From Nocardioides anomalus (lineage in GTDB: Bacteria > Actinomycetota > Actinomycetes > Propionibacteriales > Nocardioidaceae): 64,000 nt of DNA. The stretch spans positions 310,001 through 374,000 of the forward strand of contig NZ_CP049257.1 in assembly GCF_011046535.1 (NCBI RefSeq). The letters run 5' to 3'. Under the pieces are notes generated by a model. It did no database searches, was not told where the DNA came from, and worked only from the letters and a program-made list of their open reading frames with translations. A program made the position numbers and the translations under genes. This document shows, piece by piece, positions 1 to 64,000 of the stretch (positions are counted from its first letter, which is position 1; each line of letters starts with the position of its first letter).

Positions 1-357
1 GTGCTCCGACAGATCACCTACGGCCCGAACCAGTACGTCTTCACCGACCAGGCCAAGGCCGCCGTCGTCGCCACCGCCGAGGCCAAGCGCGACACGGTCA
101 ACAAGAGGCAGAAGGCGCGGATCGCCGGCACCGTCAAGCCGGTGGGCACCGCCGCCAAGGTCACCCTGCAGGTCAAGAAGAACGGGACCTGGACCGATGT
201 CAGCACGCGTGACCTCGCGGCCGACGGCGCCTACAAGTTCAGCGCCAAGACGGTCAAGACGGGTGTCAACCGGTTCCGCGTGACTGTATCGGAGACGAAC
301 TCGACCGCCGCCGGCACCAGCGATGTCGTCAAGGTGCACGTGCTGCGCAAGAAGTAG
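1..357 (+). CDS. C-terminal end of a secreted Ig-like protein (partial)
   Basis: This is the 3' end of a gene that most likely starts before the window. The 118 visible residues read as a small beta-sandwich, with alternating hydrophobic and polar strands such as ARIAGTV and VTLQVKKNGTW. It ends in VHVLRKK, a lysine-rich tail like the end of the GH3 enzyme at 25225 (VTVKVGKKK). Such C-terminal Ig/Big-type modules are common on actinobacterial secreted or wall-associated proteins. There is no catalytic motif in the visible part, so the function is unknown. A GTG sits at position 1, but no ribosome site can be seen, so I treat the gene as truncated. Confidence 0.6.
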   Translation: MLRQITYGPNQYVFTDQAKAAVVATAEAKRDTVNKRQKARIAGTVKPVGTAAKVTLQVKKNGTWTDVSTRDLAADGAYKFSAKTVKTGVNRFRVTVSETNSTAAGTSDVVKVHVLRKK

Positions 358-372
358 CTCCCTCCACGGCAA

Positions 373-410
373 GCGAGCGGCCGTCCCCGGACCCGGGGGC
401 GGCCGCTCGC
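373..410 (+). terminator. Stem-loop terminator after the partial gene
   Basis: A 16-bp stem (373-388 with 395-410, one G-T pair) encloses a short GGACCC loop just after the stop at 357. There is no T-run, which is usual for GC-rich actinobacterial terminators. It separates the secreted-protein gene from the MarR/MFS operon. Confidence 0.6.
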
Positions 411-433
411 TGCGTCCGCGACCACGGGAATGG

Positions 434-459
434 TTAGCACGGGTAATGAGTTAGGCTAA
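434..459 (+). promoter_or_regulatory. Probable leaderless promoter and MarR operator
   Basis: TAGGCT at 452-457 lies 7 nt before the ATG at 465, which fits a -10 box of a leaderless transcript. The same bases form the small palindrome TTAGGCTAA (451-459). TTAGC at 434-438 also pairs with GCTAA at 455-459. MarR proteins normally bind such dyads over their own promoter, so autoregulation is likely. This is inference from position and symmetry only. Confidence 0.45.
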
Positions 460-464
460 GAGTC

Positions 465-914
465 ATGCCCACCGTGGAGAAGGTCGCCCGCACCGACGCC
501 GGACTGGCGTCGGAGCTGCGCATGTCCGTCATGCGGCTGCGCCGGCGGCTGGCCAACGAGCGCGACCCCGGCAACGACCTGAGCATCCCGATGATGGCGG
601 TGCTGGGCGGGCTCTTCCGCTACGGCGAGCTGACCGTCGGCGAGCTGGCCCAGCTGGAGCGGGTCCAGCCGCCCACGATGACCCGCAAGGTCAACGGCCT
701 CGAGGAGGCGGGCCACGTCGCCCGCCGCCCGCACGAGTCCGACGGCCGGGTCGTGGTGGTCACCCTGACCGACCACGGCCGCGAGACGGTCCTCGCGGAC
801 CGCAAGCGCCGCGACGAGTGGCTGTCGCGCCAGCTGCGCGACCTGACGCCGGCCGAGCGCCAGACCCTGCGCGCCGCCGCCCCCATCCTGCAGAAGCTGT
901 CCGAGAGAGACTGA
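465..914 (+). CDS. MarR-family transcriptional regulator
   Basis: 149 residues, the normal size for a MarR repressor. The winged helix is clear: a recognition helix around LERVQPPTMTRKVNGLEEAGHV and a wing with RRPHESDGRVVVVTLTDHG. The DxR wing motif (ESDGR) is typical of the family. The gene ends 10 nt before the MFS transporter, so the two probably form one operon. A small-molecule-responsive repressor of that exporter is the likely role. The start at 465 is supported by the -10-like box 7 nt upstream. The ligand cannot be told from sequence. Confidence 0.85.
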   Translation: MPTVEKVARTDAGLASELRMSVMRLRRRLANERDPGNDLSIPMMAVLGGLFRYGELTVGELAQLERVQPPTMTRKVNGLEEAGHVARRPHESDGRVVVVTLTDHGRETVLADRKRRDEWLSRQLRDLTPAERQTLRAAAPILQKLSERD

Positions 915-924
915 GAACGACCGA

Positions 925-2178
925 GTGAGCCCCACCTTCCGAGCCCTGCGCAACCCGAACTACCGGCTCTACCTCGCCGGCAGCATCGTGTCGAACGTCG
1001 GCACCTGGATGCAGCGGGTGGCGCAGGACTGGCTGGTGCTGAGCCTGCCCGGCACGGGCGGCACCGAGCTCGGCATCACCACGGGGCTGCAGTTCCTCCC
1101 GACGCTCCTGCTCGCGCCGTACGCCGGCGTGGTGGCCGACCGCTTCCCCAAGCGGCTGCTCCTGCAGCTCACCCAGCTGGCCATGGCCGTCTCCTCGCTG
1201 GCGCTGGGCCTGATCGCGGTGAGCGGGCACGCCGAGGTCTGGATGGTCTACGCGCTGGCCTTCACCTTCGGCATCGCGGCGGCCTTCGACGCCCCCACCC
1301 GGCAGTCCTTCGTCTCCGAGATGGTCGGGCGCGACGACCTGACCAACGCGGTCGGGCTCAACTCCGCGTCGTTCAACACCGCCCGCCTGCTCGGCCCGGC
1401 CCTGGCCGGCCTGCTGATCGGGCTGCTCGGCGGCGGGGCCACGGCTTCGGGCTGGGTCATCCTCATCAACGGCGTCTCCTACTTCGCCGTCATCTGGCAG
1501 CTGCACCGCATGGACACCCGGCTGCTGCACTCGCCCGAGCCGCGCGGTCGCGCGCCGGGCCAGCTGCTCGAGGGCGTGCGCTACGTCCGCTCCCAGCCCA
1601 AGATGCTGATGATCCTGGTCCTGGTGTTCTTCGCGGGCACCTTCGGGATGAACTTCCAGATCACCTCGGCCCTGATGGCCACCCAGGAGTTCGGCAAGGG
1701 CGCCGGTGAGTTCGGGCTGCTCGGCTCCTGCCTGGCCGTCGGCTCGCTGTCCGGGGCGCTGCTCGCCGCCCGGCGCCCGACCATCCGGCTCCGGCTGCTG
1801 CTCTTCGCGGCGGTCGGGTTCGGTGTGGCCGAGATCGTGGCCGGGCTGATGCCCTCCTACCTCGCCTTCGCGTGCTTCGCGCCGGTCATCGGCTTCAGCA
1901 CCATCACGCTGCTCAACTCCTCCAACGCGACCATGCAGATGTCGGCCGCCCCGGAGCTGCGGGGCCGGGTGATGGCGCTCTACATGACCGTGGTCATGGG
2001 CGGTACGCCGCTGGGCTCGCCCGTCATCGGCCTCATCGGCGAGCAGCTCGGGGCGCGCTGGACGCTGCTCATCGGGGGTGCACTGGTGCTCGTCGGGGTG
2101 GCCCTGGCGGTGCTGGTGCTCCAGCGGGCCACGGCTCGCGTCGAGGCGCCGGCGCCGGCCCAGCCGGTGGCCGCCTGA
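925..2178 (+). CDS. MFS transporter, probable drug exporter
   Basis: 417 residues made of many hydrophobic segments, consistent with about 12 membrane helices of the major facilitator superfamily. The N-terminus, RNPNYRLYLAGSIVSNVGTWMQ, is typical of the EntS/MFS_3-like group of exporters. The loop between helices 2 and 3 carries the motif-A-like ADRFPKR. A second, degenerate copy in the C-terminal half follows helix 8. It starts at GTG 925, close behind the MarR gene, which suggests efflux of a toxic compound sensed by that regulator. The substrate is not predictable. Confidence 0.85.
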   Translation: MSPTFRALRNPNYRLYLAGSIVSNVGTWMQRVAQDWLVLSLPGTGGTELGITTGLQFLPTLLLAPYAGVVADRFPKRLLLQLTQLAMAVSSLALGLIAVSGHAEVWMVYALAFTFGIAAAFDAPTRQSFVSEMVGRDDLTNAVGLNSASFNTARLLGPALAGLLIGLLGGGATASGWVILINGVSYFAVIWQLHRMDTRLLHSPEPRGRAPGQLLEGVRYVRSQPKMLMILVLVFFAGTFGMNFQITSALMATQEFGKGAGEFGLLGSCLAVGSLSGALLAARRPTIRLRLLLFAAVGFGVAEIVAGLMPSYLAFACFAPVIGFSTITLLNSSNATMQMSAAPELRGRVMALYMTVVMGGTPLGSPVIGLIGEQLGARWTLLIGGALVLVGVALAVLVLQRATARVEAPAPAQPVAA

Positions 2179-2196
2179 GGGCGGTTCCGCGCGCTT

Positions 2197-2225
2197 TTGC
2201 CCTGGGCTCGGGCGGCCGGTAGTCT
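2197..2225 (+). promoter_or_regulatory. Candidate str operon promoter
   Basis: TTGCCC at 2197-2202 and TAGTCT at 2220-2225 are separated by 17 nt in the 209-nt gap upstream of rpsL. They are the best sigma70-like pair in that gap. The leader of about 155 nt that would follow shows no obvious protein-binding stem-loop. Assigned by eye only. Confidence 0.45.
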
Positions 2226-2387
2226 CGATCCTCGGTGTCTGGTGCGTCCAGACCCTTGTGCGTGCCCAGCGGCCGAGGTCTCTCCTCCCGCAGCGGGATG
2301 CATCGACAGGCACAGGCCAGACAGCAACACCACCGTGCCCGGCAAGGCGCCGGGCCGTGAGACGAAGCAGAAAGGGAACCACCACAG

Positions 2388-2762
2388 GTGCCCACCATCC
2401 AGCAGCTGGTCCGCAAGGGCCGCCAGGACAAGGTGTCGAAGAACAAGACACCCGCCCTGAAGGGTTCGCCGCAGCGCCGAGGCGTCTGCACCCGCGTCTA
2501 CACCACCACCCCGAAGAAGCCGAACTCCGCCCTCCGCAAGGTCGCCCGCGTGCGCCTGAGCAGCGGCGTCGAGGTCACGGCGTACATCCCGGGCGTGGGC
2601 CACAACCTCCAGGAGCACTCGATCGTGCTCGTCCGCGGTGGCCGGGTGAAGGACCTCCCCGGTGTCCGCTACAAGATCATCCGCGGCACGCTCGACACCC
2701 AGGGCGTGAAGAACCGCAAGCAGGCGCGCAGCCGCTACGGCGCGAAGAAGGAGAAGAGCTGA
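2388..2762 (+). CDS. rpsL: 30S ribosomal protein S12
   Basis: 124 residues, full length for S12. It has the conserved [15 protein letters not shown] segment and the [11 protein letters not shown] loop that line the decoding centre. S12 monitors codon-anticodon pairing in the A site and is the classical target of streptomycin-resistance mutations. The lysines at the two resistance positions (in KKPNS and [11 protein letters not shown]) look wild type. The start is GTG. It is the first gene of the str operon and ends one base before rpsG. Confidence 0.98.
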
Positions 2763-2763
2763 C

Positions 2764-3234
2764 ATGCCGCGCAAGGGTCCGGCCCCGAAGCGGCCGATCG
2801 TCACCGACCCGGTCTACGGGTCGCAGCTGGTGAGCCAGCTCGTCTCCAAGGTGCTCATCGACGGCAAGAAGCAGGTCGCGCAGCGCATCGTCTACTCCGC
2901 GCTCGAGGGCTGCCGCGACAAGACCGGCACCGACCCCGTGGTCACGCTCAAGCGCGCCATGGACAACGTCAAGCCGGCCATCGAGGTCAAGTCCCGCCGT
3001 GTCGGTGGCGCGACCTACCAGGTCCCGATCGAGGTCAAGGGCACCCGCGGCACCACGCTCGCGCTGCGCTGGCTCGTCGGGTACGCCGCGGACCGCCGTG
3101 AGAAGACCATGGCCGAGCGGCTGATGAACGAGATCCTCGACGCCTCCAACGGCCTCGGTGCCGCGGTGAAGAAGCGCGAGGACACCCACAAGATGGCCGA
3201 GTCCAACAAGGCCTTCGCCCACTACCGCTGGTGA
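2764..3234 (+). CDS. rpsG: 30S ribosomal protein S7
   Basis: 156 residues, the standard length. Recognisable S7 parts are [12 protein letters not shown] at the N-terminus, the [12 protein letters not shown] beta-hairpin near the middle and [15 protein letters not shown] at the end. S7 nucleates assembly of the 30S head by binding the 3' domain of 16S rRNA. In other bacteria it can repress its own operon. It follows rpsL with a one-base gap, so the two are co-translated. Confidence 0.98.
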
Positions 3235-3369
3235 CCGAGCGGCCGGGCTGGCGAGAGGAACAAAAGACCACCGCGTCGACGTTCTCCTCACAGCCCGGTC
3301 CGCACGGCCCGGGCGCTGTGCTGATTTCACACGCCGTGCACGTACTTCCAAGGGACTGAGACAAAGACA

Positions 3370-5481
<2,112 letters not shown>

Positions 5482-5548
5482 TTCGCCGTACGTCTTCGGC
5501 ACCATCCAGCAAGTACGAGTCAAGTAACCACACCAGGAGGAGCCCACA

Positions 5549-6742
<1,194 letters not shown>

Positions 6743-6760
6743 CCTGATCCGCTCCACTCC

Positions 6761-6794
6761 GAAGCCCCCCACCGCTAGCGCGGTGGGGGGCTTC
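6761..6794 (+). terminator. Strong intrinsic terminator of the str operon
   Basis: A perfect 15-bp stem (6761-6775 with 6780-6794) closes a 4-nt TAGC loop 18 nt after the tuf stop, followed by a weakly T-rich stretch. It is the best terminator in the window and clearly ends the operon. Confidence 0.9.
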
Positions 6795-6827
6795 GTCGTT
6801 CTCGCTCCTCAGGTCCCTGGCTGACTG

Positions 6828-6905
<78 letters not shown>

Positions 6906-6979
6906 GGCTGAGCCTCGCCCTGGGTGAGGGTGCGGGGTGGCTGGGGAGTCGACTCGGTGCTCCGTCCGGAACGGCCGCT

Positions 6980-6996
6980 GTCGGGCTCCGCCCGAC
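6980..6996. repeat. Solo copy of the hairpin repeat
   Basis: GTCGGGC-TCC-GCCCGAC is a perfect 7-bp palindrome with a 3-nt loop, followed directly by CATGCCG. It is the most symmetric copy of the repeat that fills the array starting at 7128. It stands alone 130 nt upstream of that array and out of phase with it. Confidence 0.7.
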
Positions 6997-7127
6997 CATG
7001 CCGTTGACGGCCCGGCCGGCTGTGCCTCATCTCAACGGAGCCGGCACCGGGTTCTCGGGGCCATGGAGGCACGCGGATGTGGCTGGGGTGGCCCGCTGCT
7101 TGTCCCTTCGTGTCGGCCCACCGCCCG

Positions 7128-7765
7128 ACCATGCCGCTGTCGGCCCTCCGTCCGACCATGCCGCTGTCGGCCCTCCGCCCGACCATGCCGCTGTCGGCCC
7201 ACCGCCCGACCATGCCGCTGTCGGCCCACCGCCCGACCATGCCGCGCTGCGGGCTCCGCCCGACCATGCCGCGCTGCGGGCTCCGCCCGACCATGCCGCG
7301 CTGCGGGCTCCGCCCGACCATGCCGCGCTGCGGGCTCCGCCCGACCATGCCGCGCTGCGGGCTCCGCCCGACCATGCCGCGCTGCGGGCTCCGCCCGACC
7401 ATGCCGCGCTGCGGGCTCCGCCCGACCATGCCGCGCTGCGGGCTCCGCCCGACCATGCCGCGCTGCGGGCTCCGCCCGACCATGCCGCGCTGCGGGCTCC
7501 GCCCGACCATGCCGCGCTGCGGGCTCCGCCCGACCATGCCGCGCTGCGGGCTCCGCCCGACCATGCCGCGCTGCGGGCTCCGCCCGACCATGCCGCGCTG
7601 CGGGCTCCGCCCGACCATGCCGCGCTGCGGGCTCCGCCCGACCATGCCGCGCTGCGGGCTCCGCCCGACCATGCCGCGCTGCGGGCTCCGCCCGACCATG
7701 CCGCGCTGCGGGCTCCGCCCGACCATGCCGCGCTGCGGGCTCCGCCCGACCATGCCGCGCTGCGG
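7128..7765. repeat. Tandem array, 23 full units plus a partial one, of a 27-bp repeat
   Basis: ACCATG recurs exactly every 27 nt from 7128 to 7749. The first four units are a variant with GCTGTCGGCC in place of the later GCGCTGCGGG. The next 19 units (7236-7748) are essentially identical, and a partial unit runs to about 7765. Each main unit contains CGGGC-TCC-GCCCG, able to form a small hairpin. There are no unique spacers, so it is not a CRISPR array. The near-perfect identity implies recent expansion by slippage or unequal crossing-over. All six frames give long open periodic frames, because 27 is divisible by 3 and the unit lacks most stop codons. Those frames are not credible genes. Confidence 0.92.
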
Positions 7766-7840
7766 CCATTCGGTCATGTCGTCGTCGCGCTGCTCTATCA
7801 AGTGCTCGCCCTTGGCACGACCGCTCCTAGCCAAGTATCC

Positions 7841-7874
7841 ACTCAGCGTATTCACCGGGTGTACAGTCGCATTC
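7841..7874 (+). promoter_or_regulatory. Probable leaderless promoter of the PadR operon
   Basis: TACAGT at 7862-7867 is followed by 7 nt and then GTG at 7875, the spacing of a leaderless actinobacterial start. The small dyad CACCGGGTG sits just before the box and could be part of a PadR operator. The flanking bases are less GC-rich than the repeat array. Confidence 0.5.
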
Positions 7875-8426
7875 GTGAGCGCAGCGATGGTCCTCCTGGG
7901 CCTCCTCGGGCGGGGCCCCGGACACGGCTACGAGCTCAAGGTCGCCCACGATGCGTGGTTCCCGGCGGCCAAGCCGTTGGCCTTTGGCCAGGTCTACGCC
8001 TCGCTCGGCCGCCTGGAGCGCGACGGCCTCGTCGAGACCGTCGAGGTGCAGCCCGGCGACGGGCCTGAGCGGACCGTCTACGCCTTGACCGACGCGGGCC
8101 GGGCGGCGCTGGACCGGTGGCTGGCCGAGCCCGAGCAGCCCGTGAGCCACTCCGCCGACGACCTGGTGCGCAAGACGGTCACGGCGTTGCGGCTCGGCGT
8201 GGACCACGACCGGTTCCTGGACGGGCAGCACCGCTCGTACGTGGCGCTGATGCGGGAGCTGACCCGCGAGCGGACCCGCACTGAGGAGCCGGGTGCGCGC
8301 ATCGCGCTCGACCACCGCCTGGCGCACCTTGACGCCGACCTGCGCTGGCTCGCGGAGACGCGGGAGCGGGTGCGCGGACTGGCCGCGGCAGGCGGCGGGA
8401 CGACCACGGGAGGTGGGGACCGGTGA
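7875..8426 (+). CDS. PadR-family transcriptional regulator
   Basis: 183 residues from the GTG at 7875. The N-terminal PadR winged helix includes LLGRGPGHGYELK, AFGQVYASLGRLERDGLV and the wing with ERTVYALTDAGRAAL. The C-terminal half is helical with charged heptads (MRELTRERTRTEE), as in PadR-s2 dimerisation domains. An open frame extends far upstream, but only through the repeat array, so the leaderless-type GTG is preferred. The stop overlaps the GTG of the ABC ATPase (GTGA). The likely role is repressor of the exporter genes behind it, as in other PadR-ABC operons. Confidence 0.85.
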   Translation: MSAAMVLLGLLGRGPGHGYELKVAHDAWFPAAKPLAFGQVYASLGRLERDGLVETVEVQPGDGPERTVYALTDAGRAALDRWLAEPEQPVSHSADDLVRKTVTALRLGVDHDRFLDGQHRSYVALMRELTRERTRTEEPGARIALDHRLAHLDADLRWLAETRERVRGLAAAGGGTTTGGGDR

Positions 8427-9109
8427 CGCAGAACGAGCTGTTGCTGCAGGCCCGAGGCCTGCACAAGGGATTTGGCAGCACGCCGGCGCTGCGTGGCGCC
8501 TCGGTCGTCGTACGTCGCGGCGAACAGTTGGCCGTCACTGGACCATCGGGCAGCGGTAAGAGCACGCTGCTGCACTGCCTGGCCGGGACCTTGTTGCCGG
8601 ACGCCGGCTGGGTGTCCTACGACGGCCACCGGCTCGACGGTCTCAGTGCCGACGCGCGGACCCGGCTGCGCCGCGTGCACATCGGACTGGTGCTGCAGTT
8701 CGGGCAACTGGTGCCGGAGCTGACAGCGCTCGAGAACGTCGCCCTGCCGCTACTGCTTGAGGGCCGCCGCCGTGCCGACGCGGCCGAGGCCGCCCGGCAG
8801 TGGTTGGACCGCGTCGGCATCGCGGGGCGCGCCGACGCCACCCCGGCCGAGTTGTCCGGCGGGGAGCAGCAGCGCGTGGCCATCGCCCGTGGGCTGGTGT
8901 CCTCGCCCTCGGTCGTTCTCGCCGACGAGCCGACCGGTGCCCTCGACACCGTGGGCGGAGAGCAGGTCGTCCAAGTGCTGGTCAAGGCCACCCGGGAAAC
9001 CGGCGCCGCACTCGTCGTCGTGACCCACGACCACCGGCTGGCCGCCTGGATGGACCGTGAAGTCGTGCTGCGCGACGGCCAGACCGTCGACACGGAGGCC
9101 GACGCGTGA
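8423..9109 (+). CDS. ABC transporter ATP-binding protein (MacB/LolD type)
   Basis: 228 residues with all nucleotide-binding motifs. They are Walker A GPSGSGKS (40-47), Q-loop Q92, signature LSGGEQQ (144-150), Walker B VVLADEP (164-170) and the H-loop in VVTHDH (about 202). The short length and these motifs fit the MacB/FtsE/LolD group that pairs with FtsX-like permeases. It overlaps the PadR gene by 4 nt and the permease gene by 4 nt, so the three proteins are translationally coupled. It would power export of peptides or antibiotics, or perform mechanotransmission. The substrate is unknown. Confidence 0.9.
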   Translation: MTQNELLLQARGLHKGFGSTPALRGASVVVRRGEQLAVTGPSGSGKSTLLHCLAGTLLPDAGWVSYDGHRLDGLSADARTRLRRVHIGLVLQFGQLVPELTALENVALPLLLEGRRRADAAEAARQWLDRVGIAGRADATPAELSGGEQQRVAIARGLVSSPSVVLADEPTGALDTVGGEQVVQVLVKATRETGAALVVVTHDHRLAAWMDREVVLRDGQTVDTEADA

Positions 9110-10437
9110 GGCCGCTCTGGTTGACCGTCTTGCGGGCCTCGGGCCGCGCTCGGGCCGGGCTGGTCGTGGCGAGCACGGCCGTGGCGTCGGGGCTGCTCCT
9201 CGTCGCAGCCTCGTACGCCCGGCTCAGTGGTTGGGGCGGCTACAACTACGACCCCGCCGTGGACGGCAACGCACCGCTCCTGGGACCGATCGCCGACCCG
9301 GGTACACGTGGAGGCGCCATCTTCGCGGCGGTGCTCATGACCGTGCCGGTCGTACTGCTGCTCGACCAATGCGTCCGGCTCGGCTCGGCCGCGCAACGAC
9401 GCCGCTACCGCGCCCTAGCGGTGGCGGGCGCGACCCGCCGCGACCTGCGCCAGTGGGGTGCGGTCGAGACCGGCGGCCCGGCCCTGCTCGGCGCGGTGGT
9501 CGGAGTCGGCGTCTGGCTGATCCTGCGCTACCTGCTGGGCACCGTGCCCGCCTCCTCGGGCCAGGCCACTCTCGTGCCGACCGCCACCGGCCCGGGCTGG
9601 TGGGCGCTGCTCGTCGTCGCTCTGGTCACGGCGTATGGCGTGCTCGTGGGCCGGCGCGCGGCAAGTGCGGCGGCCGCCGACCGGCGCCCCGCCCGGCGCT
9701 CGAGACCCTGGGGTCCGGTCCTTCTGGTCGCGGCGGTGATCGTCCTGGTCACCGGCGGACTCACCGGCGGCGGTGACCCCGCCTCGACCGTGATTCCCTT
9801 CGTGCTCGTCGCCGTCGCGGTCATCGGGATCGTGCTGAGCACCCCGTGGCTCGCCTTCGTCTTGGCTGGCCGGGCCGCGCGCCGGGCCGAGCATGCGGCC
9901 GTCCTCCTCGCCGCGCGCCGCATCCGCGCCGACCACGGAGCCGCCGGTCGCGCCGCCGCCGCGGTCGGCGCCGTCGGGCTCGCGCTCGGGGTGACCGGCA
10001 CCTTCGTCACCGACGTGCTCACCAGCGGCTCGCTGGACGTCGGCTACTACGTCGGCCCCGCCATACTCGTCGCGCTGCTCGCCATGCTGGCCCTCGGGCT
10101 CATCACGCTGTCCTTATCGCTGCACTCGATCGAGTCAACCCTTGCTCGCCGCCGCGCGGTCTCGGCCCTGGCGGCCACCGGCACACCGGTCAGCGTCCTT
10201 GAGGACGCCCACCGCGAGGAGTGCCGGATGGTCACCCTGCCGCTGACGGTCGGCGCCGCCCTGCTCGGAGCCTTCGTCTACGCCCTGACCGCCGGCAGCC
10301 TGTTCGGGCTGCTCGGCGGACTCGTGACGGCAGCCCTCGCGGCGCTCGCCGTGCGCCTCGCCATCCGCGTGGTCCCCCTGGCGACGCGCCCCTACCTGCA
10401 CGCCGCGGTCGACGTCACCAACCTCCGCACGGAATGA
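9106..10437 (+). CDS. FtsX-like ABC transporter permease
   Basis: 443 residues, an integral membrane protein. An N-terminal helix (about residues 17-37) is followed by a short outside region rich in Gly and Tyr (YNYDPAVDG). Multiple hydrophobic segments follow, including a four-helix FtsX-like block at the C-terminus. An ARRRAVSALAATG motif there matches the cytoplasmic coupling region of this family. It is encoded directly behind its ATPase with a 4-nt GTGA overlap. Together they form a PadR-controlled exporter. CTA, TTG and TTA codons are a little more frequent here than in the str operon, mildly hinting at a foreign origin. Confidence 0.82.
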   Translation: MRPLWLTVLRASGRARAGLVVASTAVASGLLLVAASYARLSGWGGYNYDPAVDGNAPLLGPIADPGTRGGAIFAAVLMTVPVVLLLDQCVRLGSAAQRRRYRALAVAGATRRDLRQWGAVETGGPALLGAVVGVGVWLILRYLLGTVPASSGQATLVPTATGPGWWALLVVALVTAYGVLVGRRAASAAAADRRPARRSRPWGPVLLVAAVIVLVTGGLTGGGDPASTVIPFVLVAVAVIGIVLSTPWLAFVLAGRAARRAEHAAVLLAARRIRADHGAAGRAAAAVGAVGLALGVTGTFVTDVLTSGSLDVGYYVGPAILVALLAMLALGLITLSLSLHSIESTLARRRAVSALAATGTPVSVLEDAHREECRMVTLPLTVGAALLGAFVYALTAGSLFGLLGGLVTAALAALAVRLAIRVVPLATRPYLHAAVDVTNLRTE

Positions 10438-10471
10438 GCTCGGCGCTCGACCTGCGGTAGCCCGTACCGGC

Positions 10472-10570
10472 GGCCGCCCGACCATGCCGCACTGCGGGCT
10501 CCGCCCGACCATGCCGCTGCCGGCCCTCCGCCCGACCATGCCGCTGCCGGCCCTCCGCCCGACCATGCCG
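10472..10570. repeat. Second cluster of the 27-bp repeat
   Basis: ACCATG occurs at 10481, 10508, 10535 and 10562, again exactly 27 nt apart and in the same orientation as the large array. The internal bases vary more (CACTGCGGG, CTGCCGGCC), so this cluster is older or unexpanded. It fills the gap between the permease gene and the small minus-strand gene. Confidence 0.85.
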
Positions 10571-10586
10571 AGTAGGCGGGCGACGA

Positions 10587-10964
10587 CTACGTCAGGGAGC
10601 GACCCGATATACGGGCACCCGCGTTGAGCAGCTTCCGCTGAATCGAACGCAGGATGGCAATACCTTCCGCGTCCGTGTGACCCCAAGTGTGGATGCTGTC
10701 GAGACCGGACCCGAACACGTCGCTGGCCCACACGAACTCGGTCGCAACGAGGGCACGTGTCCAGTCCCGTCGCGAGAGTCCTTGTCCGCTCGACACTGCC
10801 TCAGCGATGCGCCGTCCCTCAGCGACTAGGTCCGAGACCGACTTGAAACCCATCACTCTTGCTAGGTCGTCTGTTGCTGATGCAGGCCCTCCCCATTCCT
10901 GAACTCCCCAGCGGAGCATGGACCGCTCTTCATCGCTCAGGTCCACGTCCAAGACATCGTCCAC
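10587..10964 (-). CDS. Small hypothetical protein
   Basis: 125 residues starting MDDVLDVDLSDEERSMLRWG. It is acidic and probably mostly helical, with conserved-looking stretches LSRRDWTRALVATEFVWASD and RSIQRKLL. There is no signal peptide or membrane segment. I do not recognise the family. The codon use is less GC-biased than that of the neighbours (AGT, TCT and CTT codons appear). The gene sits between two clusters of the 27-bp repeat, so it may be a recently acquired unit. It reads as real because the frame is clean and has a natural composition. Confidence 0.6.
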   Translation of the reverse strand: MDDVLDVDLSDEERSMLRWGVQEWGGPASATDDLARVMGFKSVSDLVAEGRRIAEAVSSGQGLSRRDWTRALVATEFVWASDVFGSGLDSIHTWGHTDAEGIAILRSIQRKLLNAGARISGRSLT

Positions 10965-11010
10965 GCACTCACCGTAGGGCCGATACGACGAAACGTCCGG
11001 TCACGCCGCT

Positions 11011-11070
11011 GACGGGCCTCCGCCCGACCATGCCGCTGTCGGCCCTCCGCCCGACCATGCCGCTGTCCGG
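11011..11070. repeat. Third cluster of the 27-bp repeat
   Basis: Two units with ACCATG at 11027 and 11054, again 27 nt apart and in the same orientation, carrying the GCTGTCGGCC variant seen in the first four units of the main array. It marks the right edge of the repeat-rich patch. Confidence 0.8.
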
Positions 11071-11137
11071 ACGCTCGGCTCGCACCGGGACCTCGATGCT
11101 CAACACAGGCGACGACGACCGTCGTGCCGGGGATCGC

Positions 11138-11962
11138 TCAGCGCGAGGGGCGCGGGAAGAAGAACGCGACGCGCCGCTGGTAGTCCTGGTAGGCAGGGCG
11201 GTCGCCCATCTTGTCCTCGGTGCGCTTCGCGCCGGTCGCGTAGATGAGGAAGTACGACATCGCCACCGGCGCGGGGAGGGTCCAGGCGCCGGGGGACGAG
11301 GCGGCCGCGGCGAGCCAGGCGCCGTCCCACACCACCGAGTCGCCGAAGTAGTTGGGGTGGCGCGACCAGCCCCACAAGCCGGTGTCGAGCACCTCGAGGT
11401 CGTCGGGGACGTCGTCGTCCTGGCCGGCCTCGCGGGCCTTCTCCTTGGCGGCGGTGTACGCCGACTTCTGGCGGTCGGCGACGGCCTCGACGACCCCGCC
11501 CGCGATCATGACGGCGACGCCGGCGGGGAACAGCCAGCGGCGCGGCCCGCGCGGGAGCCGGCTCGCGGCGGCGACCTGGAGGGGGGCGGAGACGAGCAGC
11601 TGGGCGAGCGCCTGGGTGCCGAACACCTTGGCGAGCACGGTCGGGGTGGAGTCGCCTTCGAGGAACTCGGTGTAGCGCTCGTCCTCCTCGTCGGTGCCGG
11701 TCAGGCGCTGGAGCATGAGCGACTCCAGCCGGGCGGCCCAGACGGTGGTGACCGCGGCAAGCGCCCAGCGGCGCCAGGGGTCTCCCCGGCCGACCAGCGC
11801 GCTGGTGAGGGCCACGGCCGCGAGCCCGGGGCCCCACACGCCATCGGCGTAGTCGCGGCGACCGGCGCGCAGGGCGAGGGTCGCCGTGGTCGCCTGCAGA
11901 GCGGTCACGACGACGGCGGACGCCGCAGTGACGCGCCGCAGGTTGCTGGTGTCGAGGTCCAT
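11138..11962 (-). CDS. DUF1295 family membrane protein (steroid-reductase/methyltransferase fold)
   Basis: 274 residues with about six to seven hydrophobic segments. The C-terminal part has the family hallmark GLWGWSRHPNYFGD (about residue 200) and DRPAYQDYQRRVAFFFPRP near the end. These are features of DUF1295 proteins, which share the fold of 3-oxo-5-alpha-steroid 4-dehydrogenase and isoprenylcysteine methyltransferase. The substrate is probably a membrane lipid or isoprenoid, but this is not established. It is divergent from the SDR gene at 12132, with a 169-nt shared upstream region in which no clear operator is visible. Confidence 0.8.
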   Translation of the reverse strand: MDLDTSNLRRVTAASAVVVTALQATTATLALRAGRRDYADGVWGPGLAAVALTSALVGRGDPWRRWALAAVTTVWAARLESLMLQRLTGTDEEDERYTEFLEGDSTPTVLAKVFGTQALAQLLVSAPLQVAAASRLPRGPRRWLFPAGVAVMIAGGVVEAVADRQKSAYTAAKEKAREAGQDDDVPDDLEVLDTGLWGWSRHPNYFGDSVVWDGAWLAAAASSPGAWTLPAPVAMSYFLIYATGAKRTEDKMGDRPAYQDYQRRVAFFFPRPSR

Positions 11963-12131
11963 CGGGTGCTCCCTGTGGTCGAGGCGGCCGACCGGCGCAC
12001 TCCGCCGGTACCCCGGTCACCAGCCGCACCCTCGACTGTCTGGGCCCCGGCAGGGGGTACTGCTCCTACACGGCCCCGCGCACCCTTCGGCACGGCGGGT
12101 CCGGTCGGTCGACAGCGGACAGGAGACACGC

Positions 12132-12929
12132 GTGGAGCTGGGCATCGAGGGCAGGACGGCGCTGGTCACGGGGGGTGACTCCGGGATCGGCTGGGAGACG
12201 GCGCGGATGCTGCTCGCCGAGGGCGCGACGGTCGTCATCTCCGACAAGGACGCCGACGAGCTGGCGCAGGCGGCACAGCGGCTGGAGGCGCCCGAGGGCC
12301 GGCTCCACCACGTCGCCGCCGACGTCACCTCGTTGGCCGAGCTCGAGACGCTGCGCGAGCGGGTCCACGAGCTGGCGGGACCGGTCGACATCCTGGTGCA
12401 GGCGTCGGGCGTGACCGGCGCCCAGGGGCTCTTCCACGAGATCGACGACCAGGGGTGGGTCGACACCCTCGAGGTCGACCTGCTGGGCCCGGTCCGGTTG
12501 GCGCGGACGTTCATCGACGACCTGCGCCGCGGGTGGGGCCGCCTGGTCTTCCTCACCTCTGAGGACGCCACGCAGCCCTACGACGACGAGCTGCCGTACT
12601 GCGCGGCCAAGGCCGGGGTGCTGTCCTTCGCCAAGGGCCTCTCCCGCAGCTACGCCACCGAGGGACTGCTGGTCAACTGCGTCTCCCCGGCCTTCATCCA
12701 CACCCCGATGACCGACGCGATGATGGACAAGCGCTCCGAGGAGCTCGGCGTCTCCTTCGACGAGGCGGTCGAGAGCTTCCTGGACGAGGAGCGTCCCTAC
12801 ATGGAGCTCAAGCGGCGCGGCGAGCCGGAGGAGGTCGCCTCGGTGATCACCTTCCTGTGCTCGGAGCGGGCCAGCTTCGTCAACGGCGCGGAGTACCGGG
12901 TCGACTCCGGCTCGGTCGCCACCCTCTGA
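12132..12929 (+). CDS. SDR-family oxidoreductase
   Basis: 265 residues from GTG 12132, with the good ribosome site AGGAG a few bases upstream. The classical short-chain dehydrogenase motifs are TGGDSGIG for the dinucleotide and YCAAK as the catalytic Tyr-Lys pair. The end, NGAEYRVDSGSVATL, is typical. The sequence SEDATQPYDDELPYC places an unusual acidic loop just before the catalytic Tyr. The substrate is not predictable. A longer frame upstream has no supporting start. Confidence 0.88.
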   Translation: MELGIEGRTALVTGGDSGIGWETARMLLAEGATVVISDKDADELAQAAQRLEAPEGRLHHVAADVTSLAELETLRERVHELAGPVDILVQASGVTGAQGLFHEIDDQGWVDTLEVDLLGPVRLARTFIDDLRRGWGRLVFLTSEDATQPYDDELPYCAAKAGVLSFAKGLSRSYATEGLLVNCVSPAFIHTPMTDAMMDKRSEELGVSFDEAVESFLDEERPYMELKRRGEPEEVASVITFLCSERASFVNGAEYRVDSGSVATL

Positions 12930-12986
12930 CCGTCCTCACCGGCGGGGACAGCGCATGAGCTCAGCGAAACGGGGAAAGCGGAGGCC

Positions 12987-13460
12987 ATGACGTCCATGCC
13001 CCGCTTCGATCATGTCGGGATCACCGTCGTCGACCTCGATGGCGCCACCTCCTTCTTCGAGAGCATCGGGCTGGAGGTCGAGGGGCGCTCGAGCATCGAG
13101 GGTGCCTTCATCGACACCGTCACCGGCATCCCGGGCTCGCGGACCGAGATCGTCATGATGAAGACGCCGGACGCCCACGCCCGTGTCGAGCTCTGCCGGT
13201 ACGTGCACCCGGACGCGGCGCCCGGCGACCCGGCTGCGATGGCCAACGTGCTCGGGCTCCGCAACGTCTGTTTCGAGGTCGAGGACCTCCCCGCGGCCCT
13301 GGACAGCGTCCGGGCTGAGGGCTACGGCCTGGTCGGCGACGTCGGGGTCTACGAGGACGCCTGGCGGATGGCCTACGTCCGCGGACCCGACGGCATCATC
13401 GTCTCGCTCAGCGACCGGGTCGGCGCCGCCCGGCACGACCCCGACGCGAGGCCGTCCTGA
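12987..13460 (+). CDS. VOC-family protein (glyoxalase/dioxygenase superfamily)
   Basis: 157 residues with two beta-alpha-beta-beta-beta repeats. FDHVGITVVDLDGATSFF opens the first, and LRNVCFEVEDLPAALDSV with YVRGPDGIIVSLSDR forms the second. Possible metal ligands are H9, E70-region and E-like positions, but the C-terminal glutamate is replaced by SLSD, so the metal site may be incomplete. A GGAGG site precedes the ATG. The role could be lactoylglutathione lyase-like, antibiotic binding or dioxygenase. Sequence alone does not decide. Confidence 0.8.
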   Translation: MTSMPRFDHVGITVVDLDGATSFFESIGLEVEGRSSIEGAFIDTVTGIPGSRTEIVMMKTPDAHARVELCRYVHPDAAPGDPAAMANVLGLRNVCFEVEDLPAALDSVRAEGYGLVGDVGVYEDAWRMAYVRGPDGIIVSLSDRVGAARHDPDARPS

Positions 13461-13565
13461 CCCGCGACCAGGGCCAACCACGTCGCACGGTCGCGGGACC
13501 TGCGCGGACGGATCCGGCGCGGCCTCGATCAGCGCCTGCCCGGACTCCGCGCCGAATGCTCGGCC

Positions 13566-14357
13566 TCAGACGGTCGGGACGGTCCCGCCGTCGATGACGT
13601 ACTCGGCGCCGACGATCGCGGAGGCCCGGTCCGAGACCAGGAAGCCGACCAGGTCCGCGATCTCCTCGGTCCTCGCGAACCGGCCCAACGGGACGCCGCC
13701 GAGGGAGTCGAAGATGCGCTGCCTGGCCTCCTCGCGCGTCGAGCCGCTGCCGTGCGCGATCGAGTCCACGAAGGTCTCGTAGGCCTCGGTCTCGATCCCG
13801 CCGGGGCTGATCGTGTTGACGCGCACCCCCCGGGGCGCCACCTCGTTCGCGAGGCCCTTGCTGTACGTGCGCAGCGCCGCTTTCGCCGCCGCGTAGGGCA
13901 GCGTGGCCTCGTGCAGCGGCATCTCGCGCTGGATGGATCCGAAGTGCACGACCACGCCCGACCGGGCCTCGAGCATCGCCGGGAGGAGCGCGCGGTCGAG
14001 CCGCACCGCCCCGAGCAGGTTCAGGTTCAGCTCGGCGAGCCACTGCTCCTCGGAGGCGGCGGCAAATCCTCCCGGTGGTGTCGACGAGCCGCCGACCACG
14101 TGGACCAGGATGTCGAGCGGGCCGTCTGCTGCGGTGCGAGCCGCCACGTACGCCGCGCCCTGGGTGGTCGCCGTGTCCGCCTCGATGAAGCGGTCGGGGC
14201 GGTCGTAGCCCTCGGGTACGGTGCGGGCGCTCACCCAGACGTCGGCGCCCATCGCCCGGAGCCTGTCGACCACGGCCCGGCCGGCGCCCTTGGAGCCGCC
14301 CGTGACCAGCGCCCTGCGCCCGTCGAGACGGTCGCGGTCTCCGACTGCCCTGTCCAC
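13566..14357 (-). CDS. SDR-family oxidoreductase
   Basis: 263 residues starting at GTG 14357. The TGGSKGAG cofactor loop, a catalytic YAAAK and the terminal [15 protein letters not shown] are all present. It lies 2 nt behind the SnoaL-like gene on the same strand, so the two form an operon divergent from the MerR regulator. A polyketide-like or aromatic substrate would fit a SnoaL partner, but this is only a guess. Confidence 0.87.
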
Positions 14358-14359
14358 GG

Positions 14360-14719
14360 TCAGCCGAGGACGATGTCGAGACGGGTGATGCGCTCACCGT
14401 CGAGCGCGAACCGGTAGTCCAGGTCCGCGGTCGCGCCGGGGAAGTCGCCCTCGAGGTGGTGACGGACCACCCAGACCTCGCCGTCACGACCCACCCTGGT
14501 GATCGCGTCGGTGTAGGTGAACTCCGCCCCGGCCTCGCTGACGAAGCGCCGCAGGGAGTCCTCGCCGCTGAAGGACTCGCCCACGTCGCAGATGACGGCC
14601 CCTGGCGCCAGCAGGGCCAACGCGGCGTCCGCGTCACGCGCCTCCTGGGCGTCCTGGAAGGCGCGGATCGTGGTCGGGAGCTGCTCGGTGGAGGTGGAGG
14701 TGTCGCTGTCGTTGTCCAT
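14360..14719 (-). CDS. SnoaL-like / NTF2-fold protein
   Basis: 119 residues from ATG 14719. It has the NTF2 cone-fold pattern: the helical start [26 protein letters not shown], then strands [17 protein letters not shown] and [14 protein letters not shown]. Such proteins bind or isomerise small molecules, or act as limonene-epoxide-like hydrolases. The start is favoured because a TTGACT/CAGGCT promoter pair ends 7 nt upstream. It precedes the SDR at 13566-14357 by 2 nt. Confidence 0.75.
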
Positions 14720-14726
14720 GCCCTCG

Positions 14727-14757
14727 AGCCTGGGCACTCGGGTCCCGCGAGAGTCAA
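14727..14757 (-). promoter_or_regulatory. MerR-type promoter with 19-nt spacer
   Basis: On the minus strand TTGACT (14757-14752) is followed, after exactly 19 nt, by CAGGCT (14732-14727), and the ATG begins 7 nt later. A 19-nt spacer is diagnostic of MerR-activated promoters, and the spacer carries the partial dyad CTCG...CGAG. This suggests that the adjacent MerR protein activates the SnoaL/SDR operon by untwisting the promoter. Confidence 0.55.
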
Positions 14758-14760
14758 GGA

Positions 14761-14790
14761 CTGGAGTCTCCCCCGGGGAGAGAGTCCAGA
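14761..14790. promoter_or_regulatory. MerR operator-like dyad
   Basis: CTGGAGTCTCCCCC and GGGGAGAGAGTCCAG form an imperfect inverted repeat. It resembles the ACTCTCCCC/GGGGAGAGT operators known for drug-sensing MerR proteins. It lies 9 nt before the merR-like start codon and next to the divergent promoter. Confidence 0.55.
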
Positions 14791-14798
14791 CTGCACGC

Positions 14799-15605
14799 AT
14801 GTTGGCGATCGGCGAGTTCTCGCGGGTGACCCACCTCAGCATCCGCACGTTGCGGCGCTACCACGAGGTGGGGTTGCTCGAGCCGGAGCTGGTGGACGCG
14901 TCGAGCGGCTACCGCTACTACTCGGGCGACCAGATCCCGACCGCCCAGGTGATCCACAGGCTGCGCGAGCTCGACGTACCGCTGTCCGACGTCCGGCGCA
15001 TCCTGCGTTCTCCCGACCCCGACCAGCGAGCGGCGCTGGTCGCCGAGCACCTCGAGCGTCTGGAGTCGGAGCTGGCGCGCACCCGCGTGGCGGTCACCTC
15101 CCTGCGACGGTTGCTGGCGCCGGAGCCGGCGCCGTTGGAGGTCGAGCTGCGCGCGGAGCCCGCGGTGACGGTCGCAGCCGTCGAGGACGAGGTGGGCGAG
15201 GGGGACGTCGTCGCCTGGTACGCCGGGGCGATGGCCGAGCTCGACGCGGCCCTCGGCCCGGCGGCCGGCGCCGGGCCGCCCGGCGGGCTCTACGACAACG
15301 CGCTCTTCGAGCGGGGTCGGGGGAACCTGCTGCTCTACCGGCCTGCTCCGGAGCCACCCACACGCGGGCGGGTCCACCCGGTGACGCTGCCCGCCGTCGA
15401 GCTCGTCGTCGCCACCCACCAGGGCGAACACGACGGCATCGACGTCACCTACGGCGAGCTCGGCGTCTGGGTCACCAGGAACGCCCTGACGGTGGCCGGG
15501 CCGGTGCGAGAGCGCTACCTCGTGGGTCCGCGCGACACCGACGACAGCGCCGCCTGGCGCACCGAGATCGGCTGGCCCGTGTTCCGCGTGGCCAGGACGT
15601 CCTGA
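14799..15605 (+). CDS. MerR-family regulator with GyrI-like effector domain
   Basis: 268 residues. The N-terminal MerR helix-turn-helix and wing (IGEFSRVTHLSIRTLRRYHEVG, then SGYRYYSGDQ) is followed by a dimerisation helix (about 75-110). A C-terminal domain of about 150 residues resembles GyrI/BmrR-type ligand-binding domains (VAAVEDEVGEGDVVAWYAGAM). Multidrug-sensing MerR proteins such as BmrR and BltR share this layout. It is divergent from the SnoaL/SDR operon, with MerR-type operator and promoter features between them. It probably activates that operon when a hydrophobic ligand binds. Confidence 0.88.
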   Translation: MLAIGEFSRVTHLSIRTLRRYHEVGLLEPELVDASSGYRYYSGDQIPTAQVIHRLRELDVPLSDVRRILRSPDPDQRAALVAEHLERLESELARTRVAVTSLRRLLAPEPAPLEVELRAEPAVTVAAVEDEVGEGDVVAWYAGAMAELDAALGPAAGAGPPGGLYDNALFERGRGNLLLYRPAPEPPTRGRVHPVTLPAVELVVATHQGEHDGIDVTYGELGVWVTRNALTVAGPVRERYLVGPRDTDDSAAWRTEIGWPVFRVARTS

Positions 15606-15699
15606 CGGACCGTGCGGACCGGTCCGGTGAGTGGCACGGTTCGGCAACGAAACGGCGGATGTTGGGGTCGGCGACCGGTCGTGAGGGATGCTGTAGGGG

Positions 15700-15918
15700 A
15701 TGAGCACTTCAGCGCGCCGACCACGTCACCCGGCCTCGAGTCCTTTCAAGTCCGATCCGGAGCCGATCGTCGAGGAGTTCGCGGTCGACGACCTGGTGTC
15801 CCACGACAGCTACGGGATGGGGCGGGTCATCCACGTCGACGAGGCGTCGGTGACGGTCGACTTCCGGCCCCAGCGGGTGCGTGTGCAGCGCCCGTTCGCC
15901 AAGCTGTCGAAGATCTAG
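15700..15918 (+). CDS. Small conserved-type hypothetical protein
   Basis: 72 residues. The middle, DLVSHDSYGMGRVIHVDEASVTVDF, has the look of a small SH3-like beta barrel such as those in CarD- or UvrD-associated modules. In those, V.H..YG.G.V is a recurring pattern. The C-terminus QRPFAKLSKI is basic. The function is unknown. It stands alone and has a plausible ATG, but no strong ribosome site. Confidence 0.6.
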   Translation: MSTSARRPRHPASSPFKSDPEPIVEEFAVDDLVSHDSYGMGRVIHVDEASVTVDFRPQRVRVQRPFAKLSKI

Positions 15919-15992
15919 CCTGTCCCACGGGTCGGCCTCTGGGGCCTTCCCGTGGGGTCCTCGTGCTGCCACGATCGGGGCGGGAGGTCGCG

Positions 15993-16373
15993 ATGCCGCG
16001 TCAGGTCATCACCACAGCCGGTGCGCCGGGCTCGCCGCTGTTCAGTCAGGCGGTGCGGGCCGGGTCGCTGGTGTTCGTCTCCGGGACCACGGGGACCGAT
16101 CCGAGCACGGGGCGGATGGCGGGGGACGGGATCCAGGAGCAGACGCGGCAGGCGCTGGCGAACTGTGAGGCGATCCTGGCCGCGGCGGGTGGGTCGCTGG
16201 ACGACGTCGTCGAGGTGGGGGTGCTGCTCGCAGACCCGGACGACTTCGCCGGCATGAACGAGGAGTGGGGGCGGTGGTTCCCGTCGGACCCGCCGGCTCG
16301 CTACGCGGCGCGGCTCGGGCCGGTGGTGCCGGGGCTGCTCGTCTCGATCCGGATGACGGCCTCGCTCGGGTGA
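15993..16373 (+). CDS. RidA-family protein (YjgF/YER057c)
   Basis: 126 residues. Typical RidA features are the opening ITTAGAPGSPLFSQAVRAG, VFVSGTTGTDPSTG, and the conserved arginine region near SIRMTASLG. RidA enzymes hydrolyse reactive enamine/imine intermediates such as 2-aminoacrylate released by PLP enzymes. The usual C-terminal E of canonical RidA (VEIE) is replaced, so this may belong to a RidA subfamily with other chemistry. GGAGG lies 6 nt before the ATG. Confidence 0.85.
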   Translation: MPRQVITTAGAPGSPLFSQAVRAGSLVFVSGTTGTDPSTGRMAGDGIQEQTRQALANCEAILAAAGGSLDDVVEVGVLLADPDDFAGMNEEWGRWFPSDPPARYAARLGPVVPGLLVSIRMTASLG

Positions 16374-16392
16374 ACCCTGGACGCCGGTCGCG

Positions 16393-16731
16393 CTAGCGCT
16401 TGCGGCGACCGAACATGCGGCCGAGGCGGGCGGCGGCTGAGCCGGGGGGCTTGATGTCGATGACGTTCGAGCCGTCGGGCTGGGGGAGGGCGGCGGCCTC
16501 GTCGGCCGAGAGGGTCGTGCGGACGTGGGTGGTGAAGATCGAGTCGATCTGGTCGGCGTCCACGAAGCGCCTGCCGTCGTCGGTGTCGACGACGATGCCG
16601 TCGAAGACCGAGACCAGCTCATCGACGAGCACCGACCGCACGGTCGCGAACGGCTGACCGTCCGTCGTCTGGACGGGCGTCCCCGGCTGGAGAGCCGTGT
16701 AGGCGATCGGGTGCGGCTCCGACTCGGACAT
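16393..16731 (-). CDS. PRC-barrel-like hypothetical protein
   Basis: 112 residues from ATG 16731. The central part, PVQTTDGQPFATVRSVLVDE with FDGIVVDTDDGRRFVDADQIDSI, has the strand pattern of a PRC-barrel or DUF2171-like domain. The tail is basic (RLGRMFGRRKR). Such domains occur in ribosome maturation and photosynthetic proteins and in many uncharacterised stress proteins. It converges with the RidA gene over 19 nt. The upstream extension of the frame is not supported. Confidence 0.6.
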   Translation of the reverse strand: MSESEPHPIAYTALQPGTPVQTTDGQPFATVRSVLVDELVSVFDGIVVDTDDGRRFVDADQIDSIFTTHVRTTLSADEAAALPQPDGSNVIDIKPPGSAAARLGRMFGRRKR

Positions 16732-16863
16732 GCCGTCACGGTACGCACCGCCCGCAACCCGAGGGTGGCCGCGACGTCGGGCGGCGGGCGGGGCCGCGGC
16801 GCGGAGGCGGCCATGGCCCGAAGGTGTCATGCGGCACGGCGCCGGTGGCGGCAGTGTGGGTGG

Positions 16864-17520
16864 ATGCGCACTCGTCCGGCACGGATCGCGGCGGCACTGC
16901 TCGCCCTCACGCTCGGCTTCCTGGTGGTCACGAACCCCCTGGTCGGTGAGGCGGCGGGCCGGATCACCGGGAAGCAGATCAAGAACGGCACGATCACCGG
17001 CAAGGACGTCAAGAACGGCGGGCTGGCCGGAGCCGACCTGCGCGACGACAGCGTCACCGGGGCCGACGTGGCCGAGTCGTCGCTGGGCGTGGTGCCGCGG
17101 GCCGGGGACGCGAACACCCTCGCGGGGCGAGCGGCCTCGGCGTACGGGACCGCGGCCACGGCCTACACCCTTCCTTCGGTCAACTCGCCCACCACCGACC
17201 GGACCTTCACCTTCACCGGGCTCGGCGCTGGGACCTACCTGGTCAGCTACTCGGTGGACCTGCTCCTCGGTTCGGGCGCGGTCCGGTGCATCGTGGTACC
17301 CGCGGCGGGCGCCCCAGGCGTCTTCGCGCCGTCCTACGCGCTGTCGATGGGCGTCTACGGCACGGCTGTCGGTTCCGGGCTGGTGAGCGTCGCCGCCGGG
17401 GCCGTTCCCCGCCTGCGCTGCACCGGCGACGCGTTCTCCGTCTTCGGTGGAACGGGTGGGGGCTCGGCGGTCACCTTCCTCCGCGTCGACTCGGTGACCC
17501 CAGGTCCCCCCGTCGGCTGA
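16864..17520 (+). CDS. Secreted protein with 10-residue repeats
   Basis: 218 residues. A signal peptide covers about 1-31 (RIAALLALTLGFLVVTNPLVGEA). Residues 33-75 contain decapeptide repeats such as KNGTITGKDV, KNGGLAGADL and RDDSVTGADV. A globular C-terminal domain of about 130 residues is rich in Gly, Ser and Thr (GAGTYLVSYSVDLLL) and has two Cys. Repeats of this kind probably form a beta-solenoid or stalk. The same design recurs in the unlinked gene at 35142-35771. The function is unknown; a surface protein is likely. Confidence 0.7.
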   Translation: MRTRPARIAAALLALTLGFLVVTNPLVGEAAGRITGKQIKNGTITGKDVKNGGLAGADLRDDSVTGADVAESSLGVVPRAGDANTLAGRAASAYGTAATAYTLPSVNSPTTDRTFTFTGLGAGTYLVSYSVDLLLGSGAVRCIVVPAAGAPGVFAPSYALSMGVYGTAVGSGLVSVAAGAVPRLRCTGDAFSVFGGTGGGSAVTFLRVDSVTPGPPVG

Positions 17521-17532
17521 GGTCCCAGGGCC

Positions 17533-18126
17533 TCACGCCGGCTGTCGGAGCCCGGCGTCGATGAGGGCGGCCCAGCAGTCGAGGAAGTCGGCGGTGAGCT
17601 CGGGGTTGGCGTCGAGCGCGCCGGAGACCACGGCGCCGGTGCGGACCATCATCAGCTGCTCGGCGGTGGCGCGGGGGGTGCGGTGGTCGAGCTGCTCGAG
17701 GAGCTCCTCGATGCGGCGGGTGACCCAGGTGCGGATCTCGCGGGCGTGGACGCGGGCGGGGTGGCCGCCGGTGAACTCGGCGGAGGCGTTGATGAAGGGG
17801 CAGCCGCGGGGCACCTGGCCGAAGTCGTCGCGGGTGAGGGCCTCGGCCAGCTCGTCGAGGGCGGCCCGGGGATCGCCCTGGTGGCGCTCGACGATGCCGT
17901 CGACCTGGGCGTGGTCGAAGTCGCTGCGGCGCTGGAGGTACGCCGAGACGAGGTCGTCCTTGGAGGGGAAGTGGCGGTAGAGCGTCACGTTGGTGACCTC
18001 CGACTCCGCGACGATGCGCTGGATGCCGACGGCGTGGATGCCCTCCTCGTAGAAGAGGCGGTCGGCCGTGGCGAGGATCCGCTCCCTCGCCGCCGAGGGC
18101 TTGGGCTGTCGCACCTGGTCGCTCAC
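17533..18126 (-). CDS. TetR-family transcriptional regulator
   Basis: 197 residues from GTG 18126, chosen because a GGAGGGG site lies 7 nt upstream. The next upstream start would lengthen it to 209. The N-terminal helix-turn-helix reads RERILATADRLF and VGIQRIVAESEVTNVTLYRHFPSK. The effector domain contains RGCPFINASAEF, a motif frequent in TetR proteins next to hydrolases. It is divergent from the alpha/beta hydrolase gene, with an 18/20 palindrome between them. It probably represses both directions. Confidence 0.88.
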   Translation of the reverse strand: MSDQVRQPKPSAARERILATADRLFYEEGIHAVGIQRIVAESEVTNVTLYRHFPSKDDLVSAYLQRRSDFDHAQVDGIVERHQGDPRAALDELAEALTRDDFGQVPRGCPFINASAEFTGGHPARVHAREIRTWVTRRIEELLEQLDHRTPRATAEQLMMVRTGAVVSGALDANPELTADFLDCWAALIDAGLRQPA

Positions 18127-18214
18127 CGTGGTCCCCTCCGTCCCGAGCTCCCTGCTGTTCACCCCGCGACCCTTGCCAGGCCGCCGCGCGTACCCCTACC
18201 TTAGCGAGCACGTA

Positions 18215-18234
18215 GGTAGAACGATCGCTCTACC
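18215..18234. promoter_or_regulatory. TetR operator palindrome
   Basis: GGTAGAACGATCGCTCTACC is symmetric at 18 of 20 positions. It matches the general form of operators bound by AcrR/QacR-like TetR regulators (TAGA-CGATCG-TCTA core). It lies 20 nt before the hydrolase start and about 90 nt from the TetR start, so it can control the hydrolase/SDR operon. Confidence 0.75.
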
Positions 18235-18254
18235 GCTCCTGGAAGGGGTTGTCC

Positions 18255-19049
18255 ATGTCTGCTCCGGTGCTCTTCATCCACGGCCTGTGGCTGCACGCAC
18301 GGTCGTGGGACGGGTGGGTCGAGCGCTTCCGTTCGGCCGGGTACGCCGACTGCTCGGCGCCCGGCTGGCCAGGGGACCCCGAGACGGTCGAGGAGGCGCG
18401 CGCGCACCCGGACGCGATCGCGGACCACGGGATCGACGACGTGGTCGCGCACTTCGCGTCGGTCATCGCCGACCTGCCCGAGAAGCCGATCCTGGTGGGG
18501 CACTCGTTCGGCGGGATGATCGCCCAGCGGCTGCTCGGCGAGGACCTCGCGGCGGCGGCGATCGCGATCGACGCGGCCCAGATCAAGGGCGTGCTGCCGC
18601 TGCCGCTGTCGGCGCTCAAGGCGACGCTGCCGGTGTTCAAGAACCCGGCCAACCGGCACCGGGCGGTGTCGCTGACGGCCGAGCAGTTCCGGTTCGCGTT
18701 CGGCAACGCGATCCCCGCCGAGGAGTCGGACGAGCTGTTCGAGCGCTGGACGATCCCCGCGCCGGGCAAGCCGCTGTTCGAGGCGGCCGCCGCGAACTTC
18801 AACCCGCACTCGCCGGCCAAGGTGGACACCCACAACTCCGGTCGCGGGCCGCTGCTGCTCATCATGGGCGGCCAGGACCACACGGTGCCGGAGGCGGTCA
18901 CCAAGGCGACGCTCAAGCAGTACCGCCACAGCGAGGCGGTCACCGACATCCTCGAGTTCGAGGACCGCGCACACTCCCTGACCATCGACCACGGGTGGAC
19001 CGACGTGGCGGACGCGTGCCTGGACTGGCTGAAGAAGCAGGGGCTCTGA
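18255..19049 (+). CDS. Alpha/beta hydrolase
   Basis: 264 residues. The oxyanion segment FIHGLWLHARSW, the nucleophile elbow GHSFGG and a late catalytic acid and histidine (GGQDHTV, then EDRAHSLT) give a complete Ser-Asp-His triad. The substrate is probably an ester or an enol-lactone. The ATG is preceded by GGAAGGGG; a TTG two codons earlier is less likely. It is followed 2 nt later by an SDR gene on the same strand. Both lie behind the TetR operator at 18215-18234, which suggests induction by their substrate. Confidence 0.87.
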   Translation: MSAPVLFIHGLWLHARSWDGWVERFRSAGYADCSAPGWPGDPETVEEARAHPDAIADHGIDDVVAHFASVIADLPEKPILVGHSFGGMIAQRLLGEDLAAAAIAIDAAQIKGVLPLPLSALKATLPVFKNPANRHRAVSLTAEQFRFAFGNAIPAEESDELFERWTIPAPGKPLFEAAAANFNPHSPAKVDTHNSGRGPLLLIMGGQDHTVPEAVTKATLKQYRHSEAVTDILEFEDRAHSLTIDHGWTDVADACLDWLKKQGL

Positions 19050-19051
19050 GC

Positions 19052-19837
19052 GTGGACCTCGCGCTGGCGGGACGTCGCGCGGTGGTCACCGGCGCCAGCA
19101 AGGGCATCGGGCTGGCCATCACGCGGGCCCTGGCCGTGGAGGGCGCCGCGGTGGTGGCGGGGTCGCTCAGCGGCAGCGCCGAGCTCGACGAGCTGGCGGA
19201 GCAGCACGACGTGCGCTCCGTGCGGGTGGACCTGAGCACGCCGGAGGGCCCGGCCGAGCTCGTCGAGGCGGCGACGCGCGACGGCGACGCGCTCGACGTG
19301 CTGGTCAACAACGTCGGCGCGGTCCGACCCCGGCTCGACGGGTTCGTCGCGATCACCGACGCCGAGTGGGAGCAGACCTTCACGCTGAACTTCCTGGCGG
19401 CCATGCGCACCATGCGCGCTGCGGTCCCGCACCTGACGGGTCGACCGGGCGCCAGCATCGTCACGGTCAGCTCGGTCAACGCGTTCCTGCCGGACCCGGG
19501 GGTGGTCGACTACAGCGCCGCCAAGGGCGCGCTCACCAACCTGTGCAAGTCGCTGTCCAAGGAGCTGGGCCCCGACATCCGCGTCAACACGGTCAGCCCC
19601 GGGCCCGTGCGCACCGACCTGTGGCTCGGCGACCTCGGGGTGGCCGCGACCGTCGCACACGGCAGCGGCGCCGACGCCTCGGACGTCGTACGCCAGCAGG
19701 AGGCCGCGGCGCCCTCGGGGCGCTTCACCTTCCCCGAGGAGGTCGCGGACCTGGTCGTGTTCCTCGCGAGCGACCGCGCGGCCAACATCACCGGCAGCGA
19801 CGTCGTCATCGACGGTGGGCTCGTGACGACGCTCTGA
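19052..19837 (+). CDS. SDR-family oxidoreductase
   Basis: 261 residues from GTG 19052. Motifs are TGASKGIG, NNVGA, a catalytic Ser in VTVSSVNAF, and YSAAK. The C-terminus (ITGSDVVIDGGLVTTL) is standard for tetrameric SDRs. It is co-transcribed with the hydrolase and likely acts in the same catabolic or detoxifying step. It converges with the regulator gene that ends at 19848. Confidence 0.88.
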   Translation: MDLALAGRRAVVTGASKGIGLAITRALAVEGAAVVAGSLSGSAELDELAEQHDVRSVRVDLSTPEGPAELVEAATRDGDALDVLVNNVGAVRPRLDGFVAITDAEWEQTFTLNFLAAMRTMRAAVPHLTGRPGASIVTVSSVNAFLPDPGVVDYSAAKGALTNLCKSLSKELGPDIRVNTVSPGPVRTDLWLGDLGVAATVAHGSGADASDVVRQQEAAAPSGRFTFPEEVADLVVFLASDRAANITGSDVVIDGGLVTTL

Positions 19838-19847
19838 GCGGTGCCGG

Positions 19848-20294
19848 TCAGGAGGCGAGGGCGGCGGCGAGCTTGCGCAGGGCGGGCTGGGCCTTGACCA
19901 GCAGCTCGAGGTCGGCGGGAGCGAGGGCGGCGAGGGTGTAGCGGAGATGGTGCACGGCCCGGGAGCGTCCGGCTGAGCGCACCTCGTCGCCGGCGGGGGT
20001 GTTGGCGTACCCCGGGCCTGCTGGATCGACCTCGGCGACGAGGTCGAGGCCGCCGAGCAGCTTGAGAGCGCGGCGGATGCGGGCGGTGGGGCGCTCGAGG
20101 TCTCGGGCCATGGCGGTGGGGGTGGTGCCCGGGTTCCTCGCGAGGTGCAGCAGCACGGACAGCTCGACCTCGCTGAGGCTCTCGCGGCCGCTGCGGCGCT
20201 CCATGTCGACGCGGACGGTCTGGCGCAGGCCGTCGAAGGCGACGCCGAGGGTGACCAGGTCGTCGAGGAGGTCGGTGTCCTGCTGGGGGGTCAT
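19848..20294 (-). CDS. MarR-like winged-helix protein
   Basis: 148 residues. The middle has a winged-helix pattern (SEVELSVLLHLARNPGTTPTAMARDLERPTARIRRALKLL). The ends are helical and Leu/Ala-rich. No partner promoter lies nearby, and the ATG overlaps the stop of the ROK gene by 4 nt (ATGA). The two are therefore co-translated, and the protein may assist or modulate the ROK regulator. The family assignment is tentative. Confidence 0.65.
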   Translation of the reverse strand: MTPQQDTDLLDDLVTLGVAFDGLRQTVRVDMERRSGRESLSEVELSVLLHLARNPGTTPTAMARDLERPTARIRRALKLLGGLDLVAEVDPAGPGYANTPAGDEVRSAGRSRAVHHLRYTLAALAPADLELLVKAQPALRKLAAALAS

Positions 20295-21442
20295 GCGGGC
20301 AGCGATGCGACGGCGAGGTGGACGGCCCCCACGAGCTCGGCGCGGCTGCCGAGCTCGGCGGGCAGCACCTCGAGGGCGGCGAACGTCGCGGGTTGGGCGT
20401 GGCGACGCACGGCCTGCTCGACGCCGTCGAAGAGGACGCCGCCGGCCTCGCCGAGCTCGCCGCCGATGACGAGGGCCGAGGGGTTGACCAGGTTGCAGAA
20501 CTCGGCGAGGACGGCCCCCAGGACCAGCCCGGCCTCGTTGAGGATGCGCTCGGAGACCGGGTCGGAGGGATGGGCCACCTCGAGCAGCCCCGGGTCGGTC
20601 TGCGGGTGGGTGTGGGCCAGCTGGTGGCGGATCGACTGCACGGAGACCACCGCCTCCAGGCAGCCACGGTTGCCACAGCGGCACAGCTCGGTGTGTCCGG
20701 CGAGCTGGGTGTGGCCGATCTCGCCGGCCAGGCCGGTGGCCCCGGTGTAGGGCTGGCCGTTGACGACCAGGGCGGCGCCGATGCCGTGCGAGGCCTTGAC
20801 GTAGAGGAAGTCGCGGTGGAAACGCCCGGCGCCGCGCGCGAGCTCGCCGTACGCGCCCAGGACTGCGTCGTTGGCGACCGCGACCGGTACGCCGAGCCGC
20901 TGCTGGAGCTCGGTGGCGGGGGCGAGTCCGACCCAGCTGGACAGGATCGTCGGCGACTGGACCAGCCCCGACTTGCGGTCCACCGGGCCGGGGATGCCGG
21001 CGGCCACGGCGGCCAGCTCGGTCGTGCCCTGCTCGGCCATCAGCTCCTGGAGCATCGCCGACGCGGTCTCGAGCGCCTCCTGCGCGTGCAGGTCGACGTC
21101 GAGCTCCACGCGGCGCTCGACGAGCTCGGTGCCGCGGGCGTCGGCCAGCGCCACGCAGACGTGGTTGTGGCCGAAGTCGATGCCGGCGACGGTGGATCTC
21201 GAGGGCTCGACGGTCAGGCGCATGGCCGGTCGGCCGCTGCCCGATCCCGGGCCCTTCTCGACCACCTCGGCCTCGGCGAGGCGGCCCGAAGCGAGCAGGC
21301 GACCCACCGCACTGTGGACCGTGCTGCGGGACAGACCGCTCATCTCGGCCAGCTCGGAGCGCGTGGCGGCCTGACCCGTGCGGACGAGGTGGTAGAGGTC
21401 CTCGCTCGTCCGGTCGCGCGGCGCCACCGTCTGGTCGACCAT
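20291..21442 (-). CDS. ROK-family regulator or sugar kinase-like protein
   Basis: 383 residues. An N-terminal helix-turn-helix (TRSELAEMSGLSRSTVHSAVGRLLASG) precedes a ROK domain. GIDFGHNHVCVAL is the phosphate-binding strand. The zinc-binding CRCGNRGCLE (about 250-260) and EIGHTQL are ROK signatures. The presence of the HTH points to a NagC/XylR-type sugar-responsive repressor. It is divergent from the GH3 glycosidase gene, so glycosidase control by a sugar ligand is likely. The shared gap of 321 nt holds the GH3 promoter and an inverted repeat. Confidence 0.88.
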   Translation of the reverse strand: MVDQTVAPRDRTSEDLYHLVRTGQAATRSELAEMSGLSRSTVHSAVGRLLASGRLAEAEVVEKGPGSGSGRPAMRLTVEPSRSTVAGIDFGHNHVCVALADARGTELVERRVELDVDLHAQEALETASAMLQELMAEQGTTELAAVAAGIPGPVDRKSGLVQSPTILSSWVGLAPATELQQRLGVPVAVANDAVLGAYGELARGAGRFHRDFLYVKASHGIGAALVVNGQPYTGATGLAGEIGHTQLAGHTELCRCGNRGCLEAVVSVQSIRHQLAHTHPQTDPGLLEVAHPSDPVSERILNEAGLVLGAVLAEFCNLVNPSALVIGGELGEAGGVLFDGVEQAVRRHAQPATFAALEVLPAELGSRAELVGAVHLAVASLPA

Positions 21443-21614
21443 GGCGCGACCCTATGGCGACGCCCGCCCACGACGCCAGGGCGGGACAATGGTTTTCTGT
21501 CGACGTGTCCTGGCGGGCCCTCCAGCCATCGTGCGACTCGGAGACGCCGGAATTGGTTGTTCCTCGCTCATTAATTTGTTTGACGGGCATTCATAAAAGC
21601 CGATGTGAGATTCC

Positions 21615-21659
21615 CTTTTCGACCTGTTGACAGCCGAAAAGACCGGCGCTTACTTTTCG
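21615..21659 (+). promoter_or_regulatory. GH3 gene promoter with inverted-repeat operator
   Basis: TTGACA at 21627-21632 is a perfect -35 box, and TACTTT about 18 nt later is a fair -10. CTTTTCG (21615-21621) and CGAAAAG (21635-21641) form a perfect 7-bp inverted repeat around the -35 box. A third CTTTTCG follows at 21653-21659. These copies would suit a repressor such as the adjacent ROK protein. The region is noticeably AT-richer than its surroundings. Nothing else is seen in 21443-21614. Confidence 0.55.
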
Positions 21660-21763
21660 TCGTGTTTCCAGCAGATGAACGGATTCCCCCAGCGGCCGCC
21701 TTTCCGGGATCTCCGGTCGCGCCCTTCTGGCGTCCTCGTCGACGCCGTGCAGAGAGGACGACA

Positions 21764-24700
21764 ATGCACACGTTCACGACCACCACGAGGGGGTCGGGTG
21801 CTCGCCGTGCGACAGCGTTGCTGGGCAGCGCTCTCCTCGTCGGGACCCTGGCCTGGGCCGGGTCCGGCACCCTCGCCGAGGCGGCGGTCAGCGGGGCGCC
21901 CGCTGCCGCGAGCGCGGACTCGCCGGCCATCGCGGCCGACGCGCCGTACACCAAGACCGTCTCCTGGCTGCTCTCCCAGCTGAGCGTCGCGGAGAAGATC
22001 ACCCTGGTCCGCAGCGGCACCGACCCGGACAACCACGGCCAGGCGGGCTACCTCGCCGGCGTGCCGCGGCTGGGCATCCCCGAGATCCGTCACGTCGACG
22101 CCATGGGCATCAACACCCGCAACGACACCACCGCCTTCCCGACCCGGCTCGGGCTGGCGTCGTCGTTCAACCGCGACGCCTACACCGAGCTCGGTGAGCA
22201 GGTCGGCAAGGAGGGCCTCGCGAGCGACGTCGACCTCGTCTACGGACCCCAGGTCGACATGGCCCGCTTCCCGTCGTGGTCGCGCAACCTCACGACCAAC
22301 GGCGAGGACGCCTACGTCTCGAGCGAGTTCTCCGCGACCGAGATCAAGGGCATCCAGAGCCAGGGCCTGCTCTCGCAGGTCAAGCACGTGTCGATGTACA
22401 ACGGCCAGAACCAGGCCGTGCCGTCGCTGGTGAGCTCGCAGGCTGCGCACGAGGTCTACCTCGCCCCCGCGCAGTCGGCGATCGAGGACGGCGGCGTCTC
22501 CTCGGTGATGTGCTCCTACGCGACGTTCCAGATCGTCGGCGAGCAGAGCAAGCCGGACTACGCCTGCTCCAACTCCAACCTCAACAACCAGATCGTCAAG
22601 ACCGAGTTCGGGCTCAAGGGGTTCATCACCTCCGACTACGGCGGCAGCAAGGCCACCTCGGACCTGCTGGCCGGCATGGACAACGAGTTCTCCACGCAGA
22701 ACTTCACCGCGGCCAAGCTGACGCCGCTCGTGGACACCACCTCGTCGAGCTACGACCCGGCGTACGCCGCGCGGCTGGACGACGCGGTCGCCCGCATGGT
22801 CTACGAGTACGAGCGGTTCGGCCTGCTGGACAACAGCAAGATCCCCGCGGCCTACCAGTCGAGCGTCCCGCAGCACGGTGACGTCTCCTCGACCGACAAC
22901 AGCACGCACATCGACAAGCAGGCCGGCATCGCGCTCTCGCTCAAGCTCGCGGAGCAGTCGGGCGTCCTGCTCAAGAACGACGCGAACGCGCTCCCGCTGT
23001 CCACGTCCGGCACCGTCGCCGTCGTCGGCCCCACCGCGACGCTGATGCCCAGCAGCCCCGGTGGCGAGCGCTCCCGCGGCTTCGGGGACCGCAACACCAT
23101 CACCCCACTGAAGGCGATCCAGACTGCGATCGGGACCGCCAAGGTCACGTCGGCGCCCGGCGTCGACTGGATCGGCACCACGGTCCCGGCCGCCAACCTG
23201 TTCACGACCAACGACGTCACCGGCCCGCAGGGGCTGACCCTGACCGGTACCGACGCCAGCAACAACCCGATCACGCCCACGGTCGTGACCACGGTGGACG
23301 GCAACCAGACCAACCTGGCCAAGGGCGGGACCTACACCTGGACCGGCTACCTCAACGTCACGACCGCTGACAACTACCAGCTGCTGCTCCAGCGGCCCTA
23401 CGGCTCGGACTCCGGCATCCCGACCCAGTTCAACGGCGGCGTCGCCCCCGAGGGTCGCGGCGGCGGGGCGGCGTCGAGCATGACGCTGAGCGTCGACGGC
23501 GCGCAGCAGACGATCGCCAACCCGGGCAGCAACATCCTCCCGAACGACTTCCCGGACGCCAAGCGGGCCTCGAACGGCCAGTACCTCGGCAAGGACAACC
23601 AGGGCATCGCCCTGGACCTGACCCCGGGGCTGCACCAGATCTCGTTCACCTACAAGCCGCAGCTCACCACGGCCCAGACCCCGACGATGCGCTTCGCCTG
23701 GGCCCCGCTCAACGCCAACACCACCAAGTCGGTGCAGGCGGCGCAGAGCGCCGACAACACCGTCATCTTCGTCGACGACTCGGGCGCCGGTACGGCGGAG
23801 GGCGGCGGCGACAACTCGTCCACCACCGCCTCGCTCAAGGCACTCAGCGCCAAGCAGGCGAACCTGGTCAACACCGTCGCCGACGCGGCGCACGCGGCCG
23901 GGCACAAGGTCACCGTGGTCGTGAACTCCGGTGGCGCCATCGCGATGCCGTGGGCCAGCAAGGCCGACGCCATCTTGGAGATGTGGTACCCGGGTCAGGA
24001 GGGAGGGACGGCGACCGCCAACCTCCTGTACGGCACGACCGACCCCTCGGGTCGCCTGCCGATGACCTTCCCGAAGGACAACGACTCGACCCCGTTCAGC
24101 GGCAAGCCCGAGCGCAGTGCGGGGACCACCGCTGCTGACGAGACCACCCCGTCGATCAAGTGGACCGACGGCGTGGACGTGGGCTACCGCTGGTACACCG
24201 ACCCGACCGCCAACACGAGCGGATTCACGCCGCTCTTCGCGTTCGGCCACGGCCTGTCGTACACCACGTTCGACTACTCCGGCCTCGCGGTGAAGCCGGC
24301 GGCCGACGGTGGGCTCGACGTCACGTTCACGGTCAAGAACACCGGCACCCGGGCCGGCGGCACCGCACCGCAGATCTACCTGGGGAAGTCGCCGGACCTG
24401 GCGGCGCCGGTGGCCGACAACCACGGCATCGTGACGTCGGGGTTCCAGCAGTCGGCGCAGAAGCTGGTCCAGTTCGACCATGTCGACCTGGCCGCCGGCG
24501 CGTCGAAGACGGAGACGCTGCACGTCGACGTCCAGCAGCTGTCGGCGTGGGACGGCCCGGCGCAGAAGTGGGTCGTCGGCACCGGCGCCCGCACGGTGAG
24601 CCTGGCGGCGGCCTCGGACGACATCAAGCAGTCCGTCACCACCACCGTGCGCACCGACCTGGCGGCCCCGGCGGTCACCTCGCAGCCGCAGGCTGACGTG

Positions 24701-25225
24701 ACCACCACGGTCGGCGGCGTGGTCACGCTGAGCGCGGCGGCCACGGGCACCCCCGCCCCGACGGTGCGCTGGCAGCGCTCCGCCGACGGGGCCTCGTGGA
24801 GCGACGTGCCGGGTGCGGTGGCGACCAGCTACCAGTTCACCGCGACGGCGGCCGACAACGGTGCGCAGTACCGCGCGGTGTTCACCAACGACCTGGGCTC
24901 GGTCACCACGACCGCGACCAAGGTCCACGTCACCCGACCGGCCCTCAGTGCGCCGAGCATCAAGGAGGGCAAGCTCAAGCACCACGGCCGCTCCTACACC
25001 CTGAAGTGGAGCGCGGCGACGCCGGCGAGCTCGCTCGGTGGCTACCAGGTGCTCGACGGCTCCAAGGTGATCGCGACGGTCGGGTCCGACCAGACCCAGG
25101 TGAAGGTCAAGCTGTCCAAGGGCAAGCACAAGCTCGCCGTCCGGGCGGTCGCGGTCGACGCCCTCGTCCAGGGCGGTGACGTCACCTCCGCCACGGTCAC
25201 GGTGAAGGTCGGCAAGAAGAAGTAG
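21764..25225 (+). CDS. Secreted glycoside hydrolase family 3 protein with PA14 and Ig-like domains
   Basis: 1153 residues. A signal peptide (about 1-38, LLGSALLVGTLAWAGSGTLAEAA) opens it. The GH3 catalytic domain follows, with the nucleophile D291 in GFITSDYGG and substrate-binding residues in EIRHVDAMG. A PA14-like insert (about 530-640, YTWTGYLNVTTADNYQLLL) interrupts the C-terminal GH3 domain, which carries FGHGLSYTTFDYSGL and a fibronectin-like tail. An Ig-like domain (about 970-1060) and a lysine-rich end (VKVGKKK) complete it. It would cleave beta-glucosides or beta-xylosides outside the cell. The start at 21764 has AGAGAGGACG upstream. Confidence 0.92.
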   Translation: MHTFTTTTRGSGARRATALLGSALLVGTLAWAGSGTLAEAAVSGAPAAASADSPAIAADAPYTKTVSWLLSQLSVAEKITLVRSGTDPDNHGQAGYLAGVPRLGIPEIRHVDAMGINTRNDTTAFPTRLGLASSFNRDAYTELGEQVGKEGLASDVDLVYGPQVDMARFPSWSRNLTTNGEDAYVSSEFSATEIKGIQSQGLLSQVKHVSMYNGQNQAVPSLVSSQAAHEVYLAPAQSAIEDGGVSSVMCSYATFQIVGEQSKPDYACSNSNLNNQIVKTEFGLKGFITSDYGGSKATSDLLAGMDNEFSTQNFTAAKLTPLVDTTSSSYDPAYAARLDDAVARMVYEYERFGLLDNSKIPAAYQSSVPQHGDVSSTDNSTHIDKQAGIALSLKLAEQSGVLLKNDANALPLSTSGTVAVVGPTATLMPSSPGGERSRGFGDRNTITPLKAIQTAIGTAKVTSAPGVDWIGTTVPAANLFTTNDVTGPQGLTLTGTDASNNPITPTVVTTVDGNQTNLAKGGTYTWTGYLNVTTADNYQLLLQRPYGSDSGIPTQFNGGVAPEGRGGGAASSMTLSVDGAQQTIANPGSNILPNDFPDAKRASNGQYLGKDNQGIALDLTPGLHQISFTYKPQLTTAQTPTMRFAWAPLNANTTKSVQAAQSADNTVIFVDDSGAGTAEGGGDNSSTTASLKALSAKQANLVNTVADAAHAAGHKVTVVVNSGGAIAMPWASKADAILEMWYPGQEGGTATANLLYGTTDPSGRLPMTFPKDNDSTPFSGKPERSAGTTAADETTPSIKWTDGVDVGYRWYTDPTANTSGFTPLFAFGHGLSYTTFDYSGLAVKPAADGGLDVTFTVKNTGTRAGGTAPQIYLGKSPDLAAPVADNHGIVTSGFQQSAQKLVQFDHVDLAAGASKTETLHVDVQQLSAWDGPAQKWVVGTGARTVSLAAASDDIKQSVTTTVRTDLAAPAVTSQPQADVTTTVGGVVTLSAAATGTPAPTVRWQRSADGASWSDVPGAVATSYQFTATAADNGAQYRAVFTNDLGSVTTTATKVHVTRPALSAPSIKEGKLKHHGRSYTLKWSAATPASSLGGYQVLDGSKVIATVGSDQTQVKVKLSKGKHKLAVRAVAVDALVQGGDVTSATVTVKVGKKK

Positions 25226-25260
25226 CACCGCTGGCCCGAGCCCCGGCTCGCCAGCCTGCG

Positions 25261-25294
25261 TGAGCCCCTGTCCGGTACGCCGGGCAGGGGCTCA
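25261..25294 (+). terminator. Terminator after the GH3 gene
   Basis: A 15-bp stem, TGAGCCCCTGTCCGG with CCGGGCAGGGGCTCA (one G-T pair), has a 4-nt loop and lies 36 nt past the GH3 stop. It isolates the glycosidase from the chaperone operon. The rest of the gap up to 25476 shows no HspR-type HAIR site, no CIRCE element and no clear -35/-10 pair that I could pick. Confidence 0.75.
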
Positions 25295-25476
25295 CCTGTG
25301 CTCGGTGGACGCGTGTCCTCTACGGGCTGCCGGGTGCCCGCCGTGCTCACGGCGTGTCCGCCCTCGATGACGGGACGGACCCGCCCCGCAGCACCCGTTC
25401 ACGGGATGCCGGTGATCGTCTGCGCGCGGAGCATGGCACTGGTCAGTCGTCAGCCGTCCGGCGGTGTGGAGGGGTC

Positions 25477-27372
25477 ATGGGCAGAGCAGTAGGCATCGAC
25501 CTGGGAACGACGAACTCGGTGATCGCGGCGATGGAGGGCGGTCAGCCCCAGGTCGTCCCCAATGCGGAGGGCAACCGCACGACGCCGTCCGTGGTCGCCT
25601 TCCTGGAGAACGGCGAGCGACTGGTCGGTCAGATGGCGCGACGCCAGGCGATCCTGAACCCGAAGGGCACGATCTACTCCGCGAAGCGCTTCATCGGCCA
25701 CAGGTACGACGAGGTCGGCAGCGAGCTGACCGCCGTCTCGTTCGACGTGGTCCCGGGGCCGGACGGTGCGGCGCGCTTCCAGATCAACGGCAAGCTCTAC
25801 GCTCCGGAGGAGATCTCGGCGCAGGTGCTCCGGAAGCTGGTCGACGACGCCGGGAAGTTCCTCGGTGAGCGCGTCACCGAGGCCGTCATCACCGTCCCAG
25901 CGCACTTCAACGACGCCCAGCGACAGGCCACCAAGGACGCGGGGAGGATCGCGGGACTGGACGTCCTGCGCATCATCAACGAGCCCACGGCGGCCGCCCT
26001 CGCCTACGGGATGGACAAGCTCGAGAACGAGACCGTGCTGGTCTTCGACCTCGGCGGCGGCACGTTCGACGTGAGCATCCTGACGGTCGGGGACGGCGTG
26101 GTCGAGGTCCGGTCGACGGCCGGCGACACGCACCTGGGTGGGGACGACTTCGACCGGCGCATCGTCGACCACCTGGCCGAGGACTTCAAGAAGTCCAACG
26201 GCATCGACCTGCGTGACGACTCCCAGGCGCTGCAGCGTCTGTTCGAGGCCGCGGAGAAGGACAAGGTGGAGCTCTCGGCCGTCACCCAGACCGCTGTCAA
26301 CCTGCCCTTCGTCACCGCCGACGCCTCCGGGCCCCAGCACCTCAACGTCAACCTGATGCGCTCGACGTTCGAGCAGCTCACCGCCGACCTCGTCGAGCGC
26401 TGTCTCGGCCCGGTCCGACAGGCGCTGGAGGACGCCAAGGTCACCGCCGACGACATCGACGAGGTCATCCTCGTGGGTGGTTCGACCCGGATTCCCGCAG
26501 TGCAGGCGCTGGTACGCCGTCTGACCGGCGGCAAGGACCCCAACATGACGGTCAACCCCGACGAGGTCGTCGCCATCGGTGCGGCCGTCCAGGCGGCGAT
26601 CATCAAGGGCGACATCAAGGACGTACTGCTCCTCGACGTCACGCCCCTGTCGCTGGGGCTCGAGACCATGGGTGGGGTGATGACCAAGGTCATCGAGCGC
26701 AACACCACCATCCCGGCTCGGCGGACCGAGGTCTTCAGCACCGCCGAGGACGACCAGTCCGCCGTCGACGTCGTCGTCCTCCAGGGTGAGCGGGAGAGAG
26801 CAGCGGACAACCGCGTGCTGGCCCGGTTCCGGCTCGAGGACATCCGGCCCGCACCCCGCGGGACGCCCCAGATCGAGGTCACCTTCGACATCGACGCCAA
26901 CGGCATCCTGCACGTCTCGGCGCGCGACGAGGACACCGGCGCCGAGCAGCAGGTGACCATCAGCGAGACCTCCACGCTCAGCCCGGAGGAGGTCGACCGG
27001 ATGGTCAAGGACGCCGAGTCCCACCGCGGTGAGGACGCCGCCCTGCGCGAGCGGGTCGACGCACGCAACGACCTCGACTCCGTGGCCTACCAGGTGCGCA
27101 AGGCCCTCGAGGGCGCCGGCGCATCGGTGCCGGAGCACGACCGCGCCCGTGCCGAGATGCTGGTCGAGGAGGCCAGGCAGGCCATCGAGAGCGACCAGCC
27201 CGTCGACCGGCTCCGCGCCCTGACCGGGGAGCTGCACCAGCTGAGCCAGGCGCTGAACTCCGCGTCGCGAGGCGGTGGGGGACCCGCGGCCGGCGCGGCG
27301 AGCTCCCCGGGTGACCCCGCGAGTGACAGTGACGACGAGGACGTCATCGACGCCGAGTTCACGGCGCACTGA
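25477..27372 (+). CDS. dnaK: Hsp70 chaperone DnaK
   Basis: 631 residues, full length. The ATPase motifs are [19 protein letters not shown] and LVGGSTRIP. The substrate-binding domain (about 385-600) and an acidic end (DEDVIDAEF) follow, the latter standing in for the usual EEVD-like tail. DnaK holds unfolded peptides in an ATP-dependent cycle with DnaJ and GrpE. This is probably an additional copy, because it comes with ClpB and redox genes instead of the usual hspR. Whether the genome has another dnaK cannot be seen here. Confidence 0.97.
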
Positions 27373-27377
27373 CGGCC

Positions 27378-27896
27378 GTGGCCGACCTTGACGCACCGAC
27401 ATCCGAGACCACGGGGAACGTGACCCCGGAGCACGGAGACGGCGACGTCGAGCGCTTCGACCCAGCGCAGCGGGTCGCGGAGCTCGAGGACGCGTGGCGG
27501 CGTACGGCGGCCGAGCTGGAGAACGTCCGCAAGCGCTGCGCGCGCGACCTGGTCCGCGGCCGTGAACAAGAGCGGGCGGCCGTGGCGAGCCGGTGGCTAC
27601 CCGTTCTGGACAACCTCGAGCGGGCGCTCGAGCACGCCTCGTCCGAAGACGACTCCGTGGTCGAGGGCGTCCGGGCGGTGCTCGACCAGGCAGTGGGCGT
27701 CCTGGCCGATCTCGGATACCCGCGTCGCGACGACCACGGCCGGGCCTTCGACCCGGCCGTGCACGAGGCGGTCAGCACCGTGTCCGGTGAGGGGTTGGTG
27801 CCGGGCACGGTGGCCCAGGTCGTGCGTCCCGGCTACGGCCCCGACGACGACCTGCTGCGGCCGGCCGCTGTCGTGGTGGCCACCAGGGCGAGCTGA
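27378..27896 (+). CDS. grpE: Nucleotide exchange factor GrpE
   Basis: 172 residues. The N-terminal coiled-coil segment (about 30-75, AELEDAWRRTAAELENVRKR) and the beta-domain part (DPAVHEAVSTV and VAQVVRPGYGPDDDLLRPAAV) are those of GrpE. It releases ADP from DnaK and so resets the cycle. It starts 5 nt after dnaK and its stop overlaps the J-protein start (TGATG). The match to GrpE is clear, although it is shorter at the N-terminus than some. Confidence 0.92.
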   Translation: MADLDAPTSETTGNVTPEHGDGDVERFDPAQRVAELEDAWRRTAAELENVRKRCARDLVRGREQERAAVASRWLPVLDNLERALEHASSEDDSVVEGVRAVLDQAVGVLADLGYPRRDDHGRAFDPAVHEAVSTVSGEGLVPGTVAQVVRPGYGPDDDLLRPAAVVVATRAS

Positions 27897-28879
27897 TGGC
27901 TCGCGACTTCTACGAGGTGCTCGACGTGCCCCGCGGTGCCGACCCTGCCGACATCCAGCGGGCCTACCGCAGGCTCGCGCGCCAGAACCACCCCGACGTC
28001 AACAAGCAGACCGGTGCCGAGGAGCGGTTCAAGGACATCGCGGAGGCCTACGACGTGCTGTCGGATCCCGAGCTCCGCCGCCGCTACGACGCCTTCGGCG
28101 CGGACTTCCGACGGGTCCCTCCCGACACGGATCCGGCGAACTGGCGCCAGGCCCGGACGTACGCCGGAGCGGGTGCCTCCGCCGGGCGGGGCGGCCGCTG
28201 GTCGCCGGGGCCCGGCCCGTCGGGTGGCTTCGGAGCAGGTGACGTCGGCGACGACGTCGACCTCGAGGACCTGCTCGGGGGCATCTTCGGCGGCCGTCGG
28301 CCGGGCGGCCGGGGCTGGGCCGGCTGGGGACCGGGCCCGGTACCGGGATCCGACCACGAGGCCGAGGTGGAGGTGAGCGTCGAGGAGGCCTACCACGGCA
28401 CCGAGCGCAGCCTGACCATCAGCGGCCCCGACGGCCCGAGGACCCTGGACGTCACCATCCCGGCGGGCGTCGTCGACGGGCAGCGGATCCGGTTGCGCGG
28501 GCAGGGCGGTCAGGGCAGCGGTTCGGCGGGGGCCGGAGACCTCTACCTGGTGGTCCGGATCAGCGACCACCCGCGTTACCGGGTCGAGGGCCGCGACCTG
28601 CACGTCCTCCTGCCGGTGGCCCCGTGGGAGGCAGCGCTGGGGGGCTCGGTCTCGGTCGACACGCCCGGCGGCCCCGCCATGGTGAAGGTCCCGGCCGGCT
28701 CGTCCAGCCACCGGCGGTTGCGGCTCCAGGGCCGGGGGCTCCCCAACCGTCGCGGCGAGCCCGGAAGCCTCTACGCCGAGCTCCAGGTCCGCATGCCCAC
28801 GGCTCTCGCCGCCGACGAGGCCCGGCTCTTCGAAGAGCTCGCGCGAGTGTCGGGCTTCGACGCGAGGAGCGGACGGTGA
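27896..28879 (+). CDS. cbpA: J-domain protein of the CbpA type
   Basis: 327 residues. The J domain (1-70) has the HPD motif in RLARQNHPDVNK and ends FKDIAEAYDVLSDPELRRRYDAFG. A Gly-rich linker (about 75-150) follows, with no CxxCxGxG zinc fingers. Two C-terminal beta-domains for clients come last (about 170-310). Lacking the zinc-finger region makes it a class B J protein (CbpA/DnaJB-like) and not DnaJ proper. It delivers clients to DnaK. The following gene encodes a CbpM-like modulator, which supports the name. Confidence 0.92.
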   Translation: MARDFYEVLDVPRGADPADIQRAYRRLARQNHPDVNKQTGAEERFKDIAEAYDVLSDPELRRRYDAFGADFRRVPPDTDPANWRQARTYAGAGASAGRGGRWSPGPGPSGGFGAGDVGDDVDLEDLLGGIFGGRRPGGRGWAGWGPGPVPGSDHEAEVEVSVEEAYHGTERSLTISGPDGPRTLDVTIPAGVVDGQRIRLRGQGGQGSGSAGAGDLYLVVRISDHPRYRVEGRDLHVLLPVAPWEAALGGSVSVDTPGGPAMVKVPAGSSSHRRLRLQGRGLPNRRGEPGSLYAELQVRMPTALAADEARLFEELARVSGFDARSGR

Positions 28880-29186
28880 CCGCGGTCACGCGGTTCGCGA
28901 TCACCCGCCCCTACCGGCTCAGCCTCGCCAGCTATGCCCAGGTCACCGGTCTGCACCCTGAGCTGGTGCGCCGCCTGGTCGCTCTGGGCCTGCTGGACGT
29001 CACCCGCGACGCGCAGGGGCGCTGGTGGTTCGACCCCTCGCAGGTGAGGGAGATGGCCAGGATCCAGCGACTGCGGACGAGCCTGAACCTGGGCTACGGC
29101 GCCATCGGGCTGGTCGTCGAGCTGCTCGACCGGATCACAGCGCTGGAGAAGACCCAACAGCGACGGTCACGACGAGGAGGCGCCCC

Positions 29187-29196
<10 letters not shown>
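28876..29196 (+). CDS. cbpM: CbpM-like chaperone modulator
   Basis: 106 residues from GTG 28876, overlapping the cbpA stop. The fold is MerR_2-like: YAQVTGLHPELVRRLVALGLLD, WWFDPSQVREMARIQRLRTSLNLG and a C-terminal helix LVVELLDRITALEKTQQ. In Escherichia coli CbpM binds the J domain of CbpA and blocks its stimulation of DnaK. It has no clear HspR-like DNA-binding surface, but a DNA-binding role cannot be excluded. Its stop overlaps the ATG inside clpB (ATGA). Confidence 0.75.
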
Positions 29197-31820
<2,624 letters not shown>

Positions 31821-31824
<4 letters not shown>

Positions 31825-32273
31825 GTGCGACCACGCACAGGTCGTCCAAGGTCACCTGCGGCAACTGTGGAGCCACGAACCGCCTGCCGGCCGCCTCCGC
31901 CGGCGTTCCCCGGTGCGGGAGGTGCAGCACTCCACTGCCCTGGGTGGTCGACGCCGGCGACGGGGAGTTCGGAGCCGTCGTCGACGAGGCGAGCCTGCCC
32001 GTCCTGGTCGACGTGTGGGCGCCGTGGTGCGGGCCGTGCCGAATGGTGAGCCCGGTCCTGGAGAGGCTCGCCGGGGAGCTGGCCGGGGACCTCAAGCTGG
32101 TCAAGGTCAACGCCGACGACAACCCCGAGGTGAGCCGGCGCTTCGAGGTCCAGTCGATCCCGACGCTGGTCCTCCTCGACCACGCCCAGGTCGTCGACAA
32201 GCAGATCGGCGCCCTTCCCGAGCACCGGTTGCGCTCGTGGGTCGAGTCCAGCCTCGCGAGGCGGGAGCGGTGA
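31821..32273 (+). CDS. trxC: Zinc-ribbon thioredoxin (TrxC/Trx2 type)
   Basis: 150 residues. Two CxxC pairs (C13-C16, C32-C35) form an N-terminal zinc ribbon. The thioredoxin fold follows, with the active site WCGPC (69-73), then [21 protein letters not shown], where the cis-proline loop is IPT. This layout is that of E. coli thioredoxin 2, an oxidative-stress enzyme. It overlaps the clpB stop by 4 nt (ATGA), tying it firmly to the chaperone operon. It would keep client or partner thiols reduced. Confidence 0.93.
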
Positions 32274-32527
32274 GCGCCGACCCGCACCTCGGGATCATCC
32301 AGCCCGTCGCGCCGCCCGCGCGACGCGCCTGCCTCGAGTGCGTCCGGCTCGGCACGCCCTGGGTCCACCTGCGCCAGTGCCTGACCTGTGGTCAGGTCGG
32401 CTGCTGCGACTCCTCGCCGATGCGCCACGCGCGCGCACACGCCGCCGCGGTGGGTCACGTCATCGTGCGCTCGATCGAGCCGGGGGAGAGCTGGAGGTGG
32501 TGCTATGTCGACGAGCAGTTCGTCTGA
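32270..32527 (+). CDS. UBP-type zinc-finger protein
   Basis: 85 residues from GTG 32270 (GTGA overlap with trxC). Cys/His pairs C21-C24, C37-C40, C45, H53, H57 and H63 match the zf-UBP domain. In eukaryotes that domain is found in ubiquitin proteases and HDAC6, where it binds a C-terminal diglycine. In bacteria such small zinc fingers often stand next to redox or transport genes, and their target is unknown. The stop lies inside the next gene, which starts at 32505. Confidence 0.85.
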   Translation: MSADPHLGIIQPVAPPARRACLECVRLGTPWVHLRQCLTCGQVGCCDSSPMRHARAHAAAVGHVIVRSIEPGESWRWCYVDEQFV

Positions 32528-34173
32528 GTCGGATGGCGCAGACGTCCCCGAGACCCCCGACACCACCGGCGCCTACCCGCGGCTGACCGACGAGCAGATC
32601 ATGCAGCTCTCGCCGTACGGACGGCGGCGGGTGCTGACCCGCGGCACCACGCTGTTCTGCCAGGGCGACCGCGACTGCGGCCTGTTCGTCGTGCTGGACG
32701 GCACGGTCGGGGTGGTCCACGCGGACAGCGGCGAGGGGACGTCGACCGTGGTCGCCGTCCACGGGCGCGGTCGGTTCGTGGGTGACCTGTCGATGCTCAC
32801 CGGCCAGGCCGCCTACGTCACCGCCATCGCCCAGAGCGACGTCGAGGTCCTCGAGGTCGGCTACGACCGACTGAAGGAGGCGGTCATCCAGGACCAGGCG
32901 CTGGGGGACCTGATCCTGCGAGCCCTGATCCTGCGGCGCAGCATCCACGCGGACCTCGGCGTCGGCCTGCGGATCATCGGATCGCGCTACTCGGCCGACG
33001 CCCGCCGGCTGCGGGACTTCGCGAGCCGCAACCGCATCCCCGTGCCGCTGGCAGGACCTGGAGGACGATCCCGAGGCGGAGCTCACGCTGCGAGCGTTGG
33101 GCGTGCGGCCCGACCAGACACCCGTCGTGATCTGGAAGGGCGAGACGGTCCTGCGCAACCCCACCGTCACGGAGCTGGCGGACCTCGTCGGCCTGCGAGC
33201 GGCACCGAGCCGCGCGGCGTGGGACCTCGTGGTGGTGGGCGCTGGCCCGGGCGGTCTGGCTGCAGCGGTCTGCGCGGCCTCCGAGGGACTGTCGACGGTC
33301 GTCCTGGACGCCTTGGCCACCGGCGGGCAGGCGGCGACGTCGTCGCGGATCGAGAACTACCTGGGGTTCCCTGCGGGCATCAGCGGCGGCGAGCTCGCCG
33401 ATCGCGCCCTGGTGCAGGCCCGCAAGTTCGGTGCCGGCTTCAGCATCCCCGGAGAGGCCACCTCCCTCCGAGCGGCTGACGGCTACCACCTGGTCGGGTT
33501 GGCCGAGGGGGACGACCTGGTCGCCCACGCCGTGCTCATCGCCACGGGTGTGCACTACCGACGTCTCGACGTCCCGGGGTCGGACCGCCTCGAGGGAGCC
33601 AGCGTGTACTACGCCGCCACCGAGTTCGAGGCGCGGCTGTGTCGACACGACCCCGTCACCGTGGTGGGCGGTGGCAACTCCGCCGGCCAGGCGGCCTGCT
33701 TCCTGGCTGGACGGTCACCGGTGGTGAACCTGGTGATCCGGCACGACGACCTGGGGCGAGACATGTCCCGCTACTTGGCCGACCGGGTCGAGCAGTCACC
33801 ACGAGTGAGGATCTGGCGCCACAGCGAGGTGGGCCAGCTGCTCGGGGACGCAGCGCTCGAGGAGGTGGTGCTGCACGACCTCCACACGGGTGCGACCCAG
33901 CGTGTGGCGACGACGGCGCTGTTCGTGCTGATCGGTGCGGCACCGCGCACCAGGTGGCTCGAGCAGGAGGTCTCGCTGGACGAGAAGGGCTTCGTGCTCA
34001 CCGGACCTGGCGCCGGCGGCCGGGGAAGCACTTTCGAGACCCGTCGCCGAGGGGTCTTCGCCGTCGGCGACGTCCGCAGCGGCTCGGTCAAGCGCGTCGC
34101 CTCCGCCGTCGGCGAGGGATCGGTGGCGATCCGCCAGGTCCACGAGTTCTTGGAAGCGGAAGGACGTCGGTGA
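32505..34173 (+). CDS. Cyclic-nucleotide-binding, thioredoxin-reductase-like flavoprotein, frameshifted
   Basis: Residues about 35-155 form a cNMP-binding domain (TLFCQGDRDCGLFVVLDGTVG, then GRFVGDLSMLTG). A linker of about 60 residues follows, then an FAD/NADPH oxidoreductase (VVVGAGPGGLAAAVCA, VTVVGGGNSAGQAACFL, GVFAVGDVRSG). The CC at 33045-33046 breaks the frame. With one C the text reads through RIPVRWQDLEDDPEAEL and gives 555 residues. The redox CxxC of true thioredoxin reductase is absent; YYAATEF stands in its place, so it is not a standard TrxR. Its partner is probably the neighbouring thioredoxin or a flavodoxin. Confidence 0.85.
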
Positions 34174-34217
34174 GGACGACGCCGCCCACCGAGAGCACAC
34201 CACAGAGGAGGAGAAAG

Positions 34218-34805
34218 ATGAGCACCTACCAGGTCGGATACTTCGTCGGGAGCCTGTCGTCGACATCGATCAACCGCGTCCTGTCCAGAGCCCTCATCCG
34301 GGTGGCCCCGGACGACTTGGACTTCAGCGAGATCACCATCGGCGCCCTGCCCCTCTACAGCCCGGACTTCGACGACGACTACCCGCCCGAGGCCCGAGCG
34401 CTGAAGGCGGCGATCGCGGCTGTCGACGCGATCCTCTTCGTCACCCCCGAGTACAACCGTTCGATTCCTGGAGCGTTGAAGAACGCGATCGACTGGGCGT
34501 CGCGACCGTGGGGACAGAACTCCTTCGACCACATCCCTGCCGCGGTGATCGGAGCCTCCATCGGCCAGATCGGCACCGCCATGGGTCAGCAGAACCTGCG
34601 CGGAGTGCTCAGCTTCTGCAATGCGCGCCAGATGACCTCACCCGAGGCCTACATCCAGTACTCGCCCGCCGTCTTCCGCGACGACGGCGAGATCACCGAC
34701 GACTCCACCCGGGAGTTCCTGCGCGCCTTCATGGCCGAGTTCCGCGCGTACGTCGGCATGGTCCTGACCGTCCTCCCACGCCAGAAGGTGGCGAGCGACC
34801 ACTGA
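34218..34805 (+). CDS. NADPH-dependent FMN reductase
   Basis: 195 residues. The flavodoxin-like fold shows the phosphate-binding GSLSSTSINRVL, the loop PEYNRSIPGALKNAIDW and a GQIGTAMGQ turn. The family includes azoreductases, chromate and quinone reductases, and SsuE-like FMN reductases. A very strong ribosome site (AGAGGAGGAGAAAG) precedes the ATG. It is the last gene of the chaperone/redox operon, 44 nt after the flavoprotein, and probably protects against quinones or other electrophiles. Confidence 0.9.
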   Translation: MSTYQVGYFVGSLSSTSINRVLSRALIRVAPDDLDFSEITIGALPLYSPDFDDDYPPEARALKAAIAAVDAILFVTPEYNRSIPGALKNAIDWASRPWGQNSFDHIPAAVIGASIGQIGTAMGQQNLRGVLSFCNARQMTSPEAYIQYSPAVFRDDGEITDDSTREFLRAFMAEFRAYVGMVLTVLPRQKVASDH

Positions 34806-34829
34806 GGCCAGGGGCAGGTCCAGGGCGGT

Positions 34830-35098
34830 GCGGGTGTGGCGACCAGCCGCCTGCACGCCTCGCGGGCGCGGCGCGGTCGGACCTGGCGCGGGTAGGTCAT
34901 CGGCGGCACGCCGAGGTCCCGGTGGAAGGCTGCCTGGGGGCGCCCGACGCTGTGACTGTGACTGTGGCTGTGACTGTGCCGGCTGAGCAGGAGGCCGTCG
35001 ATCACCAGCGCCTCGACGTGCCTCGACACGGCGGGGTCGTGGCGCAGGTCGGTCGGGCTCTCCAGCTCGTCCGCGAGCGGGTCCATCGACCACGACAT
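34830..35098 (-). pseudogene. Remnant of an AraC-type regulator
   Basis: On the minus strand the text LADELESPTDLRHDPAVSRHVEALVIDGLLLS resembles the end of the AraC_binding_2 sensor domain. The later AAFHRDLGVPPMTYPRQVRPRRAREACRRL resembles the recognition half of an AraC DNA-binding domain. The first helix-turn-helix is missing between them, and a hexanucleotide repeat replaces it. The C-terminal end is lost too, so the gene is dead. It fills most of the 34806-35141 gap, and no other gene is seen there. Confidence 0.65.
34950..34978. repeat. Hexanucleotide microsatellite inside the AraC remnant
   Basis: CTGTGA-type hexamers repeat about five times (one unit changed to CTGTGG). On the minus strand they would encode an (His-Ser) run. 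Slippage here probably helped destroy the regulator gene. Confidence 0.8.
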
Positions 35099-35141
35099 CC
35101 CGGCGGGCGCTCCCGGCGGGGGACGAGGCCCCGGCCCGTCG

Positions 35142-35771
35142 TCAGTGGAAGGTCAGCACCCGGACCGGCAGGCCGCTGATCGCCTCCATGGTGGTCCCGC
35201 TGAGGTTGCACAGCTGCACGAGGGCGGTGCTGGGCGCGCTGACCTGCGTGGCCACGAAGAAGACGCCGGGCTGCACCGCGCCCCGCACGGAGAAGACCAC
35301 GGCATCGCCGGTCTCGGCGCCGGCGATGCTCAGGGTCTTCTGCTCGCACTGGCCGTCGGGAACGTCGCCGGCCGGGACGGACACACTGCCGGCCGTGCCG
35401 CCGCTGGCCAGGTCGGCGAAGCTCAGGCTGTCGTCGGCCACCTGGGAGCCCGTGACCGCCCCGAGCTGCAGCTCCGAGGTGCCGACGGAGCCGTCGCGCA
35501 GCTGGGTGGCGGTGATCGCGTCCGAAGCGAGGTCGCTCGCGGTCAGCGACCCGTCCAGCACGTCGACCCCTCCGAGGGTGCCGTCCTGGACCTTGGCCGA
35601 GGTCACCGAGCGGTCGTGGAGGTCCACGGTCTTGACCTGACCGTTGGCGATGTCCTTGGAGCGGATGGTGTTCGCGGCGGTGGCGGTCCCGGCGCCCAGG
35701 GCGACGACGAGCGCCAGGAGCGCACAGGTGTTGGCGAAGGTGACGTGACGGGTGAGCGCTGGCTTCGGCAT
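35142..35771 (-). CDS. Secreted protein with 10-residue repeats
   Basis: 209 residues from ATG 35771. A signal peptide (about 1-33, FANTCALLALVVALGAGTATAA) is followed by eight or so decapeptide repeats, for example HDRSVTSAKV, QDGTLGGVDV, LDGSLTASDL and RDGSVGTSEL. A small C-terminal domain (about 130-209) has two Cys. The pattern xDgSvTaxdL suggests a right-handed solenoid. It is a longer-stalked relative of the gene at 16864-17520. It is divergent from the sulfatase gene. The function is unknown. Confidence 0.72.
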   Translation of the reverse strand: MPKPALTRHVTFANTCALLALVVALGAGTATAANTIRSKDIANGQVKTVDLHDRSVTSAKVQDGTLGGVDVLDGSLTASDLASDAITATQLRDGSVGTSELQLGAVTGSQVADDSLSFADLASGGTAGSVSVPAGDVPDGQCEQKTLSIAGAETGDAVVFSVRGAVQPGVFFVATQVSAPSTALVQLCNLSGTTMEAISGLPVRVLTFH

Positions 35772-35905
35772 GGTGCATCGTCGCGCGGGACCGCTGCGGT
35801 GGGAAGGTGTGTGCTCGGTTCCGACCCCCGACGGGGCCCTTGACTCGACCCGCCGGCTGGGTTGGACTGCTGCTCCTTTCCCCAGGCGCCGTCTCGGAGG
35901 CAACG

Positions 35906-37711
35906 ATGAACCGCGTGGACGTCGGCGTCGCGGCTCGTGGTGCCCTCGGAGGACTGGCGGCGCTCGCGCTGGTCTCGGCCTCCCCGGTGCCACCGCTGGC
36001 CTCGGCGGCTCCGGCGGCGGCGGCCGACGCCCGCCCGGGTGGGCACGGCGGGGGCCAGGGGCGGGCGCCGCGCAAGCCCAACATCGTCTTCATGCTGGCC
36101 GACGACCTCGGGTGGTCGGACCTGCGCACGGGTCGGGTCAACGGGGGCCACGGGAGCGACTTCAACGACACGCCGGCGATCGACCGGCTGGCCGCGGAGG
36201 GCATGAGCTTCGACAACGCCTACGCCTGCCTCAACTGCGCGCCGACGCGGATGGAGCTGCTGGGCGGGTCCTACCCGACGCGCGCGGAGAACAACGTGTT
36301 CGCCGTGGACAGCCTGGACCGCGGCGGCCCGGACACGCTGCTGGTCGGTCCGCCGCAGGGCCGTGAGGACGGCGCCGACGTGCTGGCGCCGCAGACCCGG
36401 ACGGTGGGGGAGACGCTGCAGAGGGCGGGCTACCGGACGGGCTACATCGGCAAGTTCCACGTCACCCGGTCGGGCTCCGACGTCGTGGCGCAGCACGGGT
36501 TCGACGAGAACCTCGGCGGCTCGGAGTGGGGGCTGGCGCGGCAGTACTTCGCGACGGACGGCCAGTTCGACCTGTCGGTCGGTCCGGAGCTGGACCGGTT
36601 CGCGGGGGACTACACGCAGGAGTACGTCGCGGCCAACATCGCGCCGTACTCCTCGGGCGTCTCACCGGCGCAGCTGGCCGCGCTCGTCGGGACGCGCAAG
36701 CACGTGAGCGACGCGGTGGCCGACGCGACCATCGACTTCATCGACCGCAACGACCGGGCGCCGTTCCTGGCCTGGATGAGCCCGTACGCCGTGCACGAGC
36801 CGACCGGCGTGGAGCAGGCGCGCCCGGACCTGCTGGCCAAGTACCAGGCCCGCCCGCCGGGGACCACGGCGTCCCAGCCGAGCTACGCCGCTCTGACCGA
36901 AGGCCTCGACCAGTCCGTGGCCCGGGTCATCGACCACCTGGAGAGCACGCCTGACCCGCGCAACCCCGGGCACGTGCTGGCCGACAACACGCTGGTCATC
37001 TTCACCTCCGACAACGGGGGCCGCGAGGACACCGGCGCCTCCAACGGACCGCTGCGCGGGCAGAAGGGCGAGCTGTACGAGGGCGGCGTGCGGGTGCCGT
37101 GGATCGCCTGGAGCGGGTCGCGGCGCCTGGTCGAGGACCACACCCGCAACCACGCCGTCATCAACGCCACCGACCTCTACCCCACCCTCGCGTCGTACGC
37201 CGGGGCGCGGGTCCCGCGGCGCGCGCCGCTCGACGGGACCGACCTGCGCGAGGCCATCGAGACCAAGGCGAAGGTCGAGGGACGCCCCCGCTTCGGGCAC
37301 ATGCCCGGCTACCTGGTCGACGGGGGCCGCGCGCAGCGGCCGGAGTCCACGGTCCGCGACGGTCGGTGGAAGCTGACCTACAGCTACGAGGACCGCACGC
37401 TGCGGCTCAACGACCTCGGCCGCGACCTCGGCGAGGCCGTCGACCGCGCGGCCGCCAAGCCGGGGGTCGTGGCCCGGCTCGGGCTCGAGCTGGTCGACTG
37501 GCTCCACGACACCACCGCGCCGCTGGCCCGGCTGCGCCCGGGCCTGCCGCCGCTGACCCTCACCGTCCCGCACGGCGTCACCTACGCCGACGGCCGGATC
37601 CGCCACCACCGGCGCGCGACGACCCTGGTCATCCAGCCCGGCCAGGAGGTCCCGCTCGTCCTGCCCCTCCCGCGGCAGCGGCGGCACGGGCACCAGGCCC
37701 ACCACCGGTGA
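35906..37711 (+). CDS. Secreted sulfatase
   Basis: 601 residues. A signal peptide (about 1-40) is followed by the alkaline-phosphatase-like fold. The metal ligands are D66, D67 and, later, the DN of FTSDNGG. The modified residue is C111 in CAPTR, the CxPxR signature that is oxidised to formylglycine. GYIGKFHV carries the usual Lys and His of the active site. It cleaves sulfate esters outside the cell. The next gene encodes the enzyme that makes formylglycine, which confirms the assignment. The stop overlaps the next start. Confidence 0.93.
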
Positions 37712-38595
37712 GCGGCGCCGACGCTCGGCGTGCCGGTCGGTCCCTGCTGGTGCGCGGTGGGACGACGTCGATGGGCAGCGACGCCCACTACCCGGAGGAG
37801 GCCCCCGTCCGCGTCGTGGAGGTCGGCGACCTGTGGGTCGACGAGCACCCGGTGACCAACGCGGAGTTCCGCCGCTTCGTCAAGGACACCGGGTGGGAGA
37901 CCGACGCGGAGCGCCCGCCGCCCCGGCTCCCCGACGAGACCGCCGACCCGGACCCCGGCTCGCTCGTCTTCGCCCCACCGGACCGGCCGGTGCCGCTGAC
38001 CGACTGGCGGCTCTGGTGGGCCTGGGTGCCCGGCGCCCACTGGCGTCGTCCCGGCGGGCCGGGCACCGACCTCGACGGTCGCGACCGGCACCCGGTCGTC
38101 CACGTCTCCGAGGCCGACGCGGCGGCGTACGCCGCGTGGGCCGGCCGGCGGCTGCTCACCGAGCCGGAGTGGGAGCACGCCGCGCGCGGGGGCGCGGACA
38201 CCACCTACCCCTGGGGCGAGGAGCTCGAGCCCCGCGGCCGGCCGATGGCCAACACCTTCCGCGGCGACTTCCCCTGGGCCCACGAGGACCCGGCCGGCGC
38301 CGGCACCTCCGCCGTGGGGTCGTACCCGCCCAACGGCTACGGCCTCGTCGACGTCATCGGCAACGTGTGGGAGTGGACCGCGACGGCGTGGACCGACGAC
38401 CACGCCGCGCCGGCCGCGTCGTCCTGCTGTGCCCCCAGCGCGGCGCACGCCGACCCCAGCCGGCAGGTGACCAAGGGCGGCTCGCACCTGTGCGCGCCGT
38501 CGTACTGCCGGCGCTACCGGCCCTCTGCTCGCCAGGGCCAGGCGCGCGGCACGAGCACCAGCCACCTCGGGTTCCGCTGCGCGCGCGATGCCTGA
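37708..38595 (+). CDS. Formylglycine-generating enzyme
   Basis: 295 residues from GTG 37708, overlapping the sulfatase stop (GTGA). The FGE-sulfatase domain has [11 protein letters not shown] and [14 protein letters not shown], with the two active-site cysteines five residues apart as in the Streptomyces enzyme. It ends STSHLGFRC. The enzyme uses copper and oxygen to convert the Cys in CxPxR to formylglycine before export. It is the dedicated activator of the sulfatase. Confidence 0.93.
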
Positions 38596-38601
38596 GGTGG
38601 C

Positions 38602-39423
38602 TCAGGCGTCGGGGACCAGCGCCTCGAGGGCGACGACCAGCTCGTCGAGCTCGGCCGGGCTCAGCACCTCGTAGGCCCGCGCGGCCAGGGCGTCGGTGGT
38701 CGCCTCGAGGCGCCGGCTCAGCTCGCGACCCGCCTCGGTGAACCGGCCGTCGTCATCCACCAGGCCGCGGGTCCGGAGGCCGTCGACGACCGCGGCGACG
38801 TAGGGGCGGGGCAGGTGGTGCAGGCGGTCGAAGTCCTCCGCGGCCATGTCCCACGACAGGGCCAGCATCACGTGGGCCTCGCTGCCGTCGATGCCGTGGG
38901 CGAGCAGGACAGCATGGTGGCTGTCGCCGCGGTACTCGCGCAGCAGGGTCGCCGCGTGCCACAGCCGCGCGACCGGCTCCTCCGGCACGGCGAGCCGGCG
39001 CAGACCGGCGTACAGCGCCCGTCCCTCGGTCGGTGCGCTCGTCGCGGCCCGGGTCGCGAGGTCGGCGGCCCGACCGAGCGCCGGGCCGTCCGCCCGCCGG
39101 CCCAGGCGTCCACGCAGGGTCTCGGCGCTGGCCCGCTCGCGCACCGCGAGCGCCTCCTCCGGGGTGGTGCGGCTCCAGACCCACGGCAGGTGCCGCGCCA
39201 CCTCGCCGGGCGCGAAGTTGTAGAACACCGCGTGCACCACCTCGGGCGGCGCCTCCCCGAGCGGTGCCGCGCGGCCGGCGAAGTAGCCGTCCCAGTAGTC
39301 GCGCAGGCCGACCTCTCGGAACGCCGCGGTCACGGTGTCGGAGAAGCTGGCCGTGGCGATCGGCTCGACGAGCTCGAAGAGGCGGTGGACCTGCTCCCGG
39401 GGGTGCGGGTCAGGACGGTGCAC
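38602..39423 (-). CDS. SCO6745-type hypothetical protein
   Basis: 273 residues from GTG 39423. It is mainly helical, with LFELVEPIATASFS, AVFYNFAPGEVARHLPWVW and a winged-helix-like C-terminus (VAAVVDGLRTRGLVDDDGRFTEAG). The ALLAHGIDGSEAHVMLALSWDMAAEDF part is typical of the SCO6745 family seen throughout actinobacteria. The function is unknown, and a MarR-like regulatory role has been suggested by the wing region. It lies alone on the minus strand between FGE and a reductase. Confidence 0.75.
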   Translation of the reverse strand: MHRPDPHPREQVHRLFELVEPIATASFSDTVTAAFREVGLRDYWDGYFAGRAAPLGEAPPEVVHAVFYNFAPGEVARHLPWVWSRTTPEEALAVRERASAETLRGRLGRRADGPALGRAADLATRAATSAPTEGRALYAGLRRLAVPEEPVARLWHAATLLREYRGDSHHAVLLAHGIDGSEAHVMLALSWDMAAEDFDRLHHLPRPYVAAVVDGLRTRGLVDDDGRFTEAGRELSRRLEATTDALAARAYEVLSPAELDELVVALEALVPDA

Positions 39424-39491
39424 GGTGAGCTCCTCGGGTCGTCGGCTGGTGCTGCTCCGACCGGCCCCGGGGCGGACTCATCGACCGGGCA

Positions 39492-40412
39492 TCAGGGCTG
39501 CAGGAGGAACTTGGTGCGCTCGCCGCCCTCGAGGCGGGCGTGTGCCTCGGCGGCCCGGTGCAGCGGCAGGACCGTGGTGGGACGCAATCGCAGCCGGCCC
39601 TCGCTGAGCGCCGTCATGGCCTCGGCCAGGGCGGCGTCGGCGTGGGCGGGGTCCGGACCGGAGAGGCGTACGCCGAGCGCCGGGGCGTCGTGGTTGCTGA
39701 GGGTGATGACGCGGGCCGGGTCGCCGGCCAGGCCGACGGCCGTGCGCAGGTCGGAGCCGGTGGCCGCGTCGAAGACCGCATCGACGGGGCCGTCCGCGGC
39801 CCGTCGGACCTCGTCGGCGAGGCCGGGGCCGTAGGTCACGGGCCGCGCGCCGAGCTCGGTGATCCGCGCGTGGTCGGCGGCGCGGACGGCGGCGAGGACC
39901 CGGATCCCGCGGTGGACCGCGAGCTGGGTGGCGACGGTGCCGACCGAGCCGGTGCCGCCGAGCAGCAGCAGCGTCTCGCCGCGGCGCACGCCGAGCTGGT
40001 CCAGGACGCGGACCGCGGCCTCGCCGCTGGCCGGGAGGGCGGCGGCGTCGGCCGGGTCGACGTGGTCCGGGCGAGGCACCCAGTGGTCGGCGAGGACGAG
40101 GGAGGCGTAGCCGCCCAGCCCGGGCAGGAAGGCCGCCACCTCGTCGCCGACGGCGGTCCCGACCACGCCCGGCCCCACGGCCTCGACGGTGCCGGCGGCC
40201 TCGAAGCCGAGCGCCGTGCCGGCCGGGCTCGGGAAGACCGCGGCGAGGTGGCCCGCGCGGATCTCGAGGTCGGTGGGACCCACGGCGGCGTACCGGACGG
40301 CGATCCGGACCTGGCCCGGCCCCGGGTCCGGGACCTCGACGGTGCCGGCGAGGAGCACCTCGGGGCCGCCGTACCCCTCCAGGACTGCTGCGTCTGCGCT
40401 GACCACCGTCAT
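39492..40412 (-). CDS. NADP-dependent quinone oxidoreductase-like protein
   Basis: 306 residues from ATG 40412. It belongs to the zinc-free MDR branch: the N-terminal GroES-like half (YAAVGPTDLEIRAGHLA) lacks the zinc cysteines, and the Rossmann half has LLLGGTGSVGTVATQLA. Such enzymes reduce quinones or enones with NADPH. It is divergent from the MarR gene and shares with it the perfect palindrome at 40465-40478. Regulation by that MarR is therefore likely. Confidence 0.88.
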   Translation of the reverse strand: MTVVSADAAVLEGYGGPEVLLAGTVEVPDPGPGQVRIAVRYAAVGPTDLEIRAGHLAAVFPSPAGTALGFEAAGTVEAVGPGVVGTAVGDEVAAFLPGLGGYASLVLADHWVPRPDHVDPADAAALPASGEAAVRVLDQLGVRRGETLLLLGGTGSVGTVATQLAVHRGIRVLAAVRAADHARITELGARPVTYGPGLADEVRRAADGPVDAVFDAATGSDLRTAVGLAGDPARVITLSNHDAPALGVRLSGPDPAHADAALAEAMTALSEGRLRLRPTTVLPLHRAAEAHARLEGGERTKFLLQP

Positions 40413-40464
40413 CGTGTCCTCCTGCTCCGGGCCGGCCCTCGGTGCCGACGCTAGCGACAACTCA

Positions 40465-40478
40465 CGTGACATGTCACG
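40465..40478. promoter_or_regulatory. MarR operator palindrome
   Basis: CGTGACATGTCACG is a perfect 14-bp palindrome placed between the two divergent genes. It lies 52 nt upstream of the oxidoreductase start and 14 or 23 nt before the two possible MarR starts. It is the natural operator for autoregulation and for control of the reductase. Confidence 0.75.
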
Positions 40479-40501
40479 CATTCCCGTGGACCATGGTGGG
40501 C

Positions 40502-41023
40502 ATGGCAGGACCAGGGCAGGGACCAGGGCAGCGAGCCGGGCTCACCGCGGAGCAGGAGGCGGCGTGGTTCGCCTACATGCGCGTCGTGCTGCGGCTGGAC
40601 TACGAGCTCAACCACCAGCTGAGCCGGGACCACGACCTGTCCCTGGCCGACTTCGACGTCCTCAACGCCCTGGCCGACTCGCCCGACGGCCGTCTCCAGG
40701 TCTCGGCCCTCGGCGTGCGGATCGGGTGGGAGCGGAGCCGGGTCTCGCACCGGCTGCGCCGGATGGAGGCGCGCGGCCTGGTGGCGCGGGAGCGGTCGGC
40801 GACGGACGGGCGGGCCACCGTGGCCGCGCTCACCGAGTCCGGGGCCGCTGCCGTTGCCGCCGCGACGCCGTCGCACGCCGCGCTGGTCAAGCGGCTGTTC
40901 TTCGACGGGCTGCCCGCCCGGCTGGTGGCCCCGCTGACCGAGGCGATGGACGCGGTCCACGAGCAGCTCGTGGCCGAGGGGTCGCTGCCCCGACCGCCGG
41001 GTCGCCAGACCCGGTGGGCTTGA
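40502..41023 (+). CDS. MarR-family transcriptional regulator
   Basis: 173 residues. The winged helix is obvious (LSLADFDVLNALADSPDGRLQVSALGVRIGWERSRVSHRLRRME), and the wing has RSATDGRATVAALTESG. An upstream ATG at 40493 is also possible. It probably binds the palindrome at 40465-40478 and responds to a quinone-like or phenolic ligand that the divergent reductase removes. A START-like gene follows after 63 nt. Confidence 0.88.
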   Translation: MAGPGQGPGQRAGLTAEQEAAWFAYMRVVLRLDYELNHQLSRDHDLSLADFDVLNALADSPDGRLQVSALGVRIGWERSRVSHRLRRMEARGLVARERSATDGRATVAALTESGAAAVAAATPSHAALVKRLFFDGLPARLVAPLTEAMDAVHEQLVAEGSLPRPPGRQTRWA

Positions 41024-41086
41024 TCCCCGGCGAGGGGTCGGGAGGATGGGGCCACCGATGAACACCCGACCCGCCCAGGAGCAGCG

Positions 41087-41590
41087 ATGAGCAGCACCAC
41101 CACGCCCGGCGAGATCCTCAGCAGCGGCTTCACCGCCGAGATCAGCGAGGTCAACCCGGTGACCGTCGAGTACTCCCTCACCAGCCACTTCGACGCCCCC
41201 GTCGCCCGCGTCCGCGAGGCCTGGACGACGGCCGACCAGCTCGCGCAGTGGTTCGGACCGTCCAGCCGGGAGAAGGCGACCGTGGACGCCCGCCCGGGCG
41301 GGCACTGGGGCCTGGTCTTCGAGATGCCCGACGGCGCGGAGATGCCGCTGGGTGGCTCGTACATCGAGGCGAGCGACGACACGCTGGTGTTCACCACCGG
41401 CGACCCGGACAACACCGCAGGCGACCTGGCCTCGCTGTGCACCGTCCACCTCGTCGCCGACGGCGACGGCACCCGGCAGGAGTTCCGGCAGGCCGGCGTG
41501 CACACCGACCCGGCGCACGCGGCCGGTGCCCGCGACGGCTGGGTCACCTTCTTCGACCAGCTGGCCGATCTGGTGAGCGCACGCGGCTGA
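41087..41590 (+). CDS. SRPBCC / AHSA1-like protein
   Basis: 167 residues. The helix-grip fold shows TVEYSLTSHFDAPVARVREAWTTADQLAQWFGP, which is the classic AHSA1 opening. Later strands are GGHWGLVFEMPDG and GTRQEFRQAG. Such proteins bind hydrophobic ligands or act with ArsR regulators; here the regulator upstream is a MarR. AGGAGC lies a few bases before the ATG. The exact function is unknown. Confidence 0.85.
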   Translation: MSSTTTPGEILSSGFTAEISEVNPVTVEYSLTSHFDAPVARVREAWTTADQLAQWFGPSSREKATVDARPGGHWGLVFEMPDGAEMPLGGSYIEASDDTLVFTTGDPDNTAGDLASLCTVHLVADGDGTRQEFRQAGVHTDPAHAAGARDGWVTFFDQLADLVSARG

Positions 41591-41606
41591 GCGGTCCTCG
41601 GCCCGG

Positions 41607-42812
41607 TCAGAGCTCCGGCAGCGTGCGCTCGTCCTCCGCATCGCTGGACAGCCGGGCGGCGAGGGCGCGAGCCGGTGCGCTGGCGGCCAACCTGGTGCCC
41701 GCGCGGAAGAGCGCGACGCCGAGGCGCGAGCGCGGGTTGGCGATGCGCGGCGTGCCGGGCGGGAGGTCCTGGACGTCGTCGACGAGGGGCCGCAGCCACG
41801 CGTCGTACCGCTCGAAGGCCTCGGTGTGCGAGGCCGCGTGCTTGAGCTCGGCCGCGAGGACGTAGGCGCCGATGAGGGCGAGCGAGGTGCCGAAGCCGCC
41901 GATCGGGGTGACGCACCAGGCGGCGTCGCCGGTGAGGACGACGCGGCCCCGGCTCCAGGTGGGGCACTTCACCTGGGTGAGGTCGTGCACGTAGAGGTCG
42001 TCGGCGTCGCCGAGGGCGGCGAGGATGCGCGGGGTCTCCCACCCGACGTCGCCGAAGCGTCGCTCGAGGTCCGCGCGCTGCTCCTCGTCGGTGCGGTCGG
42101 CGAGGCCCTCCTCGTCGGTCATGAAGTTGAGCATCGCGCGGGTGGTGCCCTGGTTGTCGGGGCGCAGGTTGACCGAGCGGGAGCCCGGGACGCTGAGCCA
42201 GCGCCACCAGCGGTCGTCGTCCTCGGTGCGCGGGATGGTGGCCCAGGCGCAGTACATCCCGAGCCGGTCGAGCTCGGGCTCGTCCGCCCCGGTCATGACC
42301 AGGCCGCGGGTGGCCGAGCCCGGCCCCTCGGCCACGACGAGGAGGTCGAAGGCGTGCTCGGCGCCGCTCTCCAGGGTGACGCTCACGCGCTCGTCGTCCT
42401 GGTCGAGCGCCACGACGTGGTCGCCGTACCACCAGGTGACGCTGTCCGGGCACCGCTCGCGCAGGAGCCGGGCGAGCTCGCCGCGCAGGATCTCGAGCTC
42501 GGCGGTCGGGCCGTCGCCGGTGTCCGCGTCGGTGGGGAACTCCGCGACCGCACCGCCGTCCTCGTCCACGAACCGGGTCCCGACCTCGCCCGTGCCGGCG
42601 TCGCGCACCGCCTCGAGCAGGTCCATGCGCTCGAGGACGTCCTTGGCCAGGCCACGGACGTCGATGTTCTGCCCGCCCCGGCGCGGCTCGGGCGAGCGCT
42701 CGAGGACGGTCACGTCGTAGCCGACGCGGTCCAGCCAGTACGCCGCCGCGGGGCCCGCGACGCTCGCTCCCGTGACCAGGACGCGGGGGGCGCGGGCGCC
42801 GTCGTCGCTCAT
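41607..42812 (-). CDS. FAD-dependent aromatic monooxygenase-like protein
   Basis: 401 residues from ATG 42812. The FAD motifs are VLVTGASVAGPAAAYWLDRVGYDVTVLE (GxGxxG variant TGASVAG), the middle DG-like motif around LVVAEGPGSATRG, and GDAAWCVTPIGGFGTSLALIGAYVLA near the end. This is the PHBH/TetX-like class that hydroxylates aromatic or polyketide compounds. A second enzyme of the same class lies at 49144-50325. No regulator is adjacent on its strand. Confidence 0.88.
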   Translation of the reverse strand: MSDDGARAPRVLVTGASVAGPAAAYWLDRVGYDVTVLERSPEPRRGGQNIDVRGLAKDVLERMDLLEAVRDAGTGEVGTRFVDEDGGAVAEFPTDADTGDGPTAELEILRGELARLLRERCPDSVTWWYGDHVVALDQDDERVSVTLESGAEHAFDLLVVAEGPGSATRGLVMTGADEPELDRLGMYCAWATIPRTEDDDRWWRWLSVPGSRSVNLRPDNQGTTRAMLNFMTDEEGLADRTDEEQRADLERRFGDVGWETPRILAALGDADDLYVHDLTQVKCPTWSRGRVVLTGDAAWCVTPIGGFGTSLALIGAYVLAAELKHAASHTEAFERYDAWLRPLVDDVQDLPPGTPRIANPRSRLGVALFRAGTRLAASAPARALAARLSSDAEDERTLPEL

Positions 42813-42898
42813 GCCGCCATCCTCCCGGGTGGTTGGTTGCTCCGGTCGGGACACCTGACCGTGGCCGGCGGGACACCGGTCGGGCGAGGGTCGCGGTC

Positions 42899-43267
42899 AT
42901 GACCCGCACCTCGCCCGCGCCCACGGTGGCCGCGCTCGTCCTGGCCGCGGCCGCGCTCGCGTCGTCGCCGGCCACCGCCGACGGCGCCCTCAGCGAGGGT
43001 CTCGACCGCCCCGAGACCCACCTCTTCGCCGGCCCGCCGAGGGTCACCGACCGGGCCAACGTGGTCTTCCGGTTCAAGACGGTCCCGCGCCACGGCTCGG
43101 TGTTCACCTGCGCCATCGACGACCTGCCGGCGCGGTCCTGCGCCTCGCCGTACAAGGTCCGGGTGCGGCCGGGCACGCACACCATCCGGATCCGCGCCAA
43201 GCGGGACGGGGTGCTGGAGAAGGGCTCGGCGCACTGGACCTGGACCTACCGGCCCGCGGAGGACTGA
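42899..43267 (+). CDS. Small secreted hypothetical protein
   Basis: 122 residues. A signal peptide (about 1-29, VAALVLAAAALASSPATADG) is followed by one beta-sandwich module with a Cys pair (VFTCAIDDLPARSCASPYKV). Its pattern, FRFKTVPRHGSVFTCAIDD, matches the Ig-like repeats of the larger protein at 47257-49071. It probably acts at the cell surface. It shares its upstream gap with the divergent monooxygenase. Confidence 0.65.
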   Translation: MTRTSPAPTVAALVLAAAALASSPATADGALSEGLDRPETHLFAGPPRVTDRANVVFRFKTVPRHGSVFTCAIDDLPARSCASPYKVRVRPGTHTIRIRAKRDGVLEKGSAHWTWTYRPAED

Positions 43268-43279
43268 CGCGCGAGCGCC

Positions 43280-43292
43280 TAGATTCGTCGGG
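43280..43292 (+). promoter_or_regulatory. Leaderless-type -10 box for the VOC gene
   Basis: TAGATT at 43280-43285 is followed by 7 nt and then the GTG at 43293. No ribosome site is visible, which agrees with a leaderless transcript. Confidence 0.45.
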
Positions 43293-43730
43293 GTGACCTT
43301 CTGGCAGCTCACCGTCGACGCGAACGACCCTGCTCTGCTGGCGCGGTTCTGGTCCGCCGCCCTGGGCTACGACGGCGCGCCGCCGACCGGCGGCGAGACC
43401 TGGCACGCGCACTACCGGTCGCGGCTGGGGGACGCACCGGCCTTCGAGGACCGGCTCTTCGACCCGGAGGGCCACGGACCGGCGCTCTGGTTCCAGCAGG
43501 TGCCCGAGACCAAGGCCGGGAAGAACCGCCTGCACCTCGACCTCTACCCCACGGGTCGCGACGACGCTCTGCCGATGGCCCGACGGGTGGAGATCGTGGA
43601 GGCGGAGGTCGACGAGCTGGTCGCACTGGGGGCCGCGGTCCTGCGCCGCACGCGAGGCGACGACCCGGGCGACGACTTCTACTACGTCGTGATGACCGAC
43701 CCCGAGGGCAACGAGTTCTGCGTGAGCTGA
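43293..43730 (+). CDS. VOC-family protein (glyoxalase-like)
   Basis: 145 residues from GTG 43293. It begins FWQLTVDANDPALLARFWSAALGY, the standard opening of actinobacterial glyoxalase-like VOC proteins, and ends VVMTDPEGNEFCVS, with a metal-ligand-like glutamate. NRLHLDLYPTGRD forms the second half. It may bind a small ligand or metal; the substrate is unknown. Confidence 0.85.
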   Translation: MTFWQLTVDANDPALLARFWSAALGYDGAPPTGGETWHAHYRSRLGDAPAFEDRLFDPEGHGPALWFQQVPETKAGKNRLHLDLYPTGRDDALPMARRVEIVEAEVDELVALGAAVLRRTRGDDPGDDFYYVVMTDPEGNEFCVS

Positions 43731-43786
43731 CCCTGCCCGCCGGGAGAGCAGCCGTCCCGATCGCGCCGCCGCGCGAGAGGGCTGAT

Positions 43787-43798
43787 TAGGGTGCCAGC
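43787..43798 (+). promoter_or_regulatory. Leaderless-type -10 box for the SARP-like gene
   Basis: TAGGGT at 43787-43792 ends 6 nt before the GTG at 43799, with no Shine-Dalgarno-like sequence between. It fits a leaderless start and supports the chosen start codon. Confidence 0.45.
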
Positions 43799-46678
43799 GT
43801 GATCAGCGTGCTGGGGACCATGCAGGTCCACCGGGGGAGCACGACCGAGTCGGTGGACATCGGGTCGCCCCGCCACCGCGAGGTGCTCGCGGCGCTGGTC
43901 CTCGACGTGGGCCGTGTGGTGTCCGTCGACACGCTGCTGGACCGGGTGTGGGGCGAGGGTGCGCGCGGGGGGACGACGGCGAACCTGCACGCGGTGGTGT
44001 CCCGGCTGCGCTCGCGGCTGCGCGACGCCGGCACGGGGATCGAGATCGCGACGGTGCCGCCGGGCTACCGCCTGGACGTGCCGCCGCGCAGCGTGGACGC
44101 GGAGCGGTTCGAGGCCCTGGTCGAGGCCGCGCGCGCGGCGTGCGGGCGGGGCGAGCTGGACGCCGCGAGGCGCGACGTGGCGCAGGCCTTGGGGCTCTGG
44201 CGCGGCCCGGCGTACGCCGACGTGGGCCGGCCCTTCGCGGAGGCCGAGGCCGCGCGGCTGGACGGCCAGCGGGTGGCGGCGGTGGAGCTCGGCGCCGAGG
44301 TGGACCTGGCCCAGGGCCGGCACGACGAGGTGCTGCGCCGGCTGCCGACGCTGGTCGAGGAGCAGCCGCTGCGGGAGTCGCTGCGGCGGCTGCTGATGCT
44401 GGCGCTCTACCGCAGCGGCCGGCAGTCGGACGCGCTGGCGGTCTACGACGACGTGCGGGGCCGGCTGGCCGAGGAGCTCGGCCTCGACCCGGGGCCGCAG
44501 CTGCAGGAGCTGCACCAGGCGATCCTCACCCAGGACGAGGCCCTGCTGCCCGGCCCGGCCCCGGCGGCGCCGGTCACCGCCGCGCCGCCGGCGCCCGCGG
44601 TGAGCGCGGCGCGGTGGCGCTCGGACGTGGTCCCGCCCAGCAGCGCACTGCTGGGGCGCGAGCGCGACGTCGACTACGTGCGCTCGCTGCTGGAGAGCCC
44701 GACCCAGCGGCTGGTGACGCTGACCGGGCTGGGCGGGGTGGGCAAGACCCGGCTGGCGTACGCCGTCGCGCAGGCCGCGCAGGACGACTACCGCGACGGC
44801 GTGGTGCTGGTGTCGCTGGCGCCGGTCGGCGACCCGGGGTCGGTGCTGCCGGAGCTCGCGCGGGCGCTGGGCCTGGTGGGCGTGGAGGGCCAGGACGTGG
44901 CCGCGGCGCTGGTCGAGCACCTGCGGCCACGCCGGCTGCTGCTCGTGCTGGACAACCTCGAGCACCTGCTGCCGGCCGCGGCGCCGGTCGCGCGGCTGGT
45001 CGCGTCGTGCCCGGACCTGCGGGTGCTGGTGACCAGCCGCACGGCGCTGCGGGTGCGCAGCGAGGTGCAGTACCAGGTGCCCCCGCTCCCCGTGCCGGAC
45101 CCCGAGGAGTCCGACGCCGAGGCGCTCGGGCGCTCGGCCGCGGTCTCGCTGTTCTTGGACCGGGCGGCCGCGACGTCGCCCGGCTTCGATCTCGACGCCC
45201 TGGCCCCGGAGGAGCGGGCCGCGGTCGGTGCGGTCTGCCGCCGGCTGGCCGGCCTGCCGCTGGCCATCGAGCTCGCCGCGGCGCGGGTCCGGCTGCTGCC
45301 GCCGACGATGATGCTCGCGCGGCTCCACGAGGTGCTCGCCGCGGGTGGCGCTCGGGACCTGCCGCCGCGCCAGCGCACGATGCGCTCGACCCTCGACTGG
45401 AGCCACGACCTGCTCTCGGCAGAGGAGCAGCGGCTGTTGCGGCGCCTGTCGGTGTTCGTCGGCGGCTCCACCCTCGACGCGGTCGAGGCGGTCGCGGAGG
45501 ACGGCCCGGTGCTGGGCGTCCTCGAGGCGCTGGTCGAGCACTCACTGGTCCTGCCGGACGCCGAGCACCCCGAGGTGGCCCGGTTCCGGGTGCTCGAGCC
45601 GATCGTGCAGTACGCCGACGACCTGCTGGTCGGCCCCGAGCGGCTGGCCGCCCGCGCCGCGCACCGGCGCCACTTCCGCGCGCTGGCGGGGACCCTCGAG
45701 CCGGCGTACCGCGGCCCGGGCACGATGGCGGCGCTCGCGGTCACCGGGCGCGAGCACGCCAACCTGGTCGCCGCGGTCGAGAGCGGCCTGGCCGACGGCG
45801 ACGCCGACGAGGCCGGGTGGCTGGCCTGGGACCTCTGGCTCTACTGGTGGCTCAGCGGCTCGCTGGTCGAGGGCCGCCGTCTCATCACCGCGGCCCTCGG
45901 GGCCGGGCTGTCCGACGAGGTGCGGGTGCGGCTGCTCGCGGCGCACGCCGCGATGGCCTTCGCGCAGGGCGACCTGGACCCCGCGCGGGAGTCCTGGGCG
46001 GCCGCGGAGCTCCTCGGCGAGCGCACGGGCGACACGGAGGGTCACGCCTACGGCGTGGCCGGGCGGGGCCTGGCCGCGCTCGCGTCGGGCGACCTCGCGA
46101 GCGCCGGCGCCGCCTTCGAGGAGTCCGCCCGGCTGTGCGAGGCCGCCGGTGCGGGACGGCAGTGGCTGTGGACGCTCACCCAGGTCTGGCACGGCACCGT
46201 GCTCCTGCTGCAGGGCGAGACCGGGCGCGCGGCCGAGCGGGTCGAGCGCGCGATGGGCGCGGCCCGCGAGCGCGCCGACCCGCTGGCGGTCTACGTCACG
46301 CTCTTCACCGCCGCCCAGGTCGCGCTCGCGGTCGACGACCCCGCCACGGCCCGCGAGCACCTCGAGGAGGGTGTGCGGCTCAGCCTGGAGACCGGGGACG
46401 CGGCCAACCTCGCCTACTTCCTGGAGAGCATGGGCCTGGTCGAGTCCCTGGCCGGCGACCACCGGCGGGTGGCGGTGCTGCACGGCGCCGCCGCGCGGCT
46501 GCGCGAGGCGGTGGGCGCCGACGTCTACGGCTACTACCAGCCCGACGAGGACCAGCTGCGCGAGGCGGTGGCCCGCTCGCGCGAGGCGCTCGGCGAGACC
46601 GAGCACGCCGCCGCCACCGAGGAGGGGCGCCGGCTGACGATGCCCGAGGCCGTCACGGTCGCCCTGCAGCGCCCCTAG
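43799..46678 (+). CDS. AfsR/SARP-like regulator with BTAD, NB-ARC and TPR regions
   Basis: 959 residues. An OmpR-like winged helix (1-90, SPRHREVLAALVLDVGRVVSVDTLLDRVWG) and a bacterial transcriptional activation domain (about 95-245) form the SARP part. A nucleotide-binding NB-ARC/AP-ATPase follows, with Walker A GLGGVGKT (about 310) and Walker B RLLLVLDNLEHLL. The last 350 residues are helical TPR-like repeats. Proteins of this build, such as AfsR, switch on secondary metabolism. No biosynthetic cluster lies next to it. The target is unknown. Confidence 0.9.
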   Translation: MISVLGTMQVHRGSTTESVDIGSPRHREVLAALVLDVGRVVSVDTLLDRVWGEGARGGTTANLHAVVSRLRSRLRDAGTGIEIATVPPGYRLDVPPRSVDAERFEALVEAARAACGRGELDAARRDVAQALGLWRGPAYADVGRPFAEAEAARLDGQRVAAVELGAEVDLAQGRHDEVLRRLPTLVEEQPLRESLRRLLMLALYRSGRQSDALAVYDDVRGRLAEELGLDPGPQLQELHQAILTQDEALLPGPAPAAPVTAAPPAPAVSAARWRSDVVPPSSALLGRERDVDYVRSLLESPTQRLVTLTGLGGVGKTRLAYAVAQAAQDDYRDGVVLVSLAPVGDPGSVLPELARALGLVGVEGQDVAAALVEHLRPRRLLLVLDNLEHLLPAAAPVARLVASCPDLRVLVTSRTALRVRSEVQYQVPPLPVPDPEESDAEALGRSAAVSLFLDRAAATSPGFDLDALAPEERAAVGAVCRRLAGLPLAIELAAARVRLLPPTMMLARLHEVLAAGGARDLPPRQRTMRSTLDWSHDLLSAEEQRLLRRLSVFVGGSTLDAVEAVAEDGPVLGVLEALVEHSLVLPDAEHPEVARFRVLEPIVQYADDLLVGPERLAARAAHRRHFRALAGTLEPAYRGPGTMAALAVTGREHANLVAAVESGLADGDADEAGWLAWDLWLYWWLSGSLVEGRRLITAALGAGLSDEVRVRLLAAHAAMAFAQGDLDPARESWAAAELLGERTGDTEGHAYGVAGRGLAALASGDLASAGAAFEESARLCEAAGAGRQWLWTLTQVWHGTVLLLQGETGRAAERVERAMGAARERADPLAVYVTLFTAAQVALAVDDPATAREHLEEGVRLSLETGDAANLAYFLESMGLVESLAGDHRRVAVLHGAAARLREAVGADVYGYYQPDEDQLREAVARSREALGETEHAAATEEGRRLTMPEAVTVALQRP

Positions 46679-46747
46679 CGGGCCCCCGCAAGCGGCTGTC
46701 AGGCAACGGCAGGCCCGTCGCAAGCGCTGCCGCCGACGCTGGGCGGC

Positions 46748-47260
46748 ATGCACGAGATGACGCCTCCCTGGCTGCCCGACGGGTGGACCCACCCGGCCCG
46801 GGCGCAGCTGCCCACCGGCCACCACCTCCGACCCGTCCGCGCCAGTGACGTGGACCTCGACCTGCCCGCCGTCCTCGGCTCGCGCGAGCGGCTCTGGTCG
46901 ATCTACGGCGCGGCCTGGGGCTGGCCGCCGGCCGACCTGTCGCACGAGCAGGACCGGACCGACCTGGCCCGGCACGAGGCCGAGACCGAGGCCCACGAGT
47001 CCTTCAACTACGCGCTGTTCGACGCCGCGGAGTCCGCCCTGCTCGGCTGCGTGTACGTCGACCCGCCCGAGCGCGTCGGCGCCGACGCCGAGATCTCCTG
47101 GTGGGTCGTCGACGCGCTCCTCGGCAGCGACGTCGAGCGCGCGCTCGACGACTTCGTGCCGCTGTGGATCGCCGCGCGCTGGCCGCTGCGGCGACCGCGG
47201 TACGTCGGGCGCGACGTCAGCTGGGCCGCGTGGCTCGCCCTGCCGGAGCTGGGCCGGTGA
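46748..47260 (+). CDS. GNAT-like N-acetyltransferase family protein
   Basis: 170 residues. HHLRPVRASDVDLDLPAVLGSRERLWSIYG opens like many GNAT proteins. The SALLGCVYVDPP strand and AEISWWVVDALLG match the core beta strands. The usual acetyl-CoA loop QxxGxG/A is weak or absent (SDVERALDDFVP stands there), so activity is uncertain. Its stop overlaps the GTG of the secreted protein (GTGA). It may be a pseudo-enzyme. Confidence 0.6.
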   Translation: MHEMTPPWLPDGWTHPARAQLPTGHHLRPVRASDVDLDLPAVLGSRERLWSIYGAAWGWPPADLSHEQDRTDLARHEAETEAHESFNYALFDAAESALLGCVYVDPPERVGADAEISWWVVDALLGSDVERALDDFVPLWIAARWPLRRPRYVGRDVSWAAWLALPELGR

Positions 47261-49071
47261 GCGCGCCCGTGCGCCACGTCCTGCGTGCCGTGCTCACCGC
47301 CGGGGCCGTCCTGCTCGGGCTGCTGGCGGCACCGCCGGCCGCCCACGCCGGCCAGGTCGGCGTGACCATCGGCGTCCAGGGCGCCGGGGCCGTGCGCATC
47401 GTCGAGGGCACCGTCGAGGACGGTGGCGCGACGACGTGCAGCTTCCTCGACAACACCGACCACCGGGTCCTGAACTGGTGCCCGCGGGTGCGCGACTCGG
47501 AGGCCTTCGAGGCCTGGGTCTGGCTCGAGGCGGCGCCGGTCGCCCACCCCGTCGGCGAGTGGGTGTTCGACCACTGGGAGGGCTGCGACGAGACCCGCGG
47601 CCGCAACGGCAGGATCCAGTGCGGCGTGCACTCCGACGCGTTCAGCAGCAGGGAGACCCGGCCGGTCGCGGTCTTCCGCGACATCCGGCCCCCCACGCTG
47701 TCGGCCCCGGCCGTGATCGCGTCCGCGACCACCCCCGGCGCGGTGACGGTGACCTTCGAGGTCGCCGGCGGCAACGCGCGGTGCCGGTTCGACGCCGCGG
47801 CGTACACCCCGTGCTCCTCACCGGTCACCGCCCGGCTCGCCGTCGGCGACCACCGGTTCTCGGCGTACGCCGAGGACGCCTCCGGCAACACCACCGACGA
47901 GCGCTGGGACGTGTTCAGCGTCGTGGACACCACCATCACCTCGGGTCCGCCGGCGCTGACGAGCAGCCCCGACGCGGAGTTCGGCTTCGCGGCGCTCGCC
48001 GGGAGCTCGTTCCTGTGCTCGACCGGCGGTGGCCCGTGGTCGGCGTGCGGCCAGGGCGCCACCGGGACGCACCGGCTCACCGGGCTGGCCGACGGGAGCC
48101 ACACCTTCTCCGTCCAGGCGACCAAGGGCCGGTGGACCGACCCGCAGCCCGCGTCGTGGTCCTGGGTCGTCGACACCGTCGCCCCCGAGGCGCGCATCGC
48201 CTCGGCCGACACCTCGGGCACCGCCGCGCGGTTCGCGCTCGACGTGCCGTCCGACGCGACGCTGGTGGAGTGCCGGCTCACCGGCCCGGGAGGGGTCGCC
48301 GACTGGAGCCCGTGCCGCAGCCCGGTCCGCTTCGACGACCTGCCGGCCGGGCGGTACGTGCTCGAGGTGCGCGCGCACGACGCGGCCGGGAACGTGCAGG
48401 CCACCCCGGCCCGCCGTGAGTGGACGGTCGCCGGGTCGCCGGGCGGGACGACCGGGGGCACGACGGCGCCCGAGACCACCCTGACCGGCGGCCCCGCGGC
48501 CGGCTCGTGGTCCCTCGACCGGGCGCCGGTGTTCACCGTCGGGGCGTCCGGGGGTGCGACGTGCGCCTGCACGCTCGACGGCGTGGCGCGACCGTGCGCC
48601 GCCGGCGCCCTGCGCCTGGACGGGCTGACGGCCGGGACCCACGTGCTCGCGGTCGCCGCCACCGACGGCAGCGGTCACCGCGACGCCACCCCGGCGACTC
48701 GGACCTGGACCGTGCCCCGGTCGGCGGTCGAGCTGGGCCGGGCCCGGGGCTGGGCGCTGCGCACCTCCGCCTCGGCCTACGCCGGGTCCGTGCTCCAGGC
48801 CCGTCGCCGGCACGCCACCCTGACCGTCCCGGTCGTCGGCGCCCGGCGCCTGGCCCTGGTCGCCGCCGGCGGCCGCCGGCACGGCACGGTCAAGGTGTAC
48901 GCCGGGTCGCGGCTGCTCGCCACGGTGCGTCTCGCGAACCGCCGGTCCACCACCCAGCGGGTCGTCGAGCTCCCGGAACTGGCCGCGGCGTACACCGGCG
49001 ACGTCCGGGTCGTCGTGGCCACCCGGGGCCGGCTGGTGCGCATCGAGGGCCTGGGCGTGGCCACCTCCTGA
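47257..49071 (+). CDS. Large secreted protein with Ig-like repeats
   Basis: 604 residues from GTG 47257. A signal peptide (about 1-31, AVLLGLLAAPPAAHA) is followed by four or five Ig-like modules. Each has a Cys pair and a G/D-rich edge, for example SFLCSTGGGPWSACGQG, LVECRLTGPGG and CACTLDGVARPCAAG. Linkers rich in Thr, Gly and Pro separate them, and the C-terminal 100 residues are basic. Such proteins are typical of actinobacterial surface or matrix proteins and resemble adhesin stalks. The function is unknown. Confidence 0.75.
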   Translation: MSAPVRHVLRAVLTAGAVLLGLLAAPPAAHAGQVGVTIGVQGAGAVRIVEGTVEDGGATTCSFLDNTDHRVLNWCPRVRDSEAFEAWVWLEAAPVAHPVGEWVFDHWEGCDETRGRNGRIQCGVHSDAFSSRETRPVAVFRDIRPPTLSAPAVIASATTPGAVTVTFEVAGGNARCRFDAAAYTPCSSPVTARLAVGDHRFSAYAEDASGNTTDERWDVFSVVDTTITSGPPALTSSPDAEFGFAALAGSSFLCSTGGGPWSACGQGATGTHRLTGLADGSHTFSVQATKGRWTDPQPASWSWVVDTVAPEARIASADTSGTAARFALDVPSDATLVECRLTGPGGVADWSPCRSPVRFDDLPAGRYVLEVRAHDAAGNVQATPARREWTVAGSPGGTTGGTTAPETTLTGGPAAGSWSLDRAPVFTVGASGGATCACTLDGVARPCAAGALRLDGLTAGTHVLAVAATDGSGHRDATPATRTWTVPRSAVELGRARGWALRTSASAYAGSVLQARRRHATLTVPVVGARRLALVAAGGRRHGTVKVYAGSRLLATVRLANRRSTTQRVVELPELAAAYTGDVRVVVATRGRLVRIEGLGVATS

Positions 49072-49143
49072 CGCCGGCGTCGATGAGAACCCGCCGCGCA
49101 CGCGGTCAGACCGCACGTCCACCGGCGAGAGAGGCTGAGCCAC

Positions 49144-50325
49144 ATGAGCGGGACGAGCGGGACCACGGTGCTGGTGTCCGGTGCGAGCATCGCGGGGCCG
49201 GCGCTGGCGCACTGGCTGGTGCGGCACGGCGCCGAGGTGACCGTGGTCGAGGCGGCGCCGGGGCTGCGGCCGGGCGGCCAGGCGGTCGACGCCCGCGGGG
49301 TGGCCCGGGAGGTGATCGCGCGGATGGGGCTCGACGAGGCGGTCCGGGCGGTGCGCACACGGGCGCTCGGGGCGCTGACCGTGGACGCGGCGGGGGAGGT
49401 GGTCGAGACCCAGCGCGTCGAGGACGACGGCGGGGACGGCTACGTCGCGGAGATCGAGGTGCTGCGCGGCGACCTGGCGCAGGTCCTGCACGACGACACG
49501 CGCGACTCGGTGGAGTACCTCTTCGGCGACCGGATCGCCTCGCTCAGCCAGGACGCCGACGGGGTGGACGTGGAGTTCGCCAGCGGCACCCGGCGACGGT
49601 TCTCCCTCGTCGTCGGCGCCGACGGGCTGCACTCGTCGCTGCGCTCGATGGTCTTCGGGCCGCGCTCGCAGTACGTGCGGCACCTCGGGATGGCGCTGGC
49701 CTTCTTCACCGTGCCCAACGACTTCGGGGTGGACGGCTGGCTGGTCGACCACCAGGCCGACGGCCGGTGGGCGGGGCTGCGTCCGGTGCCCGACCCGACG
49801 CGCGCCATCGCCATGGTGTCGTTCCCCGCCCCGACGTTCGACGTGGACGTGCGCGACGTGGTGGCCCAGAAGCGGCTGGTGCGTGAGGCGATGGCCGGCT
49901 TCGGCTGGGAGACCGCGCGGATCCTCGAGCACGTCGACGCGGCCGAGGACTTCTACCTCGACCAGGTCGCGCAGGTCGTGCTGCCGCGGTGGTCGTCGGG
50001 GCGGGTCGGCCTGATCGGCGACGCCGCCTTCTGCGCCTCCCCGATGTCCGGCGGCGGCACCGGCATGGCGCTGGTGGGCGCCTACGTGTTGGCCGGCGAG
50101 CTCGCGGCCGCGGGGTGGGACCCGGAGGCCGGCTTCGCGGCGTACCAGGAGCGGATGCAGGACCACGTCGACGCCAACCAGGAGATCGGCCGCGCGCACG
50201 TCGACATGCTGCTCGCCCCGGCGCCGGACCCCGACGCCCCGCCGCCGCCCGAGCCGGACCTGGCGGCCTTCGGCGCCCTGATCGAGCGGGCCGTGGGCGG
50301 ACCGGAGCTGCCCGACTACGCCTGA
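49144..50325 (+). CDS. FAD-dependent aromatic monooxygenase-like protein
   Basis: 393 residues. FAD motifs: VLVSGASIAGPALAHWLVRHGAEVTVVEAAPGLRPG, the middle LVVGADGLHSSLRS (DG motif) and GLIGDAAFCASPMSGGGTGMALVGAYVLAGELA near the end. It is of the PHBH/TetX type that hydroxylates or inactivates aromatic compounds such as tetracyclines. It precedes a PadR regulator and a membrane protein on the same strand. Confidence 0.88.
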   Translation: MSGTSGTTVLVSGASIAGPALAHWLVRHGAEVTVVEAAPGLRPGGQAVDARGVAREVIARMGLDEAVRAVRTRALGALTVDAAGEVVETQRVEDDGGDGYVAEIEVLRGDLAQVLHDDTRDSVEYLFGDRIASLSQDADGVDVEFASGTRRRFSLVVGADGLHSSLRSMVFGPRSQYVRHLGMALAFFTVPNDFGVDGWLVDHQADGRWAGLRPVPDPTRAIAMVSFPAPTFDVDVRDVVAQKRLVREAMAGFGWETARILEHVDAAEDFYLDQVAQVVLPRWSSGRVGLIGDAAFCASPMSGGGTGMALVGAYVLAGELAAAGWDPEAGFAAYQERMQDHVDANQEIGRAHVDMLLAPAPDPDAPPPPEPDLAAFGALIERAVGGPELPDYA

Positions 50326-50334
50326 CCCTCGCGC

Positions 50335-50347
50335 TACTGTGTCAGGC
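50335..50347 (+). promoter_or_regulatory. Leaderless-type -10 box for the PadR gene
   Basis: TACTGT at 50335-50340 lies 7 nt before ATG 50348. No ribosome site is seen in between. It decides the start over a GTG nine bases earlier, which falls inside the box. Confidence 0.5.
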
Positions 50348-50716
50348 ATGGTAGCGGCGGAGGCGACGGCGGGGCGGGCCTCGGACCTGCTGCGAGGGGT
50401 GCTCGACCTGTGCGTGCTGGCCCTGCTGCACGAGCGGCCGAGCCACACCTACGGCCTGGTCGAGCGGCTGCGGGAGGGCGGGTTCACCGACGTCGGGTAC
50501 GGCGCGGTCTACCCGCTCACCACCCGGCTGCGGCGCCGGGGCCTGCTGGTCGAGGCGGAGGAGGCGAGCCCGACCGGACCGCCGCGCAAGGTGCTGTCGC
50601 TGACCGCGGCGGGCGAGGAGGCGCTCGCGTCCTGGCGGGCGCAGTGGGACCGGCACGTGGCGGTGACCGACGGCCTGCTGGTCGCGGCGCTGGGCGAGGC
50701 GGGCCCCCGTGGCTGA
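50348..50716 (+). CDS. PadR-family transcriptional regulator
   Basis: 122 residues from ATG 50348. The PadR winged helix is present in full: VLALLHERPSHTYGLVERLREGGFTDVGYGAVYPLTTRLRRRGLLVE, with the wing GPPRKVLSLTAAGEE. It overlaps the following membrane-protein gene by 8 nt. The two are a known type of pair in which the DUF1700-like partner may bind the regulator or the membrane. The ligand is unknown. Confidence 0.88.
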   Translation: MVAAEATAGRASDLLRGVLDLCVLALLHERPSHTYGLVERLREGGFTDVGYGAVYPLTTRLRRRGLLVEAEEASPTGPPRKVLSLTAAGEEALASWRAQWDRHVAVTDGLLVAALGEAGPRG

Positions 50717-51398
50717 CCGGGGCTGGCGGCCGCAGCTCACCGCGTGGGTGGACCGGGTCGACCTCGTCTGGGGCCGGATGGGGGTGCCCGCGGGGGAGCG
50801 GGCCGAGCTGCGCGCGCAGCTGGTCCGCGACCTCGCGCAGGCGGTGGCCGAGGGCGCGCCGCTCTCGGAGCTCCTCGACGTCGACCCGGCGCGGCTCGCG
50901 CAGGACGTCGTCTCGTCCCTGGGTCTCACCCCGGTCGCGCCGACCGCGCCGGCGCCCGCCCCGCCGGGGCGCGGGGCTGTGGCGCGGGTGGTCGTGGGCG
51001 GGCTGGTCGGGGTGGCGGTCGGCGGCCTGGTGAGCGTTCTGCCCGTGCTGGCCGCGATGGGGTGGGCGTTCCACCACGTGCCTCCGGGCAGCGCGCGGGA
51101 GTCGGCGGCGATCCTCGCGGCGTACGCCGTCGCGGGGCTCGTCACCGCGCTGGCCGGCGGGATCGGCGTGAGCGTGGCCTGTGACGACGTGCCCGCGCCG
51201 GCGCGGCCGCTGCGGCGCGGGACGCTGGGCCTGCTGGCGAGCGGCGCGGTGGCCACGGTGCTGGCGGTCGGGTACGCCGCGACGACCGGCTACAGCACGG
51301 CGCCGGGCGTGGTGCTGACCGAGGTCGTGCTCGTGGTGGGGGTGGTCGTGGCCGGGCTGGCCCTGGTCGGGCAGCGCGTGGTGCGAGCCGGGGGTTGA
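50709..51398 (+). CDS. Membrane protein with cytoplasmic helical N-terminus
   Basis: 229 residues from GTG 50709. The first 80 are a soluble helical part (LRAQLVRDLAQAVAEGAPLSELLDVD) typical of proteins encoded after PadR regulators. Four hydrophobic helices follow (about 88-110, 125-148, 168-188, 199-221). The proteins of such PadR-linked pairs are of unknown function. An 8-nt overlap couples its translation to PadR. Confidence 0.7.
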   Translation: MADRGWRPQLTAWVDRVDLVWGRMGVPAGERAELRAQLVRDLAQAVAEGAPLSELLDVDPARLAQDVVSSLGLTPVAPTAPAPAPPGRGAVARVVVGGLVGVAVGGLVSVLPVLAAMGWAFHHVPPGSARESAAILAAYAVAGLVTALAGGIGVSVACDDVPAPARPLRRGTLGLLASGAVATVLAVGYAATTGYSTAPGVVLTEVVLVVGVVVAGLALVGQRVVRAGG

Positions 51399-51443
51399 CT
51401 CCCGTGGCTACGACTGTTAGCTTTTGGCTATGAACATTAGCCA
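51395..51443 (+). promoter_or_regulatory. Promoter and TetR operator of the hydrolase/TetR operon
   Basis: TTGACT at 51395-51400 and TAGCTT at 51418-51423 are spaced 17 nt. Directly behind lies TGGCTA-N7-TAGCCA (51425-51443), a perfect 6-bp inverted repeat. It overlaps the expected transcription start, so a repressor bound there would block transcription. The TetR encoded at 52283 is the natural candidate. Confidence 0.65.
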
Positions 51444-51456
51444 TGAGGAGGCAGCG

Positions 51457-52290
51457 GTGGTCGAGCACCTGGAGGTCGAGGGCGGGACCCTCGCCTACGA
51501 GCTGAGCGGGACGGGCCCGCTCGTGGTCCTGGCCCACGGGATGGGCAACGACCGGGCGGCCTACCGCTTCCTGGTCCCGCAGCTGGTGGCGGCGGGCTAC
51601 CGGGTCGCGAACCTCGACGTGCGCGGCTGCGGGGAGTCGACGGCGACGTTCGCGTCGTACTCGCGGACCGACATCGCCGGCGACCTGGTGGCGCTGGTGC
51701 GGCACCTGGGCGGGCCGGCGGTGCTGGTCGGCCACTCGATCTCGGGTGGCGCGGTGACCATCGCGGCAGCCGAGGCCCCGGAGCTGGTGTCGGGCGTGGT
51801 CGAGCTGGCGCCGTTCACGCGCAAGCAGTCGTTCCGGCTCGGCGACCTGCGTTCGCGGACCTACCGCCAGGGCATGGGGCGGCTGGTCCGGACCGGGCTC
51901 TTCGGCAGCCGCAAGGCCTGGCGCTCCTACCTCGAGCTGGCCTTCCCGGGCCGGCGGCCGGCGGACTGGGACGCCGACCTCGCGCGCCTGGACGAGCAGC
52001 TGGGCGCCGGTGGCCGGATGCGGACCCTGCAGGCGATGGGGAGGTCGGCGCCGGCGGACGCGGGCGCGCGGCTGGGCGACGTGCGGTGCCCCGTGCTGGT
52101 CGTGGAGGGCTCGCGGGACCCGGACTGGGTCGACGCCCGGGCCGAGGGCGAGGCCGTCGTCGCGGCGCTGCCGGGCGGGCTCGGGCGGCTCGCGGTGGTG
52201 GAGGGCGCGGGCCACTACCCCCACACCCAGTTCCCGGACGAGACGGCGGCGCTGGTGGTCTCGTTCCTGCGGGAGCACGCGGGTGCCTAG
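51457..52290 (+). CDS. Alpha/beta hydrolase
   Basis: 277 residues from GTG 51457, which has a GAGGAGG site 5 nt upstream. The ATG at 51430 falls inside the operator, so it is disfavoured. The fold shows VVLAHGMGNDRAAYRFLV, the nucleophile elbow GHSISGG and, later, EGSRDPDWV and GAGHYPHTQ with the catalytic Asp and His. The substrate may be an ester or a lactone. It overlaps the TetR gene by 8 nt and shares the operator at 51425-51443. Confidence 0.88.
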   Translation: MVEHLEVEGGTLAYELSGTGPLVVLAHGMGNDRAAYRFLVPQLVAAGYRVANLDVRGCGESTATFASYSRTDIAGDLVALVRHLGGPAVLVGHSISGGAVTIAAAEAPELVSGVVELAPFTRKQSFRLGDLRSRTYRQGMGRLVRTGLFGSRKAWRSYLELAFPGRRPADWDADLARLDEQLGAGGRMRTLQAMGRSAPADAGARLGDVRCPVLVVEGSRDPDWVDARAEGEAVVAALPGGLGRLAVVEGAGHYPHTQFPDETAALVVSFLREHAGA

Positions 52291-52855
52291 GGCGGGGCTG
52301 GACCCCGACAAGGTCACGGCCGCCGCCGCGGCGCTGGCCGACGAGGTCGGGCTGCCGGGCGTGACCATGGGCGCGCTGGCCGAGCGCCTCTCGGTCAAGG
52401 CGCCGTCGCTCTACAAGCACGTGGCCGGCCAGGCCGAGCTCCAGCAGCGGATCGCGGTGCTCGCGGTCGTCGAGCTCGGCGACGAGCTGCGCGACGCGAT
52501 CCAGGGCCGCTCGGGCCGGGACGCACTGACCGCGGCGGCCTCGGCGGTGCGCCGGTTCGTGGTCGAGCACCCGGGGCGCTACGCCGCGACCATCCGCATC
52601 ACCGGCGACCCGCACGACGAGCCCCTGGCCGCGGCCGGTGCGCGGGTGCTGGAGTCGCTGGCCGCCGTGCTGGCGGCGTACGACCTGCAGCCGGGGGACA
52701 CCGTGCACGCGCTGCGGATGCTGCGCTCGGTCTTCACCGGCTTCGCCACGCTGGAGGCCGCGGGCGGCTTCCAGCTGGACACCGACGTCGAGGAGAGCTT
52801 CGCCTGGCTGGTCGACTTCTGCGACCGCGGGCTGCGGGCCCGGTCAGGCCAGTGA
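52283..52855 (+). CDS. TetR-family transcriptional regulator
   Basis: 190 residues from GTG 52283. The HTH is VTMGALAERLSVKAPSLYKHVAGQAEL, typical of TetR proteins that end in a TetR_C domain (VRRFVVEHPGRYAATIRI). It is encoded immediately behind the hydrolase it probably controls, and both lie behind the operator at 51425-51443. The ends of this gene and the epimerase gene (minus strand) overlap by 12 nt. Confidence 0.88.
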   Translation: MPRAGLDPDKVTAAAAALADEVGLPGVTMGALAERLSVKAPSLYKHVAGQAELQQRIAVLAVVELGDELRDAIQGRSGRDALTAAASAVRRFVVEHPGRYAATIRITGDPHDEPLAAAGARVLESLAAVLAAYDLQPGDTVHALRMLRSVFTGFATLEAAGGFQLDTDVEESFAWLVDFCDRGLRARSGQ

Positions 52856-53764
52856 GGCGCGGACCCGCTCCAGGCCGGTGGCCTGGTCGACGAGCGGGGC
52901 GTACCTGAGCTCGGCGACGGCCTTGTCGGTGCGCAGCGTGCAGTCCTGCCCGATGAACCACCGGGCCGGCACCGGCACCACGGCCTCGGCGGTGGCCGCG
53001 TCGAGGTCCACGATCTCCTCGGTGACGCCGTGCGCCGCGAACTGGGCCTCGAGGAAGTCGCGGAGCACGACGCGGTGGCGGTCGGTGACGAAGTAGGCCT
53101 CGCCGCCGCGGCCCCGGTGCCACCCCAGGACGAGCCCCTCGACGGCGTTGTCGACGTAGGTGACGTCGGTGGTGAACCGGCCGCCCTCGATCCACCCGAA
53201 GGCGCCCGCCCGGGCGGCGCCGGCCAGGTTCTCGATGAGCGAGCTCTCCGGCCCCCACACGAAGCGCGGGCGGACCGAGACGGTGCGGAAGCCGAGGGTG
53301 TCGGCCTCGAGGACCAGACGCTCGGCGTCGGCCTTGGCGGCGCAGTACGCCGCGGCGGAGTCCGGGCGCAGGGGTGCGGTCTCGTCCACCTCGACGAGCG
53401 GCTCGCCGGCGAGCAGCGCCGACTCGCTGCCGCAGTGGACGAAGACGGGCACACCCGCGGCCCGCGCCGCGCGGAGCGCCTGCTCGGTGCCGACGACGGT
53501 GACCAGCTGGTGCCGCTCCCGGTCGGCGTCGATGTCGGTCTCCGCGGCGAGGTGGAAGACGACCTCGTGTCCGGCCAGGGCGTCCTGCCAGGTGCCGGCG
53601 TCGGTGAGCTCGCCGAGGACCGGTGTCGCCCCGGCCGCGGCCAGCAGCGCGGCCGACTCCTCGCTGCGGACCAGGCCGCTCACCTCGTGGCCCTCGTCGA
53701 CCAGTCGGCGCACCAGGCGCCGTCCGATGGAGCCCGATCCTCCGGTGACGAACACGCGTGACAT
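52844..53764 (-). CDS. NAD-dependent epimerase/dehydratase
   Basis: 306 residues from ATG 53764. An extended-SDR fold opens with VFVTGGSGSIGRRLVRRLVDEGHEV, followed by VFHLAAETD and the catalytic YCAAK. The substrate is probably a sugar nucleotide or steroid-like compound; this subgroup also includes dihydroflavonol-reductase-like enzymes. AGGAG lies 5 nt before the ATG. No operon partner of obvious related function is adjacent. Confidence 0.85.
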   Translation of the reverse strand: MSRVFVTGGSGSIGRRLVRRLVDEGHEVSGLVRSEESAALLAAAGATPVLGELTDAGTWQDALAGHEVVFHLAAETDIDADRERHQLVTVVGTEQALRAARAAGVPVFVHCGSESALLAGEPLVEVDETAPLRPDSAAAYCAAKADAERLVLEADTLGFRTVSVRPRFVWGPESSLIENLAGAARAGAFGWIEGGRFTTDVTYVDNAVEGLVLGWHRGRGGEAYFVTDRHRVVLRDFLEAQFAAHGVTEEIVDLDAATAEAVVPVPARWFIGQDCTLRTDKAVAELRYAPLVDQATGLERVRASLA

Positions 53765-53903
53765 CTCCTGCAACCTCCTGAGCCGGCTGGCGCGGCGCTG
53801 TGCCGCCCACCTCGGGAGAGCAACGCAGCCGGGACCGGACCTTCCCGTCCCGCCCTGCAGTGATCGGAGGGCAGACCTCGGCCGCGTGGAGGTCAGGCGG
53901 CCC

Positions 53904-54806
53904 TCAGCCCAGCTGCCTCCGCACCGCCCCCGGGACCCGGAGCCCGCGGCGACGCACGTCGGCCACGAACCGCGCCACCAGCGGATCGGGCTCGGCGAGG
54001 GTGACGGCGAGCAGGCGGCGCGTCCACCGGGGCTCGAACGGGCGGACCGCACCGGGGAAGCCGTCGGTGACGGCGCTGACCGGCGTCACGGCGACGCCGA
54101 GGCCGGCCGCGGCGAGCTGGGGGGCGGCCGCCGTCACCGCGGTGCGCACCACCGGTGTGGCGCGCACTCTGGCCCGGACGAGGTGCTCGTCGAGCCACCC
54201 GCGCAGGCTGTTCTCCGGTGCGAAGTGCACCAGGTCGAGGCCCTCGAGCTCCTCGAGCCGGACCGCCGCCCGCGCCGCCAGGGGGTGGTCGGCCGCCGCG
54301 GTCAGGACGACCTCCTCCTCGGCCACCTCCACGGCGTGCAGGCTCGCGGGAGCGGGGGCCGGCACCAGTGCGAGGTCGACCTCGCCGGCCTCCAGTGCGG
54401 TCACCGCGTCGTCCATGACCACGAGCTCGCGGAGCGCGACGCTCACGTCGGGGCGGCGGCGGTGCCAGTCCCGGATGGTCGGCGCGGCCAGGGCCACGGT
54501 CAGGCTCTGGGCCACCGCCAACCGCACCGTGCCGGCGGTGCCTTCGTCGACCGCCCGCGCGGCCCGCACCGACGAGGACGCCGCCTCGACCGCGGTGCGG
54601 GCGTGCGCCAGTGCGGCGCGCCCGGCCGGTGTCAGCACCACGCCCCGCGGGACCCGGCGCACCAGCGGGGTGCGCGCCTCACGCTCGAGCGTGGCGAGCT
54701 GGTGTGAGACCGCCGGCTGCGAGGAGTGCAGGTGCAGGGCCGCCTGCGTGATCGAGCCGCAGTCCGCCACGGCCACCAGGCACTCCAGGGCGCGCAGCGT
54801 CGGCAC
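53904..54806 (-). CDS. LysR-family transcriptional regulator
   Basis: 300 residues from GTG 54806. The N-terminal HTH, LRALECLVAVADCGSITQAALHLHSSQPAVSHQLATLER, is classical, followed by a periplasmic-binding-protein-like effector domain. It starts 4 nt after the XPF-like nuclease gene ends, on the same strand, so both may be in one transcript. LysR regulators usually act on a divergent neighbour; none is obvious here, so the target is unknown. Confidence 0.9.
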   Translation of the reverse strand: MPTLRALECLVAVADCGSITQAALHLHSSQPAVSHQLATLEREARTPLVRRVPRGVVLTPAGRAALAHARTAVEAASSSVRAARAVDEGTAGTVRLAVAQSLTVALAAPTIRDWHRRRPDVSVALRELVVMDDAVTALEAGEVDLALVPAPAPASLHAVEVAEEEVVLTAAADHPLAARAAVRLEELEGLDLVHFAPENSLRGWLDEHLVRARVRATPVVRTAVTAAAPQLAAAGLGVAVTPVSAVTDGFPGAVRPFEPRWTRRLLAVTLAEPDPLVARFVADVRRRGLRVPGAVRRQLG

Positions 54807-54810
54807 CGGC

Positions 54811-55647
54811 TCAACCTAGCGGGGCCACGACCTCGCCGGTCAGGCTGTCGACGAGCTGGGTGCCGGGCGGCGCGGAGCGCAGGGCGCGCACGGCGATCGC
54901 GCGCCGGTCGTAGGACGCGGGCTCGGCGTCGGGGTCGCCGGTGGTGAGCAGCCAGCGCCGCGGCGGGCGCGACTCGCGGAGCGCGCGACCGGGCTCGGGC
55001 TCCCGGTCGTCCGGCACGACGTACGGCCCGTGCAGCGCCTCGGCCAGGCGCTCGGCCCGCACCCGGCCGATGCCGGGGTGGGTGCGCAGGCCGTCGGGGG
55101 CGGCGTGGGCGATCGCCTCGACGCTGCCGTACGCCGCGAGGAGGGTCCGGGCCATCGGCGTGCTGACGCCGGGGACGACGGAGAGCATGGCCTCGGCCTG
55201 GGCCGAGGGGTGCCGCGGGCTGCGGCGGGGGCCCTCCGTGCGCAGGGTGGGGGCGGCGCGGCGGGCGCGCTTGGCCAGCCGGAGGATCCAGGCCGCGGTG
55301 TCCTCGGCGTCCAGGCTGTGCAGGACGGTGAAGCCGTCCTCCACGAGGCGGCACACGGCGCCCCGCCAGGCGTCCTCGGCGATGCCCCGGGGCTCGCCCT
55401 CGACGACGAGCACGGCCTGGACGAAGGCCGACTGCAGGCGCACGGCCTGCTCGAAGATGCGGCCGTCGCGGATGGACGCGCCCAGGTCGGTGGGTCCCTT
55501 GCGCTCCACCGCGAGGCCGGGGCCGAGGACGTAGTCGCCGACGGGCAGGTCGGTCAGCTCGACGTCGAGGCCGGCCGCGACCAGCGCCTCGGGGATGCCG
55601 CTGCCGCGCTCGCGGTGGTCCACGAGCACCGCACCCGCCTCGACCAC
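54811..55647 (-). CDS. XPF/ERCC4-like nuclease with helix-hairpin-helix
   Basis: 278 residues. The ERCC4 nuclease core is visible as VDHRERGSG (9-17), PVGDYVLG and VERKGPTDL (47-55), i.e. the GDY-ERK-D pattern of XPF/Mus81 nucleases. A (HhH)2 DNA-binding part follows (about 155-205, LSVVPGVSTPMARTLLAAYGSVEAIAHA). In eukaryotes and archaea these enzymes cut branched or bubble DNA. In bacteria the family is less well studied. The last 60 residues are a small unknown extension. Confidence 0.85.
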   Translation of the reverse strand: MVEAGAVLVDHRERGSGIPEALVAAGLDVELTDLPVGDYVLGPGLAVERKGPTDLGASIRDGRIFEQAVRLQSAFVQAVLVVEGEPRGIAEDAWRGAVCRLVEDGFTVLHSLDAEDTAAWILRLAKRARRAAPTLRTEGPRRSPRHPSAQAEAMLSVVPGVSTPMARTLLAAYGSVEAIAHAAPDGLRTHPGIGRVRAERLAEALHGPYVVPDDREPEPGRALRESRPPRRWLLTTGDPDAEPASYDRRAIAVRALRSAPPGTQLVDSLTGEVVAPLG

Positions 55648-55669
55648 GCGGGAGCGGTACCCAGGTGGG

Positions 55670-55960
55670 TCAGGGGCGCGGCGGCCGCTGCGACGAGAGG
55701 CCGCCGGTGGCCATGGCCCGGTAGAGCCGCATCTCGTCGCGGTAGCGGTAGGGCAGCGGCACCCCGGAGCCGGCCGCGGCGTCGGCGTACGCCTCCATCG
55801 CGTCGGCCAGGGCGGCGCAGCGGGAGGCCTGCTCCTGGTGGGGCACGGAGAGGGTGTTGGGGTCCCGGCCCGAGCGGACCTTCTCCCGGCAGCGCCGGAC
55901 CTCCGTGAACAGGTGCGCCAGGAGGGCGTCGTCGCGTCCGGATCGTCGTGGTGTCGGCAC
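55670..55960 (-). CDS. Small hypothetical protein
   Basis: 96 residues from GTG 55960. The text is helical and charged (LLAHLFTEVRRCREKVRSGRD, CAALADAMEAYADAAAG), ending YRYRDEMRLYRAMATGG. No membrane or metal motif is seen. It lies 22 nt upstream of the nuclease gene and 32 nt downstream of the desaturase gene, all on the minus strand, so it is probably co-transcribed. The function is unknown. Confidence 0.55.
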   Translation of the reverse strand: MPTPRRSGRDDALLAHLFTEVRRCREKVRSGRDPNTLSVPHQEQASRCAALADAMEAYADAAAGSGVPLPYRYRDEMRLYRAMATGGLSSQRPPRP

Positions 55961-55992
55961 TGCGCTCCTCCCGCCGTCGGTCCAGCGTCGGA

Positions 55993-57162
55993 TCAGCGCT
56001 GGAGGAACGTGGCGAACCGGCGCGCGGCGGCGGGTGCGCTCCGCGGGGGAGCCCACCCGTCCGGCAGCGACAGTCGGAGCACGCGGTGCCAGGCGGATCC
56101 GAGCTGCTGCAGGAACGGCGCGGAGTGGTAGTCCAGCCCGTGGCGCCGCAGGATCGGCTCGACCTCGGCCGCGACCTCGGCGTAGCGGTTGCTGGGCAGG
56201 TCGGGGAACAGGTGGTGCTCGACCTGGTGCGACAGGTTCCCGGTCAGCAGGTGCAGCAACGGGCCGCCGCTGATGTTGGCCGAGCCGCGCGCCTGGCGCT
56301 CGTACCACTCACCGCGTGTCTCGTCGGGGTCCAGGCTCTCGGTCTCGAAGGTCTCGACGCCCTCGGGGAAGTGGCCGCACATGATGACCGAGTGCGACCA
56401 CAGGTTGCGCACCAGGTTGGCCACCGCGGCGGCGGCCAGGGTCCGACGGACGTTGCGCCGCCCGGACAGCCCGGCCAGTGCGGGGAGCACGACGTAGTCC
56501 TTGGTCACCTGACGGCCGATCTTGCGCAGCGTCGCCCGCAGCCGGTCGCGCTGGCTGTCGTCGAGCTGGGCCTTGCCGGCCACGGCGCTGCCGAGGTCGG
56601 CGTCGTACATCGCGATGCCCCACTCGAAGACGCACGCGGTGAGGAAGTTGAGGGCGGGCTGGGCCAGGTGCCAGCGCTGCCACGGCTGGTCCTCGCAGAC
56701 CCGCATGATCCCGTAGCCGAGGTCGTTGTCGTGGCCCACGATGTTGGTGAACTTGTGGTGGGTCTCGTTGTGCGCCCGCTTCCACTGCGCCGCGGGGGAG
56801 GCGTGGTCCCACTCCCAGGTCGTGGAGTGGATCTCCGGGTCACGCATCCAGTCCCACTGCCCGTGGAGGATGTTGTGCCCGATCTCCATGTTGTCCAGGA
56901 CCTTGGCCAGGGCCAGGCCGCTCGTCCCGGCCAGCCAGCCGAGCCGTGAGCGCGAGCCGACGACCAGCACCGCCCGGCTGCCGAGCTCCAGGCACCGCTG
57001 CACCAGGATCAGCCGGCGGATGTACGCCGCATCGTCGGCACCCAGGCTGGCGACGACCCGGGCGCGCACCGCGTCCAGCTCGCGCTCGAGCGTGCGGGTG
57101 TCCAGCGCGGCGTCGACCTCGACGCCCGAGGCGGGGAGTGGGGTCAGGGTGTCCTGCGCCAT
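55993..57162 (-). CDS. Membrane fatty acid desaturase
   Basis: 389 residues from ATG 57162. Three histidine boxes coordinate the di-iron site: HNILH (96-100), HNETHH (131-136) and HQVEHH (312-317). The spacing and the QVEHHLFP motif are those of front-end or delta-9-type membrane desaturases. Several hydrophobic segments flank them. It would introduce a double bond into membrane lipid, changing fluidity. It is followed by the small hypothetical and nuclease genes. A CAACGTTG palindrome lies about 70 nt upstream, in an otherwise empty 216-nt gap. Confidence 0.92.
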   Translation of the reverse strand: MAQDTLTPLPASGVEVDAALDTRTLERELDAVRARVVASLGADDAAYIRRLILVQRCLELGSRAVLVVGSRSRLGWLAGTSGLALAKVLDNMEIGHNILHGQWDWMRDPEIHSTTWEWDHASPAAQWKRAHNETHHKFTNIVGHDNDLGYGIMRVCEDQPWQRWHLAQPALNFLTACVFEWGIAMYDADLGSAVAGKAQLDDSQRDRLRATLRKIGRQVTKDYVVLPALAGLSGRRNVRRTLAAAAVANLVRNLWSHSVIMCGHFPEGVETFETESLDPDETRGEWYERQARGSANISGGPLLHLLTGNLSHQVEHHLFPDLPSNRYAEVAAEVEPILRRHGLDYHSAPFLQQLGSAWHRVLRLSLPDGWAPPRSAPAAARRFATFLQR

Positions 57163-57378
57163 GCGCACCTCCGGTCCGTCGGCTTCGGGAAGATCCCGGT
57201 GCCGGTTGCCGAAGACTTCCTGATGCCCTTCAACGTTGTCGAAACTAGCACGGCTGTCGAGGGCGGCCGCCGATCCCTTTTCTCGAGATCGGCGGCCTGC
57301 GCCGACGGCCGGGTAGCGCTCCCCAGGTTGGCGCTGGACCCAGGTATCCGTTCGCACCGCGCCCACACCCGAGGGGGG

Positions 57379-58068
57379 TCAGTGCTGGGGGAGCACCCGT
57401 GTGCGCACGAGCTCATCGGCCAGGTCGCGCACCTTGCGCTCGGTCTGCTGGGAGAGCCGGGCCAGGACGCCGAAGGCCAGGTCGGGGGCCAGGTCGTAGC
57501 GCTCCATGATGATGCCGGTGGCCTGGCCGATCACCGTGCGCGAGGCGATCGCGACCTCGAGCTGCTCGGCGTTGCGAGCCGCGGCGAGGGCCACGCTCAC
57601 GTGCGCCGCCAGCGTCGACCCGTCCTCGAAGACGTGCTCCGGCGCGAACGCGGCGCCGCTCACCGAGTAGAGGTTCAGCACGCCGAGGTTCCCGCCGGTG
57701 GTGAACAGAGGCTGGCTCATCACGCTGCGCAACCCCAGCCCGCCGTGCGCGCGGTCCCCCCAGGCGGGCCAGCGGGGGTCGGTGGCCACCTCGTCGCTGA
57801 CCACGGCGTCCCGGGTCTCGGCAGCCGTCAGGCACGGTCCCTCCTCGAGCTCGTGCTGGAGGGCGACCAGGGCCTCCAGTCGCTCGTCGCTGGCCGCCAG
57901 GACGCCGACACCACGAGCGCGCACCTCGGTCACGGCCGCGAAGTCGCACCCGGGGACCAGGTCGACGGCCAGGCCCACCGCGCGGACCATGGTGTCCTGC
58001 TGACCGTGCTGAGCCTGCAGCTCGCGCACGGCCGAGGCCACGCGCTGGGAGAAGCCGTCGACGCTCAC
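57379..58068 (-). CDS. GAF-ANTAR protein
   Basis: 229 residues from GTG 58068. A GAF domain (about 25-165, with LVPGCDFAAVTEVR and QPLFTTGGNLGVLNLYS) is followed by the ANTAR RNA-binding domain (about 170-225, SRTVIGQATGIIMERYDL, then LARLSQQTERKVRDLADELV). GAF-ANTAR proteins sense small signals and bind paired hairpins in mRNAs to prevent termination. It is common in Nocardioides-like genomes. It is divergent from the MASE1 kinase (136 nt apart), so the pair may share a control region. Confidence 0.92.
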   Translation of the reverse strand: MSVDGFSQRVASAVRELQAQHGQQDTMVRAVGLAVDLVPGCDFAAVTEVRARGVGVLAASDERLEALVALQHELEEGPCLTAAETRDAVVSDEVATDPRWPAWGDRAHGGLGLRSVMSQPLFTTGGNLGVLNLYSVSGAAFAPEHVFEDGSTLAAHVSVALAAARNAEQLEVAIASRTVIGQATGIIMERYDLAPDLAFGVLARLSQQTERKVRDLADELVRTRVLPQH

Positions 58069-58204
58069 CTGCGAAGCCTCACCCCCCGGGGCTCCCGGGA
58101 CAAGGGTTCCACCCCGTCGGGTGGGCTGATCGGCCTCCTGCACGGGACGGGAACGGTTCGGTGAATGTCCTGCGGACCGCGGTCGGCGTCGACACACTGA
58201 CCGC

Positions 58205-60289
58205 GTGGACGGGGATTCCGGCGACACGGGACGGGCGACGCCGTCCCCGTGGAGCCACCCCGTGCTGCGCGCCGCGGCCTGGGGGCTGGCGTTCTGCCTC
58301 GCCGGGGAGCTCGGCGTGCGCCTGTCCCTCCCCGACCGTCCGCTGTCCCTGGTGGCGCCGAGCGCCGGCGTGGCGGTGCTGTGGTTCTCGCTCAGCACCC
58401 GGCGGACCGTGCCCTACGACGTCGCGGTGCTCGCGGTCGTCGGGCCGGTGCTCTCCGCGCGGCTGGGGCTCCCCGACGCCCTCGTCGTCTTCGGCGTGCT
58501 CATCTCGCTGGCGCAGGTGGGGACCTTCGTGCTCCTCATGCGGCGCTGGCGTCGCGACCTGGTGCCGTTCGGCGGCACCCGGCGCGAGTGGGGCCTGGCC
58601 GACCTCGGTGCCTTCCTCGCGGCCGCCGTCCTGTCCGCCCTCGTCGTCGCGGCCCTGAGCACCGGGTCCCAGGCCCTGGCCGGCCTGCCGAGCGGCGACC
58701 TGGCGGCCTTCCTGGTCCGCTGGGGGCGGATCTCCTCGACCATCGTGGCCGTCGCCTCGCTCGGGCTGCTGGTGGCCGCGCGCGGGTGGGGACCGGGCGG
58801 GCGGTCGTGGGCGCGCCTCGAGCCCGCACGGACCGCGGAGGCGGTCGCGCTCGTGGCCACGACGGCGGCGCTCTACGCGGTGTGCTTCGGGTGGCGTGAG
58901 GACCTGCCGCTGAGCTTCGTCCTGCTCATCGGCACGGTGTGGGCCGGCATCCGGTTCTCGCCGGTGGCGGCCGCGGCCCACGGCCTGCTGACCGGCGCAC
59001 TGGCCGTCGGCTTCACCCTCACCGGCCACGGCGTCTTCGCGAGCGCCATCGCTGACCCCGCTCAGCGCGCGGTGGTGGCCCAGCTCTTCGTGCTCATCAC
59101 CTCCATGACCGGCCTGTCGCTGAGCATCGCGCGGGCTCAGCTCGCCCGCGCCGAGCGGCTGGCCGCGTCCCGGCTCCAGCTCATCGACCAGGTGCTGCGC
59201 GAGGTCGACGACGGCATCGTCGTGGTCCGCGCGGACGGCGAGGTGCTGGTCATGAATCCCGCGGGGCGCCGGCTGATGGGGCTGGCCGAGGACCTCGAGC
59301 ACGTGGTGCCCGCGGAGACCTTCCTGCTCTACGAGGCCGACGGCTCACGGGTGACCACGGAGCGCGCGCCGTACCTCCGGGCGCTGCGCGGCGAGCGGGT
59401 GGCGGGCGAGGAGCTGGAGCTGCGCCGCGAGGACGGCAGCGTGCTGCGCTACCTGCGCACCGACGCCGAGCTGCTGCCGGCCCTGGACCCCGAGGCCGCG
59501 CCCCGGGTCCTGGTCACCTACCACGACGTGACCGCCGACCGCCTGCGTCAGGACGCGCTGGCCACCTTCGCCGGGCACGTCGCCCACGACCTGCGCAACC
59601 CGCTCGCGGTCGTCGAGGCGTGGAACGAGATCCTCGAGGAGTCCTTCCAGGCCGGTGAGGCGGTGAGCGCCGACGAGGGCGCGGCCATCACCCGGCGGAT
59701 CGGCGGCGCGGCGGTGCGGATGCGCGACTTCATCCAGGCGCTGCTCGACTACACCATCGCCCGGGACCGCGAGCTCAAGCGCGAGCCGGTCGACCTGGTC
59801 GCCGTGGCCAGCGACGTGGCCGAGGCGCGCTCGCAGCCCGTCGCCGGCGCACCGGTCCCGGCCATCCGCATCGTCGGCGCCGGCTGTGCGCTGGCCGACG
59901 CCCAGCTGCTGCGCATGGTGCTGGACAACCTGGTGGCCAACGCCGTCAAGTACGTCGCGCCCGGCGTGCGGCCGGACGTGCTCGTCCTGGTGGAGCAGTC
60001 GCACGGGCAGGTCGAGATCCGGGTCACCGACAACGGCATCGGCATCCCGCCGGAGCACCGCGACCGGGTCTTCAGCGCCTTCCACCGGGTGGCCGTGCAC
60101 GCGGCCGAGGGCTCCGGGCTGGGGCTCGGGATCTCGCAGCGCATCGTCGAGCGCCACGGCGGCTCGATCGCGGTCGAGGACAGCCGGGTCGGCACCGTCG
60201 TGCGGGTCACGCTGCCGCACGCCCTGCCCCGGCGCGCGCTGCCCGTGCACGTCTCCTACCCGACCGGCGCGGCGCCTCAGCCGGCCTGA
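58205..60289 (+). CDS. MASE1-PAS sensor histidine kinase
   Basis: 694 residues from GTG 58205. About eight membrane helices (MASE1 domain, roughly 15-310) precede a PAS/PAC region (about 330-460, VDDGIVVVRADGEVLVMNPAGR). Then come the dimerisation helix with the phospho-accepting His in FAGHVAHDLRNPLAVV and the ATPase domain (NAVKYVAPG, DNGIGIPPEH, GSGLGLGI). No response regulator gene lies on either side, so it is an orphan kinase here. The signal may be membrane state or a small ligand. Confidence 0.9.
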   Translation: MDGDSGDTGRATPSPWSHPVLRAAAWGLAFCLAGELGVRLSLPDRPLSLVAPSAGVAVLWFSLSTRRTVPYDVAVLAVVGPVLSARLGLPDALVVFGVLISLAQVGTFVLLMRRWRRDLVPFGGTRREWGLADLGAFLAAAVLSALVVAALSTGSQALAGLPSGDLAAFLVRWGRISSTIVAVASLGLLVAARGWGPGGRSWARLEPARTAEAVALVATTAALYAVCFGWREDLPLSFVLLIGTVWAGIRFSPVAAAAHGLLTGALAVGFTLTGHGVFASAIADPAQRAVVAQLFVLITSMTGLSLSIARAQLARAERLAASRLQLIDQVLREVDDGIVVVRADGEVLVMNPAGRRLMGLAEDLEHVVPAETFLLYEADGSRVTTERAPYLRALRGERVAGEELELRREDGSVLRYLRTDAELLPALDPEAAPRVLVTYHDVTADRLRQDALATFAGHVAHDLRNPLAVVEAWNEILEESFQAGEAVSADEGAAITRRIGGAAVRMRDFIQALLDYTIARDRELKREPVDLVAVASDVAEARSQPVAGAPVPAIRIVGAGCALADAQLLRMVLDNLVANAVKYVAPGVRPDVLVLVEQSHGQVEIRVTDNGIGIPPEHRDRVFSAFHRVAVHAAEGSGLGLGISQRIVERHGGSIAVEDSRVGTVVRVTLPHALPRRALPVHVSYPTGAAPQPA

Positions 60290-60315
60290 CCCCGCCCCGC
60301 CGCTGGCCTGCGCGG

Positions 60316-60774
60316 GTGGTGCGACGCGACGAGCCGGCGCTGGTGTCGGGCACACGGGGCGGCAACGTCGCGCTCGACCTGTTCGTCGTCGGCCAGCACC
60401 TCGGCGCGCTGCTCGAGGAGGCGCTCGCCGAAAGCGGGCTCTCGCCGGCGCAGTACGCCGTGTACAGCCAGGTCGCGGACGGCTCGACCTCGCCCAAGGC
60501 CCTGATCGAGGCGCTGGGCCTGCGCCCCGCGACCCTGAGCGGCTACCTCAACGCCATGGAGGCGCGCGGCGACCTCGAGCGCACCCGCGACCCCGCGGAC
60601 CGGCGCGCGCACCGCCTGGCGCTGACCGAGCAGGGCGCCGCGCGCCACGCGGTCGCGCGGACCGCGTTCCGCCGCGCGCTGCGCGCTGTCGACCGGCGGC
60701 TGGCGCGCGACGGCTCGGTGGCGCAGGCCCGGGCCGAGCTGGCCCGCATCGACCGAGCGCTCCACCACGACTGA
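60316..60774 (+). CDS. MarR-family transcriptional regulator
   Basis: 152 residues from GTG 60316. LSPAQYAVYSQVADGSTSPKALIEALGLRPATLSGYLNAMEARGDLERTRDPADRRAHRLALTEQG is a standard MarR winged helix. It lies 26 nt behind the kinase gene on the same strand and 34 nt before the lipoprotein hydrolase gene. Its ligand and target are unknown; the hydrolase gene is the nearest candidate. Confidence 0.87.
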   Translation: MVRRDEPALVSGTRGGNVALDLFVVGQHLGALLEEALAESGLSPAQYAVYSQVADGSTSPKALIEALGLRPATLSGYLNAMEARGDLERTRDPADRRAHRLALTEQGAARHAVARTAFRRALRAVDRRLARDGSVAQARAELARIDRALHHD

Positions 60775-60808
60775 GGCAGATACTTCGAGTTCGTACTGAT
60801 GTGCCGGC

Positions 60809-61690
60809 ATGCGGAGCCAGGTGCGGGCAGCGGTCGTGGTCCTCGTCGCGGTGGCGGCGACGGGGTGCGGGTCGGGCTCCTCGAGCCGTCCGGCGGAGCC
60901 GGCACCGGCGCCCGGTGCCGCCACCGCGACCACGACCGGCGCCGCCTCGCCGTCCGCTGCCGCCTGGGCCACGCTGCCCGGCGCGCTCGGCCGGTGCGGC
61001 CCGCAGCCGCCGAGGGTCCAGGGCGCGTCGTACGAGCCGCTCACGCTCACCGACCCGGCGGTGGGCCGGATCCCGGCCGTCCGGCTCGGCACCGGGTCGA
61101 CCGCGCTCGTCCTGCTCCACCAGACCGACGGCAACGGCCTCTGCGGGTGGCTGCCGTTCCTGCCGATCGCCGCCGCGGCCGGCTACACGACGCTGGCGGT
61201 CGACCTGTGCCGCTACGGCGAGGCGCGGTGCCGCAAGGTCGACGACGGCACGTTCACCGACGCCGACCAGGTGGACCCGGCCCGGCTGGCGGTGCGCTAC
61301 GCACGCGAGCAGCTGGGCGCTCGCCGGGTCGTGGTCGTGGGCGCGTCGATGGGAGGCGCGGTCGCGCTCATGACCGGCGTCGCGGTCCCGGGCCTCGCCG
61401 GCGTCGTCGACCTCTCCGGTCCGGCGGACTGGCCGGGCCTGGGGACGGCCCGCGGCGGCCGGGCGCTGCCGGTGCCGGTCCTGGTCGCCATGGCCGACAC
61501 CGAGGGCGCGGAGGCCGTGGCCGCGGCGCGCGCGGTGGCCGCGCACGCGCCGGCGGGCAGCGCGTTCCTCGCGGCGCCCACCAGCCACGGCTGGGACCTG
61601 GTCACCGGTCCGGAGGGCGAGGCCACGCCGCTGACCGGACCACTGCTGGCCTGGTTGGCCGAGCGCACCTCGGCGCGGTCGACGGGCTGA
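60809..61690 (+). CDS. Lipoprotein alpha/beta hydrolase
   Basis: 293 residues. The N-terminus VVVLVAVAATGCGS carries a lipobox with the lipidated cysteine at about 20, so it is anchored outside the membrane. A Ser/Thr/Pro-rich linker (about 22-55) follows. The fold has VLLHQTDGNGLCGW, a nucleophile elbow GASMGG, and TSHGWD at the end with the catalytic His. Four further Cys could form disulfides. It probably cleaves an extracellular ester or amide; the substrate is unknown. Confidence 0.85.
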   Translation: MRSQVRAAVVVLVAVAATGCGSGSSSRPAEPAPAPGAATATTTGAASPSAAAWATLPGALGRCGPQPPRVQGASYEPLTLTDPAVGRIPAVRLGTGSTALVLLHQTDGNGLCGWLPFLPIAAAAGYTTLAVDLCRYGEARCRKVDDGTFTDADQVDPARLAVRYAREQLGARRVVVVGASMGGAVALMTGVAVPGLAGVVDLSGPADWPGLGTARGGRALPVPVLVAMADTEGAEAVAAARAVAAHAPAGSAFLAAPTSHGWDLVTGPEGEATPLTGPLLAWLAERTSARSTG

Positions 61691-61702
61691 CAAGATGGCG
61701 CC

Positions 61703-62086
61703 GTGACCCAGCCGCCCGAGCAGCAGCCCGAGCCGTCGCAGCAGCCCCCGCAGCCGCCGTACGGGACCCCGCAGCCGCCGCCCTACGGCGCGCCGCCGCC
61801 CTACGGCTACGCGATGCAGGCGGACCACCCCCAGGCCACGACCGTGCTGATCCTGGGGATCGTGAGCATCGTGGTGTGCGGCCTGGTCGGGCCGTTCGCC
61901 TGGGTGATGGGCAACCGGGTGGTCGGCGAGATCGACGCGAGCGGCGGTCAGTACGGCGGTCGCTCCAGCGCCAACGCCGGCCGCATCATCGGGATGATCG
62001 TGACGATCCTGCTGGGGCTCTCACTGCTGTTCGTGGTGGCGGTCGTCATCATCGCGGTGATCGGCGTCTCCACCAGCTCGCCCTGA
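61703..62086 (+). CDS. DUF4190-type membrane protein
   Basis: 127 residues from GTG 61703. The first 38 are a Pro/Gln/Tyr-rich tail (PPYGTPQPPPYGAPPPYGY). Two membrane helices follow (about 50-72 and 97-123). The sequence between them, VMGNRVVGEIDASGG, has the DUF4190 signature. Related proteins are found across actinobacteria, with function unknown. Its last 38 nt overlap the end of the kinase gene on the other strand. Confidence 0.8.
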   Translation: MTQPPEQQPEPSQQPPQPPYGTPQPPPYGAPPPYGYAMQADHPQATTVLILGIVSIVVCGLVGPFAWVMGNRVVGEIDASGGQYGGRSSANAGRIIGMIVTILLGLSLLFVVAVVIIAVIGVSTSSP

Positions 62087-62831
62087 GTCCCGCGGGCCGG
62101 CGGCTCAGCACGGCGTCCAGCTCGTCGCGGACCTCGCCCAGCGCGGGTCGGCTCGCGGGGTCGGCGGCCGCGCACGCCTCGAGCAGCGGCCCGAGCGGCC
62201 CGGGCCGGCCACGGGTGCACTCGCTCAGGGTTGCCCCGAGCCCCCAGACGTCCGTCGCGGCCGACACCACCAGGCCGGCGTGCTGCTCCGGTGCGGCGTA
62301 CCCCTCGGTGCCGACGCCGCGCTCGAGCCGGCCCGGCCGGGTGGCCACGCCGAGGTCGATGAGGACGGCCCGGCCCTCCTGCACGACCACGTTGTCGGGC
62401 TTGAGGTCCAGGTGCAGCCAGCCGTGGGCGTGCAGGTAGGACAGCGCCGAGACCAGCTGGCGGCCGAGCACGGCGGTGTCGACGGGGCGGAGCGGCCGGT
62501 CGTCGAGGAGGGCGGCCAGGGTCGCGCCGGGCAGCGTCTCGGTGACGACCGCGACCCGGGGTGAGCGCACGACCTCGTAGCCGCGGACCAGGTGGGGGTG
62601 GCTCAGCGCGGTGAGCAGCGCACCCTCGGTGAGCACCGCCTCGCGCACGTGGGCGTCGTGCTCCCGGTCCTCGCGCAGCACCTTGACCACGGCCCGGCAG
62701 TCGCGCCCGGTCGAGGTCACGTCGTAGGTGTCCACCCGCCCGCCGCGCGCGAGCAGCGCCTCGACGACGTAGCCGGGGAGCAGCTCCTCGCCGGGAGGCA
62801 CGACGCGCGGTTCGGCGCCGACCTGCGTCAC
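62049..62831 (-). CDS. Atypical Ser/Thr protein kinase
   Basis: 260 residues from GTG 62831. The kinase fold is clear. A lysine of subdomain II is present (VVKV, K50). The catalytic loop is HLDLKPDNVVV (140-150) and the metal loop is DLG (159-161) instead of DFG. An APE-like YAAPEQ (about 178-183) closes the activation segment. The arginine of HRD is replaced by Leu and the glycine-rich loop is poor (LLARGGRVDTYDV), so it is a non-RD, possibly weak kinase. There is no membrane anchor. It overlaps the ABC exporter gene by 4 nt and may control it. Confidence 0.82.
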   Translation of the reverse strand: MTQVGAEPRVVPPGEELLPGYVVEALLARGGRVDTYDVTSTGRDCRAVVKVLREDREHDAHVREAVLTEGALLTALSHPHLVRGYEVVRSPRVAVVTETLPGATLAALLDDRPLRPVDTAVLGRQLVSALSYLHAHGWLHLDLKPDNVVVQEGRAVLIDLGVATRPGRLERGVGTEGYAAPEQHAGLVVSAATDVWGLGATLSECTRGRPGPLGPLLEACAAADPASRPALGEVRDELDAVLSRRPAGLRASWWRRRSPR

Positions 62832-64000
62832 CGGCCCGACCCCGCGGCCAGCGGCTGGGTGTCGAGCCCGGCGTCCTCGAGGTGGATCACCCGGTCGACG
62901 TGCTCCAGGGCGACCGGGTCGTGGGTGGCGACGATGACGGTCCGGCCGGCGCGGTGCCGCGCGATCGCGGTCATGAGCCGGCGCGAGGTGTCGGCGTCGA
63001 GGCCGGTGGTCGGCTCGTCCAGGAAGAGCACCGGGGCGTCGCGCAGCAGGGCCCGGGCCACGGCGACGCGCTGGCGCTGGCCGCCGGACAGCGAGCGGCC
63101 GCGCTGCCCGACGCGGGTGTCGTAGCCCTGGGGGAGGGCCCGGACGAAGCCGTCGGCGTCGGCGCGGCGGGCCGCCTCGAGGACCTCGAGGCGACCGGCG
63201 CCGGGGCGGCCGAAGGCGATGTTGGCGGCGATGGTGTCGTCAAGCAGCGCGGTCTCCTGCGGCACCAGCGTGACGGCGTCGCGGACCGAGCGCGCGGTGA
63301 GGTCGCGCAGGTCCTGGCCGTCGAGGCGCACCACGCCGGCCGTGGGCTCGACGTGCTTGGTCAGCAGCCGGGCGACCGTGGACTTGCCGGCCCCGCTGGG
63401 GCCGACGAGGGCGACCAGCTCGCCGGGCTCGACCCGGAGCGTGGCGCCGTGCAGGGCGTCGCGGGCGGCCCCGGTGTAGCGCACCCGTACGCCCTCGAGG
63501 GTGACCGCGCCGCGCACGCCGGTGAGGTCGCGGGCGCCGGGCGCGTCCTGGGGGAGCGGCTCGTCGAGCAGCTCGACCATCCGCTCCACGCCGGCGGTCG
63601 CGGAGTGCAGGGCCGGCAGCAGGTTGCCCAGGGTGCGCAGCGGCGCGTAGCACTGCACGAGCAGGGCCAGGAAGGCCATCAGCCCGCCGAGGGTGAGCCG
63701 GTCGGTGGCCAGCGCCCAGGTGCCCAGCGCGATGACGGCGAGCGTGCCGAGCAGCTCGGCCAGGTCGGCCAGGGGCAGGAAGACCGCGCGGATCCGGGCG
63801 CCCACGAGCTCGGCGCGGGCGATCGCGACGTTCTGCCGGTGGTAGTCGGCGATCGCGTCGGCCTCGCGGTTGCAGGTCTGGACGAGGGTGGCGTTGGCCA
63901 GCCGCTCCTCGGTGATCGCGCTCAGCGAGCCGGCGCGGCGGCGACGCTCGCGGGAGACGTCCTTGACCAGCCGCGAGAAGTACGTGGCCACCCACCACAG
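62828..64000 (-). CDS. ABC exporter, fused membrane and ATPase domains (N-terminus beyond window)
   Basis: 391 residues are visible; the frame runs off the right edge. A transmembrane part (about residues 1-140 here) is followed by a nucleotide-binding domain. The latter has Walker A GPSGAGKST, Q-loop LVPQETALLD, signature LSGGQRQ and Walker B VLFLDEPTT. The half-transporter fusion is the MsbA/LmrA type that exports lipids, drugs or peptides as a dimer. Its stop overlaps the kinase start (GTGA), so both are co-translated. Confidence 0.9.
   Translation of the reverse strand: MWWVATYFSRLVKDVSRERRRRAGSLSAITEERLANATLVQTCNREADAIADYHRQNVAIARAELVGARIRAVFLPLADLAELLGTLAVIALGTWALATDRLTLGGLMAFLALLVQCYAPLRTLGNLLPALHSATAGVERMVELLDEPLPQDAPGARDLTGVRGAVTLEGVRVRYTGAARDALHGATLRVEPGELVALVGPSGAGKSTVARLLTKHVEPTAGVVRLDGQDLRDLTARSVRDAVTLVPQETALLDDTIAANIAFGRPGAGRLEVLEAARRADADGFVRALPQGYDTRVGQRGRSLSGGQRQRVAVARALLRDAPVLFLDEPTTGLDADTSRRLMTAIARHRAGRTVIVATHDPVALEHVDRVIHLEDAGLDTQPLAAGSGR

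Follow-up and report, generated by a model that had tools for sequence, protein, structure and literature searches.

A probable accessory and mobile protein-quality-control operon with thioredoxin, UBP zinc-finger and flavoprotein genes in Nocardioides anomalus and other Actinomycetota

Why should a genome with a canonical heat-shock locus carry another set of chaperone genes, closely joined to genes of redox type, and how would such a set be switched? The question is raised by a stretch of 64,000 nucleotides from Nocardioides anomalus (assembly GCF_011046535.1, contig NZ_CP049257.1, positions 310,001 to 374,000), here called the window. A sequence-only reading had named nine consecutive genes in it and proposed that they form one operon. 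Pfam searches confirmed all nine identities; the genes lie on the forward strand and are given with window coordinates. The first is dnaK2 (25,477–27,372; HSP70, 807 bits; above the NCBIfam cut-off for DnaK), followed by grpE2 (27,378–27,896; GrpE, 111 bits), a gene for a CbpA-type J protein (27,896–28,879; DnaJ and DnaJ_C; the DnaJ zinc finger was not among the domains listed) and a gene for a CbpM-like MerR_2 protein (28,876–29,196; MerR_2, 50.5 bits), the orthologues of which are named chaperone modulator CbpM. Next comes clpB2 (29,187–31,824), in two frames with a break near 29,330; its larger piece scored 1269 bits with the ClpB model TIGR03346 (cut-off 1232). Then follow a zinc-ribbon thioredoxin of Trx2/TrxC type (31,821–32,273; Thioredoxin and a weak Zn_ribbon_Thio2 match), a ZnF-UBP protein of 85 amino acids (32,270–32,527; zf-UBP, 45 bits) and a flavoprotein consisting of a CNBD, a linker and a TrxR-like part (32,505–34,173), also in two frames (break near 33,040), with cNMP_binding and Pyr_redox_2 on its two pieces. 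With start codons chosen by us, these eight genes are spaced by a 5-nt gap or by overlaps of 1 to 23 nt, which suggests that they may be co-transcribed. The ninth gene, for an FMN reductase (34,218–34,805; FMN_red), starts 44 nt past the flavoprotein stop.

The exact order from dnaK to the flavoprotein gene was found in 53 of 80 actinobacterial loci; these were sampled by UBP similarity, so that the sample favours operon members. The FMN reductase gene was detected in none of the 80. Homology to four close relatives (blastn, E limit 1e-50) spans about 25,390, at a palindrome described below, to 34,118–34,174, and thus stops at or just short of the flavoprotein stop, with the FMN reductase outside. 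Of the proposed nine-gene operon, eight genes pass the check set by the sequence-only reading, an order kept in relatives, and the FMN reductase was rejected as a member. Some copies are shorter: the flavoprotein gene is missing in one locus, thioredoxin and flavoprotein genes both in three others, and plasmid stretches of Gordonia and Arthrobacter gave no match to thioredoxin, UBP or flavoprotein. The sequence shows a recurrent block of eight genes, in which a second and full set of bichaperone genes (DnaK, GrpE, J protein, ClpB) is accompanied by those for a CbpM-like modulator, a zinc-ribbon thioredoxin, a UBP finger and a CNBD-flavoprotein.

Both frame breaks are private to the window, being absent from the four close relatives in a blastn comparison; ClpB is a single ORF in 71/71 other loci, and the cNMP and flavoprotein parts form one ORF in 72/73, with one exception. 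Since two of the eight genes are broken as sequenced, it is not certain that this genome has a working copy. The locus could represent a decaying island, in which clpB and the flavoprotein gene are pseudogenes and the operon is dead in this strain. Besides the two private breaks, a degraded regulator-like remnant adjoining the operon would fit decay, as would the gene for a MEDS-LuxR regulator (see below), which is present in this genome but unlinked to the operon. However, a sequencing error could yield the same picture, the remaining genes are open, the palindrome is intact, and this genome's canonical clpB runs in one unbroken frame. Decay appears possible but improbable to us, and it would be compatible with our preferred explanation for the intact relatives.

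Control of the operon had been thought unconventional, with neither a HAIR nor a CIRCE element upstream, and a second dnaK-grpE-hspR operon was to be looked for. Upstream of the operon dnaK, the best matches to HAIR and CIRCE had 6/14 and 8/18 mismatches, respectively. A canonical dnaK-grpE-dnaJ-hspR locus does exist in the genome, with clpB nearby and an HspR-like protein (judged by eye), and HAIR-like sites lie 5' of both the canonical dnaK and the canonical clpB; DnaK2 matches the canonical DnaK at 52%. Control of the operon by HspR/HAIR or CIRCE was therefore rejected. No HspR repressor gene was recognized among the operon genes, as the MerR_2 protein scored below the NCBIfam cut-offs for both HspR (24.4 vs 105 bits) and CbpM (36.5 vs 138 bits). 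The region contains a different palindrome, ACCCGT-N2-ACGGGAT (25,393–25,407, forward strand), a candidate operator ending 69 nt 5' of the dnaK ATG, and exactly 22 nt past it on the same strand AGCAT (25,430–25,434), which may serve as a -10-like element. The layout of the palindrome would fit a 7-2-7 operator of NarL/LuxR type, inverted heptamers spaced by 2.

The palindrome has its sole exact copy in the 5.12-Mb genome here, with 3 further sites at one mismatch. Among 71 upstream regions it was found in 8, without mismatch in 7 of them and with one mismatch in the other, as against 5 of 1420 shuffled controls even at up to two mismatches; it was first spotted by eye in a listing of dyads and 7-mers and tested afterwards, and unbiased dyad and 7-mer counts over the 71 regions gave no motif common to several lineages. 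AGCAT stands at identical spacing in 7 of the 8 loci, L047 differing. A MEDS-LuxR gene is linked to the operon in 7 of the 8 palindrome loci and, among 39 genomes (that of the window included; E <= 1e-40), was confined to two operon carriers of the same genus. In the order, five further genomes with the operon had neither the exact palindrome nor this regulator. Exact palindromes at three places in two of the 39 genomes, both without the operon, were taken as chance. The clade with the palindrome is small and its members are related; outside it other regulators, e.g., PucR-HTH proteins, are often found at the same position, and 21 of 64 loci having the dnaK start showed neither a MEDS nor a PucR regulator. 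We infer that the palindrome is the operator for the MEDS-LuxR regulator in the window's clade. The expectation of unconventional control is supported by the palindrome, the co-occurring regulator, the lack of HAIR and CIRCE sites upstream and the HAIR-like sites at the canonical loci.

These data also bear on the notion of a spare heat-shock operon of HspR type, with the CbpM-like protein as autorepressor and the redox genes as passengers. The MerR_2 protein is akin to HspR by its 24.4 bits, a link between CbpM and HspR was proposed in PMC4063869, and the absence of thioredoxin, UBP or flavoprotein genes from some copies would suit passengers. Yet these three genes hold their place in the 53 loci of exact order, HAIR-like sites mark the canonical loci and not the operon, and another palindrome co-occurs with another regulator; this explanation is considered unlikely.

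What, then, could the redox-type proteins do? The cNMP_binding domain is a CNBD fold match (62.6 bits). The arginine of the phosphate-binding cassette, which corresponds to Arg82 of CRP, is absent from its position in all 74 parsed of 75 homologues, one of which has an arginine elsewhere in the segment; the unparsed 75th likewise has none. On these sequence grounds, gating by cAMP or cGMP is not supported, and it was dropped as a candidate. The TrxR fold with dinucleotide-binding motifs was recognized by Pfam and with a model of an intact orthologue, in a fold search limited to the TrxR/AhpF part; glycine-rich motifs are conserved. CxxCD was found in 0/73 flavoproteins and a YxATxxEA-type motif instead in 73/73, while one lone cysteine is conserved in 40/41. 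The label "thioredoxin-disulfide reductase" on some orthologues is likely a misnaming, since active-site cysteines are missing from the operon family. A single machine in which a CNBD with bound cAMP or cGMP gates flavin/thiol repair coupled to disaggregation, as first proposed, would draw on the CNBD match and its recurrence at the same place in the operon, but is very improbable given the missing cassette arginine, the lost CxxC and the unconserved FMN reductase. Of the proposed coupling, the part that is supported is a dedicated operon joining disaggregation and redox genes; no support was obtained for an ordinary role of the flavoprotein in thiol repair. In some loci the flavoprotein/UBP pair is kept together without chaperone genes nearby.

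The thioredoxin has WCGPC and four ribbon cysteines in two CxxC zinc-ribbon motifs, although its ribbon (21.2 bits, Pfam cut-off 27.1) and its match to the TrxC model (116.8, cut-off 125) remain below threshold. The UBP protein matches its zinc-finger family and has the aromatic WCY strand in alignments with 2IDA and HDAC6. The arginine of the HDAC6 CGR motif, the pocket residue for free ubiquitin C-termini, is absent, and CCDSSP stands there in 10/10 sequences.

The distribution is that of an accessory element: the operon is present in 2/25 genomes of the genus. A UBP profile across the phylum recovered 28/296 genomes at E <= 1e-32, 3 of the 28 scoring at least 160 bits. Nineteen plasmid records carry ClpB at an identity of at least 72.5%. 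IS elements lie near three of the four plasmid copies viewed, and one of the four, from Arthrobacter, is on a plasmid typed as conjugative; signs of transmissibility by mobile elements, i.e., plasmids with IS elements, thus come from the relatives. In the ClpB tree a single clade for Microbacteriaceae was rejected (AU test, p-AU 8e-6), the test being run after the identities had been seen.

Taken as a whole, the data are best explained by an operon for protein quality control in Actinomycetota that is accessory and moves horizontally, with the function outlined here and MEDS-LuxR control, and this complete picture is probably correct. DnaK/CbpA/GrpE and ClpB would dissolve aggregates during stress, with CbpM restraining the J protein; thioredoxin would reduce wrongly oxidised cysteines of clients or chaperones; the flavoprotein with its UBP partner may act, with NAD(P)H/FAD bound, as a sensor or as a donor of electrons. 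The classical CxxC relay is closed to it, the CxxC being absent. In the window's clade the MEDS-LuxR regulator would be an activator that binds the palindrome, at about -44 relative to the transcription start, so that the signal switching the operon would be distinct from HspR. A bolder version, speculative and rather doubtful, is that Actinomycetota have their own transmissible stress-tolerance operon, in which an AhpF-like pseudo-reductase (no disulfide centres, a lone cysteine, a CNBD without cyclic nucleotide binding of the known mode) is a redox or dinucleotide sensor, the UBP finger docks a C-terminus other than that of ubiquitin and steers DnaK/ClpB or thioredoxin to damaged proteins, and in the window's clade the unit is induced not by heat but through a MEDS protein that senses small compounds of a hydrophobic or electrophilic kind.

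How does the operon compare with known systems? No description of it was found in the literature searched, which consisted of titles and beginnings of abstracts, with subscription journals mostly outside the scope. It shares the order dnaK-grpE-J protein-MerR type with the actinobacterial dnaK-grpE-dnaJ-hspR operon, but is paralogous to it, without HAIR, with a CbpA-type J protein and with clpB, thioredoxin, UBP and flavoprotein genes in addition. As in E. coli cbpA-cbpM, a J protein without zinc finger is followed by a small MerR-related modulator; here, however, the modulator falls far below the CbpM cut-off and sits inside a DnaK/ClpB operon. Unlike thioredoxin reductase or AhpF, the flavoprotein has no CxxC, a CNBD in front and its lone conserved cysteine. 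EtnR1/EtnR2, according to PMC8784404, are the PucR-HTH and MEDS regulator pair of mycobacterial alkene monooxygenase; on a Streptomyces plasmid, genes for a helix-turn-helix and a MEDS protein lie next to the operon in divergent orientation, and MEDS-LuxR occurs in the window's clade, but the target would be a chaperone operon, and the MEDS part in that clade forms a fusion with an HTH of LuxR type.

Among the closest parallels is the tLST, with the core dna-hsp20-clpG as given in PMC8290217. Both are mobile islands which add disaggregase, chaperone, thioredoxin and quality-control genes to the core copies, and in the plasmid copy from Arthrobacter, ftsH and the gene for a trypsin-like peptidase are found close by as well. 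What sets the operon apart from the tLST is ClpB in place of ClpG/ClpK, together with a complete DnaK-GrpE-J set, UBP and the CNBD-flavoprotein; the dna-hsp20-clpG core was not found in the block, with no Hsp20 among the nine genes (Pfam). Membership was excluded by the ClpG and ClpK scores (750 and 743, both under 1900). If our explanation is true, the idea of portable protein-rescue islands gains a counterpart that arose in Actinomycetota by independent assembly, with another disaggregase set, a switch of its own and the flavoprotein/UBP pair, and a testable system becomes available for the coupling of redox state and disaggregation in bacteria and for the binding partner of a bacterial UBP zinc finger. 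Our verdict is that the operon corresponds, in actinobacteria, to the transmissible stress-tolerance islands of proteobacteria without belonging to them.

The data on this region agree with a quality-control operon that is mobile and has a switch of its own. Its gene content, order and extent are direct observations: Pfam matched all nine genes in place, in support of each identity proposed by the sequence-only reading, and DnaK and the larger ClpB piece exceeded the curated NCBIfam cut-offs. According to ORF reading, dnaK (from 25477, + strand) is separated from grpE by 5 nt, successive overlaps of 1 to 23 nt follow from grpE down to the flavoprotein (end 34173), and the FMN reductase begins after a gap of 44 nt; the operon would be read as one transcript. 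The clpB gene (near 29,330) and the cNMP-flavoprotein gene (near 33,040) are split between frames. Both breaks are private, being absent from four related loci (L034, L047, L048, L050); ClpB is one ORF in 71/71 other loci and cNMP domain plus flavoprotein in 72/73. The breaks are either sequencing errors or real mutations, which are indistinguishable from the sequence.

A blastn comparison of window positions 25301-34900 with four relatives yielded a single homology block from about 25,390 to 34,118-34,174, which starts at a palindrome and ends at the flavoprotein stop codon or just short of it; the FMN reductase lies outside this common block. A stretch at 34772-35086 (- strand) looks like an eroded gene: it matches part of a family of regulators (32-34% over 119-142 aa), judged by eye to be of AraC type; members of this family occur near the operon in some relatives.

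Genome contigs were scanned with ten UBP sequences; 585 loci were confirmed, and the 80 best of them were compared. The exact order dnaK-grpE-cbpA-cbpM-clpB-trx-UBP-cNMP-flavoprotein was present in 53/80, a proportion that is not the operon's frequency, because choice by UBP favours the operon; the genera included Nocardioides, Streptomyces, Nocardia, Mycolicibacterium, Gordonia, Pseudonocardia, Mycetocola and Arsenicicoccus. The other 27 loci had UBP alone (7), UBP after the flavoprotein (3) or partial or rearranged sets (17, some at contig ends). Within these UBP-picked best 80 of 585, CNBD was found in 70, flavoprotein in 68, dnaK, grpE and cbpA each in 66, clpB and cbpM each in 65, trx in 63 and FMN reductase in none. 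Conservation of order in relatives, the criterion named by the sequence-only reading, holds for eight genes; the FMN reductase is not part of the conserved set. Recurrent neighbours were a YflT-type stress protein (16/60), Hsp20 (8/60, by eye) and DUF1931 (Pfam; 18/60, downstream or near by, e.g., L087 and L120). Another small family, which we take to be DUF2267, was seen in 10/60 loci, downstream of the operon or near by.

Some loci (L095, L106) carry UBP and CNBD-flavoprotein without a chaperone match in 20 kb, which suggests that these two proteins are partners. A single-sequence search with UBP (85 aa) retrieved one solved chain, 2IDA, a hypothetical protein. Compared with HDAC6, the aromatic WCY part is retained; at the position of the CGR arginine, which has a role in ubiquitin binding in HDAC6, UBP has CCDSSP, invariant in ten sequences. 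In the flavoprotein, the loss of CxxC and that of the phosphate-binding arginine of its CNBD are both observed. The window's genome holds two more UBP matches, one fused to a Na+/H+ exchanger (C-terminal zf-UBP domain; about 5051513, L044 7934-10225), and long open frames surround a UBP match in many same-genus genomes. Plasmids of Paraburkholderia, Rhizobium, Deinococcus and others carry relatives of the flavoprotein (about 46-53% identity), of which several are annotated "cyclic nucleotide-binding domain-containing thioredoxin-disulfide reductase".

The window comprises bases 310001-374000 of a 5.12-Mb one-contig genome, in which a second, canonical dnaK locus was found: dnaK at 4118389-4120128, adjoined by grpE and a J protein, with clpB near by and an HspR-like protein by eye. 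The window's DnaK and ClpB are 52% and 56% identical to these canonical copies. HAIR-like repeats lie immediately 5' of canonical clpB (4112288, 2 mismatches) and dnaK (4120172, 3 mismatches), two more such repeats, each with 2 mismatches, occur at other places in the genome, and the genome-wide pattern search gave none near the window operon, in agreement with the earlier statement that HAIR is lacking upstream. Since the reversed pattern gave more matches per strand (102 versus 39), a single weak match carries no meaning; the weight of the result lies in the positions at canonical clpB and dnaK.

The palindrome ACCCGT-N2-ACGGGAT (25393..25407, + strand), a candidate operator, ends 69 nt ahead of dnaK and is the only exact match in the genome, with three more at one mismatch. 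Of 71 upstream regions, 8 contain it with at most one mismatch, at a distance of 61-69 nt between its end and the ATG; the remaining 63 show at least 3 differences, and shuffled controls gave 5/1420 at up to two mismatches. AGCAT follows exactly 22 nt later in 7/8; if read as the -10 element, the palindrome would be centred near -44. Exact palindromes occur at three other places in genomes G009 and G033 and are absent from five other operon genomes of the order.

Co-occurrence of palindrome and regulator was observed. A MEDS-GerE (LuxR-type) gene, assigned by Pfam for two proteins and by homology for the rest, is situated ahead of dnaK in L034, L047, L048, L049 and L050, with 101-563 nt between its end and dnaK; in L066 and L123 it is found downstream of the operon. 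Its product may activate the operon. In the window's genome it is unlinked (1190166-1191029). At E <= 1e-40 it was found, among 39 genomes, only in the two genomes of the genus that carry the operon (G000, the window's own, and G005), and in none of the five other operon genomes of the order. Where five relatives have the MEDS-LuxR gene, the window has, directly upstream of the operon, the gene of a large protein of glycoside hydrolase family 3 that contains Fn3/Ig-like domains (21605-25225, + strand). A PucR-HTH protein occurs in other lineages: of the 64 loci that include a dnaK start, 30 show it in divergent orientation at most 1.9 kb upstream, 37 show a match anywhere, and 21 have neither regulator. 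A MEDS and helix-turn-helix pair on a Streptomyces plasmid resembles EtnR1/EtnR2, for which MEDS is described as a sensor of hydrocarbon derivatives (PMC8784404).

UBP at >= 65% identity was present in 2/25 genomes of the genus (G000, G005) and five more of the order. In nine loci from G005 and these five, gene order was kept with exceptions: L034, L039 and L040 are complete, with eight genes each; L035 is without cNMP-flavoprotein; L037, L038 and L041 are without trx and cNMP-flavoprotein; L042, whose stretch is cut within dnaK, has UBP 3 kb past the flavoprotein; and L036 and L037 end in clpB at contig ends. Two genomes (G030, G035; L038-L041) hold the operon twice, one copy of each pair without trx and cNMP-flavoprotein within 20 kb. 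In a ClpB tree built by a quick method from 44 of 70 rows, Mycetocola and Arsenicicoccus fell inside a group of nine rows whose other members were Nocardioidaceae and the window's genus. A single Microbacteriaceae clade, specified once the identities were already known, was rejected (p-AU 8e-6).

Plasmid copies were likewise observed: ClpB at >= 72.5% identity on 19 of 85 matched records, all from actinobacterial genera (next records < 62%), and UBP on 12 records. The full set of eight genes is present on the Streptomyces plasmid. Neither trx nor UBP nor flavoprotein was matched in the Gordonia and Arthrobacter stretches, and in the Rhodococcus NJ-530 copy the part from trx to flavoprotein is rearranged. 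Three of these four copies have IS elements near by, and the Arthrobacter plasmid was typed conjugative. On a Rhodococcus plasmid (L148 12511-13451), the trx match abuts the flavoprotein match, with no match to UBP or CNBD, a layout as after an apparent internal loss.

A literature search gave no description of this operon among the papers found, which is weak evidence that it is new. The individual components are all familiar; their assembly and the pseudo-reductase have been without explanation so far. The operon would confer stress tolerance, and it is alike in logic to the proteobacterial transmissible stress-tolerance islands (tLST; PMC8290217), but it is not itself a tLST.
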